Of a stretch of DNA of 64,000 nucleotides, positions 1 through 64,000 are shown piece by piece. The notes under the pieces were generated by a model. The model made no database searches. It was not told where the DNA came from and saw only the letters and a list, made by a program, of their open reading frames with translations. Origin of the DNA: Pseudothioclava nitratireducens (GTDB lineage: Bacteria; Pseudomonadota; Alphaproteobacteria; Rhodobacterales; Rhodobacteraceae). Where the stretch lies: NCBI RefSeq assembly GCF_029210495.1, contig NZ_JARGDK010000005.1, forward strand, positions 186,001 through 250,000, read 5' to 3'. The number at the start of each line of letters is the position of its first letter. The stretch's first letter is position 1. A program made the translations under genes and the position numbers.

Positions 1-471
1 GATCCCATCGCGGCTCTCGGCTGGTTCGATCCGGACGGCTACACGTGGGAATGGCAACCCCGCTTTCGTAACATTTCGATCCGGGGAGGGCCGCGCAAAC
101 GGACGTTCTTTGCAGACCGGCCCGAGGATGCGCCGCATCTGCATAAGACCCCGTTGATCCGCTGGCACTGGCGCTACGCCTATGTCAGCTCAACCCATAT
201 CGCGCTGCCGCGGCGGCTGAACGCGGGCTTCGATTCCCGGACCGAAATGCCGACCGGCGTTCTGTTGCATACGAAATTTCTCGATCAGGTCATCGACAAA
301 TCGCGCGAAGAAAAGCAACGGCGCGAGCATTTCACCCATGCCGAACGTTACGACGGTTATTATGATCGGATCATCGCGGACCCGGTGCTGTGGTCGCCGA
401 GTTCTGCACCCTTCGTGGATGCCGCATCCGTCGAGCGCCACGGGCTCATGCAACGCGGGGCGTGGCGTTAA
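1..471 (+). CDS. Glycosyltransferase family 2-like protein, C-terminal part (5' truncated by window edge)
   Basis: The frame is open from base 1 and ends in TAA, so only about 156 C-terminal residues are present. They align closely with the C-terminal half of the next gene: both share a GGPR-x-R-FFADRPE stretch, a VSSTH motif, an LPR-LNA segment, an LLH-KFL segment and a REHF segment. It is therefore a paralogue of the GT2-type enzyme at 680-1690. The catalytic N-terminal half with the nucleotide-sugar site lies outside the window. The adjacent glycosyltransferase and sulfotransferase genes suggest surface polysaccharide or glycan assembly in the cytoplasm. The sugar used cannot be told. Confidence 0.8.
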   Translation, partial: DPIAALGWFDPDGYTWEWQPRFRNISIRGGPRKRTFFADRPEDAPHLHKTPLIRWHWRYAYVSSTHIALPRRLNAGFDSRTEMPTGVLLHTKFLDQVIDKSREEKQRREHFTHAERYDGYYDRIIADPVLWSPSSAPFVDAASVERHGLMQRGAWR

Positions 472-507
472 CCGATACCGTTTCGGCTATCGCAACAAAA
501 CCCATGG

Positions 508-548
508 GACATTTTCTCAAACCTATTGTATAGAAATGAGAAAATGTC
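508..548. promoter_or_regulatory. 12-bp perfect inverted repeat between two GT2 paralogues
   Basis: GACATTTTCTCA at 508-519 is exactly complementary to TGAGAAAATGTC at 537-548, with a 17-base AT-rich spacer. It stands out from the surrounding high-G+C DNA, and no T-tract follows it. It could be an operator for the downstream glycan operon or a transcript-end hairpin of the upstream gene. No cognate regulator is visible. Confidence 0.5.
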
Positions 549-679
549 GCTCGCGAGGCGGTATCTTCAGGCGCAGGGTCGAAAGAGACGTTTCCTCACC
601 GGGAACAGTTAACCTCGTTTCAACACCGGTCGCCTAGATATTTCCCAGCAAGTGCAGAGGAATTGTCGGAACCGGTCCT

Positions 680-1690
680 GTGAAGATACGGAAACTGCTA
701 CGCCTGAGGATGGAGCGCCGTCGGCGCCAGATTCGCGCCTTTCGCAAACGGCGCGAGCTGATGGTGGTGGCCGATCGCACCGACAAGATTCGCGGCGGCG
801 ATGTTCTGGCCTTCGTGACGCTTCGGAACGAACGCGTGCGCCTGCCGTATTTCCTGCGCTACTACCGCGACATGGGGATCAAGCATTTCCTGATCGTTGA
901 TAACGGCTCTGATGACGGGTCGGACGACTATCTCGCAAGCCAGCCTGATGTGTCGCTATGGTGGACCGGGGCGAGCTACAAGCGTTCGGGCTTCGGGATC
1001 GACTGGATGAACTGGCTGCTGCGCAAATACGGCACCGGGCACTGGACGCTGACCGTCGATCCGGATGAGTTTTTTGTCTACCCGTTCTGCGACACGCGCC
1101 CGATCAACGCGCTGACAGATTGGCTCGACACCTATGAGATCCGCTCTTTCCCGGCGATGCTGCTCGATATGTATCCGAAGGGCCCGGTGGATCAGACCCC
1201 CTATGTCGAGGGGACGAACCCGTTTGAGACGGCCTGCTGGTTCGACAGCGGGAACTACATGATCTCCAAGAATTCGCGGCTTCAGAACCTGTGGATTCAA
1301 GGCGGCCCGCGCGCACGCGTGTTCTTTGCCGACCGACCCGAGGAGGCCCCCTCGCTCAACAAGATACCGCTCGTGCGATGGGAACGCGGGCACACGTTCG
1401 TCTCTTCCACGCATATGCTTTTGCCGCGCGGACTGAACGCGGTATATGATGAATGGGGCGGCGAGAAAGCGTCGGGCTGTCTGTTGCATGCAAAGTTCCT
1501 CTCGACCCTTCCGCAGAAGGTCGCCGAAGAGCTGGAGCGCAGAGAGCACTTCGCAAACTCGCGCGAATACAAGGCCTATGCCGAGGCGATGTCGGAGCAG
1601 CCGGACCTTTGGTGCAAATGGTCCGAGAAATATATCAACTGGCGTCAGCTCGAAATTCTGGGCCTGATGTCGAAGGGGAACTGGGCGTGA
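680..1690 (+). CDS. Glycosyltransferase family 2-like protein (336 aa)
   Basis: Predicted cytoplasmic or membrane-associated glycosyltransferase of the GT2-like (Glyco_tranf_2_4 type) group. The N-terminus is strongly basic. It is followed by an FVTLRNE segment near residue 40, a VDNGSDDGS loop near residue 75 and a TVDPDEFFVYP motif near residue 125, whose Asp residues would bind the metal and nucleotide sugar. The start used is GTG; an ATG ten codons later is an alternative, and neither has an ideal Shine-Dalgarno sequence. The stop overlaps the GTG start of the next gene (GTGA), so the two are translationally coupled. It is a paralogue of the truncated gene at 1-471, pointing to a local duplication. 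The acceptor and donor are unknown. Confidence 0.82.
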   Translation: MKIRKLLRLRMERRRRQIRAFRKRRELMVVADRTDKIRGGDVLAFVTLRNERVRLPYFLRYYRDMGIKHFLIVDNGSDDGSDDYLASQPDVSLWWTGASYKRSGFGIDWMNWLLRKYGTGHWTLTVDPDEFFVYPFCDTRPINALTDWLDTYEIRSFPAMLLDMYPKGPVDQTPYVEGTNPFETACWFDSGNYMISKNSRLQNLWIQGGPRARVFFADRPEEAPSLNKIPLVRWERGHTFVSSTHMLLPRGLNAVYDEWGGEKASGCLLHAKFLSTLPQKVAEELERREHFANSREYKAYAEAMSEQPDLWCKWSEKYINWRQLEILGLMSKGNWA

Positions 1691-3387
1691 GCGTTGGCTT
1701 CATCATGATGTGCCACACGGCCTTTGACCGGGCCGCGCAAGTCGCGCGCCATTGGGCCGAGGCGGGCGCCCCCGTGGTGATCCATGTCGATAAGCGTGTG
1801 AGCGGGCATGACTATGCCAGCTTCAACCGCGCGCTGGCCGATCTTGAGAACGTTTCCTTCTCGCGTCGGTTCAAATGCGAATGGGGCACCTGGTCGCTGG
1901 TGCAGGCGGCGCAGGCGGCCTCGGAGCAGATGCTCGAGCGCCATGCCGAGGTGCGTCATGTCTATCTCGCCTCCGGCTCGTGCCTGCCGCTGCGCCCGCT
2001 CAAGGACCTCACCGATTACCTCGATGCGCGCCCCTATACCGACTTCATCGAAAGCGTGACCACGACCGAGGTCGACTGGACCGTCGGCGGCATCGGGATG
2101 GAGCGGTTTACCCTGCGCTTCCCGTTCTCGTGGAAAAAACAGCGGCGCCTCTTTGATCGCTATGTCGATCTGCAACGCCGCGTGGGCTTCAAGCGGAGCA
2201 TCCCTGACGGGCTCGTGCCGCATCTGGGCAGCCAGTGGTGGTGCCTCACGCGGCAGACGCTCAGCGCCATTCTGCAAGACCCGGACCGGCGCCACTACGA
2301 CAGCTATTTCGAGCGGGTCTGGATTCCCGATGAGAGCTATTTCCAAACGCTGGCACGGCTCTATGCCACCTCGATTGAAAGCCGTTCTCTGACGCTTTCG
2401 AAGTTCGACTTTCAGGGCAAGCCGCATATTTTCTACGACGATCACCTGCAATTGCTGCGCCGGTCCGACTGTTTCGTGGCGCGCAAGATCTGGCCCAAGG
2501 CCGAACGACTCTACGCCACCTTCCTCAACACGCGCACGAATACGCCCAAACTTGCAGAACCGAACCCGTCCAAAATCGACCGACTGTTCCACAAGGCTGT
2601 CGAGCGCAGGATCAAGGGGCGGCCCGGCCTCTACATGCAGTCGCGCTTCCCGCGCAAGGACCATGAGAACGGCAAGACCTCGGCGCCCTATTCGATGTTC
2701 CAAGGCTTCTCGGACCTGTTCGAAAATTTTGACGGGTGGCTGTCGAAAAACGTCGGCGCGCGGGTCCACGGCCATCTGTTTGGCCCCGAACGGGCCGAAT
2801 TCGCGGGCGGCGAGACGATGTTCAACGGCTGCCTGAGCAATAATCCGACGCTACGCGACTATAACCCCAAAGCCTTTCTGACCAATGTCATCTGGAACTC
2901 GCGCGGGGAGCGGCAATGCTTCATGTATAGTCCGCGCGATACGCAGCAGGATATTGACTGGTTCACCGCAACCGATCCGAACGCGCAGATTTCGGTGATC
3001 TCCGGAGCCTGGGCGGTGCCGCTGTTCCGCTCCAATCAGAATTTCGCGGCGATCCGGCGGGAAGCGGCGCGGCTTCAGCAGGTGGAGCTGCATCATCTGT
3101 CGATCCTGCGCTCGATGTATGTGAAGGCGCGGGTGCGGATCTGGACGATGGCGGAGTTCATTGAGAACCCGATGGAACCGCTTCAGACGATCATCGACGA
3201 GATTTCGCCGCGCGCCACAAGGCGGCTAACAGAGGTACCGCAGATGGTCGACCTGACCGGCTTTGGTCAGTTTCTGCAAAACCTCAAGAATCAGGGAATG
3301 CAGCCCCGGCTCATGGGCGATTTCCCGGTGGGCGACGACCCGAACCCGCAACAAAAGCGCCGTGGCCGGCCGTATCTCGTGAAGTGA
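1687..3387 (+). CDS. Core-2/I-branching (GT14-like) glycosyltransferase with C-terminal extension (566 aa)
   Basis: The N-terminal ~290 residues resemble beta-1,6-N-acetylglucosaminyltransferase-type enzymes: a start reading VGFIMMCHT, a VVIHVDKR segment, CEWGTWSLVQA, an LASGSCLPLRP motif, then LGSQWWCLTR and a WIPDESYFQT motif, which is the usual order in this family. The C-terminal ~270 residues (from about YMQSRFPRKD) form a second conserved region that I associate with a DUF5928-type domain in Rhodobacterales; this is from memory. The frame stays open upstream to 1453, but homology begins at the GTG overlapping the previous stop, so that start was chosen. It probably adds branches to a surface glycan. 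Donor specificity is inference. Confidence 0.82.
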   Translation: MSVGFIMMCHTAFDRAAQVARHWAEAGAPVVIHVDKRVSGHDYASFNRALADLENVSFSRRFKCEWGTWSLVQAAQAASEQMLERHAEVRHVYLASGSCLPLRPLKDLTDYLDARPYTDFIESVTTTEVDWTVGGIGMERFTLRFPFSWKKQRRLFDRYVDLQRRVGFKRSIPDGLVPHLGSQWWCLTRQTLSAILQDPDRRHYDSYFERVWIPDESYFQTLARLYATSIESRSLTLSKFDFQGKPHIFYDDHLQLLRRSDCFVARKIWPKAERLYATFLNTRTNTPKLAEPNPSKIDRLFHKAVERRIKGRPGLYMQSRFPRKDHENGKTSAPYSMFQGFSDLFENFDGWLSKNVGARVHGHLFGPERAEFAGGETMFNGCLSNNPTLRDYNPKAFLTNVIWNSRGERQCFMYSPRDTQQDIDWFTATDPNAQISVISGAWAVPLFRSNQNFAAIRREAARLQQVELHHLSILRSMYVKARVRIWTMAEFIENPMEPLQTIIDEISPRATRRLTEVPQMVDLTGFGQFLQNLKNQGMQPRLMGDFPVGDDPNPQQKRRGRPYLVK

Positions 3388-3391
3388 TTTC

Positions 3392-4783
3392 ATGCCGCAT
3401 TTCGACAGTTTCGTTATCCTCGCAGAGATGCGGACCGGCTCTAACCTGCTCGAAGCGGCGGTAAACGCACTGGATGGGGTGACCTGCCACGGCGAGGCAT
3501 TCAATCCCGCGCTGATCGGCTATCCCAAGAAGGATAGCCTGCTCGGCATGACCAAGGCGGAGCGCGACCTCGACCCGGTGGCGCTCTGGCGGCGGATACA
3601 GGATGCGCCGGGGTTGAACGGCTGCCGCTACTTCCACAACCACGATCCGCGCGTGCTTGAGGTCATGCTGCGCGACCCGCGCTGCGCCAAGATCGTGCTG
3701 ACCCGCAACCCGATCGAAAGCTATGTGAGCCTCAAGATCGCGCGGGCCACCGGCCAGTGGAAGCTGGGCGACGCCAAGCATCGCAAGGCCGCACAGGCCA
3801 GCTTTGACGCGGCAGAGTTCGAGGAACATCTGGCCGAGCTTCAGGCGTTTCAGGTGCTCCTTATGCATGAGTTGCAGGTGAGCGGGCAAACGGCGTTCTA
3901 CATCGACTATGAGGATGCGCAGGATCTCGACGTGCTGAACGGGCTGGCGGCGTGGCTGGGGGTTGCGCCAGGGCTGAAGGCCCTGCCCGACAGTCTCGTG
4001 CCGCAGAACCCCGAACCGCTGGAAAGCAAGGTCGCCAACTTCCCGGCGATGGAGGCGTCTCTGGCGCGGCTCGACCGGTTCAACCTCTCGCGCACGCCAA
4101 ATTTCGAGCCGCGGCGCGGCCCCAATGTGCCGAGCTTCGTGGGTTGCGAACCGGGGCTTTTGTATATGCCGATGCGCCCCGCAATGGACGCGCCGATCCG
4201 TGACTGGATGGCGCAGATCGGTGCGCTGGAAGAGGGCTTCTCGCAAAAGACCCTGCGGCAATGGAAGCGAAAGCATCCGGGCCATCGCAGCTTTACCGTG
4301 CTGCGGCATCCGCTGATGCGGGCGCATCTCGCCTTCAATGCTGTGCTGCATTGGGACGGGATGGAAGAGACACGGCGGATTCTGCGCAACGGCTATGGCC
4401 TGCCGATCCCCGAAACGGGCGGCGCACCGGATGGCGATTATGCCGAGGCCCTGATCGGCTTCATGCGCTGGCTGAAGACCAATCTGAACGGACAAACCAG
4501 CCTGCCGGTGAATGCGCTGTGGGCCACGCAATCCGCGCTGATGCAGGGCTTTGCGCAGTTTGCACTGCCCGATCTGGTCGTACGAGAGGATCGGCTTGCC
4601 AAGGATATGGCCTATCTGACCGGCTCGATGGGGATCGATGCGCCGGCCTTCGCCACCGCCGATGCCGACATCGCGGAGGTGAAGCTGACCGATATCTGGG
4701 TGCCCGAACTGGAAGCTGCGGCGCGCGAGTGCTACCCGCGCGACTTCATGCAATTCGGTTTCGAGGATTGGAAGCGCGCCTGA
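3392..4783 (+). CDS. Sulfotransferase family protein (NodH-like annotation class, 463 aa)
   Basis: Likely transfers sulfate from PAPS to a glycan or similar acceptor in the cytoplasm. Near the N-terminus, FVILAEMRTGSNLLE fits the 5'-phosphosulfate-binding loop. Near residue 105-120, VLTRNPIESYVSLKIAR fits the 3'-phosphate-binding motif (Arg, Ser). At 463 residues it is about twice the size of a minimal sulfotransferase. A second TVLRHPLMRAHLAFN segment near residue 305 looks like another 3'-phosphate motif. It starts four bases after the preceding glycosyltransferase, so it belongs to the same operon, which implies a sulfated surface product. It ends three bases before the convergent ptsN. 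The acceptor is unknown. Confidence 0.8.
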   Translation: MPHFDSFVILAEMRTGSNLLEAAVNALDGVTCHGEAFNPALIGYPKKDSLLGMTKAERDLDPVALWRRIQDAPGLNGCRYFHNHDPRVLEVMLRDPRCAKIVLTRNPIESYVSLKIARATGQWKLGDAKHRKAAQASFDAAEFEEHLAELQAFQVLLMHELQVSGQTAFYIDYEDAQDLDVLNGLAAWLGVAPGLKALPDSLVPQNPEPLESKVANFPAMEASLARLDRFNLSRTPNFEPRRGPNVPSFVGCEPGLLYMPMRPAMDAPIRDWMAQIGALEEGFSQKTLRQWKRKHPGHRSFTVLRHPLMRAHLAFNAVLHWDGMEETRRILRNGYGLPIPETGGAPDGDYAEALIGFMRWLKTNLNGQTSLPVNALWATQSALMQGFAQFALPDLVVREDRLAKDMAYLTGSMGIDAPAFATADADIAEVKLTDIWVPELEAAARECYPRDFMQFGFEDWKRA

Positions 4784-4786
4784 GCG

Positions 4787-5251
4787 TCAGGCCGCCTGCA
4801 CACCCGGTGCCGAGGTCAGGATCGCATGGAGCGTCGCCGGATCGGCATTGGCCCGAAGCTTGGTGCAGGTCGCAGCGTCGCGCATCGTGCGAGAGACGAG
4901 GGCCAGCGCCTTGAGATGCTCCACCCCGGAATCCTTGGGCGCGAACAGCGCAAAGACCAGATCGACGGGCAATCGATCCACCGCATCGAAATCGAGCGGC
5001 TTCTCAAGGCGCAGAAACACGCCGACGACGTGGTCCAGGCCGTGCAGCCGGGCATGCGGAAGTGCGACCCCGTGGCCGACACCGGTCGGGCCAAGGCTCT
5101 CACGCTCCTGAAGGGCATCGACGGTCTGTGCCGCATCCAGCCCGTAGGCTGAATGCGCGATTTCACCGAGATCCTGGAACAGGCGCTTCTTGCTCGTCAC
5201 GTTGGCCAGAACCTTGACGGCCCCCGGCTTGAGCAGGTTGGACAAATCCAT
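4787..5251 (-). CDS. ptsN: PTS IIA-like nitrogen regulatory protein PtsN
   Basis: EIIA(Ntr)-type phosphoacceptor of the nitrogen-related phosphotransferase system, a cytoplasmic regulator receiving phosphate from NPr. The GVALPHAR motif carries the conserved active-site His. The protein is 154 aa from the ATG at 5251, the usual family length. An in-frame ATG at 5278 would add nine residues (MDGAEKTKL) that the family normally lacks, and neither start has a strong Shine-Dalgarno sequence. It lies just downstream of hpf on the same strand with about 10-36 bases between them, so cotranscription with hpf is likely, as in many proteobacteria. Targets in this organism are not shown by the sequence. 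Confidence 0.93.
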   Translation of the reverse strand: MDLSNLLKPGAVKVLANVTSKKRLFQDLGEIAHSAYGLDAAQTVDALQERESLGPTGVGHGVALPHARLHGLDHVVGVFLRLEKPLDFDAVDRLPVDLVFALFAPKDSGVEHLKALALVSRTMRDAATCTKLRANADPATLHAILTSAPGVQAA

Positions 5252-5287
5252 CAGTTTCGTCTTTTCCGCGCCGTCCATTGCCGGCGC

Positions 5288-5863
5288 TTAGTTGCTGTTG
5301 CGCGGGTCGATCCAGCCCACATTGCCGTCTTCGCGGCGATGGACGACGTTGACCCCGCCGTGTTTCTCATTGCGGAAGACGAGAAGGTCCTGACCGGCCA
5401 GCTCCATCTGCATCACCGCTTCGCCAACCGAGAGCGTGGGGACCTTGGTCTCCATCTCGGCGACGATCATCGGTGCGAGGCTGCCGCCATCCGACTCCGT
5501 CTCGTCATCTTCTGCGGCGAGCACATACATGCCTGCTTGGGCGAATTCAACCGGCTCCGCGCGTTCCTTGTGGTGATCCTTGAGCCGGCGCTTGTGACGG
5601 CGCAACTGCTTGTCCATCTTTTCGCGGCAGGATTCGAAGGCCGCGTATACCTCGGTCGCGTGCCCCTTGGCACTCGCGGTCAGCCCGGTCGAGAGATGGA
5701 CCGTCGCTTCGCAGATGAACTCATGCGCATTGCGCGAGAAGACGACGGTCGCGTCGGTCGGGCGCTGCGAATATTTCTCCACGGTTTCACCCAGTTCTGC
5801 CTTCACATGGGTTTGGAGCGCTTCACCCACGTCGAGCTGTTTTCCGCTGATCTGGTAACGCAT
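5288..5863 (-). CDS. hpf: Ribosome hibernation-promoting factor, long form
   Basis: Ribosome-associated protein that stabilises inactive ribosomes in stationary phase or stress. At 191 aa it is the long form: an N-terminal S30AE domain (from MRYQISGKQLDVGEAL to about residue 105, ending in a basic RRHKRRLKDHHK stretch), an acidic variable linker and a C-terminal domain with LVFRNEKHGGVNVVHRREDGN, which dimerises ribosomes in long HPFs. A strong AAGGAGAG ribosome-binding site lies upstream of ATG 5863. ptsN follows on the same strand. The 248 bases between this start and the end of lptB contain no rpoN, which sits here in many gammaproteobacteria. Confidence 0.95.
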   Translation of the reverse strand: MRYQISGKQLDVGEALQTHVKAELGETVEKYSQRPTDATVVFSRNAHEFICEATVHLSTGLTASAKGHATEVYAAFESCREKMDKQLRRHKRRLKDHHKERAEPVEFAQAGMYVLAAEDDETESDGGSLAPMIVAEMETKVPTLSVGEAVMQMELAGQDLLVFRNEKHGGVNVVHRREDGNVGWIDPRNSN

Positions 5864-6111
5864 GGTCTCTCCTTCACGTCATAAGTCCTTGCCAGCAAAG
5901 CATTGTGCTGGTTTCAGACCGGTTAAACCTGTTGAAAATCTGTCCGCGTGTCCCGCATTTAATCCCACCATTGCGTATGCGCGGGGGTGCCGGGACTGGC
6001 GCGGCGCGGACGCTTTGAGGTGGGGGCGATGTTCACGCATTTGTCTTATTTGGGAACGGTTCGGCCCGAGTGTCAACGGGGCTCGTTCGCCGCAGTGCAA
6101 AAGGTCTGCGT

Positions 6112-6885
6112 TCAGATGATACGGAAGTTCTGTCCGAGATAGACACGACGCACGTTTTCGTCGCGCACGACCTCGTCGGTGGTGCCCGACATAAGCACCG
6201 TTCCATCATGCAAAATATAGGCCCGGTCCACGATCTCTAGCGTTTCGCGCACGTTGTGGTCGGTAATCAGCACCCCGATTCCCCGCTCTTTGAGCTGCGC
6301 GACAAGTTGCCGAATCTCTCCGACAGCGATCGGATCGACGCCGGCGAACGGCTCGTCGAGAAGAAGGTATTTCGGATCGGCCGCCAAGCAGCGCGCGATT
6401 TCGACTCGGCGCCGCTCACCGCCCGACAAAGCCAGCGCGGGTGCCGTGCGCAGATGCCCGATCGAAAAATCGCCCAAAAGCTCTTCGAGGCGTTCGCGGC
6501 GATGATGCGGTTCGTCGAGCGTGATCTCGAGCACCGCCATGATATTCTGTTCGACGCTCAGGCCACGGAAGATCGAGGTTTCCTGCGGCAGGTAGCCGAT
6601 CCCCATCCGGGCGCGGCGATACATCGGCAGCGCGGTCACGTCGCGCCCGTCGATCAGCACCTGCCCGGAATCGGGCGTGATGAGGCCCGCGATGTTGTAA
6701 AAGCAGGTGGTCTTGCCCGACCCGTTCGGCCCCAAAAGAGCAACCGCTTCGCCGCGATTGAGCGAAAGAGACACATCCCGGATCACCGGCCGGCGGCGAT
6801 AGCTCTTGCGCAGCCCCTCGACGCGCAGCCCGCCCTTGCCCTCGGCCAGATTGAGGCCGGCGCCCTGTTCCAAGCCCTGCGCCAT
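6112..6885 (-). CDS. lptB: LPS export ABC transporter ATP-binding protein LptB
   Basis: ATPase of the Lpt machine that drives lipopolysaccharide from inner to outer membrane with LptF/LptG (not in the window). Visible motifs: Walker A GPNGSGKTT, signature LSGGERRR, Walker B LLLDEPFAGVDP and an H-loop in LITDHNVRE. At 257 aa it has an N-terminal extension of about 18 residues compared with the ~240 aa norm. The ATG overlaps the lptA stop by one base (TGATG), so translation is coupled in an lptC-lptA-lptB operon read on the minus strand, with kdsD and rnd upstream. Confidence 0.95.
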   Translation of the reverse strand: MAQGLEQGAGLNLAEGKGGLRVEGLRKSYRRRPVIRDVSLSLNRGEAVALLGPNGSGKTTCFYNIAGLITPDSGQVLIDGRDVTALPMYRRARMGIGYLPQETSIFRGLSVEQNIMAVLEITLDEPHHRRERLEELLGDFSIGHLRTAPALALSGGERRRVEIARCLAADPKYLLLDEPFAGVDPIAVGEIRQLVAQLKERGIGVLITDHNVRETLEIVDRAYILHDGTVLMSGTTDEVVRDENVRRVYLGQNFRII

Positions 6886-7370
6886 CAGTTGCCCCCGGGC
6901 TGGAGAATCGTGCGCACGCGCCCGTCCATTTGGCCGGTGCCGCTGCGCAGGTCCACGCTGAGCTTTTGGCCCGCCATCACGTTCGACCCTTGGGTCAACA
7001 GAACATCGCCCGTAAGAACCACAGTGCCCTTGACCACGTCATAGACCGCCTCGCGCGCCTCGGCAGCCTCGGCCTCCGAGACCAGCGTGACGCCGCCCGA
7101 AGCCAGAAGGCGGTTGATCTTGGATTGGTCGCCCTGACCGTATTCGACCAGCACCGTCGCCGCCTGAAGGCGCATGCTGCCCTGACCGATCAGAACATTG
7201 CCGCTAAAGGTCGCAACGCCGGTTTCCTGATTAACCGCAAGGCTGTCCGCCGTGACCTCGACAGGTTGCGACGTGTCCGCGCGAATACCGCCAAAGGCGA
7301 CTTGCTGCGCCGTGGCCGCCAGCGGAGACAGGGCCAAAACCAGGGCGATCAAACGGAAAGCAGGGCGCAT
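6885..7370 (-). CDS. lptA: LPS transport periplasmic protein LptA
   Basis: Periplasmic bridge protein of the Lpt system. An N-terminal signal peptide (ALVLALSPLAATAQQ) is followed by an OstA-like fold: VEVTADSLAVNQETGVATFSGNVLIGQGSMRL is typical, with repeated beta-strand units and the VLLTQGSNVMAGQKLSVDL segment near the C-terminus. The 161 aa length is normal. It sits 7 bases after lptC and overlaps lptB, which with the fold makes the call secure despite low sequence conservation of the family. Confidence 0.92.
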   Translation of the reverse strand: MRPAFRLIALVLALSPLAATAQQVAFGGIRADTSQPVEVTADSLAVNQETGVATFSGNVLIGQGSMRLQAATVLVEYGQGDQSKINRLLASGGVTLVSEAEAAEAREAVYDVVKGTVVLTGDVLLTQGSNVMAGQKLSVDLRSGTGQMDGRVRTILQPGGN

Positions 7371-7377
7371 CGGAACC

Positions 7378-7980
7378 TCATTTCACCGGCGAATATACCA
7401 GCTTCACACGGTCATTGAAAACCAGATCATGGAGTTTGCTGTCCGCATCCGCGCTCAGCTCCATCCGACCAGCTTCAAGCGTGCCGAAGGGTGCGATAAC
7501 CGTCACGGGACCGGGCGAAAGAAGATGCGAGTTATCAAGCGACATCTCGATCCGGTCGGAAGCGATCTGATAGCCGGTCGAGGTTTGCAGCGTCACGCCA
7601 TCGTTGAGCGTGATTTCGGCCCCGCCGGGATCAATCCGTCCCGACCTTGCGGTCAGATCGGCCACGAATCCGGTTGGCGCCTCCAGCTTGGCGACGATTT
7701 GCTCGGCCTGCGCGCCACGGCCTCCATCCGGATCGGGCCGCGCCCGATCGGCCCGCACCGCCAGAGAGGCCCCCTCTTCGGTAACACCGGAATATTCCGG
7801 CCCGATCAGCGCGGCGTCACGCGCAAGTTGCTCGACATCGACCTCGGCATAGGGGATCGCAGCCGAGGGGTCGATCTTGTGCGAGAACATGAACAGGGTC
7901 GAAAGCAGCGCCAAGGCAATCATCGGCAGGGCGATCTTGGCCCCGGTAACGATCAGCGAATGGCGGCTTTCATTGGGCAT
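7378..7980 (-). CDS. lptC: LPS export system protein LptC
   Basis: Bitopic inner-membrane protein linking LptBFG to LptA. One N-terminal membrane segment (about residues 14-32, KIALPMIALALLSTLFMF) is followed by a periplasmic OstA/LptC-like beta domain with segments such as VTLQTSTGYQIASDRIEM and GRMELSADADSKLHDLVFNDRVKLVY. At 200 aa it is normal for alphaproteobacteria. The ATG overlaps the kdsD stop by one base and the gene lies 7 bases upstream of lptA, fixing its role by context. Confidence 0.9.
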   Translation of the reverse strand: MPNESRHSLIVTGAKIALPMIALALLSTLFMFSHKIDPSAAIPYAEVDVEQLARDAALIGPEYSGVTEEGASLAVRADRARPDPDGGRGAQAEQIVAKLEAPTGFVADLTARSGRIDPGGAEITLNDGVTLQTSTGYQIASDRIEMSLDNSHLLSPGPVTVIAPFGTLEAGRMELSADADSKLHDLVFNDRVKLVYSPVK

Positions 7981-8936
7981 CAGACGACACCGGCGCGCAG
8001 GCAGTCGTGGATATGCAGGATACCCCGCGGGCGGTTGCCCTCGACCACGAAGAGGCAGGTGATCTTGCGCTCGTTCATCACCGCGACGGCGGCTTCGGCC
8101 AGTTGATCGGCTGTGATGGTGCGCGGATTGCGCGTCATCACCTCGGCTGCGGTGTGGGACAAAAGCCCCTCCATATGCCGCCGAAGGTCGCCATCGGTAA
8201 TGACCCCCGACAGGGCACCATCCGCATCGGTCACCCCAACGACGCCAAAACCCTTCTGGCTGATCCGCAATAGCGCCTCGGACATCGGCGTGTCCTCGGC
8301 GACAAGGGGCATATCCTCATGCATGAGGTCCGCCACCTTCGCCAACCGCGCGCCGAGCTTGCCGCCCGGATGGAAAGTGCGGAAATGCTCGGGCGTGAAT
8401 TCACGATGCTCCATCAGAGCGACGGCGAGCGCATCGCCCAAAGCCAGCGTCATCGTCGTCGAGGTCGTCGGCACCACGCCCGTCCCGCAAGCCTCGGCGG
8501 CCTGGGGCAGAACGATGGCGACATCCGATTGCGTGAGCAGCGTTGAGCCAGGCCGCGAGGCGACCCCGATCAGCGGGATACGAAACCGCCGGGTATGCGC
8601 GATGATGTCGGACAGTTCGGGCGTTTCACCCGAATTGGACAGCACCAGCGCCACATCGTCACGGGTGACCATGCCCAGATCGCCATGGCTCGCCTCGGCC
8701 GGGTGCACGAATTGCGCGGGCGTCCCGGTCGACGCCAGAGTCGCCGCGATCTTGCGCCCGATATGGCCCGATTTCCCCATGCCCGAGACGATGACTCGAC
8801 CGCGTGCCTGCAAGATCGTTTCGACGGCCCTCGTGAAATTCTCGTCGAGGGTCGCGGCCAGCGTGCGCAGGCCCTCGGCCTCGATCTCTATAACCCGGCT
8901 TGCGGTCGCGCGAAAATCAGTGGTGGAAGATGTCAT
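7980..8936 (-). CDS. kdsD: KpsF/GutQ family arabinose-5-phosphate isomerase (KdsD)
   Basis: Converts ribulose-5-phosphate to arabinose-5-phosphate, first step toward Kdo of LPS. The SIS domain (residues ~40-180) shows VSGMGKSGHIGRKIAATL, a HGDLGMV segment and VLSNSGETPEL. Two CBS domains follow from about residue 205, ending with ITCLFVVEGNRPRGILHIHDCL. At 318 aa the length is usual. It overlaps the end of rnd by 20 bases and is followed directly by lptC, a standard rnd-kdsD-lptC-lptA-lptB order. A capsule-specific isomerase is possible, but the context favours LPS. Confidence 0.93.
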   Translation of the reverse strand: MTSSTTDFRATASRVIEIEAEGLRTLAATLDENFTRAVETILQARGRVIVSGMGKSGHIGRKIAATLASTGTPAQFVHPAEASHGDLGMVTRDDVALVLSNSGETPELSDIIAHTRRFRIPLIGVASRPGSTLLTQSDVAIVLPQAAEACGTGVVPTTSTTMTLALGDALAVALMEHREFTPEHFRTFHPGGKLGARLAKVADLMHEDMPLVAEDTPMSEALLRISQKGFGVVGVTDADGALSGVITDGDLRRHMEGLLSHTAAEVMTRNPRTITADQLAEAAVAVMNERKITCLFVVEGNRPRGILHIHDCLRAGVV

Positions 8937-9531
8937 TCGGCTCCTCCCACCCCATCAGGTCCAGACGCGCGCGGGTCGGCAGGAAATCGAAACAAGCCTG
9001 CGCAAGAGCGGTGCGATCCTCGCGCGCGAGACGCTCGACAAGAACTTCCTTGAGGCGGTGCAGATAAAGCACGTCGGACGCCGCATATTCGAGCTGCGCC
9101 TGCGTCAGTGCAGCCGCGCCCCAGTCCGAGGTCTGCTGCTGCTTGGAAATATCCACGCCGGCAAGCTCTTGAAGCAGGAATTTCAGCCCGTGCCGGTCAG
9201 TGAACGTGCGCACCATCTTGGACGCGATCTTGGTGCAGAAGACCGGCGCGGTCACCACGCCAAAGGCGTTATAGAGCGCCGCGATATCGAAACGCGCGAA
9301 GTGGAACAGCTTTTCGGTTCCCGGATCGGCCAGCATGGCGCATAGACGCGGTGCCTCGGTCTGGCCCTTGGCGATCTGCACCAGATGGGCATCGCCATCG
9401 CCCGCGCTCAACTGCACGAGGCAAAGCCGGTCGCGGCGCGGGTCGAGCCCCATGGTTTCGGTATCGATAGCCACGACGGGGCCAAGCGAAAGCCCCTCGG
9501 GCAGGTCGTTCTGATGCAGGTAGATCGTCAC
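8917..9531 (-). CDS. rnd: Ribonuclease D (short form)
   Basis: 3'-5' exoribonuclease of the DEDD family acting on tRNA and structured RNA 3' ends. Visible motifs: Exo I VVAIDTETMGLDP, Exo II LFHFARFDIAAL and Exo III YAASDVLYLHRL, including the YxxxD signature. At 204 aa from GTG 9531 it has the exonuclease domain and lacks a C-terminal HRDC domain, as is common in alphaproteobacteria. The frame stays open further upstream but into the tRNA-Leu terminator, so the GTG reading MTIYLHQNDLPEGL was chosen. It overlaps kdsD by 20 bases. Confidence 0.92.
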   Translation of the reverse strand: MTIYLHQNDLPEGLSLGPVVAIDTETMGLDPRRDRLCLVQLSAGDGDAHLVQIAKGQTEAPRLCAMLADPGTEKLFHFARFDIAALYNAFGVVTAPVFCTKIASKMVRTFTDRHGLKFLLQELAGVDISKQQQTSDWGAAALTQAQLEYAASDVLYLHRLKEVLVERLAREDRTALAQACFDFLPTRARLDLMGWEEPNDIFHH

Positions 9532-9636
9532 GCGGCGTCTCTTTCTGTTGGTCCGGCGCCATATAAGCGCTTTTGTACGCCAATGCCAACGCGGCGCGGC
9601 GGCCCGTGGCCCCACCGAAGCCGGGGCCAGAAAACG

Positions 9637-9660
9637 AAAAACCCTCGCCGAAGCGAGGGT
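9637..9660 (-). terminator. Intrinsic terminator of the tRNA-Leu gene
   Basis: On the minus strand, CCCTCGC-TTCG-GCGAGGG is a perfect 7-bp stem with a stable UUCG tetraloop followed by TTTTT. It lies 21 bases past the tRNA 3' end and upstream of rnd. Confidence 0.88.
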
Positions 9661-9681
9661 CTTGCGGGCTCCCGAAGGAGT

Positions 9682-9766
9682 TGGTGCCCAGAAGAGGACT
9701 CGAACCTCCACGCCTTGCGGCACACGGACCTGAACCGTGCGCGTCTACCAATTCCGCCATCTGGGC
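9682..9766 (-). tRNA. tRNA-Leu (anticodon CAG)
   Basis: Read on the minus strand, the 85-base gene has an acceptor stem GCCCAGA paired with TCTGGGC, a D-arm with TTGGTAGA, an anticodon stem CACGG/CCGTG around the loop TTCAGGT (anticodon CAG, leucine codon CUG), a long class II variable arm (TGCCGCAAGGCGT) and a T-arm GGTTCGAGTCC. The CCA end is encoded. CUG is the dominant leucine codon in high-G+C genomes, so this is a key decoding tRNA. Confidence 0.97.
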
Positions 9767-9928
9767 CGATGTCGTGGGGGGCGATGTAGCTGTGCCACGC
9801 GACACTGTCAACGGGGGGCGTGAAGAATTTCGTCAAGGACCGCGCCAAGCTGGCCTTTGGCCTTGTTCCTCAGGGGGCTTGGCGCTAATCAGGGTGCGAC
9901 AAATTTTGCACGAGAAAGGCCGAAGCCC

Positions 9929-10915
9929 ATGTCGAAGCTGGTCACGATCTATGGCGGTTCTGGATTTGTGGGGCGCTATATCGCCCGGCGTATGGCGAAG
10001 CTTGGCTGGCGCGTTCGCGTCGCGGTTCGCCGCCCGAACGAGGCACTGTTCGTGAAACCCTATGGCGCCGTCGGTCAGGTCGAGCCGGTTCTGTGCAATA
10101 TCCGCGATGACGCTAGCGTTAAGGCCGCGATGAACGGGGCCGATGCCGTAGTGAACTGCGTGGGCATCCTCGTGGGCGTCGGCAAGAACAAGTTCGACGC
10201 AGTTCAGGCCGAAGGCGCAGGTCGCATCGCGCGGATCGCGGCGGAGAGCGGCGTGCAAAACCTCGTGCATATTTCTGCGATCGGGGCCGATGCCGAGTCG
10301 GAAAGCACCTACGCCCGCACCAAGGCGCAAGGCGAGGCTGCTGTTCTGGCGGCCTTCCCCAATGCGACAATCCTGCGCCCCTCGATCATCTTCGGCAACG
10401 AGGATGGCTTTTTCAACAAATTCGCCGGCATGGCGCGCTTCACCCCGATCCTGCCGATCTTCGGCGGCGATACCCGCTTCCAGCCGGTCTATGTCGAAGA
10501 CGTCGCGCAAGCGGCGGTCAAAGGCGTGCTCGGCGAGGCGCAGGGCATCTATGAGCTGGGCGGCCCGGATGTGGACACCTTCCGCGGCCTGATGGACAAG
10601 ATGCTCGAGGTCATCAACCGCAAGCGCCTCGTGGTCAGCCTGCCCTTCTTCGTGGGTAAGATCATGGGCGGCGCGCTGGATCTCGTGCAGGCGGCAACGG
10701 GTGGTCTCGTGGTCAACAAGATGGTGACGCGCGACCAGATCAAGAACCTCGCCAAAGATAATGTCGTGGCGGCGGGCGCGAAGGGCCTTGCCGATCTGGG
10801 CATCAAGCCGACCCCGGTCGACGCAATCCTGCCCGATTACCTGTGGCGCTTCCGCCCGAACGGGCAATACGACGCCATTCAGGCCTCGGCCAAGAACCTG
10901 CGCAAGCCGTCCTGA
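9929..10915 (+). CDS. NDUFA9-like NAD(P)-binding protein (atypical SDR)
   Basis: Extended short-chain dehydrogenase-like protein of the complex I NDUFA9 subunit family. The Rossmann nucleotide-binding loop is [17 protein letters not shown] near residue 5; VVNCVGIL near residue 75 and an [11 protein letters not shown] segment near residue 155 are typical. The catalytic YxxxK is present as YARTKAQGE. At 328 aa from ATG 9929, preceded by AAGG; a longer open frame upstream lacks homology. In mitochondria and alphaproteobacteria such proteins associate with NADH dehydrogenase, but no nuo genes are nearby. Its stop overlaps uppP by one base (TGATG). Confidence 0.88.
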
Positions 10916-11715
10916 TGGACGAGACGCTCGTCGCGGCGTTTCTGGGGCTGCTTGAAGGGCTGACCGAGTTCATTCCGGTCTCCTCCACGGGCCATGTGCT
11001 GCTGGCCGGGCATTTCCTCGGCTTCGAAAGCACCGGCAAAGCGTTCGAGGTCGTGATCCAGCTTGGCGCAATTCTGGCCATTCTTGGTGTATACGCGAAG
11101 CTGCTGATCTCGACCTTTGCGGCGGCCCCTACCGACCCTGCCGCGCGCCGCTTCATTCTTTCGGTGCTCATCGCGTTCTTTCCGGCGGTGGTTATCGGCG
11201 TTCTGGCGCATGACTTCATCAAGACGGTGCTCTTTGAGACACCCATGCTGATCGCCATCATGCTGATCCTCGGGGGCTTCGTTCTGCTGGTGGTGGACCG
11301 CTGGAAGATCGACGTCAAATATGAGGATGCGACCGATCTACCCCTTTGGACCGCACTGAAGATCGGTTTTTTTCAATGCCTTGCAATGATTCCTGGCACG
11401 TCGCGCTCGGGGTCGACGATTGTCGGAGCGATGCTGATGGGCGTATCCAAACGCGCGGCGGCGGAGTTCAGCTTCTTCCTGTCGATGCCGACAATGGCAG
11501 GGGCGTTTGCCTACGACCTCTACAAGAACCGCGACATCCTGAGCGCGGCAGACATGAACCTGATCGCGGTCGGATTCGTGCTCGCCTTCATCTCGGCGCT
11601 GATCGTGGTGCGCGGCCTCCTCGCCTTCGTAAGTCGGCACGGATACGCACTGTTTGGCTGGTGGCGAATCATCGTGGGTAGCGTTGTTTTGCTGGCACTT
11701 TTGGGCGGCCGCTAA
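10915..11715 (+). CDS. uppP: Undecaprenyl-diphosphatase UppP (BacA)
   Basis: Integral membrane phosphatase recycling undecaprenyl pyrophosphate to the monophosphate carrier for peptidoglycan and polysaccharide synthesis; also confers bacitracin tolerance. Signature motifs are [14 protein letters not shown] near residue 13 and [10 protein letters not shown] near residue 160, which hold the active-site Glu, His, Ser and Arg. Multiple hydrophobic helices are visible over 266 aa, the usual length. The ATG overlaps the stop of the upstream dehydrogenase gene, so the two are coupled. Confidence 0.95.
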
Positions 11716-11731
11716 GGGATTGGTAATTACT

Positions 11732-11802
11732 ACTGACCTAAATTCGGTCAGTTTGTCGCGCCCCAACCCGTTTTCGGCGTAAAAATTCTGCATTTAGGTC
11801 AG
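11732..11802. promoter_or_regulatory. Nested inverted repeats (GGTCAG half-sites) upstream of gltD
   Basis: ACTGACC (11732-11738) and GGTCAGT (11746-11752) form a perfect 7-bp inverted repeat. In addition, CTGACCTAAAT (11733-11743) is perfectly repeated in inverse as ATTTAGGTCAG (11792-11802). Three related half-sites within 71 bases in the 163-base uppP-gltD gap suggest an operator for gltD or alternative hairpins. The binding protein is unknown. Confidence 0.45.
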
Positions 11803-11878
11803 CATTGCTTACTTTTAATTCCGCCCGCTGCGGTGTAGGAGTGCGCGTCTGGAATTTACCCCATTGGGAGGCGCAGCC

Positions 11879-13312
11879 ATGGCCAAGCAACGCATGCTGA
11901 AATTCGTCACGACGGCGAAGGAAATGCCCGAGAAGCGTGACGCGACTGTGCGCGCCAATGATTTCCAAGAGATTTACCGCGAGTTCGCAGATCAAAAGGC
12001 CGCCGAGCAGGCATCGCGCTGTTCGCAATGCGGTGTGCCCTATTGTCAGTCGCATTGCCCGCTGCACAACAACATCCCGGACTGGCTGCGGTTGACGGCG
12101 GAGGGGCGGTTGCAAGAGGCGTATGAGATCAGCCAGGCGACGAACACCTTCCCGGAGATCTGCGGCCGCATCTGCCCGCAGGACCGCCTGTGCGAAGGCA
12201 ACTGCGTGATCGAGCAATCGGGCCATGGCACCGTGACCATCGGCGCGGTCGAGAAATATATCACCGACACCGCTTGGGACATGGGCTGGGTGAAGCCGGT
12301 GAAGCCCACGCATGAGCGCGCGGAAACGGTCGGGATCATCGGTGCGGGGCCGGGTGGCCTTGCGGCGGCGGACGTGCTGCGCCGCGCGGGCGTGCAGGTC
12401 ACGGTCTATGACCGCTACGACCGCGCGGGCGGCCTGCTGACCTACGGCATCCCCGGCTTCAAGCTGGAAAAAGACGTCGTCATGCAGCGCATCAAGCAGC
12501 TTGAAGATGGCGGCGTGCAATTCGTGCTGAACTGCAATGTCGGCACCGATATCAGCTTCGACGCGATCCGCGGCAAGCATGACGCGGTGCTGATCGCGAC
12601 CGGCGTCTACAAGACCCGCGACCTGCGCGATCCCGGCGCGGATGCCGCTGGCATCGTGCGTGCAATCGACTACCTGACGGTCTCGAACAAACTGTCGTTT
12701 GGCGACGAAGTGGCTGAATTCACTGACGGAACGCTCAATGCCGAAGGCAAGAACGTGGTCGTCATCGGCGGCGGCGACACCGCGATGGACTGCGTGCGCA
12801 CGGCGATCCGCCAAGGCGCGAAATCGGTGAAATGTCTCTACCGCCGCGACCGCGCGAACATGCCCGGCTCGCAGCGCGAAGTGCAGAACGCCGAGGAGGA
12901 AGGCGTCGAGTTCGTCTGGCTCGCAGCCCCGAACGCGTTCAGCGGCAACCCGGTTTCGTCGGTCACCGTGCAGAAGATGCGCCTTGGCGCACCGGATGCC
13001 TCGGGCCGTCAAAGCCCCGAACCGATCGAGGGCGGCATTTACGAAGAACCCGCTGATCTGGTCATCAAGGCGCTGGGTTTCGAGCCGGAGAACCTGCCCG
13101 AACAATGGGGTGTGGACGATCTGGAAACCACCCGCTGGGGCACGGTGAAGGCCGAGTTCGCAACGCACGCAACCTCGATCCCCGGCGTCTATGCGGTGGG
13201 CGATATCGTGCGCGGCGCGAGCCTTGTGGTCTGGGCGATCCGCGACGGTCGTGAGGCCGGCGCCGAGATCGTGAAGTATCTCGACGGCGCCGCTCAGGTC
13301 GCCGCCGAGTAA
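11879..13312 (+). CDS. gltD: Glutamate synthase (NADPH) small subunit
   Basis: Beta subunit of GOGAT. It passes electrons from NADPH through FAD and iron-sulfur centres to the large subunit, making glutamate from glutamine and 2-oxoglutarate in the cytoplasm. Cysteine clusters CSQCGVPYCQSHCPL (near residue 47) and CGRICPQDRLCEGNC (near residue 95) bind 4Fe-4S clusters. GAGPGGLAAADVLR is the FAD site and VIGGGDTAMDCVR the NADPH site. At 477 aa, normal. GGGAGG seven bases before ATG 11879 decides the start. Unusually, two other genes separate it from gltB. Confidence 0.96.
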   Translation: MAKQRMLKFVTTAKEMPEKRDATVRANDFQEIYREFADQKAAEQASRCSQCGVPYCQSHCPLHNNIPDWLRLTAEGRLQEAYEISQATNTFPEICGRICPQDRLCEGNCVIEQSGHGTVTIGAVEKYITDTAWDMGWVKPVKPTHERAETVGIIGAGPGGLAAADVLRRAGVQVTVYDRYDRAGGLLTYGIPGFKLEKDVVMQRIKQLEDGGVQFVLNCNVGTDISFDAIRGKHDAVLIATGVYKTRDLRDPGADAAGIVRAIDYLTVSNKLSFGDEVAEFTDGTLNAEGKNVVVIGGGDTAMDCVRTAIRQGAKSVKCLYRRDRANMPGSQREVQNAEEEGVEFVWLAAPNAFSGNPVSSVTVQKMRLGAPDASGRQSPEPIEGGIYEEPADLVIKALGFEPENLPEQWGVDDLETTRWGTVKAEFATHATSIPGVYAVGDIVRGASLVVWAIRDGREAGAEIVKYLDGAAQVAAE

Positions 13313-13435
13313 AGCCAGCTTTGGTATGGTTTTCCGCCAGCTTTGCGCCATACGGCGATCTGGCGGGGGCCGAAACGGGTTCGACACAATCGGGTCAGGG
13401 ATGCTGACCGTAGTGCTTGCGAAAGGGTAAATGAG

Positions 13436-14149
13436 GTGAACGCAGCAGCGCTCCTTCCAGCAACGGTTCTGGCGGTTTTGACCGCCGGGCTGGCGCATGG
13501 TGCGGGCACATTCACCCCGCCCGAGGGTTGCACGCTCGACATGACGGTGCAGCTGCGCGAATGCCGCGTGGCGAACCATTACCACTGCGCAGGCGACCCG
13601 TCGGGCGAGCGCTGGATTTCCTATGCCGATGGCGCGGGTGAGTATTTCCTGAGCCGGATCGACGCCGAGACGCGCTGGATCGAGAGCATCAGCCTGCAAA
13701 CCGGCGAAGTGGATCGGCTCGACGCGGGCGCCTCGGCGGATAATGCCGATTTCTCCGCACTGCTGGCCACGGGCCGCGATGATTACGATTTTATCACGCG
13801 GAACAATTTCGGCGAGACGAGCCGCTATGTCGGCTATGACCAGTTGACGGGCGAACAGGTCACGATCGACGGCGTGACGCTGGAACGCTGCGTGTTCGAG
13901 CTTGAGGCGACGGACGGCAACGGCAACGTGCTGTTCTCGCGCAAGGGGACGCAATATGTCAGCGCCGAACACCGCGTGTTTTATGGCGATATCGAGACCT
14001 TCCGCAACGCGCTTGGCGAAGAGGTGCAATCGGTGATGAGCCCGGTGACCTTCGCCTTTGAGGGCGAGGACGGCTTTGGTGAGGCCGAGCCGAAATTCGA
14101 CTGCGACATGCTGATGACGGGCCAATTCGGGATCGGGGGGCGGTCATGA
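13436..14149 (+). CDS. Predicted secreted protein of unknown function (237 aa)
   Basis: I do not recognise the family. The GTG start follows GAAAGGG at good spacing and gives a clear signal peptide (ALLPATVLAVLTAGLAHGAG), so the mature protein should be periplasmic or secreted. The mature part has several Cys residues (GCTLD, RECRV, YHCAGD, LERCVF, FDCDML) and reads as beta-rich with FxxEAT and FYGDIETF segments. Its stop overlaps the ATG of the next gene (ATGA). The pair lies between gltD and gltB, but nothing in the sequence ties it to glutamate synthesis. Confidence 0.72.
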   Translation: MNAAALLPATVLAVLTAGLAHGAGTFTPPEGCTLDMTVQLRECRVANHYHCAGDPSGERWISYADGAGEYFLSRIDAETRWIESISLQTGEVDRLDAGASADNADFSALLATGRDDYDFITRNNFGETSRYVGYDQLTGEQVTIDGVTLERCVFELEATDGNGNVLFSRKGTQYVSAEHRVFYGDIETFRNALGEEVQSVMSPVTFAFEGEDGFGEAEPKFDCDMLMTGQFGIGGRS

Positions 14150-14880
14150 TCGACGTGCGCCCGATCCTCGACGAACCGCCGCTCCACATGAGCTTTTCGC
14201 CCGGCACGAGCGACCGCTTGGTGGTGTCCTTCGCCGGTGTGGGGAACAATCGCCGACAGGTCCCCCCGGTCGAGTTCGCGCGGCTCTCGCATTGGAACGG
14301 TCAGAACAACGTCCTTTACGTCTCGGATCTGAGCCGGAGCTGGATGAACGGGCCGGGCATTGCAGAAGCCGTGGTCGAGGCGGTCCAAGGGATTGGCGCA
14401 AGGCTGAAGCTGAGCGAGATCGTCGCGATCGGCAATTCGATGGGCGGCACGGCGGCGCTGATCCTCGCCTCGCTGATGAAGGTGGACCGCGTGGTCGCGC
14501 TGGTGCCGCAATTCTCTGTGCACCCGGAAGTGATCCCCGGCGAGTGGCGCTGGACCCATTTCCGCGACAAGATCGCGCAATGGCGGTTCCGCGAGAGCCC
14601 CGACCTGCGCGAGACGGGCACGAGCGTCACGATCCTGCATGGCGGCTCCAAGGATGAGCTGATGCATGCGGAGCGGTTCCCCAAAGACGCGGGCTATCGC
14701 CATTTCATCTTTCCGCACGAGGGGCACAATCTGGCCCGCTCGCTGCATGACCGGGGGCTGCTGTCTCCGATCGTCACCCTTTCCATGCTGGGCCGCTTTC
14801 CGCGCGCCAGGCGCGCCATCCGCACTGCGGGCGGCGTGAGCCGGCGCCGGTTCGACCAGACCCCCATTCGCACTCTCTGA
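14146..14880 (+). CDS. Alpha/beta-hydrolase-fold protein (244 aa)
   Basis: Probable hydrolase of unknown substrate. The nucleophile elbow is GNSMGGTAA near residue 97, the likely acid lies in HGGSKDELMH near residue 168, and the catalytic His is in FPHEGHNLAR near residue 190. There is no signal peptide, so it is probably cytoplasmic. Start and stop overlap tightly with neighbours: its ATG overlaps the preceding stop, and gltB starts 12 bases later with a GAGGAG site at this gene's end. It may be an esterase or an acyl-transfer-type protein tied to surface glycans, but this is inference. Confidence 0.78.
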   Translation: MIDVRPILDEPPLHMSFSPGTSDRLVVSFAGVGNNRRQVPPVEFARLSHWNGQNNVLYVSDLSRSWMNGPGIAEAVVEAVQGIGARLKLSEIVAIGNSMGGTAALILASLMKVDRVVALVPQFSVHPEVIPGEWRWTHFRDKIAQWRFRESPDLRETGTSVTILHGGSKDELMHAERFPKDAGYRHFIFPHEGHNLARSLHDRGLLSPIVTLSMLGRFPRARRAIRTAGGVSRRRFDQTPIRTL

Positions 14881-14892
14881 GGAGGCACTGAC

Positions 14893-17800
14893 ATGACGAA
14901 ATATGATGAAGCCTGGGTGGCCGCCGAAGAGGCGAAACGCCAGTGGATGGCGGAGAATTCGCTTTACAAGACCGATGACGAGAAAGCGTCTTGCGGGGTC
15001 GGGCTTGTGGTGTCGCTGGACGGCAAGGCGAGCCGCAAGGTCGTCGAGAACGGGATCGACGCGCTCAAGGCGATCTGGCACCGCGGCGCGGTCGATGCCG
15101 ATGGCAAGACCGGGGACGGTGCGGGTATCCATGTGCAGATCCCGGCACCCTTCTTCTACGATCAGATCCACCGCACCGGGCATGAGCCGGACAAGGCCAA
15201 GCTGATCGCGGTCGGTCAGGTCTTTCTGCCGCGCACCGATTTCGGCGCGCAGGAGCGTTGCCGCACGATCGTCGAGACCGAAGTGCTGCGGATGGGTCAC
15301 TACATCTATGGCTGGCGCCATGTGCCGGTGAACACCGAGGTTCTGGGCGAAAAGGCGAATGCGACGCGCCCCGAGATCGAGCAGATCCTGATCCGCAACG
15401 AGAAGGACATCGACGACGAGCAGTTCGAGCGCGAGCTGTATATCATCCGCCGCCGGATCGAGAAGGCGGCTGTCGCGGCGCAGATCGCGGGTCTCTATAT
15501 CTGTTCGCTGAGCTGCCGCTCGATCATCTACAAGGGGATGATGCTGGCCGAGCAGGTCGCGGAATTCTACCCGGACCTGAAGGACACGCGTTTCGAGAGC
15601 GCCTTTGCGATCTATCACCAGCGTTATTCGACCAACACCTTCCCGCAATGGTGGCTGGCGCAGCCGTTCCGCATGCTGGCGCATAACGGCGAGATCAACA
15701 CGATCAAGGGCAACATCAACTGGATGAAGTCGCACGAGATCCGCATGGCCTCGAACACGTTTGGCGAGATGGCGGGCGATATCAAGCCGATCATCCCGGC
15801 GGGCGCGTCGGATTCGGGCGCGCTGGACGCGGTGTTCGAGGTGATGGTGCGTTCGGGCCGCTCGGCGCCGATGACCAAGACGATGCTGGTTCCCGAGGCG
15901 TGGTCGCAGACCGAGGGCATGCCCAAGGCCTGGGCCGACATGTATGCCTATTGCAATGCCGTGATGGAGCCCTGGGACGGCCCCGCCGCGCTGGCGATGA
16001 CCGATGGCCGCTGGGTCTGTGGGGGTCTCGACCGTAACGGCCTGCGTCCGCTGCGCTATGTGGTGACGGGCGACGGGCTGCTGATCGCGGGCTCCGAGGC
16101 GGGGATGGTCCCGACCGACGAGTCGCGTGTGGTCGAGAAGGGCGCGCTGGGTCCGGGTCAGATGATCGCGGTCGATATGCGCGAGGGCAAACTTTACCAC
16201 GACACCCAGATCAAGGATCGTCTGGCCAACAGCCAGCCGTTTGGCGAATGGATCGAGAAGGTCACCGACCTGAACGCGATGATGCAGGACGTGCCGGAAC
16301 ACGCGTTGTTCTCGGGCGGGGAGCTGCGCAAACGTCAGGTCGCGGCGGGCTACTCGGTCGAAGAGATCGAGCAGATCCTCGCGCCGATGGCCGAAGACGG
16401 TAAAGAGGCGATTGCCTCGATGGGCGACGACACGCCGCCCGCCGTTCTGTCCAAGCAATACCGCCCGCTGAGCCACTTCTTCCGGCAGAACTTCAGCCAG
16501 GTCACCAACCCGCCGATCGACTCCCTGCGCGAGACCCGCGTGATGAGCCTCAAGACGCGGTTCGGCAACCTCAAGAACGTGCTCGACGAGGATAGCAGCC
16601 AGACGGAAATCCTGATCCTCGAAAGCCCGTTCATCGCCAACGGCGAGTTCGACGCGCTCAAGAAGCAATTCGGCGCCGAGGTGACGGTGATCGACTGCAC
16701 CTTCCCGGCAAATGCCGATCAGGAGGCGCTGCGCGACGGGCTGACCCGCATTCGCCACGAGGCCGAGGACGCGGTGCGTTCGGGCGCGCTGCATATCGTG
16801 CTGAGCGACGAGCAACAGGGCGAGGCGCGGGTCGCCATGCCGATGATCCTTGCGACCAGCGCGGTGCATTCGTGGCTGACCAACAAGGGTCTGCGGACCT
16901 TCTGCTCGATCAACGTGCGCTCGGCCGAGTGCATCGACCCGCATTACTTTGCGGTGCTGATCGGCGCGGGCGCGACCACGGTGAACCCCTATCTCGCGCA
17001 AGACACGATCGCGGACCGGATCGAACGCGGCCTGCTCGAAGGCTCGCTTGTGGACAACATGCGCCGTTACCGCGATGCGGTCGATGCGGGTCTGCTCAAG
17101 ATCATGGCGAAGATGGGCATCTCGGTCATCTCGTCCTATCGCGGCGGTCTCAACTTTGAGGCGGTCGGCCTGTCGCGCGCGATGGTCAACGAATACTTCC
17201 CCGGCATGCATTCGCGCATCTCCGGCATCGGTCTGCACGGCATCCAGCACAAGCTGGAGGAAGTGCATGCGAAAGGCTGGAAGGGCGGTCAGGACGTGCT
17301 CCCGATCGGCGGCTTCTATAAAGCGCGCCGCACCGGCGAGACCCATGCCTGGGGCGCACAGTCGATGCACCTGCTGCAATCGGCCTGCGACCGCGCAAGT
17401 TATGACCTGTGGAAGCAGTATTCGGCGCTGATGCGTTCGAACCCGCCGATCCACATCCGCGATCTGCTGGACATCAAGCCGCTGGCCAAGCCGGTGCCGA
17501 TTGAAGAGGTGGAATCGATCACCTCGATCCGCAAACGCTTTGTCACCCCCGGCATGTCGCTGGGCGCGTTGTCGCCGGAGGCGCACAAGCTGCTCAATGT
17601 GGCGATGAACCGGATCGGCGCGAAGTCGGATTCGGGCGAGGGCGGCGAAGATCCGGCGCATTTCGTGCCGGAGCCGAATGGCGACAACCCGTCGGCCAAG
17701 ATCAAGCAGGTGGCTTCGGGCCGGTTCGGCGTGACCGCCGAATACCTGAACCACTGTGAAGAGCTTGAGATCAAGGTCGCGCAGGGGGCGAAACCGGGTG

Positions 17801-19428
17801 AGGGTGGTCAGCTTCCGGGCATGAAGGTCACCGACCTGATCGCGCGTCTGCGTCACTCGACCAAGGGCGTCACGCTGATCTCGCCGCCGCCGCACCACGA
17901 CATCTACTCGATCGAAGACCTTGCGCAGCTGATCTACGATCTCAAGCAGATCAACCCGCGCTGCAAGGTCACGGTGAAACTGGTGGCGTCGTCCGGCGTC
18001 GGCACGATTGCCGCCGGTGTCGCCAAGGCGAAGGCGGATATCATCCTGATCTCGGGCCACAATGGCGGCACGGGCGCCTCGCCCGCGACCTCGATCAAAT
18101 ATGCGGGTCTGCCGTGGGAGATGGGTCTGACCGAGGCGCATCAGGTTCTGGCGATGAACAACCTGCGCGAGCGTGTGACGCTGCGGACCGATGGCGGTCT
18201 GCGCACGGGCCGCGACATCGTCATGGCCGCGATGATGGGGGCCGAGGAATACGGCATCGGCACCGCCGCACTGATCGCGATGGGCTGCATCATGGTGCGT
18301 CAGTGCCAGTCGAACACCTGCCCGGTGGGCGTCTGCACCCAGGACCCGGCGCTGCGCGCGAAGTTCACCGGCACGGCGGACAAGGTCGTGAACCTGATCA
18401 CCTTCTACGCGCAGGAAGTGCGGGAGATCCTCGCCTCGATCGGGGCGCGGTCGCTGGATGAGGTGATCGGGCGGGCGGACCTGCTGACGCAGGTGTCGCG
18501 TGGCTCGGCCTTCCTTGACGACCTCGATCTGAACCCGCTGCTGATCACCGTCGATGGCTGGGACAAGATCGTCTACGACCGCTCGAAGCCGCGCAACTAT
18601 GTGCCCGACACGCTGGATGCGGAAATCATCCGCGACGGGGCGCGCTTCTTCGAGGATGGCGAGAAGATGCAGCTCTCCTATGCGGTGCGCAACACGCATC
18701 GGACCATTGGGACGCGCGCGTCGAGCCACATCGTCAAGAACTTCGGGATGCGCAACGCGTTGCAGCCCGACCACCTGACGGTGAAGCTCACCGGGTCAGC
18801 CGGTCAGTCGCTGGGTGCATTTGCGGCGCCGGGCCTCAAGATCGAGGTGTCGGGCGATGCGAACGACTATGTCGGCAAGGGTCTGTCGGGTGGCACGGTT
18901 GTCGTGCGTCCGCCGATGGCCTCGCCGCTGGTGGCCGCTGACAACACGATCATCGGGAATACCGTGCTCTACGGGGCGACCGACGGTTACCTGTTCGCCG
19001 CAGGGCGCGCCGGTGAGCGGTTCGCGGTTCGGAACTCGGGCGCGAAGGTGGTGATCGAGGGCTGTGGCACCAACGGGTGTGAATACATGACCGGTGGTGT
19101 GGCGGTGATCCTTGGCTCGATCGGCGCGAATTTCGGGGCGGGGATGACGGGCGGTATGGCCTATCTCTATGATCCCGAAGGCGTGGCCGAGGATTACATG
19201 AACCTCGAAAGCCTTGTCACCTGTGGCATCGGGCATGCGCATTGGGAAGCCCAGTTGAAGGGTCTGATCGAGCGTCATGTCGCGGAGACCAATTCGCGCA
19301 AGGGGGCCGAGATTCTCCAGCATTGGGAGAGCGAGAAAGCGAACTTCCTGCAGGTCTGCCCGAAAGAGATGCTGGTGCATCTGCCCTATCCGCTGAGCGA
19401 TGAGCCGGCGGCGGTTCCGGCCGAATAA
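14893..19428 (+). CDS. gltB: Glutamate synthase (NADPH) large subunit
   Basis: Alpha subunit of GOGAT, 1511 aa. A short propeptide precedes the class II amidotransferase domain, which begins at Cys in KASCGVGLV (near residue 34). The central domain follows, and the FMN/glutamate synthase domain (LISGHNGGTGASP near residue 1055) includes the 3Fe-4S motif CIMVRQCQSNTCPVGVC near residue 1135. The C-terminal GXGXG beta-helix domain shows GLSGGTVVVRPP. GAGGAG lies upstream of ATG 14893. It acts with GltD in ammonia assimilation. The very long open frames antisense to it are coding-bias shadows. Confidence 0.97.
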   Translation: MTKYDEAWVAAEEAKRQWMAENSLYKTDDEKASCGVGLVVSLDGKASRKVVENGIDALKAIWHRGAVDADGKTGDGAGIHVQIPAPFFYDQIHRTGHEPDKAKLIAVGQVFLPRTDFGAQERCRTIVETEVLRMGHYIYGWRHVPVNTEVLGEKANATRPEIEQILIRNEKDIDDEQFERELYIIRRRIEKAAVAAQIAGLYICSLSCRSIIYKGMMLAEQVAEFYPDLKDTRFESAFAIYHQRYSTNTFPQWWLAQPFRMLAHNGEINTIKGNINWMKSHEIRMASNTFGEMAGDIKPIIPAGASDSGALDAVFEVMVRSGRSAPMTKTMLVPEAWSQTEGMPKAWADMYAYCNAVMEPWDGPAALAMTDGRWVCGGLDRNGLRPLRYVVTGDGLLIAGSEAGMVPTDESRVVEKGALGPGQMIAVDMREGKLYHDTQIKDRLANSQPFGEWIEKVTDLNAMMQDVPEHALFSGGELRKRQVAAGYSVEEIEQILAPMAEDGKEAIASMGDDTPPAVLSKQYRPLSHFFRQNFSQVTNPPIDSLRETRVMSLKTRFGNLKNVLDEDSSQTEILILESPFIANGEFDALKKQFGAEVTVIDCTFPANADQEALRDGLTRIRHEAEDAVRSGALHIVLSDEQQGEARVAMPMILATSAVHSWLTNKGLRTFCSINVRSAECIDPHYFAVLIGAGATTVNPYLAQDTIADRIERGLLEGSLVDNMRRYRDAVDAGLLKIMAKMGISVISSYRGGLNFEAVGLSRAMVNEYFPGMHSRISGIGLHGIQHKLEEVHAKGWKGGQDVLPIGGFYKARRTGETHAWGAQSMHLLQSACDRASYDLWKQYSALMRSNPPIHIRDLLDIKPLAKPVPIEEVESITSIRKRFVTPGMSLGALSPEAHKLLNVAMNRIGAKSDSGEGGEDPAHFVPEPNGDNPSAKIKQVASGRFGVTAEYLNHCEELEIKVAQGAKPGEGGQLPGMKVTDLIARLRHSTKGVTLISPPPHHDIYSIEDLAQLIYDLKQINPRCKVTVKLVASSGVGTIAAGVAKAKADIILISGHNGGTGASPATSIKYAGLPWEMGLTEAHQVLAMNNLRERVTLRTDGGLRTGRDIVMAAMMGAEEYGIGTAALIAMGCIMVRQCQSNTCPVGVCTQDPALRAKFTGTADKVVNLITFYAQEVREILASIGARSLDEVIGRADLLTQVSRGSAFLDDLDLNPLLITVDGWDKIVYDRSKPRNYVPDTLDAEIIRDGARFFEDGEKMQLSYAVRNTHRTIGTRASSHIVKNFGMRNALQPDHLTVKLTGSAGQSLGAFAAPGLKIEVSGDANDYVGKGLSGGTVVVRPPMASPLVAADNTIIGNTVLYGATDGYLFAAGRAGERFAVRNSGAKVVIEGCGTNGCEYMTGGVAVILGSIGANFGAGMTGGMAYLYDPEGVAEDYMNLESLVTCGIGHAHWEAQLKGLIERHVAETNSRKGAEILQHWESEKANFLQVCPKEMLVHLPYPLSDEPAAVPAE

Positions 19429-19456
19429 GGAACCCGAGCGCATCTGACACGTTAAG

Positions 19457-19483
19457 GGGCGAGGCCGCGAGGTCTCGCCCTTT
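19457..19483 (+). terminator. Probable gltB terminator
   Basis: GGGCGAG (19457-19463) pairs with CTCGCCC (19474-19480), followed by TTTG. It lies about 30 bases after the gltB stop. The short T-tract makes it a moderate call. Confidence 0.55.
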
Positions 19484-19501
19484 GACTTTTGGGAGAGTGT
19501 T

Positions 19502-20074
19502 ATGTCGGAACTTCTTGTGATGGCCTTCGATACGAAGGAGGCGGGGTTCGAGATGCGCGACGCCTTGATCGGGCTGCGCAAGGATGGGTTGGTCGAGGCC
19601 GGAGACATCGTCGTGGTGACCCGCGCCGATGATGGCGCACCGCAGCTTCATCAGACGGTTAACCTGACCGCGGCGGGTGCATTGGGTGGCGGTTTCTGGG
19701 GGGCGCTGATTGGTCTCTTGTTCCTGAGCCCGGTTGCCGGGGCAGCTGTCGGCGCGGGCGTTGGCGCGGTTGCGGGGGCGCATACGGATATTGGTGTTAA
19801 CGACGAGTTTCTGCGCGCCGCCGGTCGTCTGATGCCGAACGAGGGTAGTGCCGTTTTCGTGCTGATGAACAAGACCAAGGCCGACGACATGCTGGCGCGG
19901 CTGAACAATCTCGGACTTGAGGTCTCGCCGCTGCGGACCGATCTGCCCGAGGATTTCGAGACACGGCTGACGGGCGTGCTCAACCTTGGGGGCGCGGCAC
20001 GGTTCGATGGGCGCGAGATTACCCAAGGGTCGATCGGGCGGCTGGCCAGGGTGGTGGGCACCAGCGCGATGTGA
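19502..20074 (+). CDS. DUF1269-type membrane protein (190 aa)
   Basis: Small protein with an N-terminal ferredoxin-like segment (MSELLVMAFDTKEAGFEM), a central Gly/Ala-rich hydrophobic stretch (GALIGLLFLSPVAGAAVGAG, about residues 62-92) that probably inserts in the membrane, and a C-terminal half beginning GVNDEFLRAAGRLMPN. This architecture matches DUF1269 proteins, which have no established biochemical role. GGGAGAG precedes the ATG. It stands alone between gltB and mtgA. Confidence 0.8.
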   Translation: MSELLVMAFDTKEAGFEMRDALIGLRKDGLVEAGDIVVVTRADDGAPQLHQTVNLTAAGALGGGFWGALIGLLFLSPVAGAAVGAGVGAVAGAHTDIGVNDEFLRAAGRLMPNEGSAVFVLMNKTKADDMLARLNNLGLEVSPLRTDLPEDFETRLTGVLNLGGAARFDGREITQGSIGRLARVVGTSAM

Positions 20075-20179
20075 GGACCGGGTCCCAGAGCGGACTTGGC
20101 ACGCGCTGTTTTGCGCGGGAGCGCAGGACGGTGCGCCTCGCGGCTTGACCTGCTCGGGCGGGCCGTGGCTTATGGCGAC

Positions 20180-20929
20180 ATGGCCAAGCAGAGCAGCAAG
20201 AAAAAAACAAACGCACTAAAGCGCAAGGACACAGGTTTTCTGTATGCCGCGCGTGCGCCTTTTCGGTGGATGGCGAAATGGGTCGCGCGTCTGGCGCTTG
20301 GCTTTGCGGCCGCAATGCTGGCTTTGGTCGTGCTGTACAGTTTTATCAACCCGCCAACCACGCTGACGATCTGGTCCGAGGCGCGGCGGCTTGGGGCGGT
20401 GGACCGGCAATGGACGCCGATCGAGGATATCGCACCTGTCATGCTCCGGTCGGTGGTCGCGGCGGAGGACGCCAATTTCTGTGAGCATTGGGGCTTTGAC
20501 ATGCGAGCGATCCGGCAGGCGCTGGATGAGGGGGCCAATCGCGGCGCCTCGACGCTCAGCCAGCAGGTCGTGAAGAACGTGTTCCTCTGGCAGGGGCGGA
20601 GTTGGCCGCGCAAGGCAATGGAGGCGCTTCTGACCCCGGTCGTCGAGGGCGTCTGGTCGAAGCGGCGCATCCTTGAGATCTATCTGAATGTGGCCGAGTT
20701 CGACGAAGGCGTGTTTGGGATCAACGCCGCGGCGTTTCGCTACTTCCGAACCACACCCGACGCGCTGAGCGCGCGTCAGGCCGCGCTTCTGGCCGCGATC
20801 CTGCCCGATCCGAAAGCACGATCCGCGTCGCGCCCGAGCAGTTTCGTACAGCGCCGGGCAACGCAGATCGCAGATGGCGCCCGCACCATCGAAAAGGACG
20901 GGCGCGCAGTCTGTTTCGAAGGCCCTTAG
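20180..20929 (+). CDS. mtgA: Monofunctional biosynthetic peptidoglycan transglycosylase
   Basis: Polymerises lipid II into glycan strands at the periplasmic face of the inner membrane (GT51 family). A basic N-terminus ([15 protein letters not shown]) and one membrane segment ([18 protein letters not shown]) are followed by GT51 motifs: [16 protein letters not shown] with the catalytic Glu, [30 protein letters not shown] and [11 protein letters not shown]. At 249 aa from ATG 20180 it has the usual length; the open frame runs further upstream without homology. Its stop overlaps the 3' end of the convergent chemoreceptor gene by four bases. Confidence 0.94.
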
Positions 20930-23328
20930 GCCGCGTCCTCTGCCGGGGTGAGGTCTATATCCGACTGCGCCTCGAGCGGCGTTTCAGCCAAGGTAAATTG
21001 CGCGAGGATCGCGGTCAGCGACTCGGCCTCCCTGGTCAGGTCGACACTTGCCGCGGTGGTCTCTTCGACCATGCTCGCATTCTGCTGCGTGACCTGATCG
21101 AGTTGAGACACGGCAACATTGATCTCACCGATGCCGCTCGCCTGATCGCGCGACGAGGCCGCGATTTCGGAGACATTCGAGGAGATTTTCACGATCGAGG
21201 TCACGATCCCGGACAGGGCGGTGCCGACCTGATTGACGAGATCGACCCCCTTCCCGACCTGAAGCGCACTTTCGGAAATCAGCGCGCCGATCTCACCAGC
21301 CGCTTCGGAGGAGCGTTGCGACAAGGCGCGCACCTCGGAGGCCACGACGGCGAAACCGCGACCAGCCTCGCCAGCGCGGGCCGCCTCAACCCCCGCGTTC
21401 AGGGCCAGCAGGTTGGTCTGGAACGCGATATCGTCGATCACATCCACGATGCGCGAAATGCTATTCGACGATTCAGAGATCCCGCCCATGGCTTGGATCG
21501 CATCACGCACCACCGCGTCGCTGGCCTCGGCACTCTTGCGCGCGTCGATCACGATGCGATCCGCCTCTTCGGCGCCGGAGGTGGCCGAGCGAACAGCCGC
21601 GGTGAGCTCCTGAAGCGCAGCCGCCGATTCTTCGAGCGTCGCGGCGGTGTGCTCGGTCCGACGCGACAGATCCTCGGCGGCGCGTGAAACACTGCTGGAA
21701 CTGTCGAAAATGGTGTCGGCAATCGTCCGGATTTCGCTCAGCGCGGTGCCAAGGGTCCGGGCGGCCGCGTTGAAGTCGACGCGCAGCTGTTCATAGCTAT
21801 CTTCGAAGCGGTTTTCGATCTGAACGGAGAGATCGCCATCGGCCAGTCGCCGCAAAGCCTGCGCCAGCGCGGAGACAACGGCATTCTGCGCGGCGGCACG
21901 TTCGCGACGCTCTTCATCGGCGGCGGCACGGCGTGCCTGCTCGCGCTGCGCCTCTTCGGCCGCCCGCGCACGTTCACGCTCGGCCAAGGCGGCCTCTTGC
22001 TCCCGTTCGCGCTGCTCGCGCTGACGCGCAGCCTCTGCCTCGCGGCGGGCGACAGCGTCGCGCTCTTCGCGGGCGCGCGCTTCCTCTTCCTCGAGGAGTC
22101 GCTTGTCCGCGATATTCTTGTCGAAGACTCGCAGCGCAGAGACCAACTCCCCCAACTCGCCGCCATAGCTGCGCAGCGCATCGGTCGCGCCCATATGCCC
22201 GTCAGCCAACTGCCCGGTGACATCGACGATCCGGCCCAGCGGGCGCATCACGACAAGCCAGATCGCAGCCGCGCTCCCCAAGGCGAGGACCGCCGCGGCC
22301 CAGGCGAGCGTCCGCATCACCGCCTCATCGCGCTGCATATCCGCGTTCAGGAGATCCGCCTCTTCATGGACCAGAAGCAGGGTTTCATCGGCCAGATCAT
22401 GCGCCGATTGCGCGATCTCGGTGACGCCAGAGACCACCCAGGCCGCCTGCATTGCAGCCTCAGCCCGCAGGTCGAGTTGCGCACGGCGCCGCGCCACAAG
22501 ACCGGTTTCGGCATCGACGAAGCGCGGAAGGGCGGCCAGCGCCTCGCGCAGCGCCGCATCGCCGTCGAAAGTGATTCGCGCAATTTTAGCCAAAGCATCG
22601 CCCAGATTGACCTCTGCCTCGGCCAGCGCGGCGTCATCGACGGCGCGCACGGCCTCTGCGCCGTGGATATAAATGTCGGACAGCGCCTCGCTCAGGATGG
22701 TGGTCTGCTGCATCCGGTCGATGTGTCGCGTCGCCGTATCACCCGATGGCGCCGCCAGTTGTGGCGGTGCAAAAGGGGTCGGGCGCCGCGCGGCGCGCTG
22801 CTCGACCGCGGCAATCGCACCGGCGTAGGAAAGCCCCGATTCGCCCGTCAGATTCGCCTGCGCCCGCATCGTCAGCGCCCCCAGATCGCCCAGATAGGTA
22901 TCCAGTTCGCCGGCCAAAGCGAATTCCTGCGTCCGCAATGTCACCAGATCGGGCACCTGTGCGGCCACCTCGATCAACGCCTCCTCAAGGGATGCGCGCG
23001 CGGGGCCGGTCAAACCCGCAATCTGGCCATTCAGCCCGTTAAGCGCTTGCTGCGTCCGCTTGGCCGCGGTTTCCAGATCGGAGGTGTTTCGCGCGAGAAC
23101 GATGCCAAAGGTTTCCGACCTGAGTTCCGTTGAAGCCGCAACGATTTCAGAGTGTTGATCCAGAAGCGGGACATCGGTTTCAGCCAGTTCACGCATCTCC
23201 GCACCCACCTGTGAGAACGCGTTAAGGCCCACAATGATCGCCAGCCCGGTCAGCGAAACGAGAAGCAGGATATTCGCACCCAGCTTGAAGCCGAGGCTAC
23301 CGGTCATGCGGATCATGATGTGTTTCAT
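20926..23328 (-). CDS. Methyl-accepting chemotaxis protein (800 aa)
   Basis: Membrane chemoreceptor. The first membrane segment (about residues 14-34) is followed by a ~300-residue mostly helical periplasmic domain, a second segment ([20 protein letters not shown]), a HAMP domain, a long Arg/Glu/Ala-rich charged coiled coil, a second HAMP-like unit ([17 protein letters not shown]) and the signalling domain with the conserved hairpin tip [20 protein letters not shown]. No C-terminal CheR-tethering pentapeptide is seen. AAGGACG before ATG 23328 decides the start. It faces luxR across a 403-base gap. The ligand cannot be predicted. Confidence 0.93.
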
Positions 23329-23731
23329 GCGGTTCGTCCTTGTTCCAAAGCACCGGGCGGCAACGGGATGCAACGGGCGCCGCGCCGGGGCCCGCGTCAC
23401 CATGCGAGCCAAGCTGACAGCGCGAGCCGGTCAGGGCATCGCCGACCTCTCCGCCGGCACCGATTGCGGGGACGTTGCGGCAAAAGATTTAAGATTGCGT
23501 GATCGTCTGTCCGTTCCCCGAACACCCGTAATGACGGAACAACCCTGTCGAGAAATCCGAATCAGAGATTCGGTTGAAGGTTGCGCGGGCGCGCGTTTTG
23601 CCTATCATCCGGGGTCCGGCTTCATACATCTCGGCCCCCCTGCCGAGCCGAAGGCCCGGATCAAGGCAAGGCATCAGGCCGAAACACAGGCACACCGGCG
23701 GCCGCGCCGACGCATCGACCGGGGGGATGAC
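23329..23731. other. Divergent mcp-luxR intergenic region
   Basis: These 403 bases carry both promoters. The only notable element is the palindrome CCGAATC-AGA-GATTCGG (23557-23573). A frame in phase with luxR is open across the region, but it has no homology-like content and lies upstream of a good ribosome-binding site, so it was not called. Confidence 0.6.
23557..23573. promoter_or_regulatory. Palindrome with two GANTC sites in the mcp-luxR gap
   Basis: CCGAATC, a 3-base spacer and GATTCGG form a perfect 7-bp inverted repeat. Each arm contains a GANTC (CcrM methylation) site. Position between divergent genes fits an operator. The regulator is not known. Confidence 0.4.
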
Positions 23732-24433
23732 ATGGAACTGATCGATCTGGGAAACGGGACCAACAAGGACGCGATTTTCGCGGATTTCCTGCATAAGATC
23801 CGTGAGCGTTTCGAGCTTCAGCATGCCGCCTATGCCGGGCTGAACCCGGTCAACCAGACGATCCACGGCTTCGTCACCTATTCCGACGACTGGAAGGCGC
23901 ATTATGCGCGACACGGGCTCGACCGGATCGACCCGACGCTGCACAAGGCCGGGCGCTCTATCGCGCCGGTGGATTGGCGGCGGCTGTCGCGCGACGAACA
24001 CTACCAGCGGGTGTTTCGGGATGCGGCCGAGTTCGGAATCGCGGCAACCGGCCTGACGATTCCGGTGCGGGGACCCTTCGGCGATACCGGGTTGCTGAGC
24101 GTGACGAGCGAGGCCTCACAGCATGAATGGGAGCTGTTGCGCAGCAAGATTCTGAGCGAGCTGCAATCGGTCGCGGTGCATCTGCATGATACGGTCATGC
24201 GCTCTGACAGCCTGTCGCGCATCCTGCGCCACCCCAACCTTTCCAAGCGCGAGATCGAAATCCTGCAATGGATCGCGGCGGGCAAGTCTCAGCATGATAT
24301 CGGAACGATCCTGTCGATTTCGCATCGCACCGTGGAAGTGCATATCAAATCGGCGCGCGAAAAGCTCTGCGCGCTGACGACGGCGCAGGCGGTGGCCCGC
24401 GCGATCGCACTGGGGCTGATTTTCCCGATCTGA
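23732..24433 (+). CDS. LuxR-family autoinducer-responsive regulator (233 aa)
   Basis: Cytoplasmic acyl-homoserine-lactone receptor and transcription factor. The N-terminal autoinducer-binding domain has the family pattern FVTYSDDWKAHYARHGLDR-IDP (Tyr, Trp, Tyr, Asp residues that contact the AHL). The C-terminal helix-turn-helix is LSKREIEILQWIAAGKSQHD followed by ISHRTVEVHIKSAREKL. GGGGGGA six bases before ATG 23732 sets the start, giving the usual length. luxI follows 119 bases downstream on the same strand, and a lux-box-like palindrome overlaps this gene's stop codon. It is therefore the likely cognate receptor. Confidence 0.95.
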   Translation: MELIDLGNGTNKDAIFADFLHKIRERFELQHAAYAGLNPVNQTIHGFVTYSDDWKAHYARHGLDRIDPTLHKAGRSIAPVDWRRLSRDEHYQRVFRDAAEFGIAATGLTIPVRGPFGDTGLLSVTSEASQHEWELLRSKILSELQSVAVHLHDTVMRSDSLSRILRHPNLSKREIEILQWIAAGKSQHDIGTILSISHRTVEVHIKSAREKLCALTTAQAVARAIALGLIFPI

Positions 24434-24449
24434 CCTTAAGGAAAGGTCA
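24431..24449. promoter_or_regulatory. Lux-box-like palindrome upstream of luxI
   Basis: TGACCTT-AAGGA-AAGGTCA is a perfect 7-bp inverted repeat with a 5-base spacer. It includes the luxR stop codon and lies about 104 bases before the luxI ATG. Length and position suit a LuxR-type operator. CCTTAAGG inside it recurs at 24498-24505, nearer the luxI start. A possible promoter is TTGTCC (24465) with TATAGT (24490), spaced 19 bases. Confidence 0.5.
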
Positions 24450-24552
24450 AATTAATCCATTCAATTGTCCGCATATACGGGTTTTCCCTTATAGTAGCCT
24501 TAAGGTTGTTAACCCTATCCTTCAGAGGTCCAGACTTCAGAAGGAGAGCACG

Positions 24553-25398
24553 ATGCTTGTCGTGGTTGACGCACTTAACAAAGCCGACTTCCCCGGCTTG
24601 CTTGATGAAATGTTCCGCCTGCGCGCCCGCGTGTTCGGAGACCGACTCGGATGGGAAGTCGATATCCGTAACGGTCGGGAGATCGACAAATTCGACGCGC
24701 TCGATCCGGCCTATGTGATCGGCCTCGATGACGAGGGGCATGTCGTGTCCTGCGTGCGCGCCCTGCAGACCACCGGGCCGCATATGCTGTCGGATGTGTT
24801 CTCGGCGATCCTCGACGGAGAAGCGCCGCTGCGCAGCGCAACGCTGTGGGAATCGACCCGGTTCTGTGTCGATACCAACCGGCTCGACCGTGGAAATGGT
24901 CGCAACTCGGTCTCTTATGCGACTTGCGAACTGATGGTCGGCTCGCTTGAATACGCGAGGAACTCGGGGATCACCGATATCGTGACGGTGATCGATCCGG
25001 TGATGGATCGGGTTCTGAAACGCTCGGATAACGCGCCCTACGGCTATGTCGGCAAGAAAACCCCGATGGGCAAGGTGCCGGCGCTCGCCGCGCTGCTCGA
25101 TTGCTCGGACGAGCGGATCAACAAGGTCCGTGCCTTTGCCGGTATCGAAGGCGACGTGTTCGCGGACGAGACGGTCATGGCGCGTCTGATGGCCGCCGAA
25201 GCAGAGCGCCGCCAAGCCGTCGCGTCGAGCTATATGCAGATGGGGATGCTCGACAACCTCGTGCAATATCTCAACGACCAGTATGACAACGCACATTCCG
25301 ACGAGGAGCGGATGGCGGTCGAACGGCTCGCCGCACAACTCCATGTCGTGACCGGAATGCCGGAGACGGCGATGCTTGCCGGGCGCAGCATCGCCTGA
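24553..25398 (+). CDS. Acyl-homoserine-lactone synthase, LuxI family, with C-terminal extension (281 aa)
   Basis: Makes AHL signals from S-adenosylmethionine and acyl-ACP. All family landmarks are visible: FRLRARVFGDRLGW (Arg, Phe, Trp), E-x-DKFDALDPAY (Asp), SCVRALQT (Arg) and LWESTRFCVD (Glu, Arg). A good AGAAGGAGA site precedes the ATG. The protein is about 70 residues longer than typical LuxI enzymes (~200-215 aa). The extension (from about RLMAAEAERRQAV) looks helical and charged, with no domain I can name. It is expressed from the gap downstream of luxR and ends at a strong terminator. Acyl chain length cannot be read from the sequence. Confidence 0.95.
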   Translation: MLVVVDALNKADFPGLLDEMFRLRARVFGDRLGWEVDIRNGREIDKFDALDPAYVIGLDDEGHVVSCVRALQTTGPHMLSDVFSAILDGEAPLRSATLWESTRFCVDTNRLDRGNGRNSVSYATCELMVGSLEYARNSGITDIVTVIDPVMDRVLKRSDNAPYGYVGKKTPMGKVPALAALLDCSDERINKVRAFAGIEGDVFADETVMARLMAAEAERRQAVASSYMQMGMLDNLVQYLNDQYDNAHSDEERMAVERLAAQLHVVTGMPETAMLAGRSIA

Positions 25399-25488
25399 GG
25401 CGAAAGGGTCCTCCCCGTCGGCGCCGGTCCCTTTCGGGGGATCGGCGTGGACACTCCCCCGTTGATCGTCCCCCGACGACGACACCTA

Positions 25489-25528
25489 GGCCAAGGCCGG
25501 GCACAGCACCCCAGCCTTGGCCCTTTTT
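25489..25528 (+). terminator. Strong intrinsic terminator after luxI
   Basis: GGCCAAGGC (25489-25497) pairs perfectly with GCCTTGGCC (25514-25522), followed by C and TTTTT. It lies at the convergent junction with the gene ending at 25527. A weaker GAAAGGG/CCCTTTC hairpin lies between it and the luxI stop. Confidence 0.85.
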
Positions 25529-26213
25529 ACGGACGCCCCACCCCGAGGGGGAAGCGGGCCACCGCATGAAAGCGACCGGCATCGTCTTCACCGCAGAGTG
25601 TCACGTCGTCTATCCTGAGCGCGCGCCCGAGGACCGGCGCGAAGTGGTGCTGCGCGGCCTCTTGAACGGGGGCGCGCATCGCGGGATCGAGCGGCCCAGT
25701 CAGTGTCATGTGAAACCGGAACTGGTCGAGCACGAACGGATAGCCATAGCGATCGAGCAGCGCACGCTGCCCCTCTGTGAGGCGCTCTGGCCGGCGGCGG
25801 GCACGCGCTTCGGGCGTGAGCGGCGCGCGGCACGGATCGAGCCCGGTCACCAGCACGGCGGCGAGCGCATCGACCTCTGAGGCCGCGCCGGGCACGAGGG
25901 CGAGGAACCGCCCAATCCGCGCAAGGGTCAGATCCGGCACGGTAACGGGCGCCTGCATCGCGGCCAGATCGGACAGCCGGGTGGCCAGATCAGCGGGATC
26001 GCACCCCTCGGCCAGCGCGAAGGGCGGCTTCAGCGTGGCGTGGAATCCATAGCGCCGGGGCCGGTCGGTGATCGGCCCGAGCGCGACGCCGCACTCGGGC
26101 TGCGCCACGGCTTGCCCCTCGGCCAGATCCCAACCCAGCCAGCGCGCCCCGGCCAACGCGAAGGGACCCGGTGGCGGGGTGTAGAAAACAGCGTATCGGC
26201 CAAAGCGCTGCAT
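25527..26213 (-). CDS. DUF1045 / 2H-phosphoesterase-like protein (228 aa)
   Basis: Two histidine motifs, FHATLKPPF near residue 57 and FHMTLTGPL near residue 165, fit the HxTx pairs of the 2H phosphoesterase fold. The opening RYAVFYTPPPGPFALAGARW resembles the DUF1045 family, often found with phosphonate (phn) genes. No phn genes are nearby, so the substrate is open; a cyclic phosphate or RNA-like ester is possible. The ATG at 26213 was chosen because homology-like sequence begins there; the frame continues upstream without family features. The 191-base gap upstream holds nothing I can name. Confidence 0.82.
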   Translation of the reverse strand: MQRFGRYAVFYTPPPGPFALAGARWLGWDLAEGQAVAQPECGVALGPITDRPRRYGFHATLKPPFALAEGCDPADLATRLSDLAAMQAPVTVPDLTLARIGRFLALVPGAASEVDALAAVLVTGLDPCRAPLTPEARARRRPERLTEGQRALLDRYGYPFVLDQFRFHMTLTGPLDPAMRAPVQEAAQHHFAPVLGRALRIDDVTLCGEDDAGRFHAVARFPLGVGRP

Positions 26214-26404
26214 CGGCGCGGGATCTCCGGCTTGGGTCGGGCGGCGCGGCAACAGGCCGAGATGCGCCTGTGACCCAATGAACCGACGCGAAGCCCTTCT
26301 ATTACGGTCAATCTTCAATTAACAGTGCAGCGAGTTCAGAGGCGACCCGGCACTTCGCTGCCCGGTCAGCCGGGTGCAAAGCGTAGTATGAGGGCGGGTT
26401 TGGT

Positions 26405-28666
26405 ATGGCGATCAAGCGGCTTTTGAAACCTTTGGGATCGAGGCGAAAGCAACCGGAGGCGGGCCAACCCGTGCAGGATCTGCTACAACAGGATATCGCT
26501 GCGATCCGCGAGCGCTTTGATACCGCGTTTTATCTGAAGCGCTATCCCGATGTCGGGGCCGCGGGGATCGACCCGATCGAGCACTATTGCCGCGATGGCT
26601 GGCGCGAATTCCGTGATCCGGCCATGGATTTCTCGACGCAATATTACCTGCGCGCCAACCCGGATGTGGCGCAATCGGGCGTGAACCCCTACGCGCATTT
26701 CATCCTTCAGGGCGAGGCCGAGGGCCGCAAGGCGATGGCTCCTCTGGTCGAGACCGATGAAGAACGCACCGCGCGGTTGCGTCTGGAGCACGAGAAGTCG
26801 GTGATCGCCGAGGCCTTCAACGCGGAGTTCTACGTTCAGCGCTACGAGGATATTGCCCAGCTTGGCGTCGATCCGCTGGATCACTATTGCCGCGATGGCT
26901 GGCGCGAGGGGCGCGACCCGAACGATCGGTTCTCGACGGCCTATTATCTTTACGCCCATCCCGATGTCGAGGCCGCGGGGATCAACCCGTTCTGGCATTA
27001 CATCATGACCGGCGAAAGCGAAGGGCGTGCCTGCATGCCCGAGAATGACGACTGGATGGCGATCCCCGAGGACCCGCGCGCGGCGGCGGAGCGGGCGCTG
27101 GTTGCCGAGCATTTCGACGCGGATTTCTATCTGTTGCACTACCCGCAGGTCGCCGAGGCCGGGGTCGACCCGGTGGATCACTACCTGAAATTCGGGGCGG
27201 CGGAGGGTCATGACCCGAGCCCGGATTTCTCGACGCGCTATTACCTTGAGATGAACCCGGATCTGGCCGGTTCGGGGGTCAACCCGTTCTGGCATTACCT
27301 GTCGAGCGGCAAGGCGGAGGGCCGCGACCCGCGTCATCCGGGCGGCTATCGGGTTGAGGAACTGATCGCGCTGGAGCCGTTGGAGCGCAATGTGAAGCGT
27401 TGGCGGCGCAAGATGGCGCCGCGCAAACTCTTGGACGGTGAAGCGCTGGTGGCGGCGATCCTCGGCGATGCCGAGGGGGCCGAGCTGATCTTCTCGCTCG
27501 GGCATGACCAGTATCGGCAGGTCAGCGGCGGCGTGCAACTGTGCATCCAGCGCGAAGAGACACTCGCAGTCGAGGCGGGGGGGATCTATCTCAACCTGCA
27601 TCCGTGGCAACCGCTGCCGCGCCTCGCCCATGCCGAGGAAGACCCGGACCCGGTGATGGTTCTGGTGCGCAACGGCACCGAGATCGGCAAGGCGCGCATG
27701 TCGGACCTGATCGCCGCGACCGGGGCGCTGCGGACCCGGATCGCCGGGACGAAAGTGGTGGTGCATCATCTGCTGGGGCACCTGCCCGAACAGGTCGCCG
27801 AACTGATTGCCGCCGCCGGAGAGCGTGCGTGCTGGCTCTGGCTGCATGACTTCTTTTCGATCTGCCCGAGCTACACGCTTCAGCGCAACACGGTAAGCTA
27901 TTGCGGCGCGCCGGATGTCAGCTCGAATGCCTGCACGCTGTGCCGTTTCGGGGTCGAGCGCGCGGCGCATCTTGCGCGGATGAAGCGGTTCTTTGACGCG
28001 GTGCAGGTGCATGTTCTGTCGCCCTCCGAGGTGACGGCGGAGCTATGGCAGGCGCGTTCGGGGCTGCGGGCGGCGAGCCTTGAGGTGGTGCCGCATATGG
28101 CGCTGCGCTGGAGCAAACGTGCAGAGCCTTTGCCCGAGGACAAGACACCGATCACGATCGGTTTTCTCGGCACGCCCGCGCCGCATAAGGGCTGGAACGT
28201 GTTCGCGCGGCTGGTGCGCTCTCTCGCGGCCAGCCCGACCTATCGTTTCGTCTATCTGGGCCAGCGCGAGATGCCGATTTCCGGGGTCGAACATGTCGAT
28301 GTGCATGTGACCGCCGATACGCCCGATGCGATGATCGACGCGGTGCGCCAGGCCGGGGTCGATCTGGTGCTGCATTGGGCGTCGTGGCCCGAGACCTTCT
28401 CGCTCTCGACCTACGAGGCGTTTGCGGGTGGGGCCTATGTGCTGACCAACCCAATCTCGGGCAATGTCGCGGCAACGGTGGCGCGGCTCAAACGCGGGGC
28501 GATCCTTGAGGATGAGGCTGCGCTGCATGACTTCGTGACCGGCGCGAAGGGCGCGAAACTCGTCGAGAAGCTGCGCCGTGAGCGGGCGGAGAAGGCGGTG
28601 AAACACACGCTGAGCGGGATGGGGTTCGAGGTCTGGGGCCGCAAGAAGAAGGGGCGCAAAGCATGA
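26405..28666 (+). CDS. Glycosyltransferase with six N-terminal FDxxFYL repeats (753 aa)
   Basis: Residues 38-309 hold six ~35-residue repeats arranged as three alternating pairs: FDTAFYLKRYPDV...GIDPIEHY, then FSTQYYLRANPDV...GVNPYAHF, and so on. Each ends in a G-x-x-EGR-like turn. The C-terminal part has GT-B/GT4-like features: FLGTPAPHKGWNVFARL near residue 583 and WPETFSLSTYEAFAGG near residue 670, where a Glu binds the donor. A middle region includes WLWLHDFFSICPSY and a Cys group (YCGAPDVSSNACTLCRFG). No signal peptide. It overlaps the next gene by ATGA. It probably builds a surface glycan; the repeats may bind the acceptor or partner proteins. Confidence 0.85.
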   Translation: MAIKRLLKPLGSRRKQPEAGQPVQDLLQQDIAAIRERFDTAFYLKRYPDVGAAGIDPIEHYCRDGWREFRDPAMDFSTQYYLRANPDVAQSGVNPYAHFILQGEAEGRKAMAPLVETDEERTARLRLEHEKSVIAEAFNAEFYVQRYEDIAQLGVDPLDHYCRDGWREGRDPNDRFSTAYYLYAHPDVEAAGINPFWHYIMTGESEGRACMPENDDWMAIPEDPRAAAERALVAEHFDADFYLLHYPQVAEAGVDPVDHYLKFGAAEGHDPSPDFSTRYYLEMNPDLAGSGVNPFWHYLSSGKAEGRDPRHPGGYRVEELIALEPLERNVKRWRRKMAPRKLLDGEALVAAILGDAEGAELIFSLGHDQYRQVSGGVQLCIQREETLAVEAGGIYLNLHPWQPLPRLAHAEEDPDPVMVLVRNGTEIGKARMSDLIAATGALRTRIAGTKVVVHHLLGHLPEQVAELIAAAGERACWLWLHDFFSICPSYTLQRNTVSYCGAPDVSSNACTLCRFGVERAAHLARMKRFFDAVQVHVLSPSEVTAELWQARSGLRAASLEVVPHMALRWSKRAEPLPEDKTPITIGFLGTPAPHKGWNVFARLVRSLAASPTYRFVYLGQREMPISGVEHVDVHVTADTPDAMIDAVRQAGVDLVLHWASWPETFSLSTYEAFAGGAYVLTNPISGNVAATVARLKRGAILEDEAALHDFVTGAKGAKLVEKLRRERAEKAVKHTLSGMGFEVWGRKKKGRKA
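26516..27331 (+). repeat. Six tandem repeat units encoded in the glycosyltransferase gene
   Basis: Protein repeats at about residues 38-72, 75-109, 138-172, 175-210, 237-271 and 274-309. Odd units begin FD/FN-x-FY(L/V) and even units begin FST-x-YYL. Both contain a (N/Y)PDV-like core, G(I/V)(D/N)P and HY. The nucleotide sequence is less repetitive than the protein. Confidence 0.85.
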
Positions 28667-29736
28667 GCGTTCACGCATTCACGAGCTGCTCTTACAGCTA
28701 TCTCAACCGCGCGCGGGTTCTGGCCTCGACGCTGCGCCGCCAGCATCCGGACTGGGTGATCTGGCTGGTGATGACCGACAAGGAGCCCAAGAAGTTCCGC
28801 TTCGATCTTGAGACGGAGGATTTCGACCGGATCGTCACCGCCGAAGACCTGTTCAGCACCGAGACCGATCAATGGCTCTTTGGGCATGATATCGTCGAAG
28901 CCTGCACCGCCGTGAAAGGGCGCGCCTGCACGCATATCCTGAGTGACCCCGATTGCGAGAAGCTGGTCTATTTCGATCCCGATATCGCGGTGTTCAACCC
29001 GATGACCGAGGTGATCGACCTGCTCGACGACTATTCGATCGTGCTCACCCCGCACCAGACCGAGCCCGACGCCAAGGCCGACAAGCGGGCGATCCGCGAC
29101 AATGAGATCACCTCGCTCGATTACGGGGTGTTCAACCTCGGCTTCGTGGCGATGGCGAATGACGATGAGGGGCAGCGCTTTGCGCAATGGTGGGACGACC
29201 GGCTACATGACTGGTGCCATGACCGGCTCGATATCGGGCTGTTCGTGGACCAGAAATGGTGCAACCTGGTGCCGTGCTTTTTCGACCGGGTGAAGGTGCT
29301 GCGCGACCCCGGCTATAACGTGGCAAGCTGGAACCTGAGCCAGCGGGTGATGCGCTATGACGAAACCGGCACCGCGCTGATCAACGACCGCCCGCTGCGG
29401 TTCTATCATTTCACCAAGCTCGGACCGGTGGGCGATGTGATGACCCAGCGCTTCGCGCGCGACAATGTCGAGATTTACGAGCTGTGGTGGTGGTATCGAA
29501 ATGCAGTCGAGGCGGCCTCGACCAGCGATATTCCCAAGGGCTGGTGGTATTACGGGACCTTCTCGAATGGCGAGAAAATCCCCAAACCCGTGCGTGAGAT
29601 GTACCGCGCGCGCGGCGATCTGCGGGCGGCCTTCCCGAACCCGCGCAAGGCGGGCAAGCGGTCGTTCTACACCTGGCTGGTGGAGAATACCGACATGATC
29701 TCCAACCCGCAGCATCGTGGGTTCGAGGCGGTCTGA
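28663..29736 (+). CDS. GT8-like putative glycosyltransferase (357 aa)
   Basis: GT-A-type fold is suggested by the opening VHAFTSCSYSYLNRARVLA, the metal-binding DxD in LVYFDPDIAVFNPM near residue 105, and SLDYGVFNLGFVAM near residue 150 with a later FVDQKWCNLVPCFF. This is the order seen in GT8-like and related enzymes. The ATG overlaps the upstream stop (ATGA), so it is translated with the repeat-bearing glycosyltransferase. The donor sugar is unknown. The gene is followed by a lower-G+C segment with a separate sulfotransferase. Confidence 0.8.
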   Translation: MSVHAFTSCSYSYLNRARVLASTLRRQHPDWVIWLVMTDKEPKKFRFDLETEDFDRIVTAEDLFSTETDQWLFGHDIVEACTAVKGRACTHILSDPDCEKLVYFDPDIAVFNPMTEVIDLLDDYSIVLTPHQTEPDAKADKRAIRDNEITSLDYGVFNLGFVAMANDDEGQRFAQWWDDRLHDWCHDRLDIGLFVDQKWCNLVPCFFDRVKVLRDPGYNVASWNLSQRVMRYDETGTALINDRPLRFYHFTKLGPVGDVMTQRFARDNVEIYELWWWYRNAVEAASTSDIPKGWWYYGTFSNGEKIPKPVREMYRARGDLRAAFPNPRKAGKRSFYTWLVENTDMISNPQHRGFEAV

Positions 29737-29763
29737 TCACGATTGTAACCCGTTTCCGATGTC

Positions 29764-29781
29764 TCGACATTGAGATGTCGA
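29764..29781. repeat. Short hairpin after the GT8-like gene
   Basis: TCGACAT-TGAG-ATGTCGA, a perfect 7-bp inverted repeat 27 bases past the stop, at the left edge of a lower-G+C segment. It has no T-tract, so it is only a weak terminator candidate. Confidence 0.35.
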
Positions 29782-29853
29782 TCTAGAGTACAACTTGCGC
29801 AACTTGGATGATGCTGTTCATGTTGACGCAACCCGAATAATGGATTGAAGCAA

Positions 29854-30405
29854 ATGACGCAATCGAGTGAACAGTCCAAAGTTTTTGTGCTGGGCGATTC
29901 CCGAACTGGAACGACTTCGTTGCACAAGTTCTTCAGGGACGCTGGCTATAATTCGATTCATTACTTCATCGATGAGGTCAATGAGATTGCCCGTGCGCGT
30001 GGCGTCGAAGGTCATGACTTCGAAAGCGTGCAGGAGTTCATCGAGAACGCAGGCTTCAACGCATTCTCCGATTATCCCGTCAGGTCCTACTTCCGGGACC
30101 TGCTCGCACACTATCCTTCGGCACATTTCATCCTTTCGACGCGCAAGGATGTCGAGGCATGGGCCGCTTCGATGAAACGCTTCTTCGCGGATCGCGAAGA
30201 CGTCGTGAGCCGGCTGGACTATCTGAAGAAGGTCTATCTGAGAATTAACGACGAAATCCGTGAGACCTATAAAGACGCGGAAAACTTCATCGAGCTTTGC
30301 ATCGACGATGATGGCGATGAGAACAGCGCGAAACTCCGGGAATTTCTGGGCGCGCCGAGCCATGTCTCGCTGAAGCAGTTGAATGCGACCGTCACGAAGT
30401 CCTGA
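29854..30405 (+). CDS. Sulfotransferase-like protein, lower G+C (183 aa)
   Basis: The N-terminal VFVLGDSRTGTTSLHKFF matches the PAPS-binding loop of sulfotransferases, and FILSTRKDVEAWAASMKRFF near residue 95 matches the 3'-phosphate motif region (Arg, Ser). At 183 aa it is shorter than most (~230-300 aa), resembling compact members of sulfotransferase family 2/17-like proteins. Base composition and codon use are visibly more AT-rich than both neighbours, suggesting recent acquisition. ATG 29854 follows GGATTGAAG; a TTG nine bases upstream is an alternative. It is followed by a short orphan reading frame that looks like the tail of a displaced gene. Confidence 0.75.
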   Translation: MTQSSEQSKVFVLGDSRTGTTSLHKFFRDAGYNSIHYFIDEVNEIARARGVEGHDFESVQEFIENAGFNAFSDYPVRSYFRDLLAHYPSAHFILSTRKDVEAWAASMKRFFADREDVVSRLDYLKKVYLRINDEIRETYKDAENFIELCIDDDGDENSAKLREFLGAPSHVSLKQLNATVTKS

Positions 30406-30407
30406 GT

Positions 30408-30500
30408 GTGGCGTGGCGCCTCATGGCCGGGCGCTTCGTGGTGCAATATGACAAGTTCCCGGCGATGACGAAGCTGGGCCTCGACGCGGTCGAGGCGTGA
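30408..30500 (+). pseudogene. 30-codon gene remnant
   Basis: From GTG 30408 to TGA 30500 the frame reads VAWRLMAGRFVVQYDKFP and ends LGLDAVEA, with high G+C and strong third-position bias like the surrounding host genes. It is too short to be a full gene of a recognised family and resembles the C-terminal end of a larger protein. I read it as the tail of a gene whose body was lost or replaced by the lower-G+C sulfotransferase. The parent family is not identified. Confidence 0.45.
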
Positions 30501-30501
30501 A

Positions 30502-31311
30502 ATGGTGCGAAAGGGGAATACCTTGCAGATCATGGATTGGGTGAAGAAGCCCTCGGAACACGAGACCAAAATCTCGGCCCATTTCAACGGCAAGGTGCGC
30601 TATGACGGGGCGCCGATCTTCGACAAGCCCTTCGTCGCGCTGCTGTTCACCAATCGCTGCGGGTCGAACCTGTTCGCCGAGTATCTGGTGAATACCGGCT
30701 ATATCGGCGGCATGGGCGAGGCGACGAACTTCCCCGGCGTGATCCGCCGCAGCACGAAATTCGGGATCGACAACTACGCCGGTTTCGTGCGCCACGAGGC
30801 CGAGGCCGTGCTGGCGAAGGGACGGCATTTCGGGATGAAGGTTGCGGTCAACCAGCTTGCCATGCTGCTGCGTTGGAACATCCTTGGCATGTTCCCGGGG
30901 ATGGTCGTGTATCACGTGGTGCGCGATGACCTGCTGGGTCAGGCGATCTCGATGTCGATTGCGAAACAGACCGGGCAGTGGACCTCCAAGCAGGAGGCGA
31001 AGCCCGCCGATCCCGAATTCCAGTTCAATCTGATCTCGCAGATCGTCGAGCGCACGGCGCTGAACAACGCAAGCGGGCGGCTTTTGGTGGAATCGATCGG
31101 CGCGCCCTATCGGCAATTCCGCTACGAGGAATTCACCGCCAATCCCGAGCCGCATATCCGTGACGCGCTGGGCATGATCGGTATCGCACCCGAGACGCTG
31201 AAACTACCGGAAGCGACGCTGAAAAAGCAGGCGAACGCGCTGAACGACTCATTCCGGGCGAAGTTCCTCGGGCATCTGGTCAGCCAAGGCACGTTGCGCG
31301 GTCAGCCCTGA
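30502..31311 (+). CDS. Stf0-type sulfotransferase (269 aa)
   Basis: Predicted cytoplasmic sulfotransferase of the Stf0 group, whose known members sulfate trehalose or glycans. FVALLFTNRCGSNLFAEYL near residue 45 is the PAPS-binding region; HVVRDDLLGQAISMSIAKQT near residue 138 carries the Arg and Ser of the 3'-phosphate site and the Q-x-x-S-x-x-x-A pattern typical of Stf0 proteins. Three starts are possible: ATG 30502, TTG 30523 (8 bases after GGGG) and ATG 30532. The longest is given. It is the third sulfotransferase-like gene in the window and lies next to the glycosyltransferases. Confidence 0.83.
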   Translation: MVRKGNTLQIMDWVKKPSEHETKISAHFNGKVRYDGAPIFDKPFVALLFTNRCGSNLFAEYLVNTGYIGGMGEATNFPGVIRRSTKFGIDNYAGFVRHEAEAVLAKGRHFGMKVAVNQLAMLLRWNILGMFPGMVVYHVVRDDLLGQAISMSIAKQTGQWTSKQEAKPADPEFQFNLISQIVERTALNNASGRLLVESIGAPYRQFRYEEFTANPEPHIRDALGMIGIAPETLKLPEATLKKQANALNDSFRAKFLGHLVSQGTLRGQP

Positions 31312-31370
31312 TCCTTGGCGGTGACGTAGCCAAACGGTCTGTGTCGCGTGGAATGGCAATAAAGAATATG

Positions 31371-31395
31371 CCCCCGGAGTTGATCGCTCCGGGGG
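31371..31395. terminator. Stem-loop between convergent genes
   Basis: CCCCCGGAG-TTGATCG-CTCCGGGGG is a perfect 9-bp stem between the sulfotransferase (plus) and the 99-aa gene (minus). It is strong, but T-runs on both sides are poor, so it may act in both directions with modest efficiency. Confidence 0.6.
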
Positions 31396-31403
31396 CCGTT
31401 TGG

Positions 31404-31703
31404 TCAAAGCGTGTAGGCGGGGATTGGGATGGGGCCGTCCTCGTCGATGTGCAGCGAGGTCGGGAACAGGGTCTCGGGCGGAGCGTGGGGGCCGTGCGGG
31501 ACGATGAGCGTCAGCACGATCTCACCATTGCTGCGGGTGACGTCCGAAGCGATCCAGATGGTGTCCAGCGTTTCAGCGTAGAGGATCTCGCCCTCGGCGA
31601 GCGTTGAGAAGTCATGCGTCTCGCTGTTGAGGATCAGCGTGTCGCCCTGACGCTCGATGGTCAGTTGGCGGTCGAGGCGGGCGGGGGTCAGGTGGATGAT
31701 CAT
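31404..31703 (-). CDS. Small protein paired with DUF2793 gene (99 aa)
   Basis: No family recognised. The sequence opens MIIHLTPARLDRQLTIERQG and reads as a beta-rich single domain with alternating hydrophobic residues, ending PIPIPAYTL. There is no signal peptide or membrane segment. GAGG seven bases before the ATG is a good ribosome-binding site. It starts 9 bases after the DUF2793 gene and is surely cotranscribed. From that pairing I infer a structural partner of the DUF2793 protein, possibly like the small head-spike partner of gene transfer agents. Confidence 0.7.
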   Translation of the reverse strand: MIIHLTPARLDRQLTIERQGDTLILNSETHDFSTLAEGEILYAETLDTIWIASDVTRSNGEIVLTLIVPHGPHAPPETLFPTSLHIDEDGPIPIPAYTL

Positions 31704-31712
31704 GGCGTGTCC

Positions 31713-32831
31713 TCAGAACCAGCGGCCGATTGCGGTCAGGCCGATTTCGAACGTGTCGGCATCGGGCGCGCTGCCGAGCCGGACGAGATGAAGCTGATAG
31801 AGCGTCAGCGCGTTCGCGCGCCCGATACTCGGCATGTTGCGGCGGCGCTCGGGATTGGCGCCGAGGCCGCTGGGCGGAATGCCCCGCCCCTGCACGACCG
31901 GCGTGTTGGCAAAGGCCGCCGGGAAGGTCCAGTGCACATCCGGTGCGGTGCGGTAGGGGTTGTCCCATGTGCCGCCGCCCGCCGCCACGATGGAGCCAAG
32001 CGGGATCGCATGGGTGCAAATCTGCGTCCCGTCCGCAAAGCGCACATATTCGCCATTCGCATTCGAGCCGCGCTCGATCACCGCGCCGGAGGGCGTGTTG
32101 CCCGACATCGTCACCGGACCGAGAATATTGCCGCGGCTATAGCCGAAATCGGCGCGCATCAGGCGACCCGGTGTGGCGTCGGTCGCGGATTGCTGGACGC
32201 TTTCCCCCGAAACGGCGGCTGTATTCGCATCAAAGGCCAGCGCCGTGCGCCATGTCGTGCCATCACCGCTGAGCTTGAGCGCGAAATCATCGGTGCCCGC
32301 AGTGCCGAGTTCAGCCCGGCCCGACCAGCCGGTTTGATACAGCAGGCTCGCCGTATCGCCCTCGGTCGCCTTGTTGAGCTTGAGCTGATGACCCGCGCCG
32401 GCATGATTGAGCAGCGTGGCATCCGCCGAAACCGCCAGCCGGTTGGTGGCATCAGCCTCGGCTGAGACACCCAGCGTTGCCGGGCGCAGATCGAGGGGTT
32501 GCCAGGCCGTGCCATCGAAGCGGAGGCTGCGCCCCTCGGGCTGCACATCGGCGATCCAGCCTGCGGCGGGCGTCACGAAATCCCAGTTCACCCCGCTCCA
32601 CACGGCGATATCGCCATCATGCCCGGCCCATTCGCCGCTCGCCCCGGCACCCAGAATATAGCGGTCCCCCAGTTCAGGGGCTGCCGGGGGGATCACGATA
32701 CCCAGATCAAGCACCGTCAGTTGGCACACCGCATCGAGAAGCCGCAGGGCCTCGTTATGGGTGACGTGTTTCTGGGCTTGGGACGGCAGGATGAGGGGTA
32801 GCCCGAGGATCGGTGTCTGATCGCTCCACAT
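31713..32831 (-). CDS. DUF2793 protein, gene-transfer-agent spike/tail-fibre-like (372 aa)
   Basis: The N-terminal ~90 residues carry the DUF2793 signature: LPLILPSQAQKHVTHNEALR, ELGDRYILGAGASGEWAGHD and a W-x-F-x-TP-x-AGW segment. The C-terminal part is beta-rich with a phage tail-fibre-like region (RFADGTQICTHAIPLGS, then YRTAPDVHWTFPAAF), a pattern often seen in fibre tips. I recall DUF2793 proteins being linked to Rhodobacter GTA head spikes that bind capsule; this is from memory. No other phage or GTA structural genes lie nearby, so it would be an unlinked accessory locus. Confidence 0.78.
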   Translation of the reverse strand: MWSDQTPILGLPLILPSQAQKHVTHNEALRLLDAVCQLTVLDLGIVIPPAAPELGDRYILGAGASGEWAGHDGDIAVWSGVNWDFVTPAAGWIADVQPEGRSLRFDGTAWQPLDLRPATLGVSAEADATNRLAVSADATLLNHAGAGHQLKLNKATEGDTASLLYQTGWSGRAELGTAGTDDFALKLSGDGTTWRTALAFDANTAAVSGESVQQSATDATPGRLMRADFGYSRGNILGPVTMSGNTPSGAVIERGSNANGEYVRFADGTQICTHAIPLGSIVAAGGGTWDNPYRTAPDVHWTFPAAFANTPVVQGRGIPPSGLGANPERRRNMPSIGRANALTLYQLHLVRLGSAPDADTFEIGLTAIGRWF

Positions 32832-32945
32832 GGTGTTTCCTTTACGACGCGAGAATGATTCCGCGACGATCCTGCGGGAAGCGGGCTATGGAATGGGAAA
32901 CGCCCCGAGCGGGGCGTTAACCAGGTGTTCACGGTGATTTCGCGC

Positions 32946-33377
32946 TTAGCGGACCACGTAGACCGAGATTTTGGCATGGCGCACCACCCGCGCCGCATTC
33001 GGCCCCAAGAGATAGTCCTTGAGATCGGGTCGATGCGCGCCCAGAACGATCAGGTCGGCCCCGTCTTTTTCCGCCATTTCAAGGATTTCGTGATAGGCGT
33101 TTCCGACGCCGACGACATGGCGCACGGCCTTGTTCGCGTCTTCGCCCAGCGCCTCCCCCACCATCTTGGCGAGCAATTCACGCGCATGGCTGAGCGCGGT
33201 TTTCTGGTGGCTCTCCTTGAAGAACCCCCCCACGACGCTCATTCCGAAGTCGGGAATCACGGTAATGACGTCAAGCTGCGCCCCTTCCGCTTCGGCCAGA
33301 CGCTGCGCGGTTTGCAGCACCTTGGTCTCGGCACCGGGTCGGTTGATATCGACGGCACAGAGGATGGTCTTGATCAT
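32946..33377 (-). CDS. Universal stress protein, TRAP-associated (TeaD-like)
   Basis: UspA-fold protein of 143 aa, cytoplasmic. It begins IKTILCAVDINRPG with the conserved Asp of the ATP-binding fold and has VIPDFGMSVVGGFF and LIVLGAHRPDLKDYLLGPNA near the C-terminus, a variant of the G-x2-G-x9-G nucleotide loop. Its ATG overlaps the stop of the TRAP permease (ATGA). Usp proteins placed like this, for example TeaD, are known to modulate TRAP transport activity, which is the most likely role here. Confidence 0.9.
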   Translation of the reverse strand: MIKTILCAVDINRPGAETKVLQTAQRLAEAEGAQLDVITVIPDFGMSVVGGFFKESHQKTALSHARELLAKMVGEALGEDANKAVRHVVGVGNAYHEILEMAEKDGADLIVLGAHRPDLKDYLLGPNAARVVRHAKISVYVVR

Positions 33378-35980
33378 GCCGGTTCTCCTTCGATGATCGC
33401 CGCGCGGCGGCGTTGCAGCACAGTCACCAGACCGAGCAGCAAGAGGGCGGGAATGAAGATCAGCTCCTTCGGAAGCTGGTTCGTCGGCGCCTGCACCGAA
33501 GTGATCGACACCGGCGCATCGCCATAGAAGTCGAAGCTGGCCAGTTGCTCGGAAAGCGGCGAGCCGAACATCGGTTCTTCGAGCACCATCATCTCGCCCT
33601 CAGGCAGGAGCGACAGGCCCAGCGCGTCCAGACGCGTCGCCGCGTCCGCCCCCTCGGGCACGTTGAGCACGAGCGTCAGATCCTTCATTTCGAGCGTGTC
33701 GAAATCCGGTCCCGAAACGACTGTGCGCAGCGACGAGCCGACAGGTGCCTCCATCAAGGCCTGCTCGAACTCGACCGGCGCGATCTGATGATAGGGCGGC
33801 TGGATCATGTCCATGAAGAAGCCCGGCCGGAACAGCGCGAAGGCCACAAGCAGGAGTGCCACCGTCTCCCAGATGCGGGACTTGGTGAAGTAGAAGCCCA
33901 TGGTCGCCGCGGTGAAGACCAAAATCCCGATCGTGGCGATGATGAAGACGATGATGCCTTGCATCCACGTCACGTCGATCAGCAGAAGGTCCGTATTGAA
34001 GATGAACACGAAGGGCAGCGCCACGGTGCGCAGGCTGTAGAAGAACGCGGTGAAACCCGTACGGATCGCGTCGCCCCCTGACACGGCGGCTGCCGCGAAA
34101 GAGGCAAGCCCCACAGGCGGCGTCACATCGGCCATGATCCCGAAGTAGAACACGAAGAGGTGCACCGCGATGAGCGGCACCACGAGGCCCGACTGCGCAC
34201 CAAGCTCCACGACGACCGCCACCATGAGCGAGCTGACCACGATGTAGTTTGCCGTGGTCGGCAGACCCATCCCGAGGATCAGCGACAGGATCGCCACGAA
34301 GATCAGCATCAGGATCAGGTTGCCGCCCGACAGGAACTCGACGAAATCGGCCATCACCTGCCCGATACCAGTCAGCGACACGGTGCCCACGATGATCCCT
34401 GCGGTCGCCGTGGCGAGGCCAATCCCGATCATGTTGCGCGCGCCGTCGATCATCCCTTCGATCAGGTCGACCATGCCCTCGCGCAGCTTCGAGATCGCGT
34501 TCGGCTCACCCCGGAAGAACGCCTTGAGGGTCTTTTGCGTGATCAGGATGAAGAACAGAAGGAAGGTCGCCCAGAAAGCCGACAGACCCGGCGATTTGCG
34601 TTCGATCATCAAGAAGTAGACCAGAACGATGATCGGCAGCAGGTAGTAGAGCCCCGCCTTGTAGATTTTCGGGATCTCGGGGAGTTCGACGACCTCTGCA
34701 TTCGGGTCGTCGGGTTCAAGGTCCTCGGCTTGCGCGGCCAGCCAGACGAGCGCGATATAGGCGAGGCCCACCATCGCCGACAGCACCCAGCCCGCGCCCT
34801 CGGGGACGAGCGAGACAATCGCGCGCACCGGGAACTGGGTCGCGTAGCACAACCCCGCAAAGCCCGCGAAGAACAGGAACATGCCAAGGATCGTGCGCCA
34901 CATGGATACGACCTTGTTTCCGAGCGTCGGCATCTTGTTCTTCACCGCTTCGAGGTGAACGATATAGACGAGCGCGATGTAGGAAATGATCGCGGGCAGG
35001 AAGGCATGGGTGATGACCTCGAAGTAGGAAATCCCCACATATTCCACCATGAGGAAGGCGGCGGCCCCCATCACCGGCGGCATGATCTGACCGTTGACCG
35101 AGGAGGCGACCTCGACCGAGCCGGCCTTTTCTGCGGAGAAGCCCACCCGCTTCATCAGCGGAATGGTGAAGGTGCCGGTGGTGACCACGTTGGCGATGGA
35201 CGAGCCGGAGATCAGGCCGGTCGCGGCGGAGCCGACGACAGCCGCCTTGGCGGGCCCGCCCCGCAGGTGCCCAAGCGCCCCGAAGGCCATCTTGATGAAG
35301 TAGTTCCCCGCGCCCGCCTTATCGAGCAGCGCGCCGAAGAGCACGAAGAGGAAGACGAATTTCGTGGACACGCCCAGCGCGATGCCGAACACGCCTTCGG
35401 AGGTGATCCACATATGGCTCATCGCCTTGCGCAGGCTCGCGCCGGCCCAGCGGATCTGGTCGGGCACTGCGGCGGCGGAACCGAAGAACACATAGGCAAG
35501 GAAGATCAGCGCCAGCACCACCATGACCGGGCCAAGCGTGCGGTAGGCCGCGATGAACAGGAAGGCGAGGCCAAGCAGCGAGAAGAGCGCATCGCTTTGG
35601 TCCGCCAGACCGCCATTGGTCACGATCTTGTCGTAGAACACGTATCCATAGAGCGCGAGAAACGCGCCGCCCAGCGCCAGCACCCAGTCATACCACGGCA
35701 CGCTGTGCTTGGGCGCGGATTTGAACAGCGGATAGGCCATGGCCGAAAGGAACACGGCAAAGGCGAGGTGGATCTGCCGCGAGTTGTTGATCAGATCGCC
35801 CGGCAAGACATAAGGCGCGACGGGTGAGGCCAGAAGCACCTGAAAGACGGACCAGAGCAGGGCCACCCCTGCGATAAAGAACCCCAATGAGCCGGGAACG
35901 ACGCGAGCACCGCTATCGGATGCGGCCACGAGTTCCTGAAGCTCGGCTTCGTTCAATGCGCGTTTCTCACTGTCGGACAT
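33374..35980 (-). CDS. TRAP transporter fused permease (DctQM type) with C-terminal DUF3394-like domain (868 aa)
   Basis: Inner-membrane permease of a TAXI-type tripartite transporter driven by an ion gradient. The first ~200 residues contain the small DctQ-like helices, followed by the DctM-like core with GSAATGLISGSSIANVVTTG and QIMPPVMGAAAFLMVEYVGI and a second VGTVSLTGIGQ segment. After the last core helices, a soluble segment (from about IQPPYHQIAPVEFEQA) and a terminal helix resemble DUF3394. GGAGGGACA precedes the ATG. It is read after the binding-protein gene, with a strong stem-loop between them. The substrate is unknown. Confidence 0.93.
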   Translation of the reverse strand: MSDSEKRALNEAELQELVAASDSGARVVPGSLGFFIAGVALLWSVFQVLLASPVAPYVLPGDLINNSRQIHLAFAVFLSAMAYPLFKSAPKHSVPWYDWVLALGGAFLALYGYVFYDKIVTNGGLADQSDALFSLLGLAFLFIAAYRTLGPVMVVLALIFLAYVFFGSAAAVPDQIRWAGASLRKAMSHMWITSEGVFGIALGVSTKFVFLFVLFGALLDKAGAGNYFIKMAFGALGHLRGGPAKAAVVGSAATGLISGSSIANVVTTGTFTIPLMKRVGFSAEKAGSVEVASSVNGQIMPPVMGAAAFLMVEYVGISYFEVITHAFLPAIISYIALVYIVHLEAVKNKMPTLGNKVVSMWRTILGMFLFFAGFAGLCYATQFPVRAIVSLVPEGAGWVLSAMVGLAYIALVWLAAQAEDLEPDDPNAEVVELPEIPKIYKAGLYYLLPIIVLVYFLMIERKSPGLSAFWATFLLFFILITQKTLKAFFRGEPNAISKLREGMVDLIEGMIDGARNMIGIGLATATAGIIVGTVSLTGIGQVMADFVEFLSGGNLILMLIFVAILSLILGMGLPTTANYIVVSSLMVAVVVELGAQSGLVVPLIAVHLFVFYFGIMADVTPPVGLASFAAAAVSGGDAIRTGFTAFFYSLRTVALPFVFIFNTDLLLIDVTWMQGIIVFIIATIGILVFTAATMGFYFTKSRIWETVALLLVAFALFRPGFFMDMIQPPYHQIAPVEFEQALMEAPVGSSLRTVVSGPDFDTLEMKDLTLVLNVPEGADAATRLDALGLSLLPEGEMMVLEEPMFGSPLSEQLASFDFYGDAPVSITSVQAPTNQLPKELIFIPALLLLGLVTVLQRRRAAIIEGEPA

Positions 35981-36031
35981 TGTCCCTCCGTCCGGCCTTG
36001 CGGCCCGCCTGAATGAATTGGTCTAAACGGT

Positions 36032-36056
36032 TCGGGGGGCGAGCACCGCCCCCCGA
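36032..36056 (-). terminator. Intra-operon stem-loop between TAXI binding protein and permease
   Basis: TCGGGGGGCG-AGCAC-CGCCCCCCGA is a perfect 10-bp stem, 18 bases past the binding-protein stop and about 50 before the permease start. With no T-tract, it probably stabilises the upstream mRNA or partially attenuates, so that more binding protein than permease is made. Confidence 0.7.
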
Positions 36057-36074
36057 GGGATCAAACGGGTCGGA

Positions 36075-37043
36075 TCACTCGATCAGACCTTTTTCCTTGA
36101 AGTATTTGGCGGCGCCCGCATGCAGCGGAGCCGAAAGACCGGCGGTCGCCATCTCTTCGGGTTTCAGGTTGGCAAAAGCCGGGTGCAGGCCCTTGAAGTC
36201 CTCGAAATTCTCGAAGACCGAGGACACGACCGCATAGACGGCATCTTCGGAAACCGCGTCAGAGGTGACAAAAGTCGCGCCCACACCGAAGGTGGTCACG
36301 TCGGCTTCGTTGCCACGATACATGCCGCCCGGAATGACCGCCGTGCGATAGAACGGGTTGTCGGCCACGAGCTTCTCGACAGCAGGACCCGAGACCTCGA
36401 CCAGCACCGAGTCACAGGCGGTGGTCGCCTCTTGGATCGAGCCGGACGGGTGACCCACGGTGTAGACCATCGCGTCGATCTGGTTGTCGCAGAGCGCCGC
36501 CGATTGCTCGGCCGCCTTCAGCTCGGTGGCGAGCGCGAAGTCGTCCATGGTCCAGCCCATCGCTTCCATCAGCACTTCCATCGTGCCGCGCTGGCCCGAG
36601 CCGGGGTTGCCGATATTCACGCGCTTGCCCTTGAGGTCTTCGAAGGTCTTGATGCCGCTATCGGCGCGCGCCACGACGGTGAAGGGCTCCGGGTGAACCG
36701 AGAACACGGCGCGCAGGCCTTCGAACGGGCCGGCCTCTGCGAATTGCGAGCTGCCGTTGAAGGCGTGATACTGCCAGTCCGACTGGGCGACGCCGAATTC
36801 CAGCTCGCCCTCGCGGATCGTGTTGATGTTGTAGACCGAGCCGCCGGTCGATTCGACCGAGCAGCGGATGCCGTGTTCCTTGCGGCCCTTGTTCACCAGG
36901 CGACAGATCGCGCCGCCGGTCGGGTAATAGACGCCGGTCACGCCGCCGGTGCCGATGGTGATGAACTCTTCCGCCATCGCGGTGCCCGCAACCAGCGTCG
37001 AGGTCGCCAGCGCAACAAGGCCGAGTTTCAGATGTTTGGTCAT
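36075..37043 (-). CDS. TAXI-family TRAP transporter solute-binding protein (322 aa)
   Basis: Periplasmic ligand-binding component. The signal peptide is [20 protein letters not shown], and the mature protein opens [20 protein letters not shown], the hallmark of TAXI proteins. A QSDWQYHA segment near residue 95 and a [20 protein letters not shown] segment near residue 135 are also typical. GGGAGA before ATG 37043 sets the start; the frame runs further upstream but without homology. It delivers substrate to the fused permease encoded downstream. The ligand, by analogy glutamate-like or other carboxylates, cannot be assigned. Confidence 0.94.
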
Positions 37044-37086
37044 AGGTCTCTCCCAGTTTGATTGCCTATTTCGATTTTCGAGCGGT

Positions 37087-37950
37087 TCAGAGGTCCAGGA
37101 CCTCATCCAGAGCGCGGTTATGCCGTTCGATTTCGGCAATACGCTCTGTCGCCTCCGGGCCGGATTTCCGTGCAACCATCGCAATCAGCGTTTCAAGCAG
37201 GAAAACGGTTCCGACATAGGAGGTGAAGAAATTCGGGCTATCGCCCGGAACGATGAAGTGCGTCTGTGCGACCCGGAGCGCCGGGCAAGCGTGGCTGTCG
37301 GTGATGACGATAACCCGTGCGCCCTGCTCGCGCGCCGTCTGGGCCGCGCGGATCGAGACACGGGCAAAGGGTGGCTTCGTAATGACCAGCAGAACGTCGC
37401 GCGCATCCAGATCACAGAGCGCCGAACCGATGGATGCGCCCATTCGCCCGGCCAGAACCCAGTTCGCGCCGAGAAAATTCGCCATGTAGCCCGCATATTC
37501 CGCGATCCCGGTCGAGCCGAGCGCGCCCAGAACCACCACCTTGCGCGCGTCATGGAGCTGCGCTGCCGCCGCCTCGATCTGTTCGGTCGAGATCGTCGCG
37601 GCCAACGCATTGAGATTGCTGTGGCATAGATTGCGGGCGCGTGTGACAAGGTCCTCGGCCGCCTCATCCTTGGATTGGCGCAGACCCTCGGCGCGGGCGG
37701 CAAAGGTCGAAACCTGACGCCCAAGCTGATGGCGCATCGATTCGCGCAGATCCTCGAAACTGTCATAGCCCAGCGCCCGAGACAGGCGGCTGAAACTGGC
37801 CGGCGCGATACGCGATTCGGTCGCAACCGTGCGCAGGGACCGGGTTGCCGCATCCAGCGGATTTGCAACGATATAGTCTCCGGCCTCGCGCAGTCGCGGG
37901 CTCAGGTCGCCGTAATTTTCGGCCAACCGTTGTTGGAAACTCGCTTTCAA
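37087..37950 (-). CDS. RpiR/MurR-family transcriptional regulator
   Basis: An N-terminal helix-turn-helix RpiR domain ([20 protein letters not shown] near residue 45 and [13 protein letters not shown]) is followed by a C-terminal SIS sugar-isomerase-like effector domain ([20 protein letters not shown] and [17 protein letters not shown]). The length is 287 aa from a TTG at 37950 preceded by GGGGGG; a GTG at 37962 and a TTG at 38001 are alternatives. It sits between the TRAP operon (same strand, downstream) and the divergent aminotransferase operon and probably controls both in response to a metabolite. Confidence 0.88.
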
Positions 37951-37985
37951 GCCGCCCCCCACAGGCAAATTTGTCGACAGGCAGC

Positions 37986-38032
37986 GTTTCAAGTGTTTCA
38001 ATTATTGTCAAGTGGGGAGACATATGTTTCAC
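37986..38032. promoter_or_regulatory. Three GTTTCA repeats in the rpiR-aminotransferase gap
   Basis: GTTTCAA occurs at 37986-37992 and again at 37995-38001 (9-base period); GTTTCAC follows at 38026-38032. They lie between the divergent starts, a fitting place for the RpiR-type regulator or an activator to bind. This is inference from position and repetition. Confidence 0.4.
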
Positions 38033-38068
38033 CGAAATCATGGTCCTTGCCGTAACGGAGCGCACCCG

Positions 38069-39391
38069 ATGACCCATGTCTTTCACCGCCATTCCCGCAC
38101 CACGCCGCCGCGCGCCGCGCGCGGGGAGGGTGCCTATATCATCGACACCGATGGCAAGCGCTATCTCGATGGGTCCGGGGGCGCGGCGGTGTCCTGTCTT
38201 GGCCATTCCGACCCCGAAGTGATCGCGGCAATCACCGAACAGGTCTCGACCCTCGCCTTCGCGCATACCGGGTTCTTCACAACCGAACCCGCGGAGCGAC
38301 TGGCCGACCGGCTGATCGCCCACGCCCCCGAAGGCATCGAAAAGGTCTATTTCGTTTCCGGCGGGTCCGAGGCGGTGGAAACCGCGCTCAAGATGGCGCG
38401 GCAGTATTTCGTCGAGACCGGAGAGGTCACCCGCACCCGTTTCATCGCGCGCCGTCAAAGCTACCACGGCAACACGCTTGGCGCCTTGGCGACCGGGGGC
38501 AATGCGTGGCGCCGCGCGCCTTTCGCGCCGCTCATGGCGGAAAGCTTCCACATCGCGCCTTGCTACGAATACCGTGGAATAGAGTCGAATGAGAGCCTCG
38601 AAGACTACGGCCTCCGCGTCGCCAACGAGCTTGAGGCAGAGCTTCTGCGCCTCGGCCCGGAGACAGTAATCGGCTTTGTCGCGGAGCCGGTCGTTGGCGC
38701 AACCATGGGGGCCGTGCCTGCGGTTCCGGGCTATTTCAAACGCATCCGCGAGATCTGCGACCGCTACGGCATCCTGCTGATCCTTGACGAGGTGATGTGC
38801 GGGATGGGCCGGACCGGGACGCTTTTTGCCTGCGAGCAAGACGGCATCTCGCCGGATATCGTCACCATCGCCAAGGGTCTTGGCGCGGGTTATCAGCCGA
38901 TCGGCGCGACGCTGTGCAGCGGCAAGATTCATGACGCTTTCGCCAATGGCTCGGGCTTCTTCCAACACGGCCACACCTATATCGGCCACGCGACCGCCTG
39001 CGCCGCCGCAGATGTCGTGGTCTCGAAGTTGACCGAAGGCGGGCTGACGGCCCGCGCCGCCGAAATGGGCGACAAGCTCGACGCAGCGCTACGTGCCTCT
39101 TTCGGCGATCACCCCCATATCGGTGACATCCGCGGGCGTGGCATGTTCCGCGGCCTCGAGATCGTCGCGGATCGGGAGACGAAGACCCCGTTCGAACCTG
39201 AACGCGCCATTAACAAGAAGATCAAGGCGGCCGCCTTTGAGGCCGGGCTGATCTGCTACCCGATGGGCGGAACGATTGATGGGCGACTGGGCGATCACGT
39301 GCTGCTCGCACCGCCCTTCATTCTCGAAGATGCGCAGATCGGGGAACTCGTGGACAAGCTGTCCATGGCCTTCGCACAGGTGATCGGTTGA
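38069..39391 (+). CDS. Class III (omega) aminotransferase (440 aa)
   Basis: PLP-dependent transaminase of fold type I. YIIDTDGKRYLDGSGGAAV near residue 27 opens the family; VYFVSGGSEAVETALKMAR near residue 97 is the phosphate-binding region; YHGNTLGALATG follows; LILDEVMCGMGRTG near residue 240 holds the PLP-binding Asp; and IVTIAKGLGAGYQPIGA near residue 270 carries the Schiff-base Lys. ATG 38069 follows GGAG and fits family length; the frame upstream overlaps the regulatory gap. It overlaps the next gene by one base. It probably removes the amino group of an imported omega- or beta-amino acid. Confidence 0.93.
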   Translation: MTHVFHRHSRTTPPRAARGEGAYIIDTDGKRYLDGSGGAAVSCLGHSDPEVIAAITEQVSTLAFAHTGFFTTEPAERLADRLIAHAPEGIEKVYFVSGGSEAVETALKMARQYFVETGEVTRTRFIARRQSYHGNTLGALATGGNAWRRAPFAPLMAESFHIAPCYEYRGIESNESLEDYGLRVANELEAELLRLGPETVIGFVAEPVVGATMGAVPAVPGYFKRIREICDRYGILLILDEVMCGMGRTGTLFACEQDGISPDIVTIAKGLGAGYQPIGATLCSGKIHDAFANGSGFFQHGHTYIGHATACAAADVVVSKLTEGGLTARAAEMGDKLDAALRASFGDHPHIGDIRGRGMFRGLEIVADRETKTPFEPERAINKKIKAAAFEAGLICYPMGGTIDGRLGDHVLLAPPFILEDAQIGELVDKLSMAFAQVIG

Positions 39392-40158
39392 TGTCGCTGC
39401 CCAAGCTGATGGTGGCGCCAAACGGGGCCACCAAAACGAAATCCGATCATCCACGCCTGCCGATCACGCTTGACGAAATCACAGAAACAGCGCGCGCCTG
39501 TTTCGCGGCCGGGGCGGATGGGTTGCACCTGCACCTGCGGGATGCGCAGGGGCGGCATTTGCTGGATGCCGGTGCCTATGCCGAGGCGTTAACCCATCTA
39601 CGTGCGGCAGTGCCCGGTATGGTGCTGCAAATCACCACCGAAGCCGCGGGCATCTACGAACCACCACATCAGCGGCGGGTGGCGCTCGACTCCGGCGCCG
39701 CGCTGGTATCGATCGCGCTGCGGGAAATGCTGCGCGACGATGAAACCGTGACGCGCCGCTTCTACGAGGATTGCGCCGCCAAAGGGATCGCGGTGCAGCA
39801 TATCCTCTATGATCGCACGGATGCAGAGGCTTTGGCGCGAGTGCTTCCCACCTCGATGCTTCGGGGCCCGACCTTGCAACTCTTGTTCGTTCTGGGGCGC
39901 TACACGGAGGGGCAAAGCTCTGATCCGTCGATGCTCGATCCGTTTACGGGTTGGCTCGGAACCGCTGGAATAGAGCCTGACTGGATGGTCTGCGCCTTTG
40001 GACCCGGCGAGAGCGACGCACTGCTTGCCGCCCACGCGATCGGGGGCAAAATGCGGGTGGGTTTCGAGAACTCCCTCTGGCATGCCGACGGGAGCATCGC
40101 GCGCGATAATGCCGAGCAGGTTGCGCGGCTTATCGCGCGTCTCGCCGGGCGGGAATAG
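39391..40158 (+). CDS. BKACE-type beta-keto acid cleavage enzyme (DUF849), short form
   Basis: Family that condenses a beta-keto acid with acetyl-CoA, releasing acetoacetate and a new CoA ester. GADGLHLHLRDAQGRHL near residue 45 supplies the two metal-binding His; QITTEAAGIYEPPHQRR replaces the usual Thr-Gly-Gly loop; GGKMRVGFENSLWHADG near residue 220 has the conserved Glu. At 255 aa it is shorter than the typical 270-310 and appears divergent. The ATG overlaps the aminotransferase stop (TGATG). The order suggests that deamination yields a beta-keto acid that this enzyme cleaves. Confidence 0.83.
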   Translation: MSLPKLMVAPNGATKTKSDHPRLPITLDEITETARACFAAGADGLHLHLRDAQGRHLLDAGAYAEALTHLRAAVPGMVLQITTEAAGIYEPPHQRRVALDSGAALVSIALREMLRDDETVTRRFYEDCAAKGIAVQHILYDRTDAEALARVLPTSMLRGPTLQLLFVLGRYTEGQSSDPSMLDPFTGWLGTAGIEPDWMVCAFGPGESDALLAAHAIGGKMRVGFENSLWHADGSIARDNAEQVARLIARLAGRE

Positions 40159-40221
40159 GTATCAACACGCATCAAGGCACGTGCTAAGAGCAAGCGAAGC
40201 CAACATGCGAGCGCGTTAACG

Positions 40222-41595
40222 ATGTCGGAAACCACCGCCCCGCCCTACCCTACGCTCGGACAAGCCGCGCGCGTCTGGGCGAAGATCGGGCTTCTGAGCT
40301 TTGGCGGTCCGGCAGGGCAAATCGCCATGATGCATCGTGTCCTCGTGGAGGAGGAGAGATGGCTCGATGAGACCCGGTTTCTGCATGCGCTGAACTACTG
40401 CATGGTCCTTCCCGGCCCGGAGGCCCAGCAGCTTACCGTCTATGTCGGCTGGCTGATGCATCGGACGGCGGGCGGGCTGATCGCAGGCCTTCTGTTCATC
40501 GCGCCGGGCGTTGCTGCAATCATGGCCCTGAGTTGGCTCTATGCCATTTGGGGCGATGTTTCACTGGTGCAGGGTTTGTTTTTTGGGTTGAAGGCCGCCG
40601 TTCTAGCAATTGTTTTGCAGGCCGTTGGGCGGATCGGCGCGCGTGCCTTGGGCAACCGGGCTATGCGCGGCATCGCGGGGCTCGCGTTTATTGGCATCTT
40701 CGTGTTCGACGTTCCTTTTCCGCTGATCGTGGCGACTGCCGGAGCGATAGGTCTGGCCGGTGCCGCGCTGGGCGTGCACGCCCTTGGCGCACGCGCGGTG
40801 CCAGCCTCCGTTCAACTCGAGCCGGAGCAGAGACCGACGGTTTTGGGGCATCGCGCCCCGCCTCATACGCAGGTCGATGTCAGTTGGGCCTTACGGATAT
40901 CAGCAGTTTTTCTTTTCCTTTGGCTGCTCCCCGTCATCGGGCTGTCGACCGTCTTCGGTTCCTCTAATGTGTTCTCGGAAATCGCTCGGTTTTTCAGCGT
41001 TATGGCTGTCGTCACGTTTGGCGGGGCCTATGCGGTGCTCGCCTATGTCGCGCAGGAAGCGGTAACGCAGTTCGGCTGGCTTGCACCCGGCGAGATGCTG
41101 GACGGTTTGGGTATGGCGGAGACAACACCCGGGCCACTTATCATGGTGACACAGTTCGTCGGTTTTATGGCTGCGCTACGCGAACCCGGCTCCCTACCGC
41201 CCGTGCTTGCGGGAACTTTGGGCGGATTGCTGACCACATGGGTGACGTTCGTGCCGTGCTTTCTGTGGATATTCCTCGGCGCGCCTTTCATCGAAAGCTT
41301 GCGAAACAACAGATGGCTCAGCGCGGCTCTGAAGTCGATAACTGCTGCCATCGTCGGTGTCATCTCAAATCTTGCGGTCTGGTTCGGGTTGCATGTCCTC
41401 TTCGGCACGGTGCGCATGGTCGAACGATCGGGCATCCGGATTGCCCTACCCGAGCTGAATACATTCGACCCTTTGGCTGGCGTACTGGCCCTTGGCTGCG
41501 CAGTTGGCCTTGTGTTGCTGAAGTGGCCAGTCCACCGCATGCTTCTCGCCGCTGCGATTGCAGGGGCGACCCTTGCAGGGCTTGGTCTGCGCTGA
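40222..41595 (+). CDS. chrA: ChrA-family chromate efflux transporter (457 aa)
   Basis: Inner-membrane transporter with two homologous halves (long-chain ChrA). The first half opens VWAKIGLLSFGGPAGQIAMM with EERWLDETRFLHALNYCMVLPGPEAQQ; the second has FFSVMAVVTFGGAYAVLAYV and WLAPGEMLDGLGMAETTPGP. These FGG and PGP motifs are diagnostic. About ten to twelve hydrophobic helices are visible. No chrB-type regulator is nearby. It stands alone between the catabolic cluster and the flagellar genes; the substrate may be sulfate or another oxyanion as well as chromate. Confidence 0.93.
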   Translation: MSETTAPPYPTLGQAARVWAKIGLLSFGGPAGQIAMMHRVLVEEERWLDETRFLHALNYCMVLPGPEAQQLTVYVGWLMHRTAGGLIAGLLFIAPGVAAIMALSWLYAIWGDVSLVQGLFFGLKAAVLAIVLQAVGRIGARALGNRAMRGIAGLAFIGIFVFDVPFPLIVATAGAIGLAGAALGVHALGARAVPASVQLEPEQRPTVLGHRAPPHTQVDVSWALRISAVFLFLWLLPVIGLSTVFGSSNVFSEIARFFSVMAVVTFGGAYAVLAYVAQEAVTQFGWLAPGEMLDGLGMAETTPGPLIMVTQFVGFMAALREPGSLPPVLAGTLGGLLTTWVTFVPCFLWIFLGAPFIESLRNNRWLSAALKSITAAIVGVISNLAVWFGLHVLFGTVRMVERSGIRIALPELNTFDPLAGVLALGCAVGLVLLKWPVHRMLLAAAIAGATLAGLGLR

Positions 41596-41703
41596 TCTCC
41601 TAAATTGAGATTGAGGTCGAGCGATGGTCTTGTTTTCCTCATCATCAACTCCGGCTCGAAGCGGTGCGGGATTTTGCATCGCGACCCCGTCAGCACCACC
41701 TCC

Positions 41704-42522
41704 TCAAAGTCTCAGTGAAAAGGATTGACCGGCTGTCGAGGTCAAAAGTTGCAGAGCTACGGAACCCGCCGTCGTCGCCGATACAGCCGATATCTGAGAA
41801 CGCAAAAGAAACGTCTTCAGAAGTTTTTCCAAGTTCTCTGGCTCGGCATACGCCGCCGGGTCGGCGAAACCGAAGAGTTGTTCACTCTTGTCCTGATATA
41901 TTCTCAATTGCTGGTCGATATCCAAGGCGCTCACGCTCGCGGGGAGGCCGAATGCCGTTCGAAATACCGAGTTCAGCGGTTCAGAGCCGATAATCGAGAA
42001 CCACTTTGTGTTTTCACTCGTATCTTTTTGTACGAGTGCGGGAAGCTCTCGCTCCAGATTCATCGCAAGGCGTAGCGAGCTATCAACCTCACCCACCGCG
42101 ACCTCGAACTGCCTGCTTTCAAACCGCTCCAGCATCTTGTCGGCGAAATCCGACATCACCGTGCGCGGCGTTTCGTAATCCCCGAAACCGAACGCGATCG
42201 TCAACTCCAGATACCTCTTATCCGAGAGCTTATTGGCCAGCGCATCCGTATCCAGCGAACCCTCTTCAAGGACTTTCCGAATAAAGAACTTGTTATTTAT
42301 GTCATCCTCAAGTCCGAAGGCGCCGAGCGCGACTGAGAGAAGCCGACGGTCCGACACGAGGTCGGCGGCGGACTTAACACCAGGTATCTTCTCCCTGAAA
42401 TACGCTTCCACGGATTGGATCTCCGCAGAGGCGGTGAATGCCGCCTTCTGCTTTTCCATCGTTCTGGTCAAAAAAGACCAACCGCTATACCCAGAGAAAG
42501 GAATGATCGGGGTGAAGCTCAT
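41704..42522 (-). CDS. DUF1217 flagellar-cluster protein (272 aa)
   Basis: Contains the repeated DUF1217-type segment, for example YFREKIPGVKSAADLVSDRR near residue 45 and LLKTFLLRSQ near the end, rich in short helices. Proteins of this family recur in alphaproteobacterial flagellar clusters without an agreed function. There is no signal peptide. The ATG overlaps the flbT stop by four bases, so it is the last gene of a flaF-flbT-DUF1217 unit. A possible role in flagellin handling or filament assembly is inference from context. Confidence 0.82.
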   Translation of the reverse strand: MSFTPIIPFSGYSGWSFLTRTMEKQKAAFTASAEIQSVEAYFREKIPGVKSAADLVSDRRLLSVALGAFGLEDDINNKFFIRKVLEEGSLDTDALANKLSDKRYLELTIAFGFGDYETPRTVMSDFADKMLERFESRQFEVAVGEVDSSLRLAMNLERELPALVQKDTSENTKWFSIIGSEPLNSVFRTAFGLPASVSALDIDQQLRIYQDKSEQLFGFADPAAYAEPENLEKLLKTFLLRSQISAVSATTAGSVALQLLTSTAGQSFSLRL

Positions 42523-42923
42523 TGAGTTTTGGCGGCGAGCAGCCGTTCCTCCCGTGGCAGAAGCGCGCGTAGCGCCTTAAGGACTTGATAATACTGCTCG
42601 TCCAGAACGGCCGTCGTTGCCTGTGTCAGCTGCGCGCGACTATCATGATCGGTGAGCACCTGGCTAAGCTGTTCGATGCCCCGCAAAAGCTGCATTCGCG
42701 CATCATTTGCATCCGCATCACCCGAGAGAACAAGTTGTGCGATGTAGCAAACGCGCCGTACCGGCGTGTTGACCTCTTCAGGGTGGATTGCGTCACGCAA
42801 GCGGAGAATATTGGCGTTCGGCGTCATGATGGCCAACCGTGATCGCCTGTCGCCATTCTCGATGACCGCGCCGTTAATCAGCACCCGCTCTTTCGGGGCC
42901 AGCTTGAGAACGAGGCCCGTCAT
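42519..42923 (-). CDS. flbT: Flagellar biosynthesis repressor FlbT
   Basis: Small RNA-binding regulator, 134 aa. LKLAPKERVLINGAVIENGD at the N-terminus and a helical C-terminal half (IAQLVLSGDADANDARMQ) are typical. In Caulobacter FlbT binds the flagellin mRNA 5' untranslated region and limits its translation. Here it lies in an operon with flaF (upstream, four-base overlap) and DUF1217, just downstream of the flagellin gene, whose 5' leader holds a hairpin that could be its target. Confidence 0.93.
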   Translation of the reverse strand: MTGLVLKLAPKERVLINGAVIENGDRRSRLAIMTPNANILRLRDAIHPEEVNTPVRRVCYIAQLVLSGDADANDARMQLLRGIEQLSQVLTDHDSRAQLTQATTAVLDEQYYQVLKALRALLPREERLLAAKTQ

Positions 42924-43297
42924 TTTTGTACCGTCCCCGTCCGCAGGCCCCGCATAATGGAGGTGTTGATATCTATAAGTGCGTCAGCCGTCGCATCGCC
43001 ATTCAGGACTTTCCGGCTATGCGCTTGGGTGAATTCATTTAAATAGAATATCCGGGCACGAAGTTGCTCCGGAAGTTGGTTCTCAGGCGAGGCGACATCG
43101 CTCGCCAATGTCGTCCACAGACGGCGGTTCTCATAGATTGCGGCGGCCAAACTCGCAAAAGTGTGTTTTTCATGTGTGTTGGACATTTGCAGCCGACGCG
43201 TGATGCGCGCGAAAAGCTCATATTCCATACCGCGCTGCGTGCGCGTGGGTTGTCCGGGATTAGCATAGGCCGTTTTGGCCAAAGTCGAAGCGTTCAC
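42920..43297 (-). CDS. flaF: Flagellar biosynthesis regulator FlaF
   Basis: 125-aa protein of the FlaF family. It opens LAKTAYANPGQPTRTQRGME and continues YELFARITRRLQMSNT with a helical body (NRRLWTTLASDVASPENQL). FlaF promotes flagellin production or secretion, countering FlbT in Caulobacter. The start is GTG with a strong AGGAAGGA site. A CGCGGC-AAA-GCCGCG hairpin lies 34 bases upstream on the mRNA. It overlaps flbT by four bases. Confidence 0.92.
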   Translation of the reverse strand: MNASTLAKTAYANPGQPTRTQRGMEYELFARITRRLQMSNTHEKHTFASLAAAIYENRRLWTTLASDVASPENQLPEQLRARIFYLNEFTQAHSRKVLNGDATADALIDINTSIMRGLRTGTVQK

Positions 43298-43330
43298 GGG
43301 AAATCCTTCCTGTGGCTGAATGCGTCAAGC

Positions 43331-43345
43331 CGCGGCTTTGCCGCG
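43331..43345 (-). promoter_or_regulatory. AAA-loop hairpin upstream of flaF
   Basis: On the mRNA sense strand this is CGCGGC-AAA-GCCGCG, a 6-bp stem with a three-base loop. It resembles the hairpin in the flagellin leader at 44620-44634 in stem length and loop. Both lie shortly before translation starts. Confidence 0.45.
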
Positions 43346-43351
43346 AATGAA

Positions 43352-43373
43352 GGGGCGCTGTTGCCAGCGCCCC
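43352..43373 (-). terminator. Flagellin terminator
   Basis: GGGGCGCT-GGCAAC-AGCGCCCC (minus strand), an 8-bp stem just after the flagellin stop, followed by TTCATTC. The poor T-tract may allow some read-through into flaF. Confidence 0.65.
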
Positions 43374-43379
43374 ATTTTG

Positions 43380-44600
43380 TTAGCGGAACAGCGACAAGAT
43401 GTTCTGCGGCTGCTGGTTCGCAATCGACAGCGCCTGAATACCGAGCTGTTGCTGAGTCTGGAGCGCCTGGAGGCGCGCCGATGCTTCTTCCATGTCGGCA
43501 TCGACAAGGGAGCCGATCCCGGCACGCATCGAGTCAGTCAGATTAGAGATAAAATCCGATTGGGTCTGGATACGGCTTTCAGCCGAACCGAACGCAGCGG
43601 CGGCATTCGATGCTGTCTGGATCAGTGTCTCGATATTGGTGAGCGCAAGAGCCGAGTCGCCGCCAGCCCCATCATCGACATTGATCGAGCTGAGCAAACC
43701 GAGACCACCAGAGCCCGCATTCTCATACTGACCCGAGATCGAGATCGAATCGGTCCCGTTATTGGTGATGCTCAACGTACCGGCGGTACCGGAATTGTAG
43801 TCGACAGTAACATTTGCACCCGAGTTCTCGATCGCGGACTTGATCCCAACGGCCACGACATCAGCGGTCGTGGTCGAGGCTACATCTTCTGCGGTCACCG
43901 TGTAGGAAATCGAGGTGTCGCCAATCCGCATGTTGATCTTGTCACCGGCAGAGAGGTTGGTATCGACGACCACAACGGTTCCGGCATCATCCGTGCCGCC
44001 GTTCGCATCGAGCGAAAACGAGAATGCATCCGCCGTATCGGTTGTCACGCCATCGGTGCCGGTGAATACTGTTTGCGCCGCATAACCACCGATCGAGAGG
44101 TTTTGTGCCGCCACGCCGATATGCTCGGCGGTCACCGTGCCATCTGCCGAGCGGTTCAGCGAGGACAGAACGTCAACGGTTGCCGCCGAACTGCCGTCGA
44201 CAAGGTTGAGGCCGTTGAACTGCGCGGCACCAACCACTGCTTCGATCTGATCGCGCAGCGCCGAAATATCAGTTTGAATCTTCGCCTTGTCGACGTTCGA
44301 TTCCTGAGCCGCGACAATCTTGCCCTTCATCTCGGTCAGCAGGTTGGTGACCGTTTCCGACGCCTGACGCGCCACTGCGACGGTCGATTCCCCCAGCGCA
44401 AGGCTGTCCGAAATCCCCTGGAAGCCTTTGACGTCGGATTCCATGACCTTCGAGATCGCCCAGACCGCGGCATTATCCTTGGCCGAAGCGATCGATTTCC
44501 CGGTCGAAATCTGCGCCTGGGTCGAGGCCAGGCCAGAGTTGATGCCTTTGAGCGTTTGCAGAGCGACCATTGCGCTCGTATTGGTGAGAATACTCGACAT
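43380..44600 (-). CDS. fliC: Flagellin
   Basis: Filament subunit, 406 aa. The conserved N-terminal coiled region runs MSSILTNTSAMVALQTLKGI to SGKSIASAKDNAAVWAISK and the C-terminal region includes ALTNIETLIQTASNAAAAFG and ends ANQQPQNILSLFR. Between residues ~180 and 310 lies a Ser/Thr/Asp/Gly-rich variable domain that would be surface exposed. AAGGA precedes the ATG. The 5' leader holds a CGGCGC-AAA-GCGCCG hairpin and, further up, a CtrA-like box. It is secreted by the flagellar export system whose genes lie at the right end of the window. Confidence 0.96.
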   Translation of the reverse strand: MSSILTNTSAMVALQTLKGINSGLASTQAQISTGKSIASAKDNAAVWAISKVMESDVKGFQGISDSLALGESTVAVARQASETVTNLLTEMKGKIVAAQESNVDKAKIQTDISALRDQIEAVVGAAQFNGLNLVDGSSAATVDVLSSLNRSADGTVTAEHIGVAAQNLSIGGYAAQTVFTGTDGVTTDTADAFSFSLDANGGTDDAGTVVVVDTNLSAGDKINMRIGDTSISYTVTAEDVASTTTADVVAVGIKSAIENSGANVTVDYNSGTAGTLSITNNGTDSISISGQYENAGSGGLGLLSSINVDDGAGGDSALALTNIETLIQTASNAAAAFGSAESRIQTQSDFISNLTDSMRAGIGSLVDADMEEASARLQALQTQQQLGIQALSIANQQPQNILSLFR

Positions 44601-44619
44601 GTCAGATCCTTGTTTGTGT

Positions 44620-44634
44620 CGGCGCTTTGCGCCG
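44620..44634 (-). promoter_or_regulatory. AAA-loop hairpin in the flagellin mRNA leader
   Basis: CGGCGC-AAA-GCGCCG (mRNA sense), a perfect 6-bp stem located 20 bases before the flagellin ATG and next to the ribosome-binding site. Its position fits a translational control site, and FlbT is encoded nearby. Confidence 0.5.
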
Positions 44635-44740
44635 GGTTTCAGGAGCCACCGTTACGGCGGCGCTTTTGGCGTTCTGACCGATGCGGGTTCCGAGTCCGCG
44701 CCATCCTGCTGGATGCGCTCACACCCTTGCATTGAAAGAG

Positions 44741-44755
44741 CTAATAGAACGCTAA
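44741..44755. promoter_or_regulatory. CtrA-like box upstream of flagellin
   Basis: CTAA-N7-CTAA (TTAG-N7-TTAG on the flagellin strand) matches the spacing of the CtrA consensus TTAA-N7-TTAA with one mismatch per half. It lies about 145 bases upstream of the flagellin ATG and next to the terminator of the preceding gene. Confidence 0.35.
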
Positions 44756-44775
44756 GGCCGGCGTTGAAGCCGGCC
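44756..44775 (-). terminator. Hairpin terminator of the FlgN-like gene
   Basis: GGCCGGC-TTCAAC-GCCGGCC on the minus strand, a 7-bp stem about 30 bases past the stop at 44804. The following TTAGCGTTCTATT is only moderately T-rich. Confidence 0.55.
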
Positions 44776-44803
44776 AATTTTCGCTACAATTTTCGAGACT
44801 TGG

Positions 44804-45145
44804 TTACGCACGCTTCTCCACAGTGCTCGAACCGGGACCGATCCCACGCGATCGTCCGCGCGTATCGTAGCTGTTGAATCCCGATTGCGCCTTTAGGATG
44901 AGGTTCAGCCTTTGTTGGGCTGATCGGACACCTTTCAGCGCCGCGTCCAGAAGCTGCAAATTCTCGCTCGCGGCGCGTTTGGCGTAGCGCAGGCGCTCCG
45001 GCTTGGCCCCGGCGATACTTTCGAGCAAGGCCGATTTCCGGGTCGCAAACCCTTCGATCTCCGAAAAATCCCCGGCAAGAATCGCCTCACGCTCCAGCCG
45101 CATCAAGTCAATCAGCGCACTCACCGCCACATCCGGATTAGTCAT
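44804..45145 (-). CDS. FlgN-like flagellar chaperone (113 aa)
   Basis: Short, almost wholly helical protein: LIDLMRLEREAILAGDFSEI near the N-terminus and ENLQLLDAALKGVRSAQQRL later. Length, helix pattern and position next to rod and flagellin genes suit the FlgN family of export chaperones for hook-associated proteins, but sequence conservation is low. The ATG at 45145 overlaps the end of the rod-binding protein gene by 8 bases. It is the last gene before the flagellin gene and is followed by a hairpin. Confidence 0.7.
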   Translation of the reverse strand: MTNPDVAVSALIDLMRLEREAILAGDFSEIEGFATRKSALLESIAGAKPERLRYAKRAASENLQLLDAALKGVRSAQQRLNLILKAQSGFNSYDTRGRSRGIGPGSSTVEKRA

Positions 45146-45434
45146 CGCCGCGCCCCTTGACCATGGCCTGGAAAATCGTCTCCGCCAGACCGATTCCGCC
45201 AGACCGCGCCAATTCACCCGCGTGTTCCTGACGAAGGAAAGAGGCGAATTGCTCCTCACCGACACCGCCCCCGAATGCGCTGCGCGCCTCTCCGAAACCA
45301 GCATGTTTGAGCATCTCTGCCAGAAATGTCGCTTCAAGCTCGACCGCGGTTTCCCGCATCGCATCCTCCGGCCCGCGTCTGGATGCGACGATCGATGTCT
45401 GGGGCGGCGCAATGCCATGAGACGTCATTGTCAT
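45138..45434 (-). CDS. Rod-binding protein (FlgJ N-terminal type, 98 aa)
   Basis: A single rod-binding domain: ETAVELEATFLAEMLKHAGF near residue 28 and GEEQFASFLRQEHAGELARS near residue 58, then GGIGLAETIFQAMV. It corresponds to the N-terminal half of FlgJ without the muramidase domain, as in most alphaproteobacteria, where rod assembly relies on a separate lytic enzyme. It overlaps the FlgN-like gene, and it is divergent from fliK across 110 bases containing a CtrA-like box. Confidence 0.86.
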   Translation of the reverse strand: MTMTSHGIAPPQTSIVASRRGPEDAMRETAVELEATFLAEMLKHAGFGEARSAFGGGVGEEQFASFLRQEHAGELARSGGIGLAETIFQAMVKGRGDD

Positions 45435-45482
45435 CTTGATCTCTCGAATTGGCGCGATTTTTTCGACTATGGGCAGAAACCG

Positions 45483-45497
45483 GTAAAGAAGCGGTAA
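45483..45497. promoter_or_regulatory. Degenerate CtrA-like box between the rod-binding gene and fliK
   Basis: GTAA-N7-GTAA, six of eight matches to TTAA-N7-TTAA with correct spacing, in the divergent flagellar promoter region. Weak on its own; its interest lies in similar boxes before two other flagellar units in the window. Confidence 0.25.
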
Positions 45498-45544
45498 CCT
45501 CCATCTGAGATTTTGAGCGAGTCTCGGACAGAAAGTCGTGAATC

Positions 45545-47503
45545 ATGTCGTTGCCCCCGTTGCTCGATCTCAATCGCTCTGCACATCCCGGCCCCGTCGC
45601 TGCGGAGGCGTCTCTGGTGCCCTCGTCAAGCGCGTTTGAGAGCGATGTCTTCAAGCTTGCGTTCGAAGGTGCGGACCCGATCTCCAGCATCCCGCGAAAG
45701 ACCCCGGGTCTGGGGTGCGGCGGATCACAAGCAGGCTTGTCATGGTCCATCGCTTTGCCGATGCTGGCTGAGTCCGATGTATCGCAGACGGCGCCCAACC
45801 ACGGTCTGGCAACGCTCAAGGAGTTGAACGCGGAAACAGCTGTTGTGCAATCCCAGCGCCCGGTCCCGGAAGAATCGGACCCGATAGCGGGTCACGCCGC
45901 CGCCATCGAAGCCGTCGAGACCGGCACTGTCCCCCCGACGCCACAGCTCCTTCCCTTTGCGGCGCCGTCGCTGCCCGTCCCGGTTCCGCCAGCGCTTTCT
46001 AACGGCGCAGATCCAATCAATGCGGCAGCGCCTCCGGCGGCGGAAGGTCCAATTCCTCCCGTCGACCCCCTGCAAGATACCCTGCCGTTAACTGCGTCAA
46101 CTGACATCCTGCCGGAGCCCCGCGCGGAGCGCGTTTCCACCGCTCTTGGAGCCCGCGTCGCGACAACGGATAGCGCCGTGTCCCCCGCTGCGGCCACTCC
46201 ACCTCTTGGGCGGAGCGAGGCTACGGCGCCACTTGAGGCATCGACACCAAACACCACACCTGATCCTCCAAGGATGTATCCCATCACTGAGGGAGACAAA
46301 GGCATGGCGAGCACCGACATGGTCGCGCCACGCCAACACAACGGCCCCGATCTTCGACCAATTCCGGTCCAGCACGAGGGGTCCAAAACAGTCGGCGCCG
46401 CTCTTGGTGTCGCGCAGAATGCTCAGCCGGTGGGCCCACCGACGCCGCCAGCAGGCAGCCGCGAACAACCCGCCGACGCCAAGCCCCCGCAGGAGCCGAG
46501 CTTTGTGCAGGCAACGCCATCATTCAAGACACTCTCCGAAGGCTCTGCTGCGGCCTATGACGCCTCAATTCGCCCACCGGCAATGGCGCCCGGTTCCGAT
46601 ATCCATGAAAGCGACGTCGCGACGGCTGCGGCGGCGACGCAATCACACGAAGCACACCGGACCCAAAAAGATGGGCGGGGGGAGGCGCCGACCGATGCTT
46701 TGGCCCCCGGCACACCAATGCAGACCACCAAAGAGTCAGGTCCGGCAATGAGCGTCACATATGCCGCCGGGGCTCCGCAGTCTGCGCTAACGGCAAGCCA
46801 GGTGTCAGCCTCGGATCATGTTACTGAAACAGCGAAGGCCGTCGGCCCCGATCCAGAGCGTTTTGACCGCAGCGATATAAACTTCAACACTGCTCGATCG
46901 CCGCATGAGACGCGCACTATCGCCCCCGAAGGTGGCCAGAGCAGCGCCACTGTCTTGCAACTCGAGCCCGAGGCCGCAAGCCTTCGGGCCGATGCGCCGG
47001 ACCCTGTTGCAACAGACCCGCTGATCCCAGAGATTCGCACCGTGCGCGAGAGCGCTGGGCCGACGGCAACGGGATCGGCCAACGGCCTGTCTACTGCGGC
47101 AGCCGCAAGCGCGATTTCGAGTCAGATCGCCCAAGCGGTCACGCAAACCCGCGACGGCTTTGTTGAAGTGGCCCTATCCCCCGAAGAACTCGGCAAGGTG
47201 CGGATGACACTGCAAAGCCACGAGGCCGGAATCGCGGTGGCGGTGCAGGCGGAACGGCCCGAGACGCTCGATCTGATGCGGCGACATATCGAGTTGCTGG
47301 AGCGAGACTTCCGGGATCTGGGTTATGCGACCATCTCGTTCAGCTTCTCGAGCGACCAGCGGAACGGGGCCGATCGCACACCCACCACGCCCGAGCAAGG
47401 TGGTGCGGAACCGGCCCCTCGGACCGACACCCTTGATACGGTGCCCCTGAGCACCCCGGCGCCGCGCGATCTGATTCCCGGCGGCCTTGATCTCAGATTG
47501 TGA
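45545..47503 (+). CDS. fliK: Flagellar hook-length control protein FliK
   Basis: 652 aa, Pro/Ala/Thr-rich and low in order for the first ~510 residues, as expected for the molecular-ruler part of FliK. The C-terminal ~110 residues form the conserved Flg_hook domain: FVEVALSPEELGKVRMTLQS, then IAVAVQAERPETLDLMRRHI and LERDFRDLGY. It measures hook length and switches the export gate from hook to filament substrates. flgD follows 12 bases later on the same strand. No strong Shine-Dalgarno sequence is seen before ATG 45545. Confidence 0.88.
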   Translation: MSLPPLLDLNRSAHPGPVAAEASLVPSSSAFESDVFKLAFEGADPISSIPRKTPGLGCGGSQAGLSWSIALPMLAESDVSQTAPNHGLATLKELNAETAVVQSQRPVPEESDPIAGHAAAIEAVETGTVPPTPQLLPFAAPSLPVPVPPALSNGADPINAAAPPAAEGPIPPVDPLQDTLPLTASTDILPEPRAERVSTALGARVATTDSAVSPAAATPPLGRSEATAPLEASTPNTTPDPPRMYPITEGDKGMASTDMVAPRQHNGPDLRPIPVQHEGSKTVGAALGVAQNAQPVGPPTPPAGSREQPADAKPPQEPSFVQATPSFKTLSEGSAAAYDASIRPPAMAPGSDIHESDVATAAAATQSHEAHRTQKDGRGEAPTDALAPGTPMQTTKESGPAMSVTYAAGAPQSALTASQVSASDHVTETAKAVGPDPERFDRSDINFNTARSPHETRTIAPEGGQSSATVLQLEPEAASLRADAPDPVATDPLIPEIRTVRESAGPTATGSANGLSTAAAASAISSQIAQAVTQTRDGFVEVALSPEELGKVRMTLQSHEAGIAVAVQAERPETLDLMRRHIELLERDFRDLGYATISFSFSSDQRNGADRTPTTPEQGGAEPAPRTDTLDTVPLSTPAPRDLIPGGLDLRL

Positions 47504-47515
47504 GGAGACCCTCGA

Positions 47516-48181
47516 ATGACAACCGTCACTTCCGCGACGACCCCGACCCAAAACACCGCGACCTCTTCGGCTGCAAGCAATAACGGGATGCTCAGTTCCG
47601 ATTTTCAAACCTTCCTGACGATGCTCACCGTGCAAATGCAGAATCAGGACCCTTTGAACCCGATTGAAAGCTCGGATTATGCCGTTCAGCTTGCGACCTT
47701 TTCGGGGGTGGAACAGCAGGTGCAAACCAATACCCTTCTGCAATCGCTTGCCTCGCAAATGGGGGTGATGGGCATGTCGCAACTCGCAGGGTGGGTCGGG
47801 ATGGAGGCGCGCGCCGCGGCACCCGCCTACTTTGATGGCGATCCGGTGACCTTGGCCCCCAACCCCATTCTCGGTGCCGATCAGGTCATTCTTGTCGCAC
47901 ATGACGAAGCCGGAAACGAAGTCCTGCGCCAACCGATTGAGGTGAGTTCCGAGCAAATTCAATGGGATGGAACCAATCAGAACGGCACGCTGCTTCCCCA
48001 TGGCCTCTACACGTTCGAGCTGGAAAACTACAATAGCGGGTCCTTGCTCGAAACCGTGGATGTCGAGGTATACGGCCATATCGTCGAGGCGCAGGGCACC
48101 TCTGCGGGCACCGTGCTTGTGCTGGGCGGCGGCGTCACGATCGGCACCGGCGATGTGACTGCGCTGCGCGAAGGGGATTGA
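47516..48181 (+). CDS. flgD: Flagellar hook capping protein FlgD
   Basis: Hook scaffold cap, 221 aa. The N-terminal export and capping region has SSDFQTFLTMLTVQMQNQDP and IESSDYAVQLATFSGVEQQ, diagnostic for FlgD. The C-terminal part contains the FlgD Ig-like and Tudor-like fold (IQWDGTNQNGTLLPHGLYTF). TGAGGAG near the fliK stop serves as ribosome-binding site. Its stop abuts the stop of the convergent ubiB without a gap. Confidence 0.95.
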   Translation: MTTVTSATTPTQNTATSSAASNNGMLSSDFQTFLTMLTVQMQNQDPLNPIESSDYAVQLATFSGVEQQVQTNTLLQSLASQMGVMGMSQLAGWVGMEARAAAPAYFDGDPVTLAPNPILGADQVILVAHDEAGNEVLRQPIEVSSEQIQWDGTNQNGTLLPHGLYTFELENYNSGSLLETVDVEVYGHIVEAQGTSAGTVLVLGGGVTIGTGDVTALREGD

Positions 48182-49711
48182 TCAGAGCAGCAGACCGACA
48201 ACCAAACCACTTGCCCCGATGACGAGCGCGCCGAGGATCATCGGGAACGTCACCGCACGCCGCTGCTCCTCTGTTTCCTCGTCGTTTTGCGCCTGCCCCT
48301 CGAGTGCGGATTTCACGAGCTGTGGAAGGCGTGGGCCGAAATGGCTCAGCACCATAAGCGTGCGCCCCAGATCACGGATCGCGGCCTTCGGGCCGAGGTT
48401 CTCACGGATGTATTTCTCGACGACGGGCTTGGCGACATCCCAAATATTCATCGACGGGTTGAGCGACCGCGCCACCCCTTCGACCACGACCATGGTCCGT
48501 TGCAGCAAGATCAGCTCGGTCCGGGTTTCCATCCCGAAGCGTTCCGTCACTTCGAATAGATAGGACAGCAGCCGCGCCATAGAGATCTGGCTCGCATCCA
48601 TGCCAAAAATCGGCTCACCCACCGCACGCAAGGCGAGTGCGAATTCGTTCACATCCCGGTCTGCCGGAACGTAGCCCGCCTCGAAATGGACCTCGGCGAC
48701 GCGGCGATAATCGCGGCGGATAAAGCCCATCAGAATCTCGGCATAGACACGACGGGTATATTCGTCGATCTGCCCCATGATCCCAAAGTCATAAGCGATG
48801 ATGTCGCCATTCTCGGCAACCTTGAGATTGCCCTGATGCATATCGGCATGGAAGTAACCGTCGCGCAGAGCATGGTTCAGGAAGAGTTGCAGAACGCGTT
48901 CCGACAAGGCGACGAGATCATGCCCGGCAGCCCGAAGCGTTTCCGGCTCACCAAGCGGGAGACCCTCCGCCCAGCCAAGCGTCATCACCCGGCGACCGGA
49001 ATACTGCCAGATGGGCAGCGGCACGGTGAACCCAGCGTCATCCTTGGTATTTGCGTCGAATTGCGAAGCGGCGGAGGCTTCAAGCCGAAGGTCGAGCTCT
49101 CCCATCACAACGCCTTCGAAATGCCGGACCACATCGCTGGGGCGCAAGCGGCGCGATGCAGGCGAAAGCGTCTCGATCATGCTGGCCGCGAAGTGAAACG
49201 CGTCGAGGTCCTTGCGGAACGCTTTCTCGATGCCCGGTCGCAGCACTTTCACCGCGACACGCTCCCCAGTCGAGACCAACCGCGCCGAGTGCACCTGCGC
49301 GATCGACGCGGCGGCAACCGGTTCGGAGAAGCTGCTGTAGATCGAGTCCAGCGGCGCGCCAAGTTCGGTTTCGACGCTCTGCCTGGCAAGCGCCATCGAG
49401 AACGGCGGCAACTTGTCCTGAAGCACGCGCAGCTGATCGGCCAGCTCGACCCCCACCACATCGGGTCGGGTCGAGAGCACTTGGCCAAACTTGATATAGG
49501 CCGGGCCGAGCGCGGTGATCGCGCGGGTCACCGGCGGCAGGTTCGGGTCACCCTTGTAGCCGAGCCATTTGAACGGCCAGCCCATGATGCGCGCGACCGC
49601 GCGCAACCGCGGCGGCACATCCATCGCCTCAAGCGCGACCTTCATCGCGCCGGTCCGCTCAAAGGTTGCCCCGGTGCGGATCAGCCGCCAGATATTGTGA
49701 GGTCCGCGCAT
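48182..49711 (-). CDS. ubiB: Ubiquinone biosynthesis protein UbiB
   Basis: Atypical ABC1/ADCK kinase-like ATPase required for coenzyme Q synthesis, membrane-bound. It shows the family KxGQ motif in [16 protein letters not shown] near residue 90, [10 protein letters not shown] (ATP-binding Lys), [13 protein letters not shown] (catalytic loop) and [10 protein letters not shown]-terminal membrane segment ([19 protein letters not shown]) anchors it. At 509 aa from ATG 49711. It follows ubiE by one base, so the two form an operon. Confidence 0.95.
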
Positions 49712-49712
49712 C

Positions 49713-50465
49713 TCAGATTTTCCAGCCCGAATGCAGCGCCGCAATCCCCATCGAGAGGTTGCGATATTTAACGTTCTCGAAGCCCGCCTCGCGGATCATC
49801 GAGGCAAAGATTTCCTGATTGGGGAACTTGCGGATCGACTCGACCAGATACTGATAGCTGTCGCGGTCATTTGCGACGATCTGGCCCATCACCGGAATCA
49901 CGTTGAACGAATAGGCGTCATAGACCGCCTGCATCATATCGTTCGGGATCTGGCTGAATTCGAGCACCATCAGGCGACCGCCCGGACGCAGCACGCGATA
50001 AGCCTCGGAGAGCGCGTCGGGGATGCGCGTCACGTTCCGGATACCGAACGAGATCGTATAGACGTCGAAGGTGTTGTCCGCGAAGGGCAGGGCCATCGCA
50101 TCGCCCACCACCCAGTCGAGGCGATCGGCCATATCCTCGGCCTCGGCGCGCTTGCGTCCCTCGACCAACATCGATTCCGTCATATCGCAGACGGTCGCAT
50201 GCGCACCGGGCGCACGACCCAGGAAGCGGAAGGACACATCCCCCGTGCCGCCCGCCACGTCGAGCAGTTTCTGACCCGGGCGCGGCGCGAGCCAATCCAT
50301 CATCGCATCCTTCCAGACGCGGTGAATGCCCATGCTCATCAGGTCGTTCATGATGTCGTATTTCGACGCCACCCGCGAGAAGACGCCATGCACCATGCCC
50401 GCCTTTTCATCCTCGGCGACCGTCTTGAAGCCGAAATGGGTCGTCTTGTTGTGATCTGCACTCAT
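49713..50465 (-). CDS. ubiE: Ubiquinone/menaquinone biosynthesis C-methyltransferase UbiE
   Basis: SAM-dependent methyltransferase of coenzyme Q synthesis, 250 aa. [20 protein letters not shown] at the N-terminus is a UbiE signature; [16 protein letters not shown] near residue 68 binds [23 protein letters not shown] and [17 protein letters not shown] follow. ATG 50465 fits family length; a longer open frame overlaps the fpg promoter region. It is divergent from fpg (84 bases between starts) and immediately upstream of ubiB. Confidence 0.96.
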
Positions 50466-50549
50466 CTGTGTCACGGGGCCTTGCCGATCCGGAAATGTCA
50501 CCCTTCTTATAGGGGGCTGAGCCGCCAAGACAATGCGACAGGAGAGATG

Positions 50550-51395
50550 ATGCCCGAATTGCCCGAGGTCGAGACCGTGCGCCGGGGGCTATTGCCCGCG
50601 ATGGAGGGTGCGCGGATCGAGCAGGCGGTGCTGAATCGTCCCGATCTGCGGTGGCCGCTGCCCGAACGGATGGCCGAACGGCTGGAGGGGGCGACGGTCG
50701 AGCGGCTGCGGCGGCGCTCGAAATATATCCTCGCCGATCTCGACACGGGCGAAAGCCTCTTGATCCATCTGGGCATGTCTGGGCGGATGCTGGTTTCCGG
50801 GGTTATGCTTGGGGGGTTTCACCTCGATCACCCCGCCCCGCAAAAGCACGATCATGTGGTCCTGCATATGAGTGGCGGGGGGCGTGTGACCTTCAATGAC
50901 GCGCGGCGTTTTGGGGCGATGGATCTGGTGCGCACGGACCGAGAAGCCGCGCATTGGCTTCTCGCGGGGCTTGGCCCAGAGCCCTTGGGCAACATGTTCG
51001 ACGAATCCTATCTCATCGAGAAGCTGCGCGGGCGCGCCACACCGATCAAGGCAGCGCTTCTGGATCAGCGGATCATCGCGGGGCTGGGCAATATCTACGT
51101 CTCCGAGGTGCTGTTTCGCGCCGGGATCGACCCGCGCCGTCAAGCAGGCCGCATCTCCGCCAAGCGGGTCGCGGCGCTGGTGCCCGTCATCCGCACCGTT
51201 CTTCTCGAGGCGATCGAGGCCGGTGGTTCAAGCCTGCGCGACCACCGTCAAGCGGATGGCGAGCTTGGCTATTTTCAGCACGCTTTCCGGGTTTACGACC
51301 GCGAAGACGAGCCTTGCGTGACCTGCGGCACAGCGATCCGCCGGATCGTCCAATCGGGCCGCTCAAGCTTTTTCTGTCCATCTTGCCAGAAGTAG
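50550..51395 (+). CDS. mutM: Formamidopyrimidine-DNA glycosylase
   Basis: Removes 8-oxoguanine and ring-opened purines and nicks the abasic site. After Met removal the catalytic Pro2-Glu3 start [13 protein letters not shown] is exact. The helix-two-turn-helix has [20 protein letters not shown] near residue 170, and the C-terminal zinc finger is [10 protein letters not shown]...FFCPSC. At 281 aa. GGAGAG lies before tandem ATG codons; the second (50550) puts Pro at position 2 and was chosen. The frame runs far upstream antisense to ubiE without meaning. Confidence 0.96.
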
Positions 51396-51481
51396 ACGCG
51401 GCGTTTCGCTCCGACAGATGACTTGATAATCGCGTCCGTCCTGTTAGGAGTCGCCTTCGACAAAAGGAAAGGCAAAGCCAC

Positions 51482-52258
51482 ATGGCCTACCAGACCCTGA
51501 TCGTAGAGATCGAAGACTACGTTGCCCTGATCCGCCTCAACCGCCCCGACGCCCTGAACGCGCTGAATTCGCAGCTACTCGGCGAGTTGGGCGACGCGCT
51601 GAAAGCGGCGGATGAAAACGAAAAGGTTCGCTGCATCGTCATCACCGGCTCCGAAAAAGCCTTCGCCGCAGGTGCCGATATCAAGGAAATGTCGGAGAAA
51701 ACCTTCGTCGAGATGTTCTGGTCCGATTTCTTCGGCCAAGAGCAGGACGCGATCACCCGCACCCGCAAGCCGGTCATCGCGGCCGTAGCGGGCTATGCGC
51801 TGGGCGGCGGCTGCGAACTGGCGATGATGTGCGACTTCATCATCTGCGCCGACAACGCGAAATTCGGTCAGCCCGAGATCAACCTCGGCGTGGTTGCCGG
51901 GATCGGCGGCACGCAGCGCCTCACCCGGTTCGTCGGCAAGTCGAAGTCGATGGATATGCACCTGACCGGCCGTTTCATGGACGCTGCCGAAGCCGAACGT
52001 TCGGGCCTGGTGAGCCGCGTCGTTCCGGTCGCCAAGCTGATCCCCGAGGCGACTGCCGCCGCGCGTAAGATCGCCGAAAAATCCTCGTTGACCGCGATGG
52101 TCGTCAAAGAGGCGGTAAACCGCTCTTACGAGACGACGCTGCGCGAGGGCATCCTGTTCGAGCGCCGCATCTTCCACGCGCTGTTCTCGACCGAGGATCA
52201 GAAAGAGGGCATGTCGGCCTTCCTCGAAAAGCGCGAGCCGCAGTTCCGCGACAAATAA
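51482..52258 (+). CDS. Enoyl-CoA hydratase
   Basis: Crotonase-fold enzyme, 258 aa, hydrating trans-2-enoyl-CoA in fatty acid or amino acid breakdown. [12 protein letters not shown] near residue 62 is the CoA-binding and oxyanion loop, [15 protein letters not shown] near residue 103 carries one catalytic Glu, and [20 protein letters not shown] near residue 131 the second. AAAGGAAAGG precedes the ATG. Its place before rpsT and dnaA is a conserved gene order in Rhodobacterales. The physiological substrate is probably short-chain acyl-CoA. Confidence 0.93.
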
Positions 52259-52278
52259 CCCGCAAAAGCACGGGGCAC

Positions 52279-52316
52279 AGGGCGAAAGGGCCTTTTCAAA
52301 CAGGCGCTTTTGCCCT
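52279..52316 (+). terminator. Weak hairpin after the enoyl-CoA hydratase gene
   Basis: AGGGCGAAAG pairs with CTTTTGCCCT (one G-U pair), with an 18-base loop and only TAAGG after it. A possible inefficient terminator before the rpsT promoter. Confidence 0.35.
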
Positions 52317-52435
52317 AAGGACCCCCGATACATGCGCGTGGAGCCCGCTCAGGCTAGAATCATCCGGTTCTTTGGGACGTCCGGGTTCTGTTGCGCTTTC
52401 GAATTTTGACAGACCCGGAAAGTGGGAAACAGACC

Positions 52436-52702
52436 ATGGCCAACACGCCCCAATCCAAGAAACGCGCCCGTCAGAACGAGCGTCGCTTCGACATCAACAA
52501 AGCCCGCCGTTCGCGCATCCGTACCTTCATCCGCAAAGTCGAAGAAGCAATCGCTTCGGGCGACTCGGCTTCGGCTGTTGCTGCTCTGCGCGCAGCTCAA
52601 CCCGAAATCGCACGGGGTGTGACCAAAGGTGTCATCCACAAGAATACCGCTTCGCGGAAGATCTCGCGCCTCGCCGCGCGCGTGAAGGCGCTCTCGGCCT
52701 GA
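52436..52702 (+). CDS. rpsT: 30S ribosomal protein S20
   Basis: 88-aa basic protein binding 16S rRNA early in 30S assembly. [20 protein letters not shown] at the N-terminus and [20 protein letters not shown] at the C-terminus are diagnostic. ATG 52436; the upstream frame extension is not homologous. It is transcribed alone and ends at a strong terminator before the dnaA leader region, a common location in this order. Confidence 0.97.
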
Positions 52703-52727
52703 TAAGGTCTTGATCGTTCAGAATTTT

Positions 52728-52760
52728 AAAGGGCGCCGATTTTGGCGCCCTTTTGTTTTT
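52728..52760 (+). terminator. Strong rpsT terminator
   Basis: AAAGGGCGCC-GATTTT-GGCGCCCTTT is a 10-bp perfect stem followed by TGTTTTT, 26 bases after the rpsT stop. Confidence 0.92.
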
Positions 52761-52814
52761 CTATATATTTCAAATGCTTAATTGGATGTGTTGCGGGATT
52801 ACCCAGCCATTTGA

Positions 52815-53009
52815 GATTCGGAAAAGAGAATCCTTCGTCAAGAGTGAAGTTCAGTTGCGCAAGGCTGGGCCGCCTTGCTAGCGTCCCCTTGCGATTCACG
52901 TCGCCTAGGGGGACATGACGCAACTTTCTGCGGTCGGAACGGGCGTAAAGTCTGCCACGACAAGCAAAAATAGCCGGCACTCTCGCCGCAGGAAGTGCGA
53001 ATCCGATTC
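52815..53009. promoter_or_regulatory. Cluster of five GANTC (CcrM) sites upstream of dnaA
   Basis: GATTC 52815, GAATC 52828, GATTC 52893, GAATC 52999 and GATTC 53005 fall within 195 bases. This is far denser than chance in high-G+C DNA (roughly one per several hundred bases). In alphaproteobacteria, GANTC methylation by CcrM couples gene expression, including dnaA in Caulobacter, to replication. Confidence 0.5.
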
Positions 53010-53166
53010 GAGGGGGGGAACCTCCAGCTTCGGCAGGTGATGCCATATCCGGTTTTTTCCGGTCGGTTCGTCATGTCCTATCGCGATGCTTTTCACGCGG
53101 GCTGCCCGCGCGATGCGTCCCCTTGGCCGGGATTGTGACTGAAGGTGTGTGTTTGGGACTGCGAAA

Positions 53167-54522
53167 ATGACTGAAGAGACCTGGGGGCGGGCGCGAAATG
53201 AATTACTCAAGACTGTTGGCAAGAATAACTTCACGACCTGGATTGAACCGCTCCGCATAGTCGATCTGTGTGACGGCATTGCCGCATTCGAAGCGCCCAC
53301 GAAATTCACGCGTGACTGGGTGTCCCGGAACTTTTCCGAGCCGATGCTGCATGAGCTGCGCAAAGCCGGTGCGCTTGTCGAACGTATCGAAATCCGAGTG
53401 GCAGAGCTTCGCGCCATTCCGGCGGCAGAACTCGGCAAGCCCAAAGTGCGCAAGCCGGTCCGTACCCATGACGAGGCCGATCTTCCCGGCGCGCCGCTCG
53501 ATGCGCGCTTCACCTTCGACAGTTTCGTGGTCGGCAAGCCCAACGAGTTGGCCCATGCCGCGGCCCGCCGTGTCGCGGAAGGCGGGCCCGTCACCTTCAA
53601 CCCGTTGTTCCTTTACGGTGGTGTGGGGCTCGGCAAAACGCACCTGATGCACGCCATCGCCCATGAGCTTCAGACCCGCAGACCTGATCTGCGCGTGCTT
53701 TACCTCTCGGCGGAGCAATTCATGTATCGCTTCGTGCAAGCCCTGCGCGAACGCCAGATCATGGACTTCAAAGAGCTGTTCCGCTCGGTGGACGTTCTCA
53801 TGGTTGACGATGTGCAATTCATCGCCGGCAAGGACAGCACGCAAGAAGAGTTCTTCCACACGTTCAATGCCTTGGTCGACCAGGGCAAACAGATCGTGAT
53901 TTCGGCGGATCGCGCGCCGGGCGAGATCAAAGACCTCGAAGAACGGATCAAGTCGCGCCTGCAATGCGGCCTCGTCGTGGACCTGCATCCGACCGATTAC
54001 GAGCTTCGCCTCGGCATCCTTCAGACCAAGACCGAAGCGTATCGCGTGCAGTATCCGGGCCTGCAATTGGCCGATGGGGTGCTTGAATTCCTCGCGCATC
54101 GCATCTCGACCAACGTGCGCGTTCTCGAAGGTGCCCTGACCCGGCTCTTTGCCTTTGCCTCTCTGGTCGGGCGGGAAATCACGCTGGACCTCGCGCAGGA
54201 ATGTCTGGTCGATATCCTGCGGGCCTCGGATCGCAAGGTCACGATCGAAGAAATCCAACGCAAGGTCGCCGAGCATTACAACATCCGCCTGTCGGATCTG
54301 GTCGGCCCGAAACGCGTGCGCACGATCGCGCGGCCGCGACAAATCGCCATGTATCTCGCCAAGCACCTCACCACCCGGAGCCTGCCCGAGATCGGGCGGC
54401 GTTTTGGCGGACGCGATCACACGACGATCATGCACGGCATTCGCAAAGTCGAGGAACTGCGTGGCGCGGATGTGCAACTTGCCGAGGATATCGACCTGTT
54501 GCGGCGGCTTCTTGAGGCCTGA
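53167..54522 (+). CDS. dnaA: Chromosomal replication initiator protein DnaA
   Basis: AAA+ ATPase that melts oriC, 451 aa. Domain I opens ETWGRARNELLKTVGKNNF; domain III has Walker A LYGGVGLGKTHLMHAI near residue 155, Walker B VLMVDDVQF near residue 215 and an arginine-finger region; domain IV ends with the DNA-binding signature RPRQIAMYLAKHLT and GGRDHTTIMHGIRK. ATG 53167 lacks a good ribosome-binding site; GTG 53149 is an alternative that adds six residues. dnaN follows 99 bases downstream. Confidence 0.97.
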   Translation: MTEETWGRARNELLKTVGKNNFTTWIEPLRIVDLCDGIAAFEAPTKFTRDWVSRNFSEPMLHELRKAGALVERIEIRVAELRAIPAAELGKPKVRKPVRTHDEADLPGAPLDARFTFDSFVVGKPNELAHAAARRVAEGGPVTFNPLFLYGGVGLGKTHLMHAIAHELQTRRPDLRVLYLSAEQFMYRFVQALRERQIMDFKELFRSVDVLMVDDVQFIAGKDSTQEEFFHTFNALVDQGKQIVISADRAPGEIKDLEERIKSRLQCGLVVDLHPTDYELRLGILQTKTEAYRVQYPGLQLADGVLEFLAHRISTNVRVLEGALTRLFAFASLVGREITLDLAQECLVDILRASDRKVTIEEIQRKVAEHYNIRLSDLVGPKRVRTIARPRQIAMYLAKHLTTRSLPEIGRRFGGRDHTTIMHGIRKVEELRGADVQLAEDIDLLRRLLEA

Positions 54523-54621
54523 GCCTTGACGACCCGGCCAAAGCGGCCGAATGTCCGAAAAAACTTGAGCCTGAGCGGGGGCGTGTTACGTTCCCGCTCC
54601 GGTCTGCCGTGAGGGATGGAA

Positions 54622-55740
54622 ATGAAGATCAGCATCGAACGCGCCGCACTTCTCAAAGCCGTTGCGCAAGCTCAATCGGTCGTGGAGCGTCGCAACACGA
54701 TCCCGATCCTCGCCAATGTGCTGATCGAGGCCGAGGGGGACACGGTTCAGTTCCGCGCAACCGACCTTGATATCGAGGTTGTCGACAAAGCGCCGGCGCA
54801 GGTCGAACGCGCGGGTGCCACGACCGTTTCGGCAGTGATGCTCCACGAGATCGTGCGCAAACTGCCCGATGGTTCTCTGGTGCAGCTTTCGGACGATCCG
54901 GCAGCGGGGCGTCTCTCGGTTCAGGCCGGGCGCTCGAGCTTCAATCTCGCGACGCTGCCGAAAGAAGATTTCCCGATCATGGCCACGTCGGAATATACGG
55001 CGAATTTCGCGGCGAAGGCGGGCGTGCTCAAGCGGCTGTTCGACAAGTCGAAATTTGCGATCTCGACGGAAGAAACACGCTACTATCTGAACGGTGTCTA
55101 CATGCATGTGGCCACCGGCGAAGATGGCCCCGCGCTGCGCTGCGTGGCGACCGACGGTCATCGTCTGGCCCGCATCGACGCGCCCCTTCCCGAGGGCGCT
55201 CAAGGCATGCCTGGCGTGATCGTCCCCCGCAAAACGGTGAACGAGCTGCGCAAGCTGCTGGACGACGATGACGCAGAGATCGCGGTGTCCGTCTCGGAAA
55301 CCAAGGTGCGCTTTGCAACCCCGGTCATCACGCTGACCTCGAAGGTGATCGACGGCACTTTCCCCGATTACACGCGCGTCATTCCGATGGGCAACACCCG
55401 TCGGCTTGAGGTCGATGCGAGCGAGTTCGCCAAGGCTGTTGACCGTGTGGCGACCGTCTCGTCCGAGCGCTCGCGCGCGGTCAAGCTGTCGCTCGATACC
55501 GACAAGCTGGTGCTCTCGGTCAATGCCCCCGATGCCGGTGCCGCAGAGGAAGAACTCGTCGTGGCATATGGCGATGAGCGTCTGGAAATTGGTTTTAACG
55601 CCAAGTATTTGCTGGAAATCGCCAGCCAGGTGGATCGCGAAAACGCGGTGTTCATGTTCAACTCCTCGGGTGATCCGACTTTGATGCGCGAGGGGAACGA
55701 TACCTCGGCGGTCTATGTCGTGATGCCGATGCGGGTGTGA
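54622..55740 (+). CDS. dnaN: DNA polymerase III beta subunit (sliding clamp)
   Basis: 372-aa ring-forming clamp made of three similar domains. It opens MKISIERAALLKAVAQAQSV and NTIPILANVLIEAEG, and ends in the clamp C-terminus YVVMPMRV. ATG 54622 was chosen because GAGGG lies six bases upstream and the length matches the family; an ATG at 54616 has no spacing for it. It is encoded between dnaA and recF. Confidence 0.97.
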   Translation: MKISIERAALLKAVAQAQSVVERRNTIPILANVLIEAEGDTVQFRATDLDIEVVDKAPAQVERAGATTVSAVMLHEIVRKLPDGSLVQLSDDPAAGRLSVQAGRSSFNLATLPKEDFPIMATSEYTANFAAKAGVLKRLFDKSKFAISTEETRYYLNGVYMHVATGEDGPALRCVATDGHRLARIDAPLPEGAQGMPGVIVPRKTVNELRKLLDDDDAEIAVSVSETKVRFATPVITLTSKVIDGTFPDYTRVIPMGNTRRLEVDASEFAKAVDRVATVSSERSRAVKLSLDTDKLVLSVNAPDAGAAEEELVVAYGDERLEIGFNAKYLLEIASQVDRENAVFMFNSSGDPTLMREGNDTSAVYVVMPMRV

Positions 55741-55770
55741 CCCGATCCCTGATGTCGCAATGAGGTCGAG

Positions 55771-56838
55771 ATGCTGACGGAACTGACCCTGTTGCAGTTC
55801 CGCTCGCATCGTCGTGCCGAACTGCATCTCGACGGGCGTCCCGTTGCTATTTTCGGGCCGAACGGCGCAGGTAAAACCAACATCCTCGAAGCGGTTTCGA
55901 TGCTCTCGCCCGGTCGCGGCTTGCGCCGGGCCAGCGCCGAAGAGCTGATGCGCCGGGACGAGGCGGTCGGTTGGAAGATCACCGCGCAGCTTGGCAATGG
56001 TCAGGAGGTGGAAACATCGGCCCGGCCCGGTCAGGGGCGCGAGGTTCTGATCGACGGAAAAACGGTCGCGCAGGTTGCGCTTGGCCGCCTGCTCCGCGTT
56101 GTCTGGCTGGTGCCCGCGATGGACCGGTTGTGGATCGAGGGGGCCGAGGGGCGGCGGCGCTTTCTCGACCGGCTGACGCTGTCCTTCGTGCCAACCCATG
56201 CAGACGCGGTCCTCACCTATGAAAAGGCGATGCGCGAGCGAAACCGGCTGCTCAAGGACATGGTCCGGGATGCGGCATGGTATCACGCGCTCGAACAGCG
56301 GATGGCCGAGGCTGGCGCGGAAATCCGTGCGAACCGTGGGCTGGCTCTCTCACGGCTCAGGGCAGCGCAAACCGATAGCGAAACCGCCTTCCCAGCGGCC
56401 GAGTTGACGATCGTTTCCGAAGGGCCGGACAGTTTGGCAGAGGCTCTGGCCGAAGGACGCTCGCGTGACATGGCCGCTGGCCGCACGCTTCAGGGCCCGC
56501 ATCGCGCCGATCTCGAAGCGATTTATGCGGTCAAGACCCAGCCCGCCGCGCAATGCTCGACCGGGGAACAGAAAGCGCTGTTGATTTCCCTCATCCTCGC
56601 CAATGCCCGCGCGTTGAAACAGGAAACCGGCGCGGCGCCTATCGTATTGCTGGACGAGGTCGCAGCCCATCTCGATGCGGACCGGCGCGCCGCACTCTAT
56701 GACGAGATCTGCGCCTTGGGTGTTCAGGCCTTCATGACCGGGACCGATGGCAATCTGTTCGACAGTCTGGGGTCGCGCGCGCAATACTGGACAGTGTCTG
56801 AGAAAGCGGGCACCTCCGTTTTGCATCAGGAGAGTTAG
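55771..56838 (+). CDS. recF: DNA replication and repair protein RecF
   Basis: SMC-like ATPase that loads RecA at gaps with RecO and RecR. FGPNGAGKTNILEAVSMLSP near residue 32 is Walker A, CSTGEQKALLISLILANARAL near residue 270 the signature motif, and IVLLDEVAAHLD near residue 293 Walker B. At 355 aa. GAGGTCGAG precedes the ATG. Its TAG stop is directly followed by the ATG of the next gene, with no base between. Confidence 0.96.
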   Translation: MLTELTLLQFRSHRRAELHLDGRPVAIFGPNGAGKTNILEAVSMLSPGRGLRRASAEELMRRDEAVGWKITAQLGNGQEVETSARPGQGREVLIDGKTVAQVALGRLLRVVWLVPAMDRLWIEGAEGRRRFLDRLTLSFVPTHADAVLTYEKAMRERNRLLKDMVRDAAWYHALEQRMAEAGAEIRANRGLALSRLRAAQTDSETAFPAAELTIVSEGPDSLAEALAEGRSRDMAAGRTLQGPHRADLEAIYAVKTQPAAQCSTGEQKALLISLILANARALKQETGAAPIVLLDEVAAHLDADRRAALYDEICALGVQAFMTGTDGNLFDSLGSRAQYWTVSEKAGTSVLHQES

Positions 56839-59809
<2,971 letters not shown>

Positions 59810-59832
59810 TGTGAGGGTCGGACAAAAATCGG

Positions 59833-59861
59833 AGGGCACCGTCATCAGCGGTGCCCTTTTT
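59833..59861 (+). terminator. gyrB terminator
   Basis: AGGGCACC-GTCATCAGC-GGTGCCCT with TTTTT, 24 bases after the gyrB stop and just before the end of the convergent fliP gene. Confidence 0.88.
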
Positions 59862-59866
59862 CATGG

Positions 59867-60592
59867 TCACATATAGCTGCGCACCAAGGCGTCCGAAATC
59901 AACACCCAGCCATCCGCCACCACAAAGAAGGCGAGCTTGAATGGCAATGCAACGATGGCCGGCGGTACCATCATCATCCCCATCGACATCAGCACTGCCG
60001 ACACCACCAGGTCGATGATCAGAAAGGGCAGAAAGACCAGAAATCCGATCTCGAACGCGCGTGTAATCTCGGAGAGCAGGAAGGAGGGCACGAGCGTCGA
60101 CAAGGGCGCCTGCGCCATCTCACCGGTAAAAGCTGGTTCCGGTCGCATATCCAGCAAGGAAACGAATGTCTCGGGCGATGTCCGCCCCGCCATGAAAACG
60201 CGGAACGGCTCAATCCCCCGCTCGAATGCCTCCATGAGGGCCATCTGACCATTCATCAGTGGCTCAATCGCAGTCCGCCAGCTTTCTGTGAACACTGGCT
60301 CCATCACGAACCATGTCAGGAACAACGCGAGGCTGACGATAAGCATATTGGGCGGCGATTGCTGAAGCCCCATCCCCTGCCGCAGGATCGAGAGAACAGT
60401 CACGATGAAGGGAAAGCAGGTCACCATGATGGCCAGACCCGGCGCAAGGCTGATCAGCGTGATCCCCGCAATCAAGAGCAGCGAGCGGCCGGCAAGGCTT
60501 TCGCCTTCGCCAAAATTCAGGGTGATTTCCTGCGCCGCAGCCGGGGCCGCAAAAAAAATAAGTGCAAGGATCAGAAGACCGCGCATGGTCAT
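59867..60592 (-). CDS. fliP: Flagellar export gate protein FliP
   Basis: Core membrane component of the flagellar type III export gate. A signal peptide (LLILALIFFAAPAAAQ) is followed by four hydrophobic segments. Signatures are FPFIVTVLSILRQGMGLQQS near residue 60, LVPSFLLSEITRAFEIGFLV near residue 163, LPFLIIDLVVSAVLMSMGMM and LPFKLAFFVVADGW. At 241 aa, usual. The ATG overlaps the fliN stop by four bases, so the order fliF-fliH-fliN-fliP is one operon. fliQ and fliR do not follow here. Confidence 0.96.
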   Translation of the reverse strand: MTMRGLLILALIFFAAPAAAQEITLNFGEGESLAGRSLLLIAGITLISLAPGLAIMVTCFPFIVTVLSILRQGMGLQQSPPNMLIVSLALFLTWFVMEPVFTESWRTAIEPLMNGQMALMEAFERGIEPFRVFMAGRTSPETFVSLLDMRPEPAFTGEMAQAPLSTLVPSFLLSEITRAFEIGFLVFLPFLIIDLVVSAVLMSMGMMMVPPAIVALPFKLAFFVVADGWVLISDALVRSYM

Positions 60593-60873
60593 AGCCCATC
60601 CCGCAGGTCGGCAACCTCGGTCAATCGAACCGCAAGCTGCCCGGTCGCATCCCCCTCCAACTCCGTAAGTTCGCCCCGAGCGATCAACTTGTCCCCGACA
60701 TAAAGTTCCACAGGGTCGTCCACGCGCCGGTCGAGAGGCAGCACGGCGTCCCGCTTGAGGCGCAACAGCTCCCGGACAAGCGGACGTGCGCGTCCAACGG
60801 AAATCGTGATCTCGATCGGGACTTGGGTGAACGGGTTACCTGCATGGCCGTCGTTCGGCTCATTGGTTTCCAT
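60589..60873 (-). CDS. fliN: Flagellar motor switch protein FliN
   Basis: 94-aa C-ring protein. The single SpoA/SURF1 domain has FTQVPIEITISVGRARPLVR near residue 15 and LPLDRRVDDPVELYVGDKLI near residue 45, then ARGELTELEGDATGQLAVRL, which is characteristic. FliN with FliM and FliG makes the switch and docks FliH for export. It overlaps fliH by 14 bases and fliP by four. Confidence 0.94.
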   Translation of the reverse strand: METNEPNDGHAGNPFTQVPIEITISVGRARPLVRELLRLKRDAVLPLDRRVDDPVELYVGDKLIARGELTELEGDATGQLAVRLTEVADLRDGL

Positions 60874-61459
60874 CTTGGGCTCCGATGCTGTTTGAGAAAT
60901 AGGTATTCACGGCTGCTTCGATCCGCGCGATGACGCCATCAAGATCAATCTGCACCTCTTGATGTTCCAGCCGGAGGTAAACCTGGCCTTCCGGCAGTGT
61001 CGGCTCACCGCTGAACACGAAGGGCAGGGACGTCTGGGCCGACAAAATCTCTTTGACCTGACCGAGAACTGCGGGGTTCGCAACGATACAAATCGGCGCT
61101 GAGACACGGTCTTCGGCGACCTCCTGAAGCTGTTCCAGAACGATCCTCGGCAAACTGTCGCGGGCAATCGCGGGCAGGACCTTCGTGGTCATTTCAACAA
61201 GCAGTGGTCGCAGCGATTCAAGCAGATGCGTGCGCGCCTCCTCATAAGTGACGGAAAGCGCCAAGAGGTTTTTACCCAGATCAAGGTGCAGGCGTGTGGT
61301 TTCGGAATTCTGCGCGGCGATGGCATCGTCCCAACCCGCCGTGTAGCCTTTTTCAAAAGCAACGAGCTTGGTTTCCTCAAGCGCCTCCGGGTCGAGAACG
61401 ACCTGGTCGAGCGTGTCGCCCTCTGTCTCGAACGACTCGAGTTTCAGTCGGCCACTCAT
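60860..61459 (-). CDS. fliH: FliH-like flagellar assembly protein (199 aa)
   Basis: An N-terminal acidic helical part contains FEKGYTAGWDDAIAAQ, the G-x-x-x-G-type pattern seen in FliH. A C-terminal part (IVLEQLQEVAEDRVSAPICI, then LEHQEVQIDLDGVIARIEAA) resembles the FliH/HrpE fold. FliH regulates the export ATPase FliI and links it to FliN. fliI itself is not in the window. The position between fliF and fliN, with overlaps on both sides, supports the call; sequence similarity in this family is low. Confidence 0.8.
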   Translation of the reverse strand: MSGRLKLESFETEGDTLDQVVLDPEALEETKLVAFEKGYTAGWDDAIAAQNSETTRLHLDLGKNLLALSVTYEEARTHLLESLRPLLVEMTTKVLPAIARDSLPRIVLEQLQEVAEDRVSAPICIVANPAVLGQVKEILSAQTSLPFVFSGEPTLPEGQVYLRLEHQEVQIDLDGVIARIEAAVNTYFSNSIGAQDGNQ

Positions 61460-63072
61460 GACAGCGTCTCCTCTTTCTCGTCCATCCAGCTGCGCAGAAT
61501 CTCAACCGTCTCGGACTGACGTTCCTCGATGAGTCGCTTGATACGGGCCACCGGATCGTCGGAGATCGCGTCATCGAAAGCATTCCCCATGGCCATAGGC
61601 ATCTGGAGATCGTCGAGCGCAAAATCCGACACAAGCTGCATGTCCTTATCGGGGTAGTCTGAATCTGCGATTTCTCCGGTAAGAGCCTGCGTATCCGGCT
61701 CTGGTGGAGGCAGTTCGGCCATGTTGCGGATGTTCCGCTGCATCAGGATCGGACGCATGACGAACAACCCCAGCACAAGCGCAACGATCGCCAGCACCGC
61801 GAGCTGGACAAGCTGCATCACATCAAGCCCTGACGGGCTGAACAGACCCGCCTCGACCATGTCGCCCGGGGCGGTGATCGGCTCGAACTCCATGGACCGG
61901 AGCGTGATCGTATCGCCACGCGCTTCGTCGAAGCCGACAGCAGATGCCACGAGCGCCCGCAATGCCTCCAATTCATCGTCCGAACGCGGGGTCCAGACGG
62001 CATTTCCTTCAGCGTCCACACTGTGCTCACCATCGACGAGCACCGCGACCGAGAGACGCTTGATCGCACCGGGGGTCCGCAGCACCTCTCGCGTGGTTTC
62101 AGAAACCTCGTAATTGGTCCGCTCCCGCACTTCGCTCGAACGGCTCTGCGATTTGCCTGAGTTGCCCGCATCACCTTCGGGAAGATTTGAGGCTACGCTC
62201 ACACCGCCCGGCTTGGTGTCATCGGCGCTCTTGCTGCGTTCCTCGGTGTCGGTCGAGATCGCCACACGCCCCTCCGGGTCGATCAGCCGCTCGGTGATGG
62301 CCTCTCGTTCGGTGACGGTTTCAAGCGCGACCTCAACGACCGCATTTCCGTAGCCAACGCGCGCTTCGAGCAGGCGCTCCACGCTCTGCTTGAGCACCGC
62401 GGCGCGATCCTGCCCATCCAGAGCCGTCTGCGCCTCATCTCCGATCGCGACGAGGCCACTTTGGCTGTCGATAATCGAAACATCCTCGGGCCGCATCCCG
62501 GCCACCGCCGAGGCAACCATGAATTTCAAAGCCTTCGCTTGTGGCGGGGTCAGTCCCCCGTTCACGGTCGAGACCGTAACCGACGCTGTCGGTGCCATCC
62601 CACGCCGGAAGGATTGATGCGTCGGGTTGGAAATATGGACACGTGCCGAGCGAATCGCTGGATTAGAGACGATGGTGCGAGCCAGCTCCCCCTCTTTGGC
62701 ACGCCAATAGGCTGCGTCGAACATTTGCGCGGTTGTCCCAAAACCCGACATGCTGTCGAGCAGTTCGTAACCGCTGCCACCGGTAGCCGGCAGACCCTCC
62801 GCCGCAAGCGTCATGCGCAACTCGTCGCGACGCGCCGCATCGACATAGATCGAGTCGCCCCGCACCTCATACATGAGGCCGCGCTGCTCCAACGCCGCGA
62901 TCACCTCTCCCGACTCAGGACCGTCAAGGCCGGCATAGAGCAGGGCCATGGAAGGTTTCGATGCGATGGCAGACATCGCCAGAACCATGGCAAACATGGC
63001 GATTGTCGCCCCGATGACGATCACGCGGCGGCGATTGTCCAAGGTCTGCCAGAGATCAGAGAGTTGTTTCAA
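61456..63072 (-). CDS. fliF: Flagellar M-ring protein FliF (TTG start)
   Basis: Forms the MS ring in the inner membrane, 538 aa. A first membrane segment (VIVIGATIAMFAMVLAMSAI) is followed by ring-building domains with LLYAGLDGPESGEVIAALEQ, a YRAKEGELARTIVSN-like segment and GLTPPQAKALKFMVASAVAG. A second segment near the C-terminus (LVQLAVLAIVALVLGLFVM) precedes a cytoplasmic FliG-binding tail. The TTG at 63072 is chosen because GGAGGT lies six to seven bases upstream and homology starts there; an ATG at 63117 has no such site. It is the first gene of the fliF-fliH-fliN-fliP operon. Confidence 0.93.
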   Translation of the reverse strand: MKQLSDLWQTLDNRRRVIVIGATIAMFAMVLAMSAIASKPSMALLYAGLDGPESGEVIAALEQRGLMYEVRGDSIYVDAARRDELRMTLAAEGLPATGGSGYELLDSMSGFGTTAQMFDAAYWRAKEGELARTIVSNPAIRSARVHISNPTHQSFRRGMAPTASVTVSTVNGGLTPPQAKALKFMVASAVAGMRPEDVSIIDSQSGLVAIGDEAQTALDGQDRAAVLKQSVERLLEARVGYGNAVVEVALETVTEREAITERLIDPEGRVAISTDTEERSKSADDTKPGGVSVASNLPEGDAGNSGKSQSRSSEVRERTNYEVSETTREVLRTPGAIKRLSVAVLVDGEHSVDAEGNAVWTPRSDDELEALRALVASAVGFDEARGDTITLRSMEFEPITAPGDMVEAGLFSPSGLDVMQLVQLAVLAIVALVLGLFVMRPILMQRNIRNMAELPPPEPDTQALTGEIADSDYPDKDMQLVSDFALDDLQMPMAMGNAFDDAISDDPVARIKRLIEERQSETVEILRSWMDEKEETLS

Positions 63073-63133
63073 CCTGCACCTCCATTCGACGGACGTTCTG
63101 TCCGCCAGTGAGGCCATCTTTCTCAGATTGCCC

Positions 63134-63148
63134 TTAACAATCGGTTAG
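63134..63148. promoter_or_regulatory. CtrA-like box between divergent fliF and fliL
   Basis: TTAA-CAATCGG-TTAG matches TTAA-N7-TTAA at seven of eight positions. It lies 62-76 bases upstream of the fliF TTG and 22 upstream of the fliL ATG, where a CtrA dimer could drive both class II flagellar units. Confidence 0.5.
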
Positions 63149-63169
63149 TGGGTTTGGGGCTATTGAGGG

Positions 63170-63682
63170 ATGAACGAAGAAATCGGTAGCCACATGTCTG
63201 ACAAGAACGAACCCGAGGGCGAAGCCCCCAAAAAGCGCTCCAAACTGCCGCTTATCATCGGTCTAGTGCTGATGATTGCGCTTGGGGGCGGCGGCTTTTA
63301 CGCGGTCTATTCCGGTCTCATTCTAGGCGGCGAACCGACCCCGGAGCACGTTGCAGATGATACGCCCGTGCCAGAGGCTCTACCTGACATCGCATTCGTG
63401 CCGCTGGACCCGATGGTGATTTCACTCGGCGGTGCCGTGACGCGCCATTTGCGCTTCTCGGCGCAGCTAGAGGTTGCCGAAGCCTACAAGGCGGAGGTGG
63501 AGCTGTTGAAACCGCGCGTCATGGATGTCTTGAACGGCTACCTGCGCGCAGTCGAGGTCACGGATCTCGAAAATCCCAGCGCTCTCTTCAAGCTGCGTGC
63601 GCAGATGCTGCGGCGCGTTCAGATCGTGACCGGCGAAGGCCGCGTGCGCGACCTGCTGATTATCGAATTCGTCCTGAACTAG
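63170..63682 (+). CDS. fliL: Flagellar basal body-associated protein FliL
   Basis: Single-pass inner-membrane protein that assists stator function, 170 aa. A charged N-terminus (EGEAPKKRSK) is followed by a membrane segment (LPLIIGLVLMIALGGGGFYA) and a periplasmic domain (MVISLGGAVTRHLRFSAQLE, MDVLNGYLRAVE, VTGEGRVRDLLIIEFVLN). An ATG at 63194 would give the length usual in relatives; the ATG at 63170 is the longest choice, and neither has a strong ribosome-binding site. The next gene follows after nine bases. Confidence 0.92.
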   Translation: MNEEIGSHMSDKNEPEGEAPKKRSKLPLIIGLVLMIALGGGGFYAVYSGLILGGEPTPEHVADDTPVPEALPDIAFVPLDPMVISLGGAVTRHLRFSAQLEVAEAYKAEVELLKPRVMDVLNGYLRAVEVTDLENPSALFKLRAQMLRRVQIVTGEGRVRDLLIIEFVLN

Positions 63683-63691
63683 GAGCATCCG

Positions 63692-64000
63692 ATGCAAATG
63701 ATCTCCGACATCCTGCTCGTGACCGCTGCACTCTCGGCGGCAGTCTACTGCTTTGTCCTCTCCCGGAGACTGAAACGTTTCAACCAGCTCGAATCGGGAA
63801 TGGGCGGCGCCATCGCCGTCCTCTCCGCGCAGGTTGATGACATGACCAAGGCCTTGACCCGTGCTCAGGCGACGGCATCAGCATCGGCGGATCAATTGAG
63901 GGAAATGACCGAGCGCGCGGAAAAAGGAGCGCAGCGTCTTGAGGTGATGCTGGCATCTCTGCACGATCTGCCCGATGGCGAGACGGAGTCTCGCCGGCAT
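63692..64000 (+). CDS. Membrane-anchored coiled-coil protein of the flagellar cluster (3' truncated)
   Basis: The first 103 codons run off the window edge. An N-terminal membrane segment (ILLVTAALSAAVYCFVLSRR) is followed by a basic stretch and a long predicted coiled coil (LRE-MTE-RAEKG-AQRLEVM). AGGAG precedes the ATG. It lies directly after fliL, and small proteins like this recur beside fliL in Rhodobacterales flagellar loci (I recall a DUF6468-like label, unverified). The function is unknown. Confidence 0.75.
   Translation, partial: MQMISDILLVTAALSAAVYCFVLSRRLKRFNQLESGMGGAIAVLSAQVDDMTKALTRAQATASASADQLREMTERAEKGAQRLEVMLASLHDLPDGETESRRH

Follow-up and report, generated by a model that had tools for sequence, protein, structure and literature searches.

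Tail fibres of RcGTA, the gene transfer agent (GTA) of Rhodobacter capsulatus, sit at the tip of the baseplate, on the protein called megatron (PMC7296036; PMC13420450). Passages of PMC7296036 describe the tail fibre Rcc00171 over residues 1–371 as a rod, a knob, and a foot, and rcc00171 carries an N-terminal DUF2793 domain according to a passage in PMC8265664. DUF2793 is equated with the tail fibre in the relevant section of PMC10883770, which reports it in 225 of 293 genomes, co-evolving with GTA genes. RcGTA also has head spikes, each with a pentameric base (Rcc01079) and a fibre (Rcc01080), as set out in part of PMC7296036. Sections of PMC10218006 state that the tail fibre binds capsule and that, in R. 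capsulatus, genes for the capsule lie next to those for the head spikes.

We analysed a stretch of 64,000 nucleotides from Pseudothioclava nitratireducens (contig NZ_JARGDK010000005.1, positions 186,001 to 250,000; hereafter the window), in which two intact reading frames lie 9 nt apart on the minus strand. One encodes a 372-aa protein (31713..32831), and the other, starting 9 nt past its stop, encodes a 99-aa protein (31404..31703). A first-pass annotation, made from the letters alone, had described a DUF2793 protein with a fibre-like C terminus and a 99-aa partner, and the reading frames and homology searches confirm this description. The DUF2793 profile (PF10983) passes its cut-off at residues 25–111 of the 372-aa protein (32499..32759, minus strand; E 3.9e-29), the sole PF10983 match of the genome (a 3.0-Mb assembly of 44 contigs). 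This N-terminal anchor, which is expected to bind megatron, matches chains S and T of the phage R4C baseplate (PDB 8gtc) by sequence and by Foldseek. It is followed by a middle region at residues 112–230 (32142..32498, minus strand), whose boundaries we drew from alignments and which we call the knob by analogy with Rcc00171 (PMC7296036, in part); up to about residue 210, the knob is conserved in alignments of detached GTA fibres. The remaining residues, 231–372 (31716..32141, minus strand; the boundary is our choice), form the foot, a predicted receptor-binding end that is related to Pseudomonas phage tail fibres and to the side fibre of the F2 pyocin (25ve; chain E 2.4e-8). The 372-aa protein also matches phrog_2712, "tail fiber protein" (E 7e-30), and the 99-aa protein matches phrog_2398, whose annotation names no function (E 1.2e-23). 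A structural model of the fibre has a mean pLDDT of 67.2 and is confident only in the N-terminal region and part of the middle region, with the foot poorly modelled; its best Foldseek matches are the R4C baseplate fibre chains T and S of 8gtc (E 2.0e-4 and 4.3e-4).

Aligned with the one DUF2793 protein that R. capsulatus DSM 1710 encodes (371 aa counted from the MADQ start), our stand-in for Rcc00171 of strain SB1003, the 372-aa protein matches end to end, with 214 of 365 positions identical (63/109, 79/117, and 72/139 by region). DUF2793 genes are found in phages as well: RcSimone-Hastad, RcCronus, and RDJL Phi 1 each have one after a megatron-type gene (annotated only as a hydrolase in RcCronus). 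Among the best 80 of at least 591 DUF2793 loci in viral contigs, 76 have a megatron-like match upstream, and 74 of these matches end no more than 600 nt before the fibre start. Because DUF2793 fibres serve phages too, assignment of the pair to a GTA rests on the absence of a second megatron match in the genome. On the strength of these homologies, we suggest that the 372-aa protein is most likely the cell-gripping tail fibre of a GTA and not a head spike.

A search for the GTA structural cluster, which the first-pass annotation had proposed, found an RcGTA-like cluster split over two contigs, neither of which is the contig of the fibre pair. The end of contig C1 carries frames that we read as genes for the large terminase, portal, protease, capsid, small head and tail proteins, hub (g13), and peptidase (g14); capsid and hub were named by PF05065 and PDB matches, and the others by gene order, our own interpretation, and similarity to the GTA locus of R. 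capsulatus. Contig C14 (5068 bp) carries megatron (g15) and then a gene that we read as a putative serine acetyltransferase, with no fibre gene behind megatron. Against PDB chains, megatron scores 1901.6 bits with 6tba_8A, capsid 711.9 bits with 6tb9 (Rcc01687), and hub 441.3 bits with 6tba_7A, and their identities to the R. capsulatus DSM 1710 proteins are 65.0%, 82.5%, and 67.9%, respectively. Genome-wide, there is one match to PF13547 (GTA_TIM; megatron) and one to PF05065 (capsid), both inside this cluster. The cluster is apparently complete, and the pair is, as had been proposed, encoded away from it.

We consider it very probable that the genome's own RcGTA-type GTA has the 372-aa protein as its tail fibre, with a megatron-docking end, a knob, and a glycan-binding foot, and that the 99-aa protein is the cognate partner of this foot. 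The reading is based on homology, single copy, detached location, the presence of a GTA cluster, and the coupling of foot and partner in viral contigs; from these we infer docking, glycan binding, co-expression with the GTA, and the role of the partner. The N-terminal DUF2793 region would dock on the baseplate protein megatron, the knob would follow this anchor, and the C-terminal foot would bind a glycan of the recipient cell and so position the particle for DNA delivery. The second gene would supply the cognate foot partner, which would have moved with the foot between phages and GTAs. Judged by homology, then, the pair is a GTA tail fibre with its foot partner, a variant of a known part.

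To see how such fibres are distributed, we used a set of 101 genomes (our own and 100 relatives). Of these, 52 have DUF2793 and 55 have megatron; 46 have both, 6 have DUF2793 only, and 9 have megatron only (Fisher odds ratio 34, p 3e-13, uncorrected for kinship). There are 69 DUF2793 hits, 33 of which lie no more than 6 kb downstream of a same-strand megatron match and 36 of which do not, a detached class in which contig ends may make a megatron-linked fibre gene seem detached. A quick tree of the N-terminal region (81 rows) places 30 of 37 detached fibres and two viral rows in one group, at an SH-aLRT of 85, below star level; one fibre of this group (L069, genome G045) comes from a genome with no megatron match. 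The window fibre groups with four Rhodobacter fibres (SH-aLRT 92), and the fibre of its genus mate G001 is placed elsewhere. Core GTA proteins of our genome are mostly nearer to G001 than to R. capsulatus DSM 1710 (hub, 73.6% versus 67.9%; megatron, 67.5% versus 65.0%), with g14 the exception (68.1% versus 73.2%). For the fibre, in contrast, the N-terminal part has a higher identity to R. capsulatus (59.8%) than to G001 (53.8%). Detached fibres have the DUF2793 domain and mostly the middle region in common, and their C-terminal ends are many and different. Compared by eye, detached DUF2793 fibres of about 570–600 aa (L052, L055, L067, L069, and L078) have mutually similar C-terminal halves, seemingly a second recurrent foot type. 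Genus mate G001 has three megatron matches (contigs C2 and C25), two of them followed by DUF2793 genes and perhaps belonging to prophages, in addition to its own detached fibre. Megatron matches with in-frame stops (G004:C1:1275219-1276109 and G018:C1:1292170-1293066) possibly represent decayed GTA or prophage clusters.

The first-pass annotation had proposed another part of the particle: a GTA head-spike locus, encoding the base and the fibre of capsid spikes that bind capsule. A detached, receptor-binding GTA part in a genome with a GTA cluster is what we find, so that the GTA idea was right and the part was wrong: the match to an Rcc00171-type protein is end to end, DUF2793 is carried by Rcc00171, and the 99-aa protein is unlike Rcc01079. 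DUF2793 content had been ascribed to head-spike proteins, and its published carrier is the tail fibre (passages of PMC8265664 and PMC10883770). We reached the Rcc01079 sequence through RcapNL gp29, and BLASTP gave no alignment between Rcc01079 and the 99-aa protein, a comparison that had been suggested for the base protein. As far as this base protein is concerned, the outcome is the lack of similarity that the annotation had itself named as refuting its head-spike reading. At E 0.001, Rcc01079 has no relative in our genome or in genus mate G001 (4 of 12 genomes searched were positive); R. capsulatus SP108 served as the positive control (86% identity). RcapNL gp08 as a spike-base query matched no RcGTA chain, whereas gp29 did match one, and a pattern search for the published head-fibre N terminus returned no match, even in R. 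capsulatus, and is therefore uninformative. Spike-base relatives are patchy (L170–L174), and of two R. capsulatus strains one has a copy 86% identical and the other a copy only 40% identical. The two-gene layout does recall rcc01079/80, and the pair lies near sugar-modifying genes much as the R. capsulatus head-spike genes adjoin capsule genes (stated in part of PMC10218006). We nevertheless reject a head-spike locus as extremely improbable, since DUF2793 belongs to the tail fibre and sits behind megatron in phages, since the 99-aa protein is unlike Rcc01079, and since the gene order is reversed: in RcapNL, the spike base gp29 is followed by gp30, which starts with a glycine-leucine motif, and here the fibre is followed by the small protein. 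A different origin is suggested by viral contig L255, where a megatron-like gene, a DUF2793-knob-foot fibre, and the partner gene follow one another in that order. The pair might thus be the tail-fibre cassette, remnant or still useful, of a lost prophage with an RcGTA-like baseplate, unused by the GTA. This we regard as quite unlikely: no further phage gene was identified among the scanned neighbours of the pair, the genome has one megatron and one match of the searched capsid family, both frames are intact, and the closest relatives in the quick tree are detached Rhodobacter fibres.

With the 372-aa protein read as the tail fibre of the resident GTA, the viral relatives of the second gene bear on the 99-aa protein. 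Among the best 80 of 184 viral-contig loci with 99-aa relatives, 78 have an upstream frame; the same foot is directly upstream in 72 of these 78, and none carries DUF2793 there. In the reverse direction, among the best 80 of 332 viral foot loci, 78 have room downstream and 74 of the 78 have the partner gene there; near-copies were kept in both counts, and some contigs are common to both sets. Given this near-constant coupling, we take the 99-aa protein to be a partner dedicated to this foot, most probably either a small assembly factor or a tip subunit. The partner gene stands behind the GTA fibre gene in our genome, in G001, G026, G031, G038, and G046 (the same genome as Sinirhodobacter ferrireducens, judged by coordinates), and in S. 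hankyongi. Of 10 genomes searched with a profile, 5 gave no partner match: those of R. viridis, R. aestuarii, Rhodobacter sp. TJ_12, and two strains of R. capsulatus, which make up 5 of the 8 named Rhodobacter/Sinirhodobacter genomes searched. Their fibres (L159, L160, L161, L163, and L165) carry a foot of the window type, so not every GTA requires the partner, and the lineage to which the model GTA belongs may have lost it. R. maris has two partner relatives on contigs other than that of its fibre, and G051 has four, none adjoining its DUF2793 gene. Instead of acting as an assembly chaperone, the partner could be a structural subunit of the tip or a cofactor in receptor binding, a possibility that we put somewhat below an even chance. 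Its model is a compact, confidently predicted, strand-rich fold (pLDDT 93.8), which together with the near-constant coupling to one foot type would suit such a role; neither sequence searches nor Foldseek against the PDB at E ≤ 0.001 found a solved relative that would give a structural hint of it, and the two R. capsulatus genomes have no partner match. The top VIA-align match of the model (SPP1 gene 22 product, Z 3.0) is too weak for use. The phrog_2398 family may be needed to make or complete fibres of this kind.

We turn to the surroundings of the pair. One flank holds a Usp protein and a TRAP transporter, and the other holds two sulfotransferases: a convergent Stf0-type enzyme (30502..31311, plus strand; PF09037, 5e-9) and a sulfotransferase-domain protein (Sulfotransfer_4; 29845..30405, plus strand; PF17784, 1.9e-19). 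These identified neighbours agree with the earlier description of an isolated two-gene unit without phage genes. The same description had placed the pair near glycan and luxRI genes; luxR and luxI do lie at about 23.2–25.4 kb, ~6–8 kb away, and the glycan part is fair for the two sulfotransferases, the ORFs at 26405–28666 and 28663–29736 having no Pfam match at 1e-5. The former encodes 753 aa with repeated FDxxFYLxxYPD / NPFWHY motifs and has relatives near fibre genes in L055, L077, and L163 (in L055, L075, and L076 in an earlier, smaller set). The idea of a conserved location for the fibre gene was rejected, this ORF being the only one among 12 window neighbours to match at other loci of the early set. 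The proposed tie between quorum sensing and capsule is sound for RcGTA, whose tail fibre and head-spike fibre bind a quorum-controlled capsule (a section of PMC10218006).

When the genes around detached fibre genes were clustered, many appeared to be sugar-nucleotide or glycosyltransferase genes (names by our own reading). For example, a nucleotidyl transferase gene and a family-2 glycosyltransferase gene adjoin the fibre gene in both R. viridis and Rhodobacter sp. TJ_12, an RmlD gene lies near it in R. capsulatus DSM 1710, and a polysaccharide pyruvyl transferase gene lies near it in G001. When ten seed proteins were searched with own-locus hits excluded, 16 of 28 detached fibre loci were hit versus 4 of 40 random stretches (p 3.8e-5), or 11/23 versus 4/40 (p 0.0015) when a single locus stood for the five of Rhodobacter and another for the two of Sinirhodobacter; the test was not blind, as the idea was formed on the same loci. 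We chose the seeds ourselves (Ugd from L073 and the other nine from the 28 loci), and hits between loci of one genus were kept. No seed was hit at the window locus or at 11 other fibre loci. To arrive at the 28 loci, we took the 30 detached fibres of a single tree group and dropped L054 and L058, whose contigs are short. Other detached hits were left out for want of a clean frame (L051), as lying outside the tree group (L061, L072–L074, L078, L079, and L166), as absent from the tree (L080–L083), or as a second R. capsulatus (L160). Of 42 control stretches drawn, 40 were obtained, 32 from genomes of the 28 loci and 8 from G002, G003, G035, G049 (twice), G058 (twice), and G294; among the genomes of the 28 loci, G021, G026, G038, G040, G043, and G056 have no control.

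We also tallied Pfam families in the four nearest genes of the 28 fibre loci and of 28 of the 40 controls (109 of 134 listed fibre-side genes and 112 of 140 control genes), counting control families below the 25 listed as 1. NTP_transferase (10 versus at most 1), RmlD (8 versus at most 1), Epimerase (9 versus at most 1), Glycos_transf_2 (9 versus 3), and Glyco_trans_1_4 (4 versus 2) were all more frequent on the fibre side; single-family Fisher p values for seven families range from 0.005 to 0.12, uncorrected, and YjbH (one match) and acyltransferase-3 (two matches) also turned up in the control stretches. Gene calling followed a GC-frame rule and produced at least one antisense artefact (window 32925–33524, plus strand). 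RTX calcium-binding proteins (PF00353) account for 6 of the 109 nearest genes versus at most 1 of 112 control genes (p 0.06).

The nearness of detached GTA fibre genes to surface-polysaccharide genes, as if key and lock travel together, looks new; we found no statement of a tail-fibre/polysaccharide linkage across genera in the open-licence papers searched, and an earlier report may exist. The window itself supports the linkage weakly, through its two sulfotransferases. Possibly, the surface sugars made by fibre-adjoining genes are those that the fibre grips. We put at just under an even chance the wider idea that detached fibre genes are kept in or beside islands that make the bound polysaccharide, the key being inherited and exchanged with the lock and the foot and partner cassette being swapped in from phages. 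A cell that makes GTA particles dies in the process, so for the system to persist the particles must reach kin. If the idea is true, GTA host range would be tied to capsule type, and the linkage would amount to kin recognition for a suicidal gene-sharing system. Receptor specificity via surface polysaccharide has been proposed as a limiter of GTA delivery (a passage in PMC10883770), a proposal that a linkage across many genera would make directly testable. We therefore regard the linkage of fibre and surface-sugar genes as a lead worth following.

Upstream of the fibre gene lies a putative CtrA-like site, TGAA-N7-TTAA (32917..32931, minus strand; 86–100 nt before the fibre start), with one mismatch to TTAA-N7-TTAA, which we took to be the CtrA consensus for scoring. 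In 9 of 38 detached fibre genes (39 tried), a site with two mismatches or fewer begins inside the same 25-nt span (−116 to −92), a clustering that 0 of 300 simulations equalled under either null (maxima 6 and 7). For megatron-linked fibre genes, the best 25-nt span holds 1 of 19 (21 tried). The R. capsulatus DSM 1710 fibre gene has no CtrA-like site by the same measure; according to part of PMC9638019, the promoters of the detached RcGTA loci, among them that of rcc00171, contain putative CtrA half-sites. CtrA-type control of detached fibre genes is suggestive only.

Several known systems resemble the pair in part. The RcGTA head spike (Rcc01079/Rcc01080) is likewise a detached two-gene receptor-binding locus, but the spike sits on the capsid and its base has no detectable similarity to the 99-aa protein. 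The baseplate fibre of roseophage vB_DshS-R4C (chains S/T, 8gtc) shares the DUF2793 region, over residues 6–127 of the 372-aa protein (E 4.8e-17), but is a 230-aa chain of a phage particle. With the F2-pyocin side fibre 25ve, a Pseudomonas tailocin component, the match is restricted to the foot (residues 222–324, E 2.4e-8). In Pseudomonas phage F10 (gp025/gp026; NC_007805), a foot-bearing tail fibre is directly followed by a relative of the 99-aa protein, but F10 is an ordinary phage and its fibre has 200 aa and no DUF2793 match. The RcGTA tail fibre Rcc00171, compared through strain DSM 1710, has the DUF2793 N terminus, nearly the same length (371 versus 372 aa), full-length homology including the foot, and a gene detached from the cluster. 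It differs in the 99-aa partner, which stands behind the fibre here and is found in neither of the two R. capsulatus genomes searched; that a near-constant companion of the foot in the best viral matches should have no match in these genomes looks new.
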